A stretch of DNA of 34,436 nt from Opitutaceae bacterium (GTDB taxonomy: Bacteria > Verrucomicrobiota > Verrucomicrobiia > Opitutales > Opitutaceae). The translations under genes and the position numbers were made by a program. The stretch spans positions 1 to 34,436 of the forward strand of contig CANJNJ010000046.1 in assembly GCA_947474995.1 (NCBI GenBank). Reading direction: 5' to 3'. The notes under the pieces were generated by a model, which saw nothing but the letters and a program-made list of their open reading frames with translations, was not told where the DNA came from and made no database searches. Each line of letters opens with the position of its first letter. Positions within the stretch are counted from its first letter, which is position 1. Shown piece by piece: positions 1 through 34,436 of the stretch.

Positions 1-267
1 CCCCCGGTGGGTGTCGCCCGATTCGAGATCGAGCAGGTAGATTTGATAAAAGGGATTGGCCGGATCGCGCTCGCTTTGAAAAACCAGCGCCTTGCCGTCC
101 GGCGAAAAATAGCCCTCGCCACTGCGCCGGCCCTCCAACGTGAGTTGCCGCGTATTCGCGAGGAAGCGGCTCTCGCTGACCGCCTCCCCGGCGGCCGCCC
201 GAAGCAACATCGCGGGGAACACACTCCCGATCACCAGCACGAATAAACCAAGGGAAACAGCCTTCAT
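1..267 (-). CDS. Secreted TolB/PD40-type beta-propeller protein, 5' part only
   Basis: The minus strand from ATG 265-267 stays open to the left edge, giving 89 residues with the C-terminus outside the window. Residues 1-28 form a signal peptide: MKA start, hydrophobic stretch, then an Ala-rich end around LLRAAAGEA. The mature part contains GYFSPDGKALVFQSERD and then YQIYLLDLESGD, which is the pattern of a WD40-like/PD40 (TolB-type) propeller blade. Such domains are found in periplasmic proteins, including TolB and propeller-fused peptidases. The missing downstream part decides which kind this is, so only the propeller start and the export signal are supported. It diverges from the membrane gene at 459. 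The 191 bp between them hold no promoter or hairpin that I can recognise. Confidence 0.8.
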   Translation of the reverse strand, partial: MKAVSLGLFVLVIGSVFPAMLLRAAAGEAVSESRFLANTRQLTLEGRRSGEGYFSPDGKALVFQSERDPANPFYQIYLLDLESGDTHRG

Positions 268-458
268 AGTGCGGCCGGCATTAGCCACCGAAAGTAAGCC
301 CCGCTCAAGCTAAAGCGCTCCTTGGCGCGGTTTGTCGCAACCCGCGGTCCGCCGGGCGCGTCTGGCGCAGTCATGCCCCCCGCCGCCCGGACGTTTGCCC
401 ATGAATTTTTTTACCCGGCCATTGCCAACCCGCACTTATTTGCGGCTCACTTGCCGGC

Positions 459-2891
459 ATGAACGCCCCGGAATCCGACCGCGGGGTTGGTCCGATGGCG
501 GCCCCACCCCGATGTCTGCCCCTTCTGCTCGTGCTATTTTTTGGCAGCGGGTGCGCCGCGTTGATCTACGAAATTGTCTGGTTTCAGCTGCTGCAATTGG
601 TCATCGGGTCGTCGGCCGTCTCGCTCGCGGTGCTGCTCGGCACTTTCATGGGCGGCATGTGCCTGGGCAGCCTCGCCCTGCCGCGGTTGATCTCCGCCAC
701 CCGCCACCCGTTGCGCGTCTACGCGTTCCTTGAACTTGCGATCGGCCTGGCCGGGCTCGCGGTGCTTTTCGCCATGCCTGTCGTGGGCCGCTTCTACACC
801 GGGCAGGTCGATCATGGCCTGCCGGGCCTTTTGCTGCGCGCGCTGGTGTGCGCCGGCTGCCTGCTCCCACCGACGGTCCTGATGGGCGCCACGCTCCCGG
901 CCATCGCACGCTGGATCGAGGCCACCCCGCGCGGCGTTTCGTGGCTCGGCTTCTTCTATGGCGGAAATACGGCCGGAGCCGTGGGAGGTTGTGTGCTCGC
1001 CGGGTTTTACCTCTTGCGCTTGCACGACCTGGCGACCGCCACGTGGTGCGCCGTCGGGATAAATTTGGGTGTGGCCCTGGTCGCCGTCGTCGTGTCCCGG
1101 TTCGCGCCCTATGCGCCGACCCCAAGCGACCCAGCGGTCAAAACGGGTTCGTCCCCGGCGCCCCCCGTCTCGCCGGTGCTCATTTCGATCGCGCTCTCCG
1201 GCCTGTGCGCCCTGGCCGCCGAAGTGGTCTGGGCCCGGAATCTCTCCCTCCTGCTCGGGGCCACGGTCTACACGTTTTCGATCATCCTCGCTGTCTTTCT
1301 CACCGGCCTCGGACTCGGCAGCAGCGTCGGCGCCACCGTGGCGCGCCAATCCACCCAGCCGCGGCTCGCGCTCGCCCTCTGCCAGCTCTTGCAGGTGGCG
1401 GCGATTGCCTGGGCCGCCCGCGCCGTGGCGGTGCAGCTCCCCTATTGGAACATTTCCGACGCCATCCTCGCGAATCCGTGGTCAAAATTTCGCTTCGATC
1501 TCTGGCGCTCGGCGTGGGCCATCTTGCCGTCCGCGCTTCTCTGGGGCGCCAGCTTTCCCCTGGCGCTCGCCGCCAACTCGGCTCCCGGACAAGACTCCGC
1601 CCGGCTCGTTGGTCGCACGTATGCCGCCAACACCGTCGGAGCCATCGCCGGCGCCATCCTGGCGAGCCTGGTGTTCATTCCCCGCTTTGGCACCCTCCAC
1701 ACGCAGGTGCTGCTCATGGCGCTTTCCCTCGTCAGCGCGGTCATCGTGTTTCAACCGCGAAGCCGCAGCACGGCTTTCGCCTTGGCGATGGCGGCACTCG
1801 CCACCGGCCTCCTCGCCCTGGCGGTGCCGAACATTCCCTGGCAACTCGTCGCGTATGGTCGCCAGATTGCCACCACGGATTACGGCGCGAAAGCCCTCTA
1901 TTTTGGCGAAGGCATGAATTCCTCGGTCGCCGTCTCGGAGACGCCCGGTGGCGCGCGTTTTTTTCACGTCGCGGGCAAGACCGAGGCGTCGAGCCTGGAA
2001 AAAGACATGCGCCTGCAACGGATGCTCGGTCACATCCCGGCCCTGCTGCATCCGAATCCACACTCGGTCCTCATTGTCGGCTGCGGCGCCGGCGTGACGG
2101 CCGGTTCGTTTGTCCTCTATCCCTCGGTGGAGCGGATCGTCATCTGCGACATCGAGCCGCTCATTCCCGGAGTCGTCGCCAAATATTTCAGCGCCGAGAA
2201 CTACAATGTGCTGCGCGATCCGCGCGTGCAGGTCATCTTTGACGACGCTCGGCACTACATCGCGACGACGCAGGAAAAATTCGACATCATCACGTCGGAT
2301 CCCATCCACCCGTGGGTCAAGGGTTCGGCCGTCCTTTATTCGCAGGAGTACTTCCAGCTTTGCCGGCAGCGGCTCAAGCCCGGCGGGTTCGTGACCCAGT
2401 GGGTTCCGCTCTATGAGTCGGACCGCGCGGCCGTCCAAAGCGAGATCGCCACGTTTTTCTCCGTTTTCGAGACGGGCACGATTTGGGGCAACGACGACGA
2501 AGGGTACGGCTACGACACCGTGATGCTCGGTCAGGACGGTCCCTTGGTCATCGACCTCGACACCCTCCAGCGGCGTCTTGAACGGCCCGACTACGCCCGC
2601 GTCCGCCAATCGCTTGAACCGCTGGCCCTGGGCTCGGCCGTGGAACTGCTTTCGACCTATGCCGGCCGCTTCCGCGATCTCCGGGGCTGGCTCGCCCGCG
2701 CCGAGATCAACCGCGACCGCAATCTCCGACTGCAATACCTGGCCGGGCTCCAATTGGATTCCTCCGGCGGCGCGAATGCCTACGGCGAAATGCTCAACTA
2801 TCGGCAGTTCCCGGAGGACATCTTTCGCCCCGGCGACACGCGACTGGAGGAACTTCGCCAGCGCATGGAAGCGCGGCGCGGCAATCCTTAG
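459..2891 (+). CDS. Fused polytopic membrane / spermidine synthase-like protein
   Basis: An 810-residue protein. Residues 20-455 form roughly a dozen hydrophobic helices typical of the 'fused MFS/spermidine synthase' family, including GSGCAALIYEIVW near the N-terminus and a related segment, GLCALAAEVVWAR, near residue 250. The C-terminal part is a Rossmann SAM/dcSAM-binding fold of the spermidine synthase type: VLIVGCGAGVTAGSF near 537-551, the acidic residue after strand 2 in ICDIEP near 564, FDDARHY near 592, and DIITSDPIHPW near 608. Few family members have been characterised, so the substrate is unknown and aminopropyl transfer should not be assumed. The start is ATG 459; ATG 495 is also possible because residues 1-12 are not needed by the fold. 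It ends 15 bp from the convergent DUF1552 gene. Confidence 0.85.
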   Translation: MNAPESDRGVGPMAAPPRCLPLLLVLFFGSGCAALIYEIVWFQLLQLVIGSSAVSLAVLLGTFMGGMCLGSLALPRLISATRHPLRVYAFLELAIGLAGLAVLFAMPVVGRFYTGQVDHGLPGLLLRALVCAGCLLPPTVLMGATLPAIARWIEATPRGVSWLGFFYGGNTAGAVGGCVLAGFYLLRLHDLATATWCAVGINLGVALVAVVVSRFAPYAPTPSDPAVKTGSSPAPPVSPVLISIALSGLCALAAEVVWARNLSLLLGATVYTFSIILAVFLTGLGLGSSVGATVARQSTQPRLALALCQLLQVAAIAWAARAVAVQLPYWNISDAILANPWSKFRFDLWRSAWAILPSALLWGASFPLALAANSAPGQDSARLVGRTYAANTVGAIAGAILASLVFIPRFGTLHTQVLLMALSLVSAVIVFQPRSRSTAFALAMAALATGLLALAVPNIPWQLVAYGRQIATTDYGAKALYFGEGMNSSVAVSETPGGARFFHVAGKTEASSLEKDMRLQRMLGHIPALLHPNPHSVLIVGCGAGVTAGSFVLYPSVERIVICDIEPLIPGVVAKYFSAENYNVLRDPRVQVIFDDARHYIATTQEKFDIITSDPIHPWVKGSAVLYSQEYFQLCRQRLKPGGFVTQWVPLYESDRAAVQSEIATFFSVFETGTIWGNDDEGYGYDTVMLGQDGPLVIDLDTLQRRLERPDYARVRQSLEPLALGSAVELLSTYAGRFRDLRGWLARAEINRDRNLRLQYLAGLQLDSSGGANAYGEMLNYRQFPEDIFRPGDTRLEELRQRMEARRGNP

Positions 2892-2906
2892 GTCCGCCGT
2901 CGCGGC

Positions 2907-4322
2907 TCAAACGACCGTAATCGGTCCGGTCGAATCGCCGATCCGCTCGACGCCTTTGACCCCCATGCGATCGACCATGCTCAGGAAGAGATTGCTCATC
3001 GGCCGGCCGCCCAGCTTTTGGTAACGGCCCGGCGTCAGGGTACCGCCGCCACCTCCCGCGAGGAGGATCGGCAGGTTGTCGTGCGTGTGCCGGTTGCCGT
3101 CCGAGTTGCCGCAGCCATAAACGATCATCGAATTGTGCAGGACCGAACGGCCATCGACGTCCTTCGTCGCCTCGAGCTTCTGCAGGAAACGCGCGAAGTG
3201 CTGCATGTAGTACAAATCAATCTCGCCGATTTTTCGCACGAGATCGGGGTTGTTCCGATGATGCGAGCAATAGTGGTGCCCTTCCGGGATGCCGATCTGC
3301 GGGTAGGCGCGATTGCTGCCATCGCCCGCGAGGAGGAGTGTCGAGATGCGGGTCGAGTCGGTCTGAAATGCCATCGCCAGCAAATCGAACATCACGCCCA
3401 TGTGCTCGCCGTAGTCGCTCGGAATTCCCACTGGGGCATCCGCCAGGGGATCCGGCAAATTGCCAAAGCTCTCCGCACGCTCAATGCGCGTTTCAATCTC
3501 CCGCACCCCGGTCAGATATTCATCGAGTTTTTGCCGATCACTGCGCCCCAGCTGGCGCTCCAGCGAGCGCGCATCGTCGAGCACGAAGTCGAGGAGCGAT
3601 CGTTGCGTCGCCTGGCGCATCCGAAAATTCGCCTCACGCTCACCCGGCGCCCCGACCCCGAACAGCCGCTCAAACACCAGCCGGGGATTCGACTCCGGCG
3701 CCATCGGTGTCGTCGCCGAGTGCCAGGAAAGATTGTATTGGTAGGCGCAAGAGTAGCCGGAGTCGCAGCGGCCGGACTTGCGCACCGCATCGCAGGAAAG
3801 TTCGAGCGAGGGAAACCGCGTCAGGTGGCCGATCCGCTGGGCGGCGACCTGGTCCACGGAGATACCCACATGAATGTCCGTGCTGTCCGTTTTCCGCGCC
3901 CGGGCACCGGTGAGAAAGGTGGCGTTGGCCCGCGCGTGATCGCCCGCGCCGTCATTGCCCCCCACCGCATTCTTGTGATTGAGCCCACCCAAGACCTGGA
4001 GCGCGCCCTGCAGCGGAGCAAGCGGCTGCATGGTCGGACCGAGGGTAAAATTCTTGTCCAGCCCCGCCGGCCACCAGTTGTCCTGTTGGGCCCCATTCGG
4101 AAAATAGACAAATGCCATGCGCAGCGGCGCACCCGTGGAGGTTACGCCCAGCCCGGTCCCGGCGGCGGGCGCGACGGTCGCCGCTCGCGCCGCCGGCCCC
4201 ATGGCCGACTCCAGCATCGGCAACGCCACGCAGGCGCCCAGCCCACGGAGAAACTGGCGACGATTGAACGCGAGCTGCCGTTGCAGCGCGGCCTCGCGAC
4301 CGGGGGTGGTTTTGGGGGTCAT
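2907..4322 (-). CDS. DUF1552 family exported protein
   Basis: A 471-residue protein of the DUF1552 family, which is common in Planctomycetes and Verrucomicrobia and has no assigned biochemical role. The N-terminus carries a twin-arginine-like signal, NRRQFLRGLGACVALP, at about residues 20-35, followed by an Ala-rich cleavage region. Family-typical segments follow, including FVYFPNGAQQDNWWP, LGGLNHKNAVGG and, towards the C-terminus, YGCGNSDGNRHTHDNLPILLAGGG. The ATG overlaps the stop of the upstream DUF1592 gene by 4 bp (4319-4322), so the two are almost certainly translated together. DUF1552 and DUF1592 genes usually occur as such pairs. Its C-terminus faces the spermidine synthase-like gene. 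The function is unknown; the likely location is outside the cytoplasmic membrane. Confidence 0.9.
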   Translation of the reverse strand: MTPKTTPGREAALQRQLAFNRRQFLRGLGACVALPMLESAMGPAARAATVAPAAGTGLGVTSTGAPLRMAFVYFPNGAQQDNWWPAGLDKNFTLGPTMQPLAPLQGALQVLGGLNHKNAVGGNDGAGDHARANATFLTGARARKTDSTDIHVGISVDQVAAQRIGHLTRFPSLELSCDAVRKSGRCDSGYSCAYQYNLSWHSATTPMAPESNPRLVFERLFGVGAPGEREANFRMRQATQRSLLDFVLDDARSLERQLGRSDRQKLDEYLTGVREIETRIERAESFGNLPDPLADAPVGIPSDYGEHMGVMFDLLAMAFQTDSTRISTLLLAGDGSNRAYPQIGIPEGHHYCSHHRNNPDLVRKIGEIDLYYMQHFARFLQKLEATKDVDGRSVLHNSMIVYGCGNSDGNRHTHDNLPILLAGGGGGTLTPGRYQKLGGRPMSNLFLSMVDRMGVKGVERIGDSTGPITVV

Positions 4323-6997
4323 GGAGTAGGCTTGGTTTGGGTAAAACTAGCTGAAGTGGCGGGCGAAGGAAAGTCCGCAGTCACCGCCCGCTGGTTGCGT
4401 TGATTCTGGAAGGGAGCGGATTCAATCACGCCCATGATCAGGGCCGACATCCGGCCGTCCTCCCGCGCCAGACGCTCGACAATCACATCCACCGAGTGCG
4501 TGTCGTAATACTCCAGTCCGCGCCCCAGCGCGTAGGTGAGCATCTTTTCCGTCAGGCAACGGTAGAAATCCATCCGGCGCTCGGTGACCAGGACATGCTT
4601 GAGTTCCCGGACGCTGGCGAACGCCTCCCCGGTGATGAGCCGGCCCGAGGCGTCGATCGGTTGCTTGGCATCGAGGTCGCGCCAGATCCCGAGGGCATTG
4701 AAGTTTTCGAACGCCAGCCCCAGCGGGTCCATTCGCTCATGGCAGGAACTGCACAATTTGTTGGCGCGATGCACCGCCAACATTTCGCTGAGTTTTGGCT
4801 CGCGCCCCGTGATGTCGGTCTTCGCTTCTTCCAGCGCCGGCACGTCGGGCGGCGGCGGCGGTGGCGGCGTGCCGAGAATGTTATCGAGGATGAACAGGCC
4901 GCGTTTCACCGGCGAGGTGCGGGTGGGATTTGACGTCACCGTCAGCACCGTCCCCTGCGTGAGTACGCCACCGCGGATACTATCGGGCGGCAGTTTCACG
5001 AGCCGTATCTCGTCGCCCGTCACATCGGGCACGCCATACTGGGCCGCCAGGCGTTCATTCAAGTACGTGTAATCGCTTTCGATCAGCTCCAGCACGCTGC
5101 GATCCTCGCGCAGGACGTGGTCGAAATACATCTCGGTCTCACTCCGCATCAGTTTGCGCAACGGCCCGTCGAACTCGATTCGACCGTCCTTGTTGGGCCG
5201 CGCGTTCGCCCCATTTACGACGCGGGCGTTGATGGGCACGAACTCGACATCGCGCGCCTGCAGCCACTGACCCGTAAAACTGCGCACGAAGGCCTGGGCC
5301 TTTTCCTCCTTCAGCATGCGGGCCACCTGGGCCGGCAAGGCCGCGCGCAGCGCCCCGCGCTCCGCCAAACCAAAAAGCTCGGCATCCGGCATCGTTGACC
5401 AGAGAAAATAAGACAGCCGCGACGCCAAGGCGTAGTCGTCCACCGCCGCAAATGATTTCTGCGCCTCGCGTGGATCCGTCTCCTCCACCCGGAAAAGAAA
5501 CCGCGGTGACGCCAGCACCGCCATCACGGCGCGACCAATGCCCTCTTCAAACGTGCTCTGGCCCTTCGCGTATACACCGCGGGCGATGGCCACGAGCTGC
5601 GTGACTTTCTCCTCGGCCACCGGACGCCGGTAAGCCTTGGTGGCGAAACGGCGCAACACCTCAGCCGCATACCGATCGCGTTCCGCCCCGGCGGCAGGCG
5701 CCTCCGCCCGCGGGAAGAAGCGGTCATAATTCTTCGGCGCCTCCCAGTGTTTCGGGCTCATGGGGCCGCGCACTTGCACCGAGACCACCCGAACATCCAG
5801 GCGGGTTGCCGCCGGCGGACGGGCAGGCGCGGCGCTTTTTTCCGCCCCAGGTGGCGGGATCCGGATATTGCCGCCCCGTGCCGCCGGCGGCGGACCCGTC
5901 ACGGCTCCCGCCATCGCCGCCATGCGGGGAGTGACGCCTTCCACCAACGACAAAGGCACCACTTCGAACGAAATCGTGTGTGTCCCCGCCGACCACGACA
6001 GCTCGTAGTCGTGCTTCAAAACCAAGCGGTCCTTCCAGACGACGTCGTCCGCGAAGCGCTGCTCGCCATCGACCCGCCCAATGACCGTACAGTGGCCCGG
6101 GTCAAAATCGAAGGTCCCCTTGGCCTCCAGCTCGATCGCCAGCTGATAAGTGTCGTCCTTGTCGACCTGGAAAGTCTTCGACACGATCGCCGCCTGCTTC
6201 GCACTCAACTGCTCGCCGTTGCCCGGACCACTTTCAGGGCGAAAATCACGGCCGGTTGCCGTGGTCTCCCGCACCACTTTGGAAACCTTGGGCACCGCGC
6301 GCTCGACGATTGCCTCCGCGGCGGCGAGATATTTTTCCAATAGCAGCGGCGAGAGCGTGAGCACGTCACCGTTGTTGTCGAAGCCGTTACCGCTGTCGTC
6401 AGGCGGGAACTCCACCTCGCTGTTGAAATCGATCCCCGCCAAATCGCGGATCGTGTTGCGATATTCGACCCGATTCAGCCGGCGCGCCGTCACCCGGCCG
6501 GGATCCGGGTTGGCCGGATCAAGGCCGAAGGCCCCGTATTTAATCCAATTCGCCAAATCCGAAATCTCCTTCGCGTCAGGGCGCGGTCCGTCGTGACCGG
6601 GCAGCGGCATCAAACCGGCCCGCACATTCTTCAGCGTCGCCAGCCAGACCTCCTTTCGCGCCACGGTCTCCGCATCCGTCCCCAATTCGTCGAATGCCAG
6701 GTCCCCCTTGCTCATGCCCTCCCCGTGGCAATCGTAGCAATATCTCTCCAGCATCGGCCGGATCGTCTGGTGAAAGGTAGTCACCACTCCCGCGGCGGCG
6801 CCGACCGCAGACGGCAACGTCCAGCCCAACAACGCGAGCAGCCCCGCCGGCTTCCAAGGCAACGCGCGGGCCAGCGCGGCAGTTGGAGACCGGGTCAGGA
6901 GGTCGTGGGTCACGCGGGGTAACTTTGGCACAGGCACCTCGAGGACCGTGCCCGGTCGCGAGGAAAAATCAACCCACACCTGCACGGCATCGGACAT
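4319..6997 (-). CDS. DUF1592-family multidomain protein with cytochrome c-type haem site
   Basis: About 892 residues from ATG 6997. A hydrophobic signal-like segment, LLALLGWTLPSAVGAAAG, is followed by a c-type haem site (CYDCH, about residues 87-91) in a planctomycete cytochrome (PSCyt1-like) domain. Then come DUF1587 (around RLNRVEYRNTIRDLAGIDF), a carbohydrate-binding-like middle region, DUF1595 (FATKAYRRPV), DUF1592 (PRFLFRVEETDP, SRLSYFLWSTMPD), DUF1588 (RGGVLTQGTVLTVTSNPTRT, then a run of seven Pro) and DUF1585 at the C-terminus. A second cysteine motif, CSSCHERMDPLGLAFENF, lies in DUF1588 and could bind another haem. Such proteins are proposed to act in extracellular polymer or carbohydrate oxidation, but no reaction is established. 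TTG 7039 is a possible longer start. GTG 6913 would place the signal peptide closer to the N-terminus and may be correct. Confidence 0.88.
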   Translation of the reverse strand: MSDAVQVWVDFSSRPGTVLEVPVPKLPRVTHDLLTRSPTAALARALPWKPAGLLALLGWTLPSAVGAAAGVVTTFHQTIRPMLERYCYDCHGEGMSKGDLAFDELGTDAETVARKEVWLATLKNVRAGLMPLPGHDGPRPDAKEISDLANWIKYGAFGLDPANPDPGRVTARRLNRVEYRNTIRDLAGIDFNSEVEFPPDDSGNGFDNNGDVLTLSPLLLEKYLAAAEAIVERAVPKVSKVVRETTATGRDFRPESGPGNGEQLSAKQAAIVSKTFQVDKDDTYQLAIELEAKGTFDFDPGHCTVIGRVDGEQRFADDVVWKDRLVLKHDYELSWSAGTHTISFEVVPLSLVEGVTPRMAAMAGAVTGPPPAARGGNIRIPPPGAEKSAAPARPPAATRLDVRVVSVQVRGPMSPKHWEAPKNYDRFFPRAEAPAAGAERDRYAAEVLRRFATKAYRRPVAEEKVTQLVAIARGVYAKGQSTFEEGIGRAVMAVLASPRFLFRVEETDPREAQKSFAAVDDYALASRLSYFLWSTMPDAELFGLAERGALRAALPAQVARMLKEEKAQAFVRSFTGQWLQARDVEFVPINARVVNGANARPNKDGRIEFDGPLRKLMRSETEMYFDHVLREDRSVLELIESDYTYLNERLAAQYGVPDVTGDEIRLVKLPPDSIRGGVLTQGTVLTVTSNPTRTSPVKRGLFILDNILGTPPPPPPPDVPALEEAKTDITGREPKLSEMLAVHRANKLCSSCHERMDPLGLAFENFNALGIWRDLDAKQPIDASGRLITGEAFASVRELKHVLVTERRMDFYRCLTEKMLTYALGRGLEYYDTHSVDVIVERLAREDGRMSALIMGVIESAPFQNQRNQRAVTADFPSPATSASFTQTKPTP

Positions 6998-7066
6998 GCC
7001 TTGCGCCCACCCGTCTTGCCACCATCGCACGGTGGCCAATCCAGTCCAACGAACGTTATCATCGGC

Positions 7067-8335
7067 TCAGCTCAGGTCCCGGATGCTGCCAAACTCCGGA
7101 TTAAACAGCCGCTGGTAGGTTCGGACAATCATTCCGTCGGTCAAACCAGCGAGCCAATCGCAGATTTGCCGGGCCTTGCCGGCCTGCGTCGCCTCGGCGT
7201 CAATCAGGCGGCCGACCCTCGGCGGCAGAATCTTGACCACCCGCGTGCCCTTTTCGACATAGTTGCGCCAGCACGAATCCCAGAGATCGAACAACACGCG
7301 TCGCGCCTTGTGCTCCATCTGCTGGAGTTGCGGGCTCTCAAAGATGATGTCGTTCGCCATCTTCTTATAAAATCCCGCTTCGCGCTCGGCATTCGGCGCC
7401 ACCACGAGGTCGAACCGATAACGATTCGTCAGCGCGGACATGAAATTTTCCCGCTCCCGCAGCCGGCACGACGTGATGAAGTGACCCACTTTCTGTGAAA
7501 ACGCGCTCTCGAGCCGATCCCCGCGAATCGCCACCAACAGCTGCTCGAGCCAGCGTTGCCGCTCGGCATCGATGGCCTCGCCCGCCGCCCACGACTCGAT
7601 TCGCTCGATGGTAAGAAAGCCCGCGGTGACGCCGTCGACGATGTCGTTGAGCGAATAGGCGGCATCGTCGGCCCAATCCATAATCTGGCACTCGACACTC
7701 TTGAAGGCATTCAGCGTTTCGTCCGCGTGAAGTTCCGCCGGAATTGCCGTGTCCCCCAGCACGAAGGCACGGTGCCGCTCCTGCGGATCATAGAGAAAAT
7801 GGTTGCTAGGCGCGCTGGGAAATTCACGGAACAGTTTCTTGTACTTCAACACGCCGTCCAGCAGGGCGCGCGTCGGCGCCATGCCGCGGACGCCGGATTC
7901 ATTCTGATAAATGGTTTCGGTCAGCAGATGGAGGGTTTGCGCGTTGCCTTCGAATCCGCCCCAGGGACCCATCAGCTCCTGCAGGGTCCTTTCGCCCGAG
8001 TGGCCGAAGGGCGGATGGCCTAGATCGTGCGCCAGGCAAACCGCCTCCACCAAATCGTCGTCGATGTGAAAATCGCCGCGCAACGGCGCGCCCCGCGAGC
8101 GCACATAGCTGGAAATCGAGCGACCGATCTGCGCCACCTCCATCGAATGCGTCAGCCGGGTACGGTAAAAATCATATTCGCCCGAGAGGAAAACCTGCGT
8201 CTTCGACTGCAACTTCCGAAATGCATGCGCGTGGATAATTCGATCGCGGTCCATTTGAAACGGCGTGCGATAGTCGCGCTTGCGCGCCCCGCCCAGCGGC
8301 TCCCAGTCGAACGCAGTGTAGAAGCGATTGGTCAT
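7067..8335 (-). CDS. dgt: Deoxyguanosinetriphosphate triphosphohydrolase-like HD protein
   Basis: A 422-residue HD-domain protein of the dGTPase family, which hydrolyses dNTPs to deoxynucleoside and triphosphate and so shapes nucleotide pools. The metal ligands are visible: H63 in RLTHSMEVAQIGR, H103-D104 in LAHDLGHPPFGHSGE, and a later Asp in MDWADDAAYSLND near residue 220. RDYRTPFQMDRDRI and HAFRKLQSKTQVF near the N-terminus are also family hallmarks. I start at ATG 8335 because similarity begins there. The open frame continues upstream to 8569, but that extension is Arg/Pro-rich, crosses a hairpin and looks noncoding. Its stop lies 69 bp before the DUF1592 start, so read-through into that pair is possible. 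Substrate preference cannot be read from sequence. Confidence 0.9.
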   Translation of the reverse strand: MTNRFYTAFDWEPLGGARKRDYRTPFQMDRDRIIHAHAFRKLQSKTQVFLSGEYDFYRTRLTHSMEVAQIGRSISSYVRSRGAPLRGDFHIDDDLVEAVCLAHDLGHPPFGHSGERTLQELMGPWGGFEGNAQTLHLLTETIYQNESGVRGMAPTRALLDGVLKYKKLFREFPSAPSNHFLYDPQERHRAFVLGDTAIPAELHADETLNAFKSVECQIMDWADDAAYSLNDIVDGVTAGFLTIERIESWAAGEAIDAERQRWLEQLLVAIRGDRLESAFSQKVGHFITSCRLRERENFMSALTNRYRFDLVVAPNAEREAGFYKKMANDIIFESPQLQQMEHKARRVLFDLWDSCWRNYVEKGTRVVKILPPRVGRLIDAEATQAGKARQICDWLAGLTDGMIVRTYQRLFNPEFGSIRDLS

Positions 8336-8444
8336 CGGGAATTGTTTCGACACGAACCGTTCATGCCATACGACGCAATCTTGCAATGCCCCCCGCGACC
8401 GTTCACCCCGCCCTCGGGCGCTGTGCGATTGCCGGGAACGATGT

Positions 8445-8464
8445 CGGCCACCGCGTGGTGGCCG
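8445..8464. terminator. Perfect 8-bp hairpin between the dGTPase gene and the upstream small gene
   Basis: CGGCCACC, loop GCGT, then GGTGGCCG form a GC-rich stem. On the minus strand it lies about 135 bp downstream of the small gene's stop (8600) and about 110 bp before the dGTPase ATG, with no T-run after it. It could end or slow minus-strand transcripts before the dGTPase gene. The rest of the 264-bp gap (8336-8599) holds nothing recognisable. Confidence 0.35.
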
Positions 8465-8599
8465 CGGGCGGAAAAATGACGGGATGCTCGGGGCCGGGCG
8501 GGGGTCTCGAGGAAGGTCAGGCTCCTGCGCTCGAGGCGGCACAACTGCTCGCCGATTAGCGGCGCACAACGCGGCACCCCGACCGGCGACGGCGGCAAT

Positions 8600-8965
8600 T
8601 TACCGAGCAGAAGGCGGCGCCGTGCCGATGGCCGGGGGGCGCGCCTTGCTGGGCAGCATTTCGCGGACGAGGCGTGTCACGCGCCCCGCGGAAACTCGCA
8701 GCCGCAATTGCCGCCGTGCAAATCCCTGGTTGCCCGGATGAAACTGAAATTCCGCCAGATCCGCGGGCAGATCGTCCGCGGTGGTGAGTTGCCCTACCGC
8801 CCGGATCAAATCATAGTCGGCCGCGAAATAATCTTGGGCTGAAAGCCGGAACAGCGGGACCAACGGCCAGACCCGGCGGTGAAGACAACGCCAGAACATC
8901 GCATCAACATAACGTTCCGGCGAGACGTCATAACGCTGGCAAAACAACTCTGAAAAATTTGGCAC
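8600..8965 (-). CDS. Small conserved-looking protein of unknown function
   Basis: I do not recognise this family. From GTG 8965 the protein has 121 residues, no signal peptide, no membrane helix, and many aromatic and charged residues (FSELFCQRYDVSPERYVDAMFWRCLHR, shortened here to FCQRYDVSPERYVDAMFW). The segments DYDLIRAVGQL and LAEFQFHPGNQGFARRQLRLR follow, and the basic tail suggests nucleic acid or membrane contact. Codon use in this part matches neighbouring genes. The frame stays open upstream to GTG 9037, through ATG 9019, but those codons (TTA, GTA, ACA, ACT) are AT-ending and overlap a promoter and inverted repeat, so I prefer 8965. It diverges from cdd. No function is proposed. Confidence 0.65.
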   Translation of the reverse strand: MPNFSELFCQRYDVSPERYVDAMFWRCLHRRVWPLVPLFRLSAQDYFAADYDLIRAVGQLTTADDLPADLAEFQFHPGNQGFARRQLRLRVSAGRVTRLVREMLPSKARPPAIGTAPPSAR

Positions 8966-8980
8966 GGCTGGACGAAGCGA

Positions 8981-8994
8981 CAGTACTGATACTG
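8981..8994. promoter_or_regulatory. Inverted repeat CAGTA-ctga-TACTG, operator-like
   Basis: This perfect 5+5 bp inverted repeat with a 4-bp spacer sits just downstream of a candidate -10 box (8997-9002, minus strand) and 15 bp before GTG 8965. It would cover the transcription start of the small unknown gene, which is a classic repressor position. The binding protein is not identifiable. Confidence 0.4.
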
Positions 8995-8996
8995 TG

Positions 8997-9025
8997 GTTA
9001 AAGTATTCACGCTGCCCATTGTGAA
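8997..9025 (-). promoter_or_regulatory. Candidate sigma-70-type promoter for the small unknown gene
   Basis: Read on the minus strand, TTCACA (9020-9025, five of six consensus bases) is followed after 17 bp by TTTAAC (8997-9002, four of six). The region is clearly more AT-rich than its surroundings. Transcription would begin near 8990, inside the inverted repeat. This placement supports a translation start at 8965 rather than 9019 or 9037. Confidence 0.45.
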
Positions 9026-9237
9026 CAACAGTGCCACTCCAAATTCCCCTCAGAATCTTTTGCCAACCAAATGACTTATCGGAACAAGAATACCCCGACG
9101 TTTGCCTGCCTTCCGACCGCGGTTGGCAGCGGCAGGCAAACCCCGCCCGGCCGCGCGCGTCACGGGTGCTGACTTGCACGCCACCGAAGTCTCCGACCTA
9201 CTGCTTGTTCGCCGCCGCGCGTCCCCCCTACCCTTCC

Positions 9238-9693
9238 ATGAAAGCCGACCCCGTCATTTCCCTCGCGACCCGGCAGCGCCTCGAGAAGGCGGCGCGTGCG
9301 GCCGCCGGCGCCTCGTATTCGCCCTACTCAAAATTTCCCGTCGGCGCCGCCGTGCTCGCCGATTCGGGCCGGATTTATTCGGGCTGCAACGTGGAAAACG
9401 CCTCGTACGGATTGTGCAATTGCGCCGAGCGGACCGCCATTTTCACCGCGACCGCCGCCGGGGAACGAAAAATCCAGGCCGTGGCGGTCTACACCCCGAC
9501 GGCGCGACCGACGGCGCCCTGCGGCGCTTGCCGTCAGGTCATTAACGAATTTGGCGCCCATGCCGCCGTAATCTGCGTGTGCAACTCGTCGCAGCGCATT
9601 GAGACCACCCTCCCCGCCCTGCTCGGTGAGGCCTTTGGGCCGCAGAATTTGCTCAACGCTTCGCGCCGCCCGGTGCGGCACAAAGTTCGCTGA
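9238..9693 (+). CDS. cdd: Cytidine deaminase
   Basis: A 151-residue zinc enzyme that deaminates cytidine and deoxycytidine to the uridine forms in pyrimidine salvage. The zinc and catalytic residues are visible: C62 and E64 in CNCAERTA, and C95 and C98 in PCGACRQ. GCNVENASYG forms the substrate loop. The length fits the short homotetrameric class rather than the longer E. coli-type dimer. I chose ATG 9238 because homology starts there; the frame extends upstream to 9031 through sequence that looks noncoding. Its last 41 bases overlap the tail of the broken hydrolase gene on the other strand. It diverges from the small unknown gene, with about 270 bp between the starts. Confidence 0.95.
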   Translation: MKADPVISLATRQRLEKAARAAAGASYSPYSKFPVGAAVLADSGRIYSGCNVENASYGLCNCAERTAIFTATAAGERKIQAVAVYTPTARPTAPCGACRQVINEFGAHAAVICVCNSSQRIETTLPALLGEAFGPQNLLNASRRPVRHKVR

Positions 9694-10086
9694 ATTCGCG
9701 CAGCGCCGCCCAATAGACCGGGCCCGCCACCTCCGGCAAATCGTTATGGCCGGCGCCCGGAACCCAAAGATGCCGCTTGGATCCACGCACCGCCGCCAGC
9801 AGCGCCGCGCCATGGGGAAACGAAATCACCGCGTCGGCCGTTCCGTGGATGACCAGAGTGTGAAATGCGCCGCCGGGTTGGGGAGATAGAGCATGGCCAA
9901 ATCCCCATCCCGGCCCCACGGAATCTTTCGAAGTCCCGCAACCGCCCGATACGATCCCAACCGGGGATGATAGAGGAGGCTACCCGCCAGAAACGGCGCC
10001 AGTAAGGCCAACCCCACATAGCCCGCCGCAAGGCCGGCGAGTGGCAACCGGAACCGTTTCCACCATGGGCCCGAATTCACACGCAC
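9653..10086 (-). pseudogene. Alpha/beta hydrolase remnant with internal deletion and frameshift
   Basis: Two parts of one serine hydrolase are joined out of frame. The N-terminal part (from ATG 10086) has a membrane anchor (residues 14-37, LAGLAAGYVGLALLAPFLAG) and reads to YLPNPAAHFTL, normally the first core strand. The C-terminal part (frame ending 9653) begins at TLVIHGTADAVIS and carries the catalytic Asp (GTAD) and His (GAGHNDLPE). The stretch between, which in this family holds the oxyanion loop and the GxSxxG nucleophile, is absent, roughly 150 residues by comparison with the family. The junction lies near 9853-9865 and shifts the frame by one, so the N-terminal frame stops soon afterwards. 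No active hydrolase can be made. The parent family resembles ABHD12/17-like membrane-anchored hydrolases. Confidence 0.8.
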
Positions 10087-10160
10087 TCAGCTAGTCGATC
10101 ACGAGCGGACAAGCGAGGACGCAACCCCGTTGAAGGCGCGCCGCCGCGGTCGGCACCAAT

Positions 10161-11498
10161 TCATGCGCCGGAAAAAAATTCCCGCACCGTGGCCGCCACC
10201 TGCGCCCGCCCTACTTCAAGTTCCGTACGCTGCCCCAAGTCCCGGATCTTCACGACGCCCTTGGCCAATTCATCCCCGCCATAGATCAGCGCGAGCTTCG
10301 CACCCGACTCCGCGGCCGCCTTGAATTGCTTGCCGAAGGCCAGTTCCTTCATCGGATATTCCACTCGAAATCCGGCCGCCCGCAGAGTGTGGATGTCGGC
10401 GAAAGCGGCGAGGCGCTCTGCCTCGCCCCCGATGACACAGTACACGTCCGGAACCTGCACAAATTTTGGCATGAGCCCGCGCTGTTCCAAGAGGAGTGCA
10501 AAGGTCATGTCGCCAATGGCAAAGCCCACCGCCGGCAACGCCGGTCCGCCAAGTTTTGCCACGAGATCATCATACCGGCCGCCACCGGCCAAGGCCCGCA
10601 GTTCGCCTTTCCGATCGAACGCCTCGAAGACAAACCCCGTGTAATAGGCGAGTCCGCGCACGACCCCGAGGTCCACCTCGACAAAACGCGCGAGCCCCAT
10701 CGCTTCGAGTCCGCCGAGCAACTTCTTCCACTCGGCCAGACGGGCAACGAGCTTTGGGCCCACACTGCCTTCCTCCCCAGCGGGCTGAATTCCCGCCAGC
10801 GCCTGTTCGAGTTCGGCCAGGCTCTTGACGCGAAGGAAGGCGAGGACCTTCTCTTTCAACCCGCCATCCAGCGCACCGAACTGTTCGCCGTAAACCTTGA
10901 AAGCCTCGTCGCCATATTTCTCGTGGCGATCGACCGCACCCAGCATGGCCCGAATGCGCGGCTCATCGAGGCCAAGCGCCTCAAGGTAAAAGAACCACAG
11001 GTTGCGATCACTCAGTCGCACATAAAAATCCTGCTCGGTCAGCCCAAACGCGCACAGGCACTGCACCAGCAACGCGATCAGTTCGATCTCCGCCTCGGGC
11101 CCGGGTTCGCCAAAGATGTCCGCGTTGAATTGGGAAAAGCACCGTCCCCGGCCTTTTTGCATCCGCTCGTAGCGGTAAAATTCCGCAATGCTAAACCACT
11201 TGATCGGCCGCTTCAGCGCACTGGCCTTGGCGCCGACGAGCCGGCATACCGTGGGCGTCATCTCCGGGCGAAGCGCAACCTCGCGGCCGCCTTTGTCGGT
11301 AAAACTAAACAGCTGGGCTTCGATTTCGTCGCCCGACTTTGCCTTGTAAAGATCCAGCGGCTCCAGCACCGGCGCATCGTACTCGGCAAAGCCGAAGGCG
11401 TTGGCCGTCTGGCGCCAAAGTCGGAACACATGATTCCGCCGCGCAAAATCTTCAGGATAGAATTCGCGAAATCCGGGCAGAGTCTGGAACGTGGCCAT
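10161..11498 (-). CDS. hisS: Histidine-tRNA ligase
   Basis: A 445-residue class II aminoacyl-tRNA synthetase that charges tRNA-His in the cytoplasm. Motif 2 is seen as FSIAEFYRYERMQKGRGR, preceded by LRPEMTPTVCRLVG. The histidine-specific segment appears as GLAYYTGFVFE, followed by GGGRYDDLVAKLGG (motif 3 region). The anticodon-binding domain occupies about the last 95 residues (LIYGGDELAKGVVKIRDLGQ). I chose ATG 11498 because MATFQTLPGFREFYPED matches the family N-terminus; the longer frame to 11618 begins with GTG and is not conserved-looking. It lies downstream of the HU-like gene on the same strand after 139 bp, and ends 74 bp before the hydrolase remnant. Confidence 0.96.
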   Translation of the reverse strand: MATFQTLPGFREFYPEDFARRNHVFRLWRQTANAFGFAEYDAPVLEPLDLYKAKSGDEIEAQLFSFTDKGGREVALRPEMTPTVCRLVGAKASALKRPIKWFSIAEFYRYERMQKGRGRCFSQFNADIFGEPGPEAEIELIALLVQCLCAFGLTEQDFYVRLSDRNLWFFYLEALGLDEPRIRAMLGAVDRHEKYGDEAFKVYGEQFGALDGGLKEKVLAFLRVKSLAELEQALAGIQPAGEEGSVGPKLVARLAEWKKLLGGLEAMGLARFVEVDLGVVRGLAYYTGFVFEAFDRKGELRALAGGGRYDDLVAKLGGPALPAVGFAIGDMTFALLLEQRGLMPKFVQVPDVYCVIGGEAERLAAFADIHTLRAAGFRVEYPMKELAFGKQFKAAAESGAKLALIYGGDELAKGVVKIRDLGQRTELEVGRAQVAATVREFFSGA

Positions 11499-11637
11499 GG
11501 GAGGGCGAATCGTTGCGAACCCGGTGGTCGCAGGGCGACTCAAAAAGGCGGCACAAGCCTCAGGCTGAATCGAACGCGAACCGCCCACCAGGTGCGACAA
11601 CCCCCGGGCACCCCGCACCCTACCTCACCACCACGCC

Positions 11638-11973
11638 TCAAACCGACGGTGGCGACGGTGGCGGTGAAAGCAATTTAGCCAGATCCAGCTTCTTCAGCTG
11701 CTGCTTGAGGATCTTGCCAGACTTGAATTTCACGACGGCGCGCTGTGGAATCACCACTTCTGCCTCTGGTTTGTTCGGGTTGCGTCCAATCCGCTGTTTG
11801 CGCACCTGGACTTCGAGCACACCAAAATTCCGCAATTCCACATTGCGGCCATTGGCCAATGCTTTCTGCACGATGTCCAAGGTCTGCTGCACCGTATCGA
11901 CTATCTGTTTCTGCGGAAACCCGGACTTCCGGTATATTTCCAACACGATTTCACGTTTGGTGAGATTCGACAT
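11638..11973 (-). CDS. HU/IHF-family DNA-binding protein
   Basis: A 111-residue nucleoid protein that binds and bends DNA as a dimer. The fold is recognisable from LTKREIVLEIYRKSGFPQK (helix 1), the dimer helix QTLDIVQKALANGR, NVELRNFGVLEVQVRKQRIGRNPN leading into the beta arm (FGVLEVQVRKQRIGRNP, with the conserved GRNP turn), and AVVKFKSGKILKQQL at the C-terminus. It is about 15-20 residues longer than E. coli HU, owing to a Pro/Ser-rich tail ending LSPPPSPPSV. The GRNP turn is shared by HU and IHF subunits, so the specific type is undecided. A good candidate promoter lies upstream in the AT-rich stretch facing ubiE. Confidence 0.92.
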   Translation of the reverse strand: MSNLTKREIVLEIYRKSGFPQKQIVDTVQQTLDIVQKALANGRNVELRNFGVLEVQVRKQRIGRNPNKPEAEVVIPQRAVVKFKSGKILKQQLKKLDLAKLLSPPPSPPSV

Positions 11974-12017
11974 GGGGGTTCCCTTTCTTAGTTTGTCCGT
12001 GGATTTTGAAGCACCTT

Positions 12018-12047
12018 AAATTATTTACATCCTTCTAATTGCGTCAA
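12018..12047 (-). promoter_or_regulatory. Candidate sigma-70 promoter of the HU-like gene
   Basis: On the minus strand, TTGACG (12042-12047) is followed after 18 bp by TAATTT (12018-12023) in the most AT-rich intergenic stretch of the window. It lies about 45 bp upstream of the ATG at 11973, which is preceded by AAAGGG, a plausible ribosome-binding site. The same 126-bp divergent gap must also hold the ubiE promoter, which I could not place with confidence. Confidence 0.5.
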
Positions 12048-12099
12048 CCCTTATGACTAGATTATCCAACACTCGTAACCGGGTATCGTCACTTTAAAA

Positions 12100-12801
12100 A
12101 TGCCCGACCCCGTCGCGGTAAATTCAATGTTCGCTCGTATCGCCAGCCGATACGACCTTGCCAACCGGCTCCTCAGCGGCGGCATGGATATTTGGTGGCG
12201 CTATCGTTTGGTTTCCGCCGTGCGCCAGGGCCGCCCGAATGCCGTCCTCGATTTGGCAACTGGAAGCGGCGACGTCGCCCTGGCGTTGAGCCGCCGCCTG
12301 CCGGCCAGCGTGCAAATCATCGGTATGGATTTCTGCCGGCCCATGTTGGTTGAAGCCGATCGGAAGAAAATCGCCGCCGGCCCCGGCGCCTATGCCAACG
12401 TCACTTTCAAGCCCGGCGATGCCCTCGATCTTCCGGCGGCGGATGCCGACTGCGACGCAGTGACCATTTCGTTCGGCCTGCGCAATTTCGCCGACCGCGG
12501 CCGCGGGCTGCGCGAGATCCACCGGGTGCTTCGACCGGGCGGACAGTTGTTCGTGCTCGAATTCTCGCCGCCCCAACGGTGGTTCCAGCCGATCTATTAT
12601 TTTTATCTGCGACACGTGCTGCCGCTCCTGGCGGGTTGGATCACCGGCGATCGCCACGCCTACGATTACCTCAACGACTCGATCGGTCGCTTCCCCACGC
12701 GAAAAGAAATTGCCGGCGAAATCTCCGCCGCGGGTTTTTCCTCGGTCACCCACCGGGGCATGACGTTTGGCATTGTCGCACTCCACCTCGCCACCAAGTA
12801 A
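12100..12801 (+). CDS. ubiE: Demethylmenaquinone/ubiquinone methyltransferase UbiE/MenG family
   Basis: A 233-residue SAM-dependent C-methyltransferase that carries out the last ring methylation in quinone synthesis. In this lineage the product is probably menaquinone, so menG is an equally valid name. The N-terminal signature is MFARIASRYDLANRLLSGGMD (in part FARIASRYDLANRLLS). SAM motif I is VLDLATGSGDVALAL (about 49-63). The second family signature, FGLRNFADRGRGLREIHRVL, is present, as are LFVLEFSPP and the C-terminal THRGMTFGIVALHLATK. Start ATG 12100 gives the usual length. The product fits the window's quinol-oxidising complex functionally, although the genes are 17 kb apart. Confidence 0.93.
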   Translation: MPDPVAVNSMFARIASRYDLANRLLSGGMDIWWRYRLVSAVRQGRPNAVLDLATGSGDVALALSRRLPASVQIIGMDFCRPMLVEADRKKIAAGPGAYANVTFKPGDALDLPAADADCDAVTISFGLRNFADRGRGLREIHRVLRPGGQLFVLEFSPPQRWFQPIYYFYLRHVLPLLAGWITGDRHAYDYLNDSIGRFPTRKEIAGEISAAGFSSVTHRGMTFGIVALHLATK

Positions 12802-12823
12802 TGCGAACCCGACCGCGCCAAAA

Positions 12824-13141
12824 TCAACTGAACGACTTGCCGCAGCCGCACGTGCTCTGCGCGTTGGGGTTCTTCAGCTCAAAACCCTTGCCGTGCAAAC
12901 CGTCGTCAAAATCGATCGCGGTACCCTGCAGGTAGGCCAGACTAGCCGGGTCAATCAGCATCGCGACACCTTCGCTTTCGATTTCCTCGTCCCCCGGCTT
13001 CCTCTCGTCAAACGACATGCCGTACTGAAAGCCCGAGCAGCCGCCCGACTCAACCAGCACGCGCAAACGCTTCCCCGGCAAGGCCAATTCGGCTTGCATC
13101 GAGCGCACCTGCTTGGCGGCGCGTGGTGTGAGAGTGATCAT
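12824..13141 (-). CDS. erpA: A-type iron-sulfur carrier (ErpA/IscA/HesB family)
   Basis: A 105-residue protein that carries or inserts [4Fe-4S]/[2Fe-2S] clusters into target enzymes. The three ligand cysteines are visible: C35 in ESGGCSGFQY, and C98 and C100 in the C-terminal STCGCGKSF. ITLTPRAAKQVR at the N-terminus and LIDPASLAYLQGTAIDF in the middle are family hallmarks. It stands alone rather than in an isc or suf cluster, which favours ErpA over IscA, but the paralogues cannot be separated by sequence alone. It is convergent with ubiE (22-bp gap) and diverges from the kinase gene. Confidence 0.9.
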   Translation of the reverse strand: MITLTPRAAKQVRSMQAELALPGKRLRVLVESGGCSGFQYGMSFDERKPGDEEIESEGVAMLIDPASLAYLQGTAIDFDDGLHGKGFELKNPNAQSTCGCGKSFS

Positions 13142-13226
13142 CCGGAACCGAACCTAGAAGGGCAGCTCACGCTGTCAAATGGCCACGTAGCAATTTTCGC
13201 GCCGATTTTCATCTGCGCTCTTGCCA

Positions 13227-13249
13227 GCCGCCCACAAGCGGCCTTTTTT
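13227..13249 (+). terminator. Terminator-like hairpin with six T just before the kinase gene
   Basis: GCCGC, loop CCACAA, GCGGC, then C and six T (13244-13249). The stem is short (5 bp), but the T-run follows at once. It ends 7 bp before GTG 13257. No plus-strand gene lies immediately upstream, so it may stop antisense read-through from ubiE across the erpA gene, or act as an attenuator in the kinase leader. Confidence 0.5.
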
Positions 13250-13256
13250 GACCTTC

Positions 13257-14231
13257 GTGTCGACAATCAAACACATTTTCAATGAGCTGCATTACGAGAT
13301 GATGCGGAAGGTCGCTGACGGCGGCATGGGCATGGTCTACGAAGCCCAGCAATTGGGAGCGGGAAATTTCCGCAAGGTGGTCGCGGTTAAACTTATTCGC
13401 GAAGAATATTCTGCCATCGAGGAGTTTCAGAACAATTTTATTGGCGAAGCGCGGCTGGTGGCGGATTTAATCCACACCAATATCGTCCAGACCTACCATC
13501 TGGGACAAGTCGGCGGGCAATACTTCATGGTCATGGAGTTCGTCCGCGGGGTGAACCTCGAGCAGTTCCTCGAACAGCACCGCCGCACCAACAAGCTAAT
13601 CCCCACGGACCTGGCGGCATTCATTGTTTCGCGCGTGGCCCGCGGCCTGGCCTACGCCCATGCTAAGTGTGATCGGGAAAACCGGCACCTGAACATCGTC
13701 CACCGCGATATCGGCCCCAAGAACGTGATGCTGGCCTACGAAGGCGACGTAAAGCTGACCGACTTCGGCATCGCGAAGGCTCTCAACCTGATGTACAATG
13801 AGGAAGGCAAGGTCATCGCCGGGAAAGATGAATACCTGTCTCCCGAGCAGGCCACTTACGCGGTGACCGACGCGCGCGCGGACCTGTTTCCTCTTGGCAT
13901 CGTCCTGACCGAGTTGCTGCTCGGCAAAAATATCTTTCGTTCGGCTGACCGCGCCCAGTCGCGGCGGAATATCCTGTCACTGGCCATTCCGCAGTTTTCC
14001 ACGCTCCGCCCCGATATCGAGCCCCGCCTCGAAGCGATCATTCAGCGCGCCCTCCAACGCGACCGGGAAAAGCGCTACCAGTCGGCCTACGATATGCTGA
14101 CCGATCTCGAGATGTATCTTTACAGCGACCGTTATGGTCCGACGAATGAGAAACTCGGTGTCTATCTGAAGGATATTTTTGGCGTCCGCGATCCCATCGT
14201 CCCTTCGCTTTCTTCCCGTCCCCCCATCTGA
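13257..14231 (+). CDS. Cytoplasmic serine/threonine protein kinase (Hanks type)
   Basis: A 324-residue protein consisting of little more than a kinase domain, with no membrane helix or PASTA repeats. Visible elements are the glycine loop [11 protein letters not shown] (20-30), VAVK with K45, the helix-C Glu E64 in [11 protein letters not shown] at 149-151, N156, DFG at 169-171, and [11 protein letters not shown] (189-199) in the activation segment. The catalytic loop reads HRDIGPKN: the usual Lys or Ser two residues after Asp is Gly, and a Lys stands one residue before the Asn. [14 protein letters not shown] is the helix F region. GTG 13257 ([14 protein letters not shown]) is my preferred start; TTG 13221 lies inside the terminator region, and ATG 13299 or 13302 would cut the domain close. 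rpoN follows after 26 bp, so the two are probably cotranscribed. Confidence 0.85.
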
Positions 14232-14254
14232 GATGAAACAGGTCTATTTTCATC
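14232..14254 (+). promoter_or_regulatory. Inverted repeat GATGAAA / TTTCATC before rpoN
   Basis: Two perfect 7-bp arms (14232-14238 and 14248-14254) enclose a 9-base loop and fill nearly the whole gap between the kinase stop and the rpoN ATG. In RNA the hairpin would end 3 bases from the rpoN start codon and occupy its ribosome-binding region. The left arm also contains an ATG opening a 14-codon frame (14233-14277) that overlaps the rpoN start. Confidence 0.45.
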
Positions 14255-14257
14255 CCG

Positions 14258-15781
14258 ATGAGCGGGCCCGGATTTAGTCACGAACTCCGTCAGCGCCAGT
14301 CGCAGTCACTGGTGCTGGCCCCCCAGCTTCGGCATTCGCTGAAGATACTCCAAGTGGCGGCCTTGGATTTGCGTTCCGTCATCCAGGAGGAGCTGCAAAA
14401 TAATCCCACCCTCGAGGAGCTGCCGATGGAGGGTGTCAGCCTCGACAAACCGGGGGAAGAAAACGCCACCGACCGCGATTCCGATTCCAGCGGCAATAGC
14501 GCCTCGGACAAATCGGCCGACGCGAGTGCGCCCGCCGATCATTCGGACGCCAAGCGGGAAGAACTCGATTTTTCCCAAAGCAAGGAATTCGAGATTCTCG
14601 GCAAACTCGACGAAGACTGGCGCGACCACATGGCCAGCGTCGGCGGGGCCCAGCCCTACACTTCGGAAGACGCGGAGCGTCGCCAGCATTTCCTCGACTC
14701 GCTCGTCAGCGAACAATCCCTGCAGGAACACCTCATGCGGCAGACCGAGATGGCGGAGCTTTCGCCCCCGGCGCTCGAAGCCATCAAGCATCTGGTCGGC
14801 AGCCTGGACGATCGCGGATTCCTGACCCAAACGCCCGCCGATGTCGCGCTGCAGACCCAGTTGCCGCTGGAGGCCGTGCAGGAGGCGCTCGCGGTATTGC
14901 GCACCTGCGATCCCCAGGGCATCGGCGCCCGAGATCTCGGCGACTGTTTACTGGCCCAATTGACCGCCAAGGGTCGCGGGGCCTCTTTGGCGGCCCGGAT
15001 GATTCGCGATCACTTCGAACTCCTGACGCGCCGCCGGATTCCCGAACTGGCGCGCAAACTTGCCGCCGACACCGACGACGTGCAGCTGGCGATCGAAGAG
15101 ATCGGAAAACTCGATCCCGCGCCCGGCCGGCGTTTCGCCGAGGACAATAACCGCATCGTCGTGCCCGATGTCACCGTCGAGCGGGAGGGTGATGAATGGA
15201 AAATCCAGCTCAACAGCGATTACATCCCGCGCCTGCGTATTTCGAGTACCTACCGGGATCTGATTGCGAAAGGCAGCCTGTCGAAAGAGGAACGGGATTA
15301 TCTCCGCGAGCGCATGCGGGCCGGAAAATTCTTGATCGACTCGATTGAGCAGCGGCAGCGCACGATCGAGCGCATCACGCGCGAAGTCATCAACGCCCAA
15401 AAGGAGTTCTTCGACGGCGGGGTTTCCCACTTGAAGCCACTTACGATGACGCAAATCGCCGATGTCGTCGGCGTCCATGAGACGACCGTCAGCCGGGCGA
15501 TCGCGAACAAGTACATCCGCACGCCCCACGGCGTCTTCGATTTCAAATATTTTTTTACGCCCGGCTACCAGGCCGAGAGCGGCTCATCCGTTTCCAACAC
15601 CAGCGTGAAAGAGATGATCGCGGACCTCGTGAACATGGAGGACACGGCCGGCCCCCTCAGCGATCAGGAGCTCGTAAAAAAATTGCAGGAAAAGGGCATT
15701 ACCATCGCCCGGCGCACCGTGGCAAAGTACCGTGAGGAACTGGGCATCCTGCCCAGCAACCTGCGCCGGGACTACAAGTAA
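14258..15781 (+). CDS. rpoN: RNA polymerase sigma-54 factor
   Basis: A 507-residue sigma-54, which directs RNA polymerase to -24/-12 promoters and needs an AAA+ activator. Region I is ELRQRQSQSLVLAPQLRHSLKILQ, in part LVLAPQLRHSLKILQ, with the Gln/Leu-rich pattern. The acidic, Ser-rich region II covers about 65-115 (ATDRDSDSSGNSASDKSAD). The core-binding part includes PQGIGARDLGDCLLAQL. The helix-turn-helix is at about 395-420 (MTQIADVVGVHETTVSRAI), followed by TPHGVFDFKYFF. The RpoN box is ARRTVAKYRE at 484-493. All regions are present and the length is normal. It follows the kinase gene after 26 bp and is convergent with tsaD across a GC-rich hairpin. No enhancer-binding activator gene is present in the window. 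Confidence 0.96.
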   Translation: MSGPGFSHELRQRQSQSLVLAPQLRHSLKILQVAALDLRSVIQEELQNNPTLEELPMEGVSLDKPGEENATDRDSDSSGNSASDKSADASAPADHSDAKREELDFSQSKEFEILGKLDEDWRDHMASVGGAQPYTSEDAERRQHFLDSLVSEQSLQEHLMRQTEMAELSPPALEAIKHLVGSLDDRGFLTQTPADVALQTQLPLEAVQEALAVLRTCDPQGIGARDLGDCLLAQLTAKGRGASLAARMIRDHFELLTRRRIPELARKLAADTDDVQLAIEEIGKLDPAPGRRFAEDNNRIVVPDVTVEREGDEWKIQLNSDYIPRLRISSTYRDLIAKGSLSKEERDYLRERMRAGKFLIDSIEQRQRTIERITREVINAQKEFFDGGVSHLKPLTMTQIADVVGVHETTVSRAIANKYIRTPHGVFDFKYFFTPGYQAESGSSVSNTSVKEMIADLVNMEDTAGPLSDQELVKKLQEKGITIARRTVAKYREELGILPSNLRRDYK

Positions 15782-15796
15782 TTCGGTCGCGCCTTC

Positions 15797-15813
15797 CGCG
15801 GCGGGCCGCCGCG
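15797..15813. terminator. GC-rich hairpin between convergent rpoN and tsaD
   Basis: CGCGGCGG and CCGCCGCG form a perfect palindromic stem with a minimal loop in the 35-bp gap between the two stop codons. It reads equally on both strands and could serve both transcripts. There is no T-run on either side, so it is not a canonical intrinsic terminator. Confidence 0.4.
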
Positions 15814-15816
15814 ACC

Positions 15817-16863
15817 TCATGCCGGCATCGCCAGCACGGCGTCGGGCTCGATGCGCAAGGCCATCCCCGACGCCCGGTCGACGCCCACCGTATCCACCCA
15901 CGCCGCGAACGCGATCATGCCCGCATTGTCGCCGGTATGTTTTGGCTCCGCGGCCACGAACGGAAGGCGGGACTGCCGAGCCACCTGCTCCATCCTGCCG
16001 CGCAACGCGCGATTGTTGGCCACGCCTCCCGACAGGCCCAGACTGCGAAACTCGCCTTCGCCCAGCCGAAGCGCCGCAGTCGTCTTCCTCGTCAACGCAT
16101 CCAAGACCGCCTGCTGGTAGCTGGCGCACAAGTCTGGCAAGCGCTTCTCTACTTCCTCGACTGACAGCTTCTCGAGCAGATATCGCAAACTTGTCTTCAG
16201 TCCCGAGAAACTGAAATCGAGTTCGTCCCGCCGCCCAATGCCCCGCGGGAAGTCATACGCGTCACTGCGACCCTGGGCTGCCAGTTTTTCGATCAACGGG
16301 CCACCGGGATAGCCGAGTCCAAGGAGCTTGGCGCCCTTGTCGAGCGCCTCCCCGGCCGCGTCGTCACGGGTCGTGGCCAGTACGGTGAGGCGACGCTGGG
16401 TATCGAGTCGGCAGAGCAGCGTGTTGCCGCCGGAAACAATCAGCCCGAGGTGCGGGAGCATTTTTTCCAGCGCAGCCTCAAACCCGGCCGGCCCCACGAG
16501 GTGAAGGCCTAGGAACGGAGACCAGGCGTGGGCCCGCAGATGATTGACCCCAACCACCGGCACCTGCAGCGCGATGCCGAGCGCCTTCGCTGCCGCCACC
16601 CCGATCGCCAGGCAGGCGGCGAGGCCCGGGCCGCTGGTCACGGCAACCTGGTCAACCGCCGCGAAGCCGAACTCTGACTTCGCTCGCTCCAGCAGGGGCG
16701 CGAAATTCCGCAGATGCTCGCGGGTCGCCAAATCCGGCACCACGCCGCCGTGCTTGTCATGCAGGGCGATCTGACTCTGCACCCATTCGCCGATCAGCCC
16801 GCGCTGGGCATCAAACAAAGCGATCGCCGTCTCGTCGCAGGAACTTTCCAACCCGAGAATCAT
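15817..16863 (-). CDS. tsaD: tRNA N6-adenosine threonylcarbamoyltransferase
   Basis: A 348-residue ASKHA-fold enzyme that transfers threonylcarbamoyl to A37 of ANN-decoding tRNAs, working with TsaB and TsaE. The N-terminus MILGLESSCDETAIAL is the family hallmark. The metal-binding histidines are H108 and H112 in VNHLRAHAWSPF. Nucleotide-binding segments are SGGNTLLCRL and SGGVANNRALR, with the late Asp in HTGDNAGMIA near 314. Length is normal. ctpA ends just upstream on the same strand (stop at 16865), 1 bp from the tsaD ATG, so the two are translated from one message. This is a housekeeping gene with nothing unusual. Confidence 0.95.
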   Translation of the reverse strand: MILGLESSCDETAIALFDAQRGLIGEWVQSQIALHDKHGGVVPDLATREHLRNFAPLLERAKSEFGFAAVDQVAVTSGPGLAACLAIGVAAAKALGIALQVPVVGVNHLRAHAWSPFLGLHLVGPAGFEAALEKMLPHLGLIVSGGNTLLCRLDTQRRLTVLATTRDDAAGEALDKGAKLLGLGYPGGPLIEKLAAQGRSDAYDFPRGIGRRDELDFSFSGLKTSLRYLLEKLSVEEVEKRLPDLCASYQQAVLDALTRKTTAALRLGEGEFRSLGLSGGVANNRALRGRMEQVARQSRLPFVAAEPKHTGDNAGMIAFAAWVDTVGVDRASGMALRIEPDAVLAMPA

Positions 16864-16864
16864 G

Positions 16865-18169
16865 TCAGGGCGTTATCCGCCCGGCTGCTGGCTCGCCGAG
16901 GAGCCGTACGCCGCGGAGGACGGCGATGGCCGCTTCGAGCTGTCGATCCGCCAGCGGTTCAAAGCCAAATTGCTCCTTGAACTCCTTGGGATCGGCAATG
17001 TCGGACCGCGCCCGCTGCCACGCGAGTTTCGTATCTTCATCGGCGGTCATCACCACCTCCACCTGGGGAGTAATGCCCTTTTCATGAATACTGACGCCGC
17101 TCGGGGTGTAATAGCGGGCCGTGGTCAGGCGCATTCCTTCCCCGTGCTCGAGTTTGAACACCGACTGCACGGAACCCTTGCCAAAGGAACGCTCGCCCAC
17201 CACGACGGCCCGGCCCGTGTCTTTCAGCGCGCCGGTGACGACTTCGGCCGCGCTGGCGCTGCCGGAATTAATCAGCACCGCCAACGGCAACGTAATCGGC
17301 TCGCGATCGCCTTCGGCCCGAAACTCTTCACGGTCCGCCGGTTTGCGACCCTGCGTGTAAACGATCAATTCGTCTTTCCGAAAGAACGGATCGGCGACAT
17401 CCACCGCAGCGCCGAGGAGGCCGCCGGGGTTATTGCGCAGATCAATGATCAGACTCGTGATGCCCTGGTTGAGCAGCTGCTCGAGGGCGCGGAAGAACTG
17501 CTCCCCCGTGTGGTCGGAAAATTCGGTGAGCTGCACATAACCGACGCCGTCATCCATCACGCGCGTGTTCCGCACGCTTTCGATTTTGATAATCTCGCGA
17601 ACCAGCGTGAGGCTCAGGGATTCCCTGGTCCGCGGTCGGAAAATGCCCATTGAAATCTGGGTATTCGGCTTACCCCGCAAACGGCTGACAAGGCTGTCGA
17701 TATTATTGCTGTTTTCGACCGCACGGCCGTCGATGCTGATGATTTCGTCCCCGCGCTGGACGCCCGCGCGCTCCCCAGGCGTGCCGGCGAGCGAGGCAAT
17801 GACGATGACCCGGTTTTGCCGGGTTTCAACCTGCAGCCCCACCCCGCCAAATTCGCCGGTCAAATCCTCCTCGAATTCCTCGTTGTCCTTGGCCTCAAGA
17901 AACTCGGAATGAGGATCAAGAGTTTCCAGCATGCCATGCAGCGCCTCGCGCCCGAGCTTGTCGTACATCGCCGCCTTTTCATCGACGTAGTTCTCGTTGA
18001 CCAGACGCATCACGTCTTTGAGGTAAGCCGTGGTGCGGGAAAGTTCGCGGTTGGGAAAGAGATGCCACGCCGCGGCCGCGCGCCAGGCGCTGACCGACAG
18101 GGCGACGCCCAAGAGGACGCCGACCGCGAGAGTGAGAATCCGTTTGAACACCCGGCGGAGTGTGGCCAT
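16865..18169 (-). CDS. ctpA: Carboxy-terminal processing peptidase, S41 family
   Basis: A 434-residue periplasmic protease that trims proteins at the C-terminus. Residues 1-35 form a signal anchor (RRVFKRILTLAVGVLLGVAL). The PDZ domain spans about 105-190 (FGGVGLQVETRQNRVIV, AGVQRGDEIISIDGRAV). The catalytic core holds YVQLTEFSDHTGEQF, IIDLRNNPGGLL, the nucleophile S304 in NSGSASAAEVV, and the general base K331 in SFGKGSVQ. ATG 18169 gives a clean N-terminus. ATG 18211 and 18232 would lengthen the cytoplasmic tail and overlap the divergent MidA-like gene. Only 16 bp separate the two preferred starts, so at least one promoter must lie inside the opposite gene or one start is wrong. tsaD follows immediately downstream. 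Confidence 0.93.
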   Translation of the reverse strand: MATLRRVFKRILTLAVGVLLGVALSVSAWRAAAAWHLFPNRELSRTTAYLKDVMRLVNENYVDEKAAMYDKLGREALHGMLETLDPHSEFLEAKDNEEFEEDLTGEFGGVGLQVETRQNRVIVIASLAGTPGERAGVQRGDEIISIDGRAVENSNNIDSLVSRLRGKPNTQISMGIFRPRTRESLSLTLVREIIKIESVRNTRVMDDGVGYVQLTEFSDHTGEQFFRALEQLLNQGITSLIIDLRNNPGGLLGAAVDVADPFFRKDELIVYTQGRKPADREEFRAEGDREPITLPLAVLINSGSASAAEVVTGALKDTGRAVVVGERSFGKGSVQSVFKLEHGEGMRLTTARYYTPSGVSIHEKGITPQVEVVMTADEDTKLAWQRARSDIADPKEFKEQFGFEPLADRQLEAAIAVLRGVRLLGEPAAGRITP

Positions 18170-18185
18170 CCGCTTCGGTTTGTAA

Positions 18186-19199
18186 ATGGGTTCATTTCCT
18201 TCTCCCGGCATCCCGCCCGAATTCGTCGCCATATTTCGAGCCCACCTGGGTTCGGAGGGCACGATGACGTTCGCGCAATTCATGGCTCTCGCGCTTTACG
18301 ATCCGAACGTGGGCTATTACCGGCGCCCGCAAAAGCGCATCGGGTACGAGCCCGGCACGGACTTTTTCACGGCGAGCACCAGCGGCCCGGTTTTCGGTGA
18401 ACTGATTACGGCCGCGTGCGTCAGCCTGCTGGGCGAAGCCGACCCGGGGGTATTTCACTTCATTGAAATCGGAGCCGAGCCCAGCCCGCCGACCGCAGTC
18501 GATGCGACCAGCGGAGTGCTCACTGGGGTCACCCACCCGTTTGCCACGGCGCGCACGGTGGGATTGGGTCAGCCGCTCGAGCTCGCGGGTAATTGCATCG
18601 TTTTTTCGAACGAGCTCTTCGACGCCCAACCCTTTCATCGCTTCGTGTTCCGGCATGGCTCGTGGCGGGAACTTGGCGTCGCCTTGCAAGGCGACGAACT
18701 GGCCATGACCGAACTAACCACGCGCACGCCAATCGCCCTGCCAGAAACAGCGGAGGAAGGATACCTCATCGACGCCCCGCTCGCGGCCACCGGGTTAATA
18801 GAGTCGATCGTCTCGCCCCGATGGACCGGACTGTTTGTGGCCGTCGATTACGGGAAATCGTGGCGAGAACTCACCGAAGCCACGCCCCAGGGCACGGCCC
18901 GTGCCTATTTCCGTCATACGCAATCGAACCGTTTGCTCGCGCACCCTGGCGACCAGGATCTGACGTGCCACATCTGTTGGGACTGGCTCGAAACGGCATT
19001 GAAAAAACACGGATTTTCGCAGACCGCCGTCGAATCACAGGAATCATTCTTTGTTCGCCGCGCCGGACGTTACATTGCCCGGGCCAGTGCCGAAGACGCC
19101 GCCCATTTCAGTCAGCGAAAGGGTTCTCTCGCTCAACTGCTCCTCCCGGCGCATCTTGGGCAGAAATTTCAAGTCCTGCATGCCCGGCGATTCGGCTGA
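18186..19199 (+). CDS. MidA/NDUFAF7-like SAM-dependent methyltransferase family protein
   Basis: A 337-residue member of the family that includes mitochondrial NDUFAF7/MidA, which methylates an arginine of complex I subunit NDUFS2. Family landmarks are MTFAQFMALALYDPNVGYY (27-45), TDFFTASTSGPVFGELI (58-74), the conserved SNELFDAQPFHRF (141-153), LFVAVDYGKSW, and the C-terminal HLGQKFQVLHARR. The SAM-binding glycine motif, normally like ELGPGRGTL, reads here as IEIGAEPSPPT near 93-103, so the central glycines are lost and the following stretch is short. Either this copy no longer binds SAM in the usual way or the motif has drifted. ATG 18186 keeps the conserved N-terminal helix FVAIFRAHL. The substrate is unknown in bacteria. 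Confidence 0.8.
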   Translation: MGSFPSPGIPPEFVAIFRAHLGSEGTMTFAQFMALALYDPNVGYYRRPQKRIGYEPGTDFFTASTSGPVFGELITAACVSLLGEADPGVFHFIEIGAEPSPPTAVDATSGVLTGVTHPFATARTVGLGQPLELAGNCIVFSNELFDAQPFHRFVFRHGSWRELGVALQGDELAMTELTTRTPIALPETAEEGYLIDAPLAATGLIESIVSPRWTGLFVAVDYGKSWRELTEATPQGTARAYFRHTQSNRLLAHPGDQDLTCHICWDWLETALKKHGFSQTAVESQESFFVRRAGRYIARASAEDAAHFSQRKGSLAQLLLPAHLGQKFQVLHARRFG

Positions 19200-19220
19200 G
19201 GGCACCTCCTGAAAAACCGC

Positions 19221-19248
19221 TTGCTTCGCCTCGAACCGGGCCTTTAGT
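19221..19248 (+). promoter_or_regulatory. Possible promoter for rpmB
   Basis: TTGCTT (19221-19226) and TTTAGT (19243-19248) are separated by 16 bp and end 29 bp before the rpmB ATG. Both boxes are partial matches. The position is sensible for a ribosomal protein gene that has its own terminator. Confidence 0.3.
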
Positions 19249-19277
19249 TCTGACCCTTTAACCAACTCGAAACCATC

Positions 19278-19508
19278 ATGGCCAGAATTTGTGCAATCAC
19301 CGGTCGTCGTCCCGTCAAGGGCTCGATCATCAATCGTAAGGGTCAGACAAAGAAGAGCGGCGGCATCGGAACGCACGTGACCAGCATCACCAAGCGTAAG
19401 TTTCGCCCCAATCTCCAGCGGATCCGCATCAAGATGCCCAATGGCGGCACGAAGCGCGTCTGGGTCTCCGTCAAGGCCATCAAGGGGGGATTGGTCCAAA
19501 AGGTCTAA
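19278..19508 (+). CDS. rpmB: 50S ribosomal protein L28
   Basis: A 76-residue, very basic protein of the large ribosomal subunit. MARICAITGRRPVKGSIINRK (in part ICAITGRRPVKG) is the family N-terminus, and KRKFRPNLQRIRIKMPNG, then VWVSVKAIKGGLVQKV, complete it. There are no paired CxxC zinc motifs, so this is the zinc-free form. It stands alone, without rpmG (L33) next to it, between the MidA-like gene and a strong intrinsic terminator, and is therefore probably a single-gene transcript. Confidence 0.96.
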   Translation: MARICAITGRRPVKGSIINRKGQTKKSGGIGTHVTSITKRKFRPNLQRIRIKMPNGGTKRVWVSVKAIKGGLVQKV

Positions 19509-19537
19509 GCGCCTCGATTTCTGGCTCGTTTTGACCG

Positions 19538-19567
19538 GCCCGCGCCCACTCTGGTCGCGGGCTTTTT
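19538..19567 (+). terminator. Intrinsic terminator of rpmB
   Basis: GCCCGCG (19538-19544), an 11-base loop, CGCGGGC (19556-19562), then five T (19563-19567). The stem is 7 bp, perfect and GC-only, and begins 30 bp after the rpmB stop. It is the clearest intrinsic terminator in the window. Confidence 0.85.
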
Positions 19568-19601
19568 GCTGCCGGTCTTCCCTCCAGGGTCTGGCACGGG
19601 A

Positions 19602-20006
19602 ATGAATCGCCTGCCCCTGCTCCGCCGTACTGGACTGTCTCTTCGCATGGACTCGAGCGCCACTGTCCGGCCCGAAGCATTGGAAAAAATCTCCATTGAG
19701 CGGAAAGTGGACGCCGAAATGACCCGACGGCTGTATCGGTCGGCAGGTTTCGGGCTGTTTTCCAACATCGTCCTGGCCATGGTTCTGATCGCCGGAACCT
19801 ACACCCTCCAGCCACCTTCCCGGCATGTGATTTGGTTTGGCGCGCTCCTTTTGGTTTCGCTCGGCCGACTGATGGTCAACATCGCGTTCACCCGAGCCAG
19901 CCCGGCAATCGATGACCTGCGGAAATGGCGCCAGATCTTCATGTTTGGGGCTGGCGGGTCAGGCCTGATCTGGGGGTGCGCCGGCGCGACCGGCGAGCGC
20001 CGATGA
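19602..20006 (+). pseudogene. N-terminal fragment of a membrane sensor (histidine kinase or diguanylate cyclase type)
   Basis: A 134-residue frame from ATG 19602 (ATG 19647 is also possible). After a polar start it has RRLYRSAGFGLFSNIVLAM, then three hydrophobic helices (to about residue 128): FSNIVLAMVLIAGTYTL, VIWFGALLLVSLGRLMV and FMFGAGGSGLIWGCAG. The pattern, with an acidic/Trp turn (DLRKWRQIF) before the third helix, is that of the six-helix N-terminal sensor modules found in front of hybrid histidine kinases or GGDEF proteins. Here the frame ends at ATGERR, with half the helices and all output domains missing, and its stop directly abuts the stop of fabF. I infer a 3' deletion. A real three-helix membrane protein cannot be ruled out. 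Confidence 0.6.
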
Positions 20007-21260
<1,254 letters not shown>

Positions 21261-21295
21261 CAGCTAAGGAACCGGAGACTCGTAAAACAATCAGT

Positions 21296-21335
21296 CGTTC
21301 TGCCAAAGATTTCCTCAGGGGAAACCGGCAGAACG
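21296..21335 (-). terminator. Two-tier hairpin between acpP and fabF
   Basis: The outer arms CGTTCTGCC (21296-21304) and GGCAGAACG (21327-21335) pair perfectly over 9 bp. Inside the loop TTTCC (21310-21314) and GGAAA (21320-21324) form a second stem. On the minus-strand transcript a TTGTTTT stretch follows a few bases after the outer stem. It may be a leaky terminator that lowers fabF relative to acpP, or an RNA processing/stability element. Confidence 0.55.
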
Positions 21336-21355
21336 CCGAAAAACCAAGACCAGGC

Positions 21356-21619
21356 TCAGGCCGAACCGGCTTTGCTCTTAATGTAGTCGATAACCTGGCC
21401 GACCGTCTGGAGCTTCTCCGCATCCGACTCGGGGATTTCGCCCTTAATCTCGTCCTTAAACTCCTCTTCAAAGGCCATGATCAGCTCGACGGTATCGAGC
21501 GAGTCCGCGCCAAGATCGTCGAGAAAAGAGGCTGTCGGAGTAATCTGCTCTTCGTTTACGTTGAGCTGATTAACAATGATCTCTTTGACGCGTTGTTCGA
21601 TGGGTTTTTTGTCGGCCAT
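21356..21619 (-). CDS. acpP: Acyl carrier protein
   Basis: An 87-residue acidic carrier that holds growing acyl chains on 4'-phosphopantetheine. The attachment serine is S40 in [18 protein letters not shown]. The fold runs from [15 protein letters not shown] to [13 protein letters not shown]. It is somewhat longer than the 78 residues of E. coli ACP, owing to a few extra residues at both ends. The frame extends upstream to 21682, but ATG 21619 is the family start. It lies 40 bp after the fabG stop and 95 bp before fabF, the standard fatty acid synthesis order. Confidence 0.97.
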
Positions 21620-21659
21620 TTTGACGAAATTGAGAGCGGAAAACGACTGAGCGGAGGGT

Positions 21660-22409
21660 TCACATCGCCATGCCACCGTCAACGTTAAAAACTTGTCCGG
21701 TGATATAACCCGCCTCTTCCGAGCACAGATAGGCCGTCAGGTTCGCCACGTCGGCGGATTCGCCAAATCGTTTCAAGGGCACGACCTCCAAAATTTTCGC
21801 CGAAGCCTCGGGGTTATTGACGAATTCTGTCGTCATATCGGTCTTGATGAACCCTGGAGCCACCGCGTTGACCGTCACGGTTCGTCCTGCGAATTCACGC
21901 GCCAGCGTCTTGGTCAGGCCAATCATGCCCGCTTTGGCGGCCGAATAGTTGGCCTGCCCGGCGTTGCCCATCACCCCGCTAACAGAGGTAATATTTACGA
22001 TCCGGCCCCATCGCGCGCGGGTCATGGGCCGGCCGAGATGCTTGGTCCAATGAAAGCAACTCGTGAGATTGGTCGTGATGACCTCATTCCAATCGGCCTC
22101 GCTCATGCGGAACAGGAGCCCGTCGCGGGTAATCCCGGCGTTGTTGACCAAAATATCGATGAGGGGAATTTCCTTGAGCAACTCCTCCGCCGCCTTGGCC
22201 ACGGCGGCGCCATCCGCCACATCCACCGCCAGCGAGCGGGCCCGGCCACCCGCGGCCACGATCGCAGCGGCGGTCGCGCCGCAGGATTCGGCCGACTTGG
22301 ACACGCAGATGACGTTGACCCCATGCCGGGCCAGCGTCTCGGCAATAGCCTTGCCAATACCCCGACCAGCACCGGTGACCAAGGCGGTACGATTGTTAAA
22401 CGTAAGCAT
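21660..22409 (-). CDS. fabG: 3-oxoacyl-[acyl-carrier-protein] reductase
   Basis: A 249-residue short-chain dehydrogenase that reduces 3-oxoacyl-ACP with NADPH. The cofactor motif is [13 protein letters not shown] (11-23), with NNAG at 89-92. The catalytic residues are the Ser in [10 protein letters not shown] (around 142-144), Y155 and K159 in ANYSAAKAG. The C-terminal [11 protein letters not shown] and [15 protein letters not shown] are typical of FabG. It heads the fabG-acpP-fabF group on this strand. The CysJ-like gene lies 87 bp upstream in the same direction. Confidence 0.95.
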
Positions 22410-22496
22410 GAGGCTGAAAAGGTGCGGTGAGCGGCAAGCGGGGTGCGAGGAGAAAATTGCGGCACGTCATCTTGCCAGCCTGCGCTTGCGTCGCCC

Positions 22497-23666
22497 TCAA
22501 TACACGTCGCGCTGGTAACGATCGTCCTTTTTCAACTGCTTCACGTAGTCGATGGCCTGCTGGGCCGCGAGCCCGCCGCCCTGCGCCACCACTTCGTGCA
22601 GCGCGGCGTCGACATCCTTCGCCATCCGCTTCGCATCACCGCACACGTAGAAATAAGCCCCTCGCTCCAGCCACGACCACAACTCGGCCGCCGCTTCGCG
22701 CATGCGGTCCTGCACATAAATCTTGTTCGCCTGATCGCGGGAGAAGGCGGTGTCGATCCGCGCCAGCTGGCCGCGCGCGAGGTATTCCTGCCATTCCTCC
22801 TCATAAAGAAAGTCGGTCGCCCGCCGCTGGTCGCCGAAGAATATCCAGTTTCGTCCTTTCGCCCCCGTCGCAACGCGATCCTGCAGGAACGCCCGAAACG
22901 GGGCGATCCCAGTGCCGGGTCCCACCATAATGCAGTCTTTCGCGCCGTCCTCCGGCGGAGCAAAATGTCCATGGGACACGTAAACCGGGACCGGCGTCTG
23001 CCCCACGAGCGTGCGGTCGGCGAGAAACGTCGAGCAAACGCCCACCCGGTCGCGCGCATTGGTCGTGTAGCGTACCACCGCCAGCGTCAGGTGCACTTCG
23101 TTCGGGTAGACACGCGGGGACGAGGCAATCGAATAGAGCCGCGGCATGAGTTTGCGCAATTGCCCGACCAGTTCATCCGGAGTCAGCCGCGCACTCGGAA
23201 ATTCTACCAGAAGATCCACGAACTCGCGGTCCTCCAAATACGCCGTCAATGCCTCTTTCGCTTCCGGCACGAGCAAACCGGCGAGTCTGGCCTTTTCCCC
23301 AGCTTCGGTCGCTTTGGCGGCAAGCAGCTCAACGAAGCGCCGGGATGGTTTCGCCAGCGCGAGCAATTTGGTCAATGCGAGGCGGAGTGGGATCGGTGCG
23401 GCGAGTTTCAACGCCGGCGGGGACACCAATTCCTCTCCGGTTGCCTCCAACCGTTTCAGGATTTCATCAGCCTCGCCCGGACGATTGGCGGCGAAAACGC
23501 CGAGAGAATCCCCAGCCGCATATGTCAACCCGCTGCCGGTGATGTCCACGACCAAATGCCGCGTCTCCTTGCCCGAATCGGGCTTGTTCAACAGGCGATT
23601 CTCGATGATTTTCGCCGCAAACGGATAATCCTTGGAAAAAATCTGGGGTGCGACCGGTCCGGGCAT
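22497..23666 (-). CDS. CysJ-like FAD/NADPH reductase lacking the flavodoxin domain
   Basis: A 389-residue protein matching the C-terminal two thirds of sulfite reductase flavoprotein (CysJ) and cytochrome P450 reductase. Visible parts are the FAD-binding start ETRHLVVDITGSGLTYAAGDSLGV, in part LTYAAGDSLGVFAANRP; the FAD motif LMPRLYSIASSP; the NADPH motif GPGTGIAPFRAFLQDR; IFFGDQRRATDFLY; YFYVCGDAKRMAKDVD; and the family C-terminus RYQRDVY. The FMN-binding flavodoxin domain of full-length CysJ is absent, and the N-terminus begins cleanly at the connecting region (SKDYPFAAKI). Stand-alone versions of this type are annotated as sulfite reductase subunit alpha and may feed electrons to a separate partner. 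No cysI-like gene is nearby. It precedes fabG by 87 bp and diverges from rluB. Confidence 0.87.
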   Translation of the reverse strand: MPGPVAPQIFSKDYPFAAKIIENRLLNKPDSGKETRHLVVDITGSGLTYAAGDSLGVFAANRPGEADEILKRLEATGEELVSPPALKLAAPIPLRLALTKLLALAKPSRRFVELLAAKATEAGEKARLAGLLVPEAKEALTAYLEDREFVDLLVEFPSARLTPDELVGQLRKLMPRLYSIASSPRVYPNEVHLTLAVVRYTTNARDRVGVCSTFLADRTLVGQTPVPVYVSHGHFAPPEDGAKDCIMVGPGTGIAPFRAFLQDRVATGAKGRNWIFFGDQRRATDFLYEEEWQEYLARGQLARIDTAFSRDQANKIYVQDRMREAAAELWSWLERGAYFYVCGDAKRMAKDVDAALHEVVAQGGGLAAQQAIDYVKQLKKDDRYQRDVY

Positions 23667-23772
23667 GATTCGGTGCTGGAGATGAAATGCTGGCCCGGCG
23701 GTCCAAGCAAGCCGCTTTCATCTTCCCCAAGCTTGCAGCCATGGCGAAATTGAAGCCCATTGTTAGTTATTC

Positions 23773-24576
23773 ATGGTCTCCGCTGCGTCCATCCGCCTGC
23801 AAAAATTCATCGCCGACGCCGGCGTCTGTTCGCGCCGTGCCGCCGAGGCGCTGATTGCGCAGGGCGAGGTCCGGGTCAACTCGGCTCCCGCCACGCTCGG
23901 ACAGAAGATCGCGCCGGGGGTGGATCACGTGACGGTGAGCGGTAAGGCCGTCCGCCACACGGCCCAGCCGCGCATTACCGTCGCCGTTCACAAGCCACGC
24001 GGGCTGGTGTGCTCCAATGATGATCCGCACCACGCGGCCACGGTTTTCGCGCTGCTGCCGCGCGAGTTTTCCCGCTTTCGTTTTTTCTGCGCCGGCCGGC
24101 TCGACCTCGACAGCGAAGGCCTCGTCATCCTGACCACCGACGGGGACTTGGCGCATCGGCTGATGCATCCGTCCAATGTCGTGGTCAAACGCTACCACGT
24201 GATGCTCAAGCAGCCTTTCCCGGCGACCCGGCTGACCCAGCTGGTGCGCGGGGTTATGGTGGAGGGGGATCGAATGAAGGTGGAGCGGGCCGCCCTGATT
24301 AATGCCGGGCCAGCCGGTGCTGCGACCGGTCTCGACGTCCACATGCACCACGGCAAGAAACGGGAAATTCGGCAGGTGTTCACCGCGCTCGGCTACGATG
24401 TAAAGCGGTTGCGGCGGTATCAAATCGGCGCTTTGCAACTCAAGGGAATCCCGTTGCGCGCCGGCAAAGTCCTTTCGACGAAGGATGTCGAATCGCTCTT
24501 CCGCAATCCGCCGACCCCACGCGCCAAATTTGAAGTTTCTTCCCGGTCCCCCCAAATTGCCCACCATGAAGATTAG
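23773..24576 (+). CDS. rluB: Pseudouridine synthase, RsuA/RluB family
   Basis: A 267-residue enzyme that isomerises uridine in rRNA. Residues 6-60 are an S4 RNA-binding domain (IRLQKFIADAGVCSRRAAE, GEVRVNSAPATLG). The catalytic domain has VHKPRGLVCSNDD and the active-site D111 in AGRLDLDSEGLVILTTDG, then LMHPSNVVVKRYHV and KKREIRQVFTALGYDVKRL. The sequence fits RluB (23S position 2605) best, but RluE or RsuA activity cannot be excluded. Its stop overlaps the next gene's start by 11 bp, so the two are probably translationally coupled. Confidence 0.9.
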   Translation: MVSAASIRLQKFIADAGVCSRRAAEALIAQGEVRVNSAPATLGQKIAPGVDHVTVSGKAVRHTAQPRITVAVHKPRGLVCSNDDPHHAATVFALLPREFSRFRFFCAGRLDLDSEGLVILTTDGDLAHRLMHPSNVVVKRYHVMLKQPFPATRLTQLVRGVMVEGDRMKVERAALINAGPAGAATGLDVHMHHGKKREIRQVFTALGYDVKRLRRYQIGALQLKGIPLRAGKVLSTKDVESLFRNPPTPRAKFEVSSRSPQIAHHED

Positions 24577-25408
24577 CCTCCTCCGGTCCGCCCTGGCGTC
24601 CGGCGCCTTCGCCGCCTTTTGCACCTTCCCGGCCGTGCTCGCGGCGGCCCCGCTCACGGAAACAACCGCAGTGCACACCAAGCCGGACGCTGCCTCTCCC
24701 GCCGTCACGTTCCTTAAGGCCGGGACCGAACCGGTCGCCGTCGCGGGCAGCCTCGCCAGCACGCCGGCCGGGTGGATGGCCATCGAACTTCCCGGGCCGT
24801 TTGAGGGCTATGTGGAGAACAAGGATTTGACCAAGAGCCTCGACGTCAAAGTGGGGGCGCCAATTCGCCAGGCGCCAAAGGCTGACGCGGGGGTCCTCGT
24901 CCTCGCGGAAAAGAACGACAAGTCCACCATCACCGGACTGCGCGGGAAGTGGACGCAAATCAAACTCGAGAAAAATCTCACCGGTTACATCCACATCGGC
25001 ACCACCCCGGGCTATGTCCCCCCCATCGCGACCGCGACGGCGGGAGGCGCCGCTCCGGCCGCGCCGATGGAAAGCGCCCCCGTGGCACCAGGGGCCTTTG
25101 GCGCCGCCACGGAGGGTAGCCCGGCTCCGATGGTCAACCTTGGCGACGGCGGCGGCAGCGCCCTGCCCCGGCAGTTCTCGGGGCGATTCGTCGCGACGCG
25201 CCGCCCGTTCACGCCGCGCCGCCCGTATGACTACGCGTTGGTTGACGATGCCGGCAGGCGCTACGCCTATCTCGATATTTCGAAGCTGCTCCTCACGGAC
25301 CAGATCGAAAATTACGTCGATCATCCGGTGGTCGTCTTTGGCACGGCGCGAACCGCCGCCACGAGCAAGGATCTGGTGATCGAAATCGAGTCCCTGCAAC
25401 TCAGGTAA
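24566..25408 (+). CDS. Secreted protein with SH3-like repeats
   Basis: A 280-residue exported protein of unknown role. Residues 1-27 are a signal peptide (LLRSALASGAFAAFCTFPAV, ending AAA). Two SH3-like repeats follow: about 28-90 (TAVHTKPDAASPAVTFLKAG, then WMAIELPGPFEGYVENKDL) and 91-150 (GAPIRQAPKADAGVLVLA, then WTQIKLEKNLTGYIHIG). A Pro/Ala/Gly linker covers 152-205. The C-terminal domain, about 210-280, has YDYALVDDAGRRYAYLDIS and NYVDHPVVVFGTA, which resembles a small OB-like or carboxypeptidase-regulatory-type fold, but I cannot name it. Start ATG 24566 overlaps the end of rluB. Bacterial SH3 domains often bind peptidoglycan, but that is only a guess here. Confidence 0.8.
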   Translation: MKISLLRSALASGAFAAFCTFPAVLAAAPLTETTAVHTKPDAASPAVTFLKAGTEPVAVAGSLASTPAGWMAIELPGPFEGYVENKDLTKSLDVKVGAPIRQAPKADAGVLVLAEKNDKSTITGLRGKWTQIKLEKNLTGYIHIGTTPGYVPPIATATAGGAAPAAPMESAPVAPGAFGAATEGSPAPMVNLGDGGGSALPRQFSGRFVATRRPFTPRRPYDYALVDDAGRRYAYLDISKLLLTDQIENYVDHPVVVFGTARTAATSKDLVIEIESLQLR

Positions 25409-25435
25409 GGCGACGGGAGTGGCTCGGGTGGGCTG

Positions 25436-25453
25436 GTCGGGCGATGGCCCGAC
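25436..25453 (+). terminator. Hairpin between the SH3-like gene and folD
   Basis: GTCGGGC, loop GATG, GCCCGAC form a perfect 7-bp stem 28 bp after the SH3-like stop. A pyrimidine-rich tract follows instead of a T-run. It may be the end of the rluB-SH3 transcript. Confidence 0.4.
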
Positions 25454-25498
25454 GGCCAATCCTCCCTCCCTTCTTCGCTCGGCGACCGGCCCCTCTTC

Positions 25499-26374
25499 AT
25501 GGAACTCATCGACGGAAACAAAATCGCCGCCACCATTGTCGCGGAACTAAAGGAAGAAATCGCGGCGCTGACCGTCCGGAAGCCGTGCATTGCCCTGATC
25601 CGAGTCGGCGAGGATCCGGCATCCGTTTCCTATGTGAAGAAAAAGGAAAAGACTGCCGCCGACATCGGGGTCACCAGCCGGATCCTCCTGCCCCCGATCA
25701 CCATCACCCAGGGGGAGCTCTTTGCCTTGATCGACGGCCTCAATGCCGACCCGGCCGTCGACGGAATTTTGGTCCAGTCTCCGCTGCCAAAGCACATCGA
25801 TGAGGTCGCCGTCTTTCGCCGCGTGGCGCCCGAAAAGGACGTGGACGGTTTTAATACGATCAATCTCGGTAAAGTGGCGCAGGAGGATGACACCGGCTTC
25901 GTCGCGTGCACGCCTGCCGGAATCATGGAGTTACTGGCGCGCAGCGGCGTCGATCTCAAAGGGCGCCACGTGGTCGTACTCGGGCGTTCCTTAATTGTCG
26001 GCAAGCCCGTCGCTTTGCTCGCCCTCCAAAAGAAAGCCGGGGCGAACGCCACCGTCTCAATCTGTCACTCCGCCACGGCGAATCTCCCGGAGCTTACGCG
26101 CCAGGCCGACGTGCTGATTGCGGCAATCGGGCGGGCCGAATTTGTCACGGCCGACATGGTCAAACCCGGCGCCGTAGTCATCGACGTCGGCATCAACCGC
26201 GTGCCGGACGCGACCAAGAAGACTGGCTACCGTCTGACGGGTGACGTCCATTTCCCCAGCGTGGCGCCCCAGTGCAGCCACATCACTCCGGTTCCCGGCG
26301 GGGTCGGCCCGATGACCGTGGCGATGTTGATGAAAAACACGCTCAAGGCCTATCGTCTGGGCGGCGGCCGCTAA
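25499..26374 (+). CDS. folD: Bifunctional methylenetetrahydrofolate dehydrogenase/cyclohydrolase
   Basis: A 291-residue enzyme that interconverts 5,10-methylene-, methenyl- and 10-formyl-tetrahydrofolate with NADP. The active-site Tyr/Lys pair is Y45 and K49 in [28 protein letters not shown] and the signature [13 protein letters not shown] follow; the more usual QLPLP reads QSPLP here. The Rossmann motif is [18 protein letters not shown]. The C-terminus carries [27 protein letters not shown] (in part [15 protein letters not shown]). Length and start are normal. Confidence 0.96.
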
Positions 26375-26464
26375 TCGCCCCGGCCGGTCGGATCCCGGCG
26401 CCCCGCTGGCGTTTGCGGGTTCAAATCTTGCGCCCGTGGTCCGCAGTCGTTTTTCTGACCGCGC

Positions 26465-27595
26465 ATGGCCGCCCCCTTCATTTTGGTCGTCGACGACCAA
26501 CCGATCAACGTCCAGCTGTTGAAGCGCAAGCTGGAGCGGGAGGGCATCCGGATCGCCGCCGCCTACAATGGCATCGAGGCCCTCGAGGCCGTAAAGCGGG
26601 AAAAACCCGACCTGATCCTGCTCGACGTGATGATGCCGGATATGGACGGGATAGAAGTTTGCGAGCGCCTGCAGGCGAACGACGAGACCCGGGGCGTCCC
26701 TGTGATTTTCATTACCGCCCGCACCACCAAGGCGAGCAAGCTCGAGGGACTGAACGTCGGGGCGGTCGATTACATCACGAAGCCCATCGATCTCGACGAA
26801 ACTCTCGCGCGCGTCCAGACGCAGCTGCGCTTTGTCGCGATCAACCGCCAGATGGTCGATCTCCAGCGTCGACTGGAGGAATCACGCAAAGCCGCGACCA
26901 TCGGTGCCGTCACCCAAGGCATCGCGCACAATCTCAACAATCTGCTTGGTGTCGTGATCGGCTATCTCGATCTGGTGAAGGCATACTACGACAAGCCCGA
27001 CCAGGTGAAGAAGAACGCCCAGCATGTGGAGGACGCCGTCCAGCGGATCGTCTCGATCATCAAGCAGCTCAGCACGCTTGTCGTGAAGTCACGCCCGCCG
27101 TTAATTAAGGCCAGTGTGCAAAAATTACTCGAAGGCGGGATCGCCCGCTTCCACGAGGACTACCGACTGACCGCTCCAGTCGCGATCGCCAATCCCCTCG
27201 GCGAACTGAACATCGACACCAATTATGAACTTGCGGAAGAGGTGCTGGCCAAGGTTTTGATCAACGCGTGGGAATCCTACGACAACAAGCCCACGGATCC
27301 GCGCCCCTTGGCAATTGAGACCAAGATTGTCGAGAAGGGGGCCGAGGGGAAATTCGTCGAAATTCGGGTGGCCGATCATGGACGCGGGATCGAACACGAC
27401 GTCCGCGACAAGATGTTCGAGCCTTTTGTCAGCACGAAAAATACCGTCGGGGTCGGGATGGGGCTCACGGTTGCCCGCCATGCGCTGCGCAATCTCGGCG
27501 GCGAAGTGACGATGGAGGACACCCCGGGCGGCGGCGCGACGGCGGTTCTGATGCACCCGGTGGAAAAACGGTCCAAACGAAACAGTGACGATTAG
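26465..27595 (+). CDS. Cytoplasmic receiver-histidine kinase
   Basis: A 376-residue soluble two-component protein with the receiver in front of the kinase. The receiver (1-120) has acidic residues D10-D11, the phosphoacceptor D54 in LILLDVMMPDMDG, T84 and K106 in YITKPIDL. The HisKA helix follows with H155 in QGIAHNLNNLLGVVIGYLDL (in part GIAHNLNNLLGV), of the NtrB-like 'AHxxNN' type. The ATPase part has the N-box N267 in KVLINAWESYD, the G1 box VADHGRGI, FEPFVSTK, and G2 in GVGMGLTVARHAL. All catalytic residues are present. There is no membrane helix or separate sensor domain, so the input is probably phosphorylation of its own receiver. No partner gene is adjacent, and its target is unknown. 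Confidence 0.88.
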   Translation: MAAPFILVVDDQPINVQLLKRKLEREGIRIAAAYNGIEALEAVKREKPDLILLDVMMPDMDGIEVCERLQANDETRGVPVIFITARTTKASKLEGLNVGAVDYITKPIDLDETLARVQTQLRFVAINRQMVDLQRRLEESRKAATIGAVTQGIAHNLNNLLGVVIGYLDLVKAYYDKPDQVKKNAQHVEDAVQRIVSIIKQLSTLVVKSRPPLIKASVQKLLEGGIARFHEDYRLTAPVAIANPLGELNIDTNYELAEEVLAKVLINAWESYDNKPTDPRPLAIETKIVEKGAEGKFVEIRVADHGRGIEHDVRDKMFEPFVSTKNTVGVGMGLTVARHALRNLGGEVTMEDTPGGGATAVLMHPVEKRSKRNSDD

Positions 27596-27672
27596 CGCCG
27601 GCGCCCTGCCGGGCTGGCTTCGGTGTTTTTCCGTTTGCGAAGGGCCGGGTACCGCCGCCCTACTTTCAACCC

Positions 27673-28479
27673 ATGCCTAAAATTGCTTTTCTCGGCGCCG
27701 GTCGCATGGCCTCGGCCATCGTCGACGGCCTCCTGGCCAAGAAAGTCTGCCCGCCTTCAGATCTCGCCTGCGTCGACGGCGGTGACGACACCGCCCGTTC
27801 CCTGGCGGCGCGAACCGGAGTCGGGACACCGGCCGATATTGCCGCGCTGCTCACGCCGGCCGACACCGTGGTACTGGCCTGCAAACCCCAGCAACTCGCC
27901 GGTCTCGACGCCCGGATATCGGAACTCGCGTCCGGCAAACTGGTGCTTTCGATCCTCGCCGGGAAAAGACTCGCGCGACTGGCCGATGTTTTCCCGCGCG
28001 CGCGCAACGTGGTTCGTGCCATGCCCAACACCCCCGGTCAAATCGGAGCCGGTATCACGGCTTGGTGCAGCCTTCGGCCGCTGACGGCCGCCGACGCCAC
28101 CATCGTGAACAACATCCTCGGGGCCTTGGGCCAGGTCATCGCGCTGGAAGAATCGCAACTCGATGCCGTGACGGGGTTGAGCGGCAGCGGCCCGGCCTAT
28201 GTGTTTGAGTTTGCCGCCGCGCTGCGCGACGCCGGCGAGGCCGCCGGTCTGCCACGCCCCATCGCATGGAAACTTGCGCTCGAGACCATCCTCGGCTCGG
28301 CCCGACTCATGGCGCAGACAGGCACGGAACCGGAGACATTGCGTGACTACGTCACCTCACCCAATGGCACGACCCTGGCTGGCCTGAAACGCATGGCGGC
28401 GCGCGATTTTCGCGGATTGATCAAGGAAACGGTGATCGCGGCCACCGAACGCTCGAAAGAGCTCTCCAAGGACAGTTGA
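27673..28479 (+). CDS. proC: Pyrroline-5-carboxylate reductase
   Basis: A 268-residue enzyme that makes proline from 1-pyrroline-5-carboxylate with NAD(P)H. KIAFLGAGRMASAIVDGL is the N-terminal Rossmann motif. VRAMPNTPGQIGAGITAW and GLSGSGPAYVFEF lie in the middle. The C-terminal signature YVTSPNGTTLAGLKRM is present, and the usual length is reached. hldD starts 13 bp later and is probably cotranscribed. The 77-bp gap before it holds a GC-rich short inverted repeat (about 27598-27612) after the kinase gene, without a nearby T-run. Confidence 0.95.
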   Translation: MPKIAFLGAGRMASAIVDGLLAKKVCPPSDLACVDGGDDTARSLAARTGVGTPADIAALLTPADTVVLACKPQQLAGLDARISELASGKLVLSILAGKRLARLADVFPRARNVVRAMPNTPGQIGAGITAWCSLRPLTAADATIVNNILGALGQVIALEESQLDAVTGLSGSGPAYVFEFAAALRDAGEAAGLPRPIAWKLALETILGSARLMAQTGTEPETLRDYVTSPNGTTLAGLKRMAARDFRGLIKETVIAATERSKELSKDS

Positions 28480-28492
28480 GCGGCGCCGGCGC

Positions 28493-29533
28493 ATGAGCAC
28501 ACTCGAGGGGCGCATTCTCGTCACCGGCGGCGCCGGTTTTATCGGCAGCGCGCTCGTCTGGGCGCTCAATCAACGCGGCCACCGCGACATCGTGCTCACC
28601 GATTTCCTCGAGCCGGAAAAAAAGTGGGGCGGGATCGTTCCCGTCAGCGCGCATCGGGAGGAAAAGCGCCGTAATCTCGGTCCGCTGAAATTTGCCGAGT
28701 ACTTCGAGGCCGACGATTTTCGAGCGCGCCTGCGGGCCCAGCCGGCCGCGATCGGGCGTTTCAGTTGTATCTTCCACCTCGGCGCCTGCTCCTCGACGAC
28801 CGAAACCAACGCGGATTATCTCAACGACAACAATGTCGCGTACACCCGGGAACTCGCCGCATGGGCTCTCGCGCAGAAAAGCCGGTTCATCTATGCCTCT
28901 TCGGCGGCCACCTATGGCGATGGCACGGCCGGCATGGATGATCGCGACGAAAATTTGGCGCGGCTCCATCCCCTGAATCTCTACGGCCAGTCCAAGCAGG
29001 ACTTTGATGCCCTGGCCCAACGCGAAGGCTGGCTGGGCAAAATCGTCGGTTTGAAATACTTCAACGTTTTTGGTCCGAACGAGGATCACAAGGGGGACAT
29101 GCGCTCGCTCGTCAACAAGGCCTACCAACAGATTCAGGCGGCAGGCCGGGTGCAGTTATTCAAGAGCCACCGGCCTGATTTCAAGGATGGCGAACAGCAG
29201 CGCGACTTCCTCTACGTGAAGGATGCGGTCGAGATGACGCTCCACTTCGCAACCACCGCCAAAGAAGCGGGCGGACTCTTTAATCTGGGCAGCGGCGAGG
29301 CGAACACGTGGCTCACGTTGACCCGCGCGATTTTCGCCGCACTGGGCCGACAACCGCAGATCGACTTCATTCCCATGCCCGAGGTGCTGCGCGGGAAGTA
29401 CCAGTATTTCACCCAGGCCGATATCGCAAAGCTGCGCGCCACGGGCTACAAACGCGAGATGACGCCGCTCGCCGAGGCCGTGCGCGACTACGTGCAGGCC
29501 TATCTGGTCCCAGGAAAAAAACTAGGCGCCTAA
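28493..29533 (+). CDS. hldD: ADP-L-glycero-D-manno-heptose 6-epimerase
   Basis: A 346-residue extended short-chain dehydrogenase that converts ADP-D-glycero- to ADP-L-glycero-manno-heptose for the lipopolysaccharide inner core. The NADP motif is VTGGAGFIGSALVWALN. Family hallmarks are FHLGACSSTTETNADYL, FIYASSAATYGDG, the catalytic Tyr and Lys in LYGQSKQDFD, LKYFNVFGPNEDHKG and YFTQADIAKLRATGY. Its presence indicates a Gram-negative envelope with heptose-containing lipopolysaccharide. It lies 13 bp after proC and is convergent with the cytochrome operon. Confidence 0.94.
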   Translation: MSTLEGRILVTGGAGFIGSALVWALNQRGHRDIVLTDFLEPEKKWGGIVPVSAHREEKRRNLGPLKFAEYFEADDFRARLRAQPAAIGRFSCIFHLGACSSTTETNADYLNDNNVAYTRELAAWALAQKSRFIYASSAATYGDGTAGMDDRDENLARLHPLNLYGQSKQDFDALAQREGWLGKIVGLKYFNVFGPNEDHKGDMRSLVNKAYQQIQAAGRVQLFKSHRPDFKDGEQQRDFLYVKDAVEMTLHFATTAKEAGGLFNLGSGEANTWLTLTRAIFAALGRQPQIDFIPMPEVLRGKYQYFTQADIAKLRATGYKREMTPLAEAVRDYVQAYLVPGKKLGA

Positions 29534-29550
29534 CCCACCCTGCCGCAGGA

Positions 29551-29566
29551 GAAGGGAATTCCCTTC
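29551..29566. terminator. Palindrome between convergent hldD and cytochrome operon
   Basis: GAAGGGAATTCCCTTC is a perfect 16-bp palindrome in the 45-bp gap between the two stops, flanked by partly complementary GC-rich bases. It could end transcripts from both sides. There is no strong T-run. A self-complementary DNA-binding site is the other possibility. Confidence 0.4.
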
Positions 29567-29578
29567 CGCCGCGGAAAA

Positions 29579-30247
29579 TTACGGGATCTTCAGGAGCTCT
29601 TCGGCGGTCCACGGCTTGTGGTCGCCTTCCTTGGCACGGATTTCCGCGACTTTTTCGGTCGTAATCGCGCTGGCCTGGTTACCCCATTCTTGGCGCACGT
29701 AGGTCAAGACGGCGGCAACCTTGTCGTCGCTCCAATTGAAACCCGAGCCGGCCACGCGACCGAATGGTGGCATGGCAGAATTATAGGCGGCACCGTTGAC
29801 CGTAATCGGACCCTGCAGTCCGTGCAGCACGATGCGGATGACGCGCTCTGCGGGACCCGTGGCCCATTCCGAGGCAACCAACGGCGGGATCGCCCCCGGC
29901 TGACCCAGGCCCGTGGCCTGATGGCAGGTATTACAGGCAGCGTTGTTAAATAGTTTCTTGCCGACCACGACCGGGTCGACCGGCGCAGCCGCCACGGCCT
30001 CACCTTTGGTGCTCTTGAGGTTTTCGTCGTAAATATGCGGATCAAAGCGGCCCGCATAACGATTCATATAGGTGCCGGCGAAAAAAATCAGTCCGCTGAA
30101 GATAAACAGCAGATTGAGCGGCAGCAGCTTGTAGCGTGCTTTCTCGTCCGGCTGACTGCCGAGGATCTTTTCGTGCACGGCCAGCAAGCTTTCGTCGGTG
30201 ACCGCCGCCTGGTCGACTCGCGGATCGGAATTCGGGGGCGTGCTCAT
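29579..30247 (-). CDS. Membrane-anchored monohaem cytochrome c, CcoP-like
   Basis: A 222-residue protein. Residues 1-40 are cytoplasmic, one helix follows at about 41-60 (LLPLNLLFIFSGLIFFAGTY), and then a periplasmic linker and cytochrome c domain. The haem site is C105-C108-H109 (ACNTCHQATG). The axial ligand is M159 in YNSAMPPFG. The topology and position as last gene of a cbb3-like set suggest a CcoP counterpart, but true CcoP has two haem domains, whereas only one is present here. The ATG overlaps the CcoO-like stop by 4 bp (30244-30247). Its likely job is to carry electrons on the periplasmic face. The protein ends with a charged tail, EELLKIP. Confidence 0.88.
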   Translation of the reverse strand: MSTPPNSDPRVDQAAVTDESLLAVHEKILGSQPDEKARYKLLPLNLLFIFSGLIFFAGTYMNRYAGRFDPHIYDENLKSTKGEAVAAAPVDPVVVGKKLFNNAACNTCHQATGLGQPGAIPPLVASEWATGPAERVIRIVLHGLQGPITVNGAAYNSAMPPFGRVAGSGFNWSDDKVAAVLTYVRQEWGNQASAITTEKVAEIRAKEGDHKPWTAEELLKIP

Positions 30248-30942
30248 TTCTTACCCTCCTGCTTGGTCTCTTGGTGGGACGCAGCCGGAGTTCCGTGCGC
30301 GACCGCCTCGCCCTTGGCCGCAATGGGCGCCGGAGCCGGACGGGCTTCCGGATATTCGTACGTGTTGTTCAAGCTTCGGAGGTAGGCGACGAGCGTTTGG
30401 GCACGCTCGGAGGGTGCCACCTCGAAACCAGCGGCCGGCGCAAGATTTCCGATCAGGCGAAGCGCTTGGGCGGAGGCCTCACCCACGATCGGCCGCGTTT
30501 CAAAAAGGAACTGGTAACGCGGGTGCACCGGGGTCCCGACGTAGAGCAGCTTCAGAAGATCTTCCGCGTCGGGTGCGGAAGGTTTTCGGCCGGCCAAATT
30601 CGTCAAATCCGGTCCCAAACGCGATCCACCCAGCTGCGGACGCGCCTGATGGATGTAATCGCGGGCCACGCTCTGGCGATCACCCCAGCCACGCGCCTGA
30701 TCAGAGCCAAAGCCAGGGCGACGCACCTGCTGGGTGTGACAGGAAGCACAGCCCAAGTCGGCATAAACCAACTGACCGCGGGCGGCGATTCCGGCCGGAC
30801 GCTCGGGGAATGACTTGCCCTCGGTGTCATCGAAATAAGGAACCAATCCGCCCAACTGGGCATGAGAGGCTAGGACGATGCCAGCCCACGAAATCGTGAC
30901 GGCGGCAAAGAGACCGAGGAAAAAGACCGGGCCGTTTTTCAT
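30244..30942 (-). CDS. CcoO-like membrane cytochrome c with altered axial ligand
   Basis: A 232-residue protein homologous to cbb3 oxidase subunit II (CcoO). One N-terminal helix (about 5-25, VFFLGLFAAVTISWAGIVL) is followed by a periplasmic domain with haem site C65-C68-H69 in YADLGCASCHTQQVRRPG. RLGPDLTNLAGR and YQFLFETRPI are also family segments. In CcoO the second haem ligand is the Met of a motif like SxMPxYxFL. Here that place reads PVHPRYQFLF, with H140 where Met is expected, and the only Met in the whole protein is the initiator. The C-terminus is a Pro/Ala/Lys tail. ATG 30942 is the family start and overlaps the CcoN-like stop by 4 bp. Confidence 0.88.
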   Translation of the reverse strand: MKNGPVFFLGLFAAVTISWAGIVLASHAQLGGLVPYFDDTEGKSFPERPAGIAARGQLVYADLGCASCHTQQVRRPGFGSDQARGWGDRQSVARDYIHQARPQLGGSRLGPDLTNLAGRKPSAPDAEDLLKLLYVGTPVHPRYQFLFETRPIVGEASAQALRLIGNLAPAAGFEVAPSERAQTLVAYLRSLNNTYEYPEARPAPAPIAAKGEAVAHGTPAASHQETKQEGKK

Positions 30943-32366
30943 GATACGGGCGCCTCCAGTGCGGTCGGCTGGCGGAAAAGATTCTCCGTGGACGCCTGAA
31001 TAGGGCTGCACACACACGCACTCTGGCAGAAATTAACGAGGAAAAGGATATTCGCTCCGAGGATTACCAAGTTGGCAGCGGAACCGAGCAGGAACCAAAT
31101 GCGCAGGTGACCCAAGATGTCAGCCAAGGGAATCTTGGAATCCAATAATTCACCGGATTGAATCCAGCCGCCGACGAAAAGGGAAATCAGCAGGACGGTG
31201 ACGCCCGAGGTCACGAGCACGCGATGGCCCACCGTAAAAAGAGCCGAAGCCCAGGGCCGACCGGTTAGACGCGGCACCATGTAGTAGATGGCGCCAAAGA
31301 ACATCATCGAAACACCACCGTAAATTGCCATTTGCTCCTGGGCGTCGGAGATCAAGGTGAACTGCGTCCGCAGCGCGATGCCGCGGAAGGACGTAATCCC
31401 ATCCAAAACGCCACCAAGCACGTATGCCGCCAAGCCGTAGCGAATGAATTTGATCCCGGTGCCTTCGGCGCCGCATGCCACGCGAAGATTCAGACCGACG
31501 ATGAGATAGTGGAAGAGCAGCAAGGAGCACGACACGACTGCCATCGTCGCAATCCAAGCCGGTACGGGACCCCCGACGAGATGCCGGCCACCGGTCCAGG
31601 CGCCGACAAAAATCAGCGTCCAGAAGGAAAGCGGCGCAAAGTCATAACTCGGCAGCACCCGCCCGGAAACCTTGGGAACCACATAATAAGCGCCCGCCAG
31701 AGCGAGGGGAGCCAGCCAGCACGCCCAGACACCCTGTGTGAACCAACCGGAGGCCAAAGCCTGCAACGTGCCCCGAACCGGGGCCCAAAGGAGTACCACT
31801 TGCGCCGCGGAGGACAACCACGGGAAAAGGAAAAGCGCGGCGACGGCATACCATTGCGAAGCGTAAGTCTGATCCGTCCGACGCCCGGACCAAGCCAGCA
31901 CGCCCGAAACGGCGATGGCACCATAAGCGACCACCAGCAACGGCTGCACATAACGCGGAAGCTGGAAGAAGGCGAATGAGGTCATGTCGCCGGTGGCGAT
32001 GCCAACCAAGCCGACGGCCACACCCAGATTCCAAAAGATCGTTCCAATGACGGCCCAATTGAGGGCCCGCAGCGGAGCACCGCCCAGACGCGCCAGCACC
32101 CAGAGCGCAATCGCCAATCCGGCATTGGCCGCCCAGCCGTAGATGAACGCAGTCTCACGCAGGGCCGCTGCTCGGCCGTGGGTCAGCACCGGGCAGTCGG
32201 CTTGAAAGCCCGGCGAATGCATCTGAATCGAAGTAATCAGCGCCAGCACGCCGCTCACGACCAACCAAACCAGAGCGGCGCCCAGCAACAGGAGCAAGGG
32301 ACGGCGCGCACCGGAATCGATGGCGGTGACTTCGGCCGAAGCGGCGTTTGTCGGGGCGTTGGTCAT
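30939..32366 (-). CDS. CcoN-like oxidase subunit I homologue without metal ligands
   Basis: A 475-residue membrane protein with about 12 helices that aligns along its length with CcoN of cbb3 oxidases; the anchors AGAYYVVPKVSGR, SFWTLIFVGAWTGG and FFGAIYYMVPRLTGR are unmistakable. Aligned by eye to Pseudomonas stutzeri CcoN, the low-spin haem ligand H60 is R70. The CuB ligand H207 is Q211, and the second CuB ligand H257 is R261, while H258 is kept as H262. The cross-linked tyrosine is G255. The haem ligands H347 and H349 are Q343 and Q345 (SDAQEQMAIYG). It cannot bind the usual haems or CuB and should not reduce oxygen. A Cys cluster (C447, C451, C453) lies at the C-terminus. ATG 32366 is chosen over a longer, non-conserved frame to 32486. 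Confidence 0.87.
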   Translation of the reverse strand: MTNAPTNAASAEVTAIDSGARRPLLLLLGAALVWLVVSGVLALITSIQMHSPGFQADCPVLTHGRAAALRETAFIYGWAANAGLAIALWVLARLGGAPLRALNWAVIGTIFWNLGVAVGLVGIATGDMTSFAFFQLPRYVQPLLVVAYGAIAVSGVLAWSGRRTDQTYASQWYAVAALFLFPWLSSAAQVVLLWAPVRGTLQALASGWFTQGVWACWLAPLALAGAYYVVPKVSGRVLPSYDFAPLSFWTLIFVGAWTGGRHLVGGPVPAWIATMAVVSCSLLLFHYLIVGLNLRVACGAEGTGIKFIRYGLAAYVLGGVLDGITSFRGIALRTQFTLISDAQEQMAIYGGVSMMFFGAIYYMVPRLTGRPWASALFTVGHRVLVTSGVTVLLISLFVGGWIQSGELLDSKIPLADILGHLRIWFLLGSAANLVILGANILFLVNFCQSACVCSPIQASTENLFRQPTALEAPVS

Positions 32367-32401
32367 CTCAGATTTGGTTTGGGCAGGAGCACTCGAGTTA
32401 A

Positions 32402-32731
32402 TTACTTGGCCCCGTATTGTTGGGCGGTGAGCTCGATCGCCCGTTCGATTGGCAGCTGCACCACACCCTTCTTTTGGTCCACCCAAGCGTAGGACACAGC
32501 CTGTTTGGCCTGCTTTTCACGCAGCGCACCGAGCGCGGCCTTGCGCGAAGCAGGAGTCGCTTTCCATTCGAGTTCCTTGGGGAGATTTTCCGCCGCCGCA
32601 TTCTGGGGCGCGGCCACCGTCGGCACGTAAAAATAGCGGACGACGAACAGGAAACCGGCGAAGAGCGCCAGAATGAACAAGGTCGTGATAAGCGAAACCG
32701 GTCGGGCGCCGCTGGCGGATGAATCACTCAT
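32402..32731 (-). CDS. Small single-helix membrane protein of alternative complex III/oxidase loci
   Basis: A 109-residue protein: a short cytoplasmic start, one helix at about 13-34 (SLITTLFILALFAGFLFVV), an acidic/Ala linker, and a C-terminal motif YAWVDQKKGVVQLPIERAIEL. I recall similar 'GWVDxxxGVVxIPIxRAMEL' endings in small proteins beside cytochrome oxidase and alternative complex III genes, but no function is assigned to my knowledge. Its start overlaps the end of actF by 8 bp (32724-32731), and the CcoN-like gene starts 35 bp after its stop, so it belongs to the operon. It could be an accessory subunit or an assembly factor. Confidence 0.8.
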   Translation of the reverse strand: MSDSSASGARPVSLITTLFILALFAGFLFVVRYFYVPTVAAPQNAAAENLPKELEWKATPASRKAALGALREKQAKQAVSYAWVDQKKGVVQLPIERAIELTAQQYGAK

Positions 32732-34004
32732 GGTGGGTCAGGCTTTCCTGGATCCGGGGGTCGCGGATCGGGATGAGTTTGGCAGTCGAAACGCTCTTCA
32801 GGTAAGACCAAACACAGACGCCGCCGACACCGACAGCAGCAGTGATGGACCAAAGCAGGCCGGCCGACAGGAAGGGCAGCGGATTGCCGTGCACGTCCCG
32901 CAAAGCCGGCAAGACGTTGTAGCAGATGTCCAAGAAGATTATCGCGAGAATCCAAAGCGCGATGCGCCGGATAATATGATGGGTGACCTTGAACCGGTAA
33001 GACAGGAGCAGCAGGAAGGGCACGAAGAAGTGGCCGAACAAGATGATGAAGATACCGACGTATTTCCACTGGTTCGGCGTCCCGTCCGCATTCAATTCAC
33101 GGACGTTATACCAGAAGGTCTCCTCCGGTACGTTGGCGTTCCAAATCAGGAAATATTGGGAAAACGTGACGTAGGCCCAGAAAACCGTGAACGCCAGCAT
33201 GAGCTGACCAATACTGTGGAAGTGATTCGTGTTGAGGATGCCCTTGTAATCACCGCGCTGATAAAGCCAGACCATGATCAGCACTCCGATGGAAAGTGCA
33301 CCCCGCATGCAATTCGCGAAGAACCACACGCCATACATCGTAGAGAACCAGTGGTACTCCAGACTCTTCATCCAATAGATCGCGGCGAACGTCAGAGACA
33401 GTGCCGTGAGCGGCAGCCCGAATGCCGCCGTCTTCCGATTCATGAAAGTCCACTTTGTATCACCGTCGGAATCCTGGGCGACCGAAGCGTTGCGGAGCCG
33501 GGCCGACAGCCAGATCCAGATAGTGAAGAAGGCAAAGGTCATCCCCAAAAACATCGGCAGGCTGAGAAAGCTCTCTTTCTTCAGGTAGAGCGGATCCGAC
33601 CCAACCGTGTGGCCGCCATGAATCTCATGTTCCAAGTTCATCCACGGCCAGATGGCGTCGTGCGAACCGAGCAACGACACGATCACCAGCGGGGAGAAAA
33701 GGAGTGCGAGCCACTTAAAGGAATGGAGCCAAAGTTCCCACTGGCGACGCACGACCGCCGACCACGAGGCGTCGACGATGTGATGAATCAGCACCAACAA
33801 AAGCATGCCGATCGCGATGGCGGTCCAGAACGCGACCCCGACGAGCCAGGAAAGCGCGACGACGCGCTTGTCGTCGGTAACGAACAACCCGAGCAGAGTG
33901 AGCGCAATGCCGGCCATGCCGATCATGAGGGCACGACCCGCCGCAGAGGCAGGAGCAGAACCGGCCGGATGGGCCGTTGAAGCAGTAGCGGCGTGGGTAC
34001 TCAT
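32724..34004 (-). CDS. actF: Alternative complex III quinol-binding membrane subunit ActF
   Basis: A 426-residue integral membrane protein of the NrfD-like ActC/ActF family, one of two quinol-interacting membrane subunits of alternative complex III, which passes electrons from menaquinol to cytochrome c. Ten helices can be counted, from ALMIGMAGIALTLLGLFV (about 25-42) to PFLSAGLLWSITAAVGVGG. Family segments include AFWTAIAIGMLLLVLIHHIV, MNLEHEIHGGHTVGSDPLY and AYVTFSQYFLIWNANVPEET. The last one, with the following WYNVREL, is a strong ActF feature. ATG 34004 overlaps the actE stop by 4 bp. actA to actD would be expected beyond the right edge. Confidence 0.92.
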   Translation of the reverse strand: MSTHAATASTAHPAGSAPASAAGRALMIGMAGIALTLLGLFVTDDKRVVALSWLVGVAFWTAIAIGMLLLVLIHHIVDASWSAVVRRQWELWLHSFKWLALLFSPLVIVSLLGSHDAIWPWMNLEHEIHGGHTVGSDPLYLKKESFLSLPMFLGMTFAFFTIWIWLSARLRNASVAQDSDGDTKWTFMNRKTAAFGLPLTALSLTFAAIYWMKSLEYHWFSTMYGVWFFANCMRGALSIGVLIMVWLYQRGDYKGILNTNHFHSIGQLMLAFTVFWAYVTFSQYFLIWNANVPEETFWYNVRELNADGTPNQWKYVGIFIILFGHFFVPFLLLLSYRFKVTHHIIRRIALWILAIIFLDICYNVLPALRDVHGNPLPFLSAGLLWSITAAVGVGGVCVWSYLKSVSTAKLIPIRDPRIQESLTHHE

Positions 34005-34436
34005 GGGAGGCCGAGCGTTCGACGGGCGACTGAGTCAGTGACATCAGCGGCGGTGCCAGATTGGGCACGCTGAAGGGCGCGCACGTAGGCGATTACGGCC
34101 CAACGATCCTCGGGCGTGAGTTTATCAGCGTAAGGCAACATGATCTTGGTCGGCGAACCGTTCGTGATCGTGTTGAAAATATCCCCGTCGGCCATGGTGC
34201 GCAGCCGATCGTCGTGGTAAGACGGCGTGGTGCCCATGCCGTACTGTTTGGTGATCCCATTGCCATCCCCCACCGTCCCGTGACAGGGAGCGCAATAAAC
34301 CGTGTAGCGGTCGCGACCGCGTTCGATGAAAGCGCGGTTCACGGTCACGCCAGCGGGAAAGCCCTTGATCGCAGCACCCGCGGCATCCTTGCCGCGGTAG
34401 AGCGGATCATTTTCCCGCAACATGCCGCGCATGACG
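34001..34436 (-). CDS. actE: Alternative complex III monohaem cytochrome c ActE, C-terminal part
   Basis: The frame runs in from the right edge, so the N-terminus (signal or lipobox) is missing; about 144 residues are visible. It is a class I cytochrome c with haem site CAPCH in YTVYCAPCHGTVGDGNG and the likely axial Met in PTKIMLPYADKL, followed by the closing helix EDRWAVIAYVRALQRAQ. The upstream segment NDPLYRGKDAAG and then VTVNRAFIERGRDRY is typical of ActE. Its stop overlaps the actF start by 4 bp. It should take electrons from the ActB/ActA part of the complex and pass them on. Confidence 0.9.
   Translation of the reverse strand, partial: VMRGMLRENDPLYRGKDAAGAAIKGFPAGVTVNRAFIERGRDRYTVYCAPCHGTVGDGNGITKQYGMGTTPSYHDDRLRTMADGDIFNTITNGSPTKIMLPYADKLTPEDRWAVIAYVRALQRAQSGTAADVTDSVARRTLGLP

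Follow-up and report, generated by a model that had tools for sequence, protein, structure and literature searches.

In the accessible part of a review, the pairing of ACIII (alternative complex III) with a C-type oxidase is described only for verrucomicrobial methanotrophs and Opitutaceae (PMC8498564). The Kam1 genome paper associates high oxygen affinity with the cbb3 encoded beside ACIII (PMC6688271), and the available portions of three papers count a cbb3-type oxidase for the methanotrophs (PMC6688271, PMC8498564, PMC10205796). In Methylacidiphilum caldifontis IT6, nos genes are reported within the ACIII cluster (PMC11102522, accessible in part). The window, as we call the whole stretch of Opitutaceae DNA analysed (34,436 nucleotides), carries a locus of this type, in which the genes run in the order ACIII, small TM protein, CcoN-like, CcoO-like and CcoP-like:

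34001 to 34435, minus strand: ActE, a monohaem cytochrome c, truncated 5′ where the contig ends
32724 to 34004, minus strand: ActF of ACIII, matching ActF of 6f0k (E 7.4e-59)
32402 to 32731, minus strand: small protein with one hydrophobic stretch, between ActF and CcoN
30939 to 32366, minus strand: CcoN-like protein of 475 aa that keeps one metal-ligand His out of six
30244 to 30942, minus strand: CcoO-like monohaem cytochrome c, with CASCH at residues 65-69
29579 to 30247, minus strand: CcoP-like monohaem cytochrome c, hydrophobic over a stretch at the N terminus

The first-pass annotation had located the CcoN-like gene correctly at 30939-32366; the coding strand is minus (32366-30939), the plus-strand reading being interrupted by stops. 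The stop codon of this gene overlaps the start of the CcoO-like gene (ATGA at 30942-30939). No Rfam match was obtained in the window at gathering thresholds. In the orthologous locus L037, ActD matched its Pfam profile at 216 bits, and ActC, an NrfD protein, matches chain C of 6f0k, a solved ACIII (E 1.3e-192). The ActC gene of the window's genome lies at the end of another contig (C99), which fits an operon broken in the assembly. As a separate observation, ActF is split over two frames in L039 (8216-9565) and also in L113, possibly through a frameshift or an assembly error.

The CcoN-like protein matched COX1 with 100 bits (cut-off 34.8), its sole Pfam match, and scored 78.9 bits against NCBIfam TIGR00780 (ccoN), below the cut-off of 583.15; one intact ACIII-linked relative scored 224.6 bits and one methanotroph copy 23.4 bits against the same profile. 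The AlphaFold2 model, computed with 52 sequences (pLDDT 88.7, pTM 0.89), aligned with Pseudomonas stutzeri CcoN (3mk7) at Z 49.8 and 2.0 Å across 439 residues. Five CcoN entries headed its structure matches (Z 47-50), followed by NO reductases (Z 43 and 41). The CcoN fold claimed at first pass is thereby confirmed: the protein is, in the predicted model, a 12-helix CcoN fold, and the model informs on fold, not on metal content.

In 3mk7, we take H60 to be an axial ligand of haem b, H207, H257 and H258 to be the CuB ligands, Y251 to be the active-site tyrosine, H345 to be the haem b3 ligand and H347 to be a haem b ligand. In the alignment to 3mk7, the columns H60/H207/Y251/H257/H258/H345/H347 hold R70/Q211/G255/R261/H262/Q343/Q345 in the window protein, whose codons, together with one for a further replaced His, lie as follows:

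32157 to 32159, minus strand: R70, aligned with H60
31734 to 31736, minus strand: Q211, aligned with H207
31602 to 31604, minus strand: G255, aligned with Y251
31581 to 31586, minus strand: R261 and H262, aligned with H257 and H258; H262 is the sole remaining ligand
31362 to 31364, minus strand: Q335, aligned with H337
31332 to 31340, minus strand: Q343-E-Q345, with Q343 and Q345 aligned with H345 and H347

The alignment bears out the earlier reading that five of the six His are replaced (R70, Q211, R261, Q343, Q345), that H262 alone is left, and that the tyrosine has become glycine (G255 at the Y251 column). The window protein has six His residues in all (50, 63, 262, 286, 381 and 420). A takeover of the ligand role by other His was looked for and ruled out, as H262 is the only His within the ligand columns. 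A sequencing error or a single odd genome was also ruled out, since close relatives lack the ligands as well (L003 and L072, with 67% and 73% identity to the window protein) and the frame is under purifying selection. Because the ligands are lost, and from what is established about haem-copper oxidases, the window protein almost certainly has no capacity to reduce O2, and it presumably holds neither haem nor copper.

A CcoN-like gene was called ACIII-linked when ActF lay upstream, separated from it by no more than one further matched gene, and CcoO and CcoP lay downstream. The window has this arrangement and is one of 187 linked loci in Verrucomicrobiota, or 160 after removal of identical cores. 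All seven ligand residues are kept in 34 of the 160 linked CcoN (hereafter intact) and not in the other 126 (lost), under uneven sampling in which the 187 linked loci came from an Opitutaceae-seeded search (80, 12 intact), Opitutaceae (58, 9 intact), an order-level list (39, 17 intact) and other orders (10, none intact; 11 class-level loci with L196). Within Opitutaceae, 141 of 150 genomes had a match at E ≤0.001, some of them to other oxidases only. The lost copies span several families and orders of the class. The lost form occurs in named strains, for example Cephaloticoccus primus CAG34 and C. capnophilus CV41, and the intact form in records without a MAG mark, for example IMCC26134 and Opitutaceae bacterium EW11. 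Homologues with the full ligand set at the same locus, named at first pass as evidence against the loss, thus exist in 34 of 160 cases; the loss in the window stands, and the intact relatives suggest that the window protein descends from an intact oxidase subunit. The order ActF-(small)-CcoN-CcoO-CcoP is common to intact and lost loci, and the small protein was located by tblastn in 132 of the 160 linked loci (25/34 intact, 107/126 lost).

At the H337 column, the thinned sets show Q for 72% of the 47 lost sequences and H for 27 of the 28 intact ones. The column of E323, which we take to be the active-centre Glu of cbb3, holds Leu in the window protein and Glu in none of the 34 intact ACIII-linked relatives. 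Since Glu323 is absent throughout and the one relative tested scored so far below the ccoN cut-off, the intact relatives are, to judge from sequence, unusual C-family enzymes and not ordinary cbb3. In the accessible part of one paper, the active-centre Glu is termed mandatory for authentic cbb3 (PMC5492636).

Among 22 CcoN outside the linkage rule, 21 were intact, with linkage hard to judge for two of these because little sequence lies upstream (595 bases in L062, 1017 in L210); the exception, L196, is lost and has nos genes upstream. L050 and L062 combine an intact CcoN with monohaem CcoO and CcoP and show no Act genes in their stretches, and L050 has a 703-aa ORF downstream with a CSSC motif, P-type-ATPase-like by eye. 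Contig C175 of the window's genome carries an 864-aa ORF (L221, 1343-3934, minus strand) with a partial COX1 match (E 5.8e-10) and the motifs WALGHQ and SAHHL, possibly an unusual haem-copper protein.

The cytochrome genes downstream have largely kept their haem-binding motifs. CXXCH was present in the best CcoO frame at 124 of 126 lost loci, the exceptions being L148, where a second CcoO frame carries it, and L197; it was present in 124 of the 124 CcoP frames found at lost loci. The distal Met of CcoO is found in 33/33 intact loci, and at lost loci another residue stands there in 34/125 and a gap in 4/125. In the window CcoO-like protein, CXXCH is retained and the distal haem-ligand Met has given way to H140 (codon 30525-30523); other lost lineages have Arg, Cys, Lys or Ser at this position. 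Because of this drift, an electron wire through CcoO is not assured. For CcoP, a regular expression for the distal Met failed in 5/31 intact loci also and was set aside. In L185-L187 and L190, a frame matching CcoO/CcoP has two CXXCH, and an extra one-motif cytochrome lies downstream.

Our favoured account, which we consider probable, if by no means secure, is that the window protein is a former cbb3-type subunit I that now serves, without haem or copper, as a scaffold keeping c-type cytochromes attached to ACIII; the role is inferred from the operon, the selection on the gene and the recurrent losses. A C-family subunit I in the ACIII operon would have been stripped of the sites for haem b, haem b3 and CuB, O2 reduction going with them, and the CcoN-like body would have been retained as a 12-helix membrane scaffold for the CcoO-like and CcoP-like cytochromes on ACIII. 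We infer that the CcoN-like protein assembles with ACIII, and that electrons would pass from menaquinol to ACIII, perhaps via the CcoO and CcoP haems, and on to a separate live oxidase. In the window's genome this oxidase would be the caa3 or the CcoNO cbb3, whose genes lie away from this locus; for methanotrophs and certain other relatives it would be the aa3 of the same operon. The metal-free scaffold for cytochrome subunits proposed at first pass is therefore kept as the best reading, as an argument from gene order and conservation.

Genes for other oxidases are present. At least one COX1 match beyond the ACIII-linked one was present in each of 57 scanned genomes, lost and intact, the extra match consisting only of contig-end pieces in G014 and G236. 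Cytochrome bd was also found in 14 of 32 genomes, with no match in the window's genome, where a CcoNO with all seven residues (L059) was found. Full-length PF00115 matches lie a few kb from the lost CcoN in G417, G425 and G428, and aa3 genes stand 3′ of CcoP in the same operon in L194-L198. With these gene neighbourhoods, and with ACIII-aa3/caa3 supercomplexes known (PMC5928083, accessible in part), the dead CcoN with CcoO and CcoP might dock ACIII to aa3/caa3 in one supercomplex, the c-haems acting as the wire. This arrangement would be compatible with a scaffold, and at loci where the aa3 genes adjoin the module such a bridge is plausible. We nevertheless regard it as unlikely: the caa3 operon of the window's genome is on another contig and has a CtaC with a CXXCH of its own (its CtaD is above the TIGR02891 cut-off and has the motifs HFHY, GHPEVY and HHMF), and the distal ligand of CcoO drifts. 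A further idea, in which the operon-linked aa3 lacks a CuA subunit II and the dead cbb3 module substitutes for it, was ruled out by nearby PF00116, found no more than about 1 kb past the analysed locus stretch in G309, G319, G336, G398, G330, G417, G425 and G428.

The emptied site could instead have acquired new chemistry, with the cluster of Q211, R261, H262, Q343 and Q345 conducting protons or other ions, or binding quinol or lipid, in coupling with ACIII. The near fixation of Q211, G255 and R261 within the window's clade is in keeping with this, as is the recurrence of Arg, found at column 261 in 58/126 lost copies and at column 262 in 38/126. However, the replacement residues vary by clade (QGRHQQ in the last six columns, ASTSRRW, YGGARHF, FFSNYHY, SESSHFV), and the cluster is absent from other lost clades of the same operon, including SESSHFV, FFSNYHY and AYAAKFM. 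The earlier expectation that the Gln/Arg substitutions are conserved in an ACIII-linked clade thus holds for the window's clade and not for the other clades of the locus. A single base change turns a His codon into one for Gln, Arg, Tyr, Asn or Leu, so the frequency of these replacements needs no new function. We found no direct support for the proton- or quinol-handling subunit suggested at first pass and consider a new chemistry distinctly unlikely. Both haem b His are kept in L147, L192 and L193, which are classed as lost, and these copies may still bind one haem.

The scaffold reading draws in part on repeated loss, and we compared the ligand rows with trees of the partner proteins and of CcoN. 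A quick tree of ActF+CcoO+CcoP from 58 Opitutaceae loci gave three changes. A midpoint-rooted tree of ActC+ActD+ActF (87 loci, LG+F+G4) contained 22 maximal lost clades, with 15 changes by parsimony; the figure of 22 is an upper one, as several deep branches are poorly supported and short loci lack ActC/ActD. The CcoN tree, built with the ligand columns left out, had 6 maximal lost clades and 6 changes. Three lost/intact sister pairs (L147/L044, L172/L153 and L169/L152) had support of 99.9-100/100 on the ACIII tree, and the nearest CcoN of L147, L172 and L169 was in each case that of the intact sister. On the CcoN tree, L147, L169, L172 and L142/L171 are nested within the intact clade. A single ancestral loss is incompatible with the nested losses on both trees and with the sister pairs. 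Ligands would therefore have been lost repeatedly among ACIII-linked CcoN, 6 times on the CcoN tree and up to 22 times on the ACIII tree. L147 and L044 share 96% identity in ACIII proteins and 85% in CcoN; the ligand row of L147, HHSARHH, still has the haem b3 residue, the two for haem b and a single CuB His, so that the tyrosine and the CuB pair were the first to be lost in this copy.

These trees also bear on another view, in which the CcoN linked to ACIII had been inactive from the outset and each intact copy stems from replacement by the gene of a stand-alone oxidase. In its favour, a single clade of the CcoN tree (SH-aLRT 91.6, bootstrap 77) takes in 56 lost rows and stands apart from the intact ones, in conflict with the ACIII tree, and in L151 and L063 the lost CcoN is closest to other lost CcoN although the ACIII pairs with that of an intact locus. 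Fast-evolving rows attract each other, however, and the grouping of the 56 rows may reflect such attraction or old gene exchange. The lost copies nested in the intact clade, the three whose nearest CcoN is the intact sister's, and the branching of stand-alone copies outside linked ones (L043 excepted) partly refute this view, which we consider very improbable.

The first-pass claim of a maintained protein rather than decay is supported by the conserved operon and by the state of the lost copies. Every one of the 126 lost ORFs counted is full length (454 to at least 540 aa), and pairwise dN/dS (NG86) was 0.055-0.224 in 16 lost-lost CcoN pairs, a seventeenth being saturated; the only unsaturated intact CcoN pair gave 0.074. 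Values for lost CcoN resembled those of CcoO and mostly exceeded those of ActF, and the pair with the latest loss, L147/L044, reached 0.456, so constraint on lost CcoN is relaxed. Median root-to-tip distance in CcoN was 1.81 for 62 lost versus 0.79 for 25 intact copies, about 2.3 times faster, while ACIII showed no speed-up (1.36 lost versus 1.42 intact). Intact copies share 155 invariant positions, and in the thinned lost set 34 of them are still conserved at 90% or above; positions that vanish include the ligands, neighbours in the same helices and others around the haem sites, such as H337. Mean retention was 0.67 in loops, 0.61 at helix ends and 0.56 in helix cores, a weak test. Slow pseudogenisation, with function gone and the frame open only temporarily in a gene headed for loss, would agree with the faster evolution after loss, the 0.456 of L147/L044 and the single stop codons inside three genome-list matches (G094, G208, G230), but is largely refuted by full-length lost copies across several families and orders, dN/dS well below 1 in older clades and replacement residues nearly fixed within the window's clade, and we consider it the least credible account.

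The ligand loss extends to the methanotrophs. Four class-level genomes of 2.2-2.5 Mb show the ligand row SESSHFV and encode three or four members each of the PmoA/AmoA family, and their PmoA/AmoA genes and locus features would tie them to the named methanotroph strains. The methanotroph operon extends into CtaD-CtaE-CtaF and CtaC. In L196, a methanotroph locus, nos-like genes (7533-12255) lie upstream of small-CcoN-CcoO-CcoP-CtaD, which recalls the arrangement reported for M. caldifontis IT6; by eye they comprise a NosZ-like C-terminus, NosD, NosL and an ABC ATPase. In general terms, the ACIII operon of Verrucomicrobiae would contain a pseudo-oxidase module, from which O2 chemistry was removed independently several to many times while the body and the cytochromes were kept as part of a quinol-oxidising complex, in some lineages as a bridge to the same-operon aa3; the methanotroph 'high-affinity cbb3 oxidase' would then be no oxidase at this locus. 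We see the case for this generalisation as evenly balanced.

In the literature searched we found no report of such ligand loss; subscription papers, including the 2010-2012 ACIII papers of Refojo and colleagues, were not covered, and absence from print is not established. Repeated loss of ligands with the body retained would show that subunit I can play a structural part distinct from catalysis, and the series from intact to lost copies (for example L044/L147) offers a route to asking what that role is. For annotation, a CcoN-like gene beside ACIII in Verrucomicrobiota cannot be counted as a terminal oxidase without a ligand check.

Compared with P. stutzeri CcoN (3mk7), the window locus matches in the 12-helix fold and in the CcoO/CcoP-like partners downstream, whereas the window protein lacks five of the six His, the active-site tyrosine, H337 and E323. 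Unlike in a cbb3 locus, the CcoO-like protein lacks the distal Met and the operon belongs to ACIII. The stand-alone CcoN of L050, L053, L174 and L203, the tree outgroups nearest to linked CcoN, have Gln in the E323 column and, unlike the window protein, keep all seven ligand residues. The ACIII-caa3/aa3 supercomplexes of Rhodothermus marinus and Flavobacterium johnsoniae, so far as described in the accessible parts of two papers (PMC5928083, PMC8361435), likewise join ACIII and an oxidase; their partner is a live A-type oxidase, whereas the gene by ActF in the window encodes a dead C-type subunit. The ACIII-adjacent 'cbb3' reported for verrucomicrobial methanotrophs and Opitutaceae (PMC8498564, PMC6688271, PMC11102522) likewise has ACIII directly beside C-type oxidase genes; the available portions of these papers treat this 'cbb3' as a cbb3-type cytochrome c oxidase, whereas the four pmoA-bearing genomes analysed here have the row SESSHFV.
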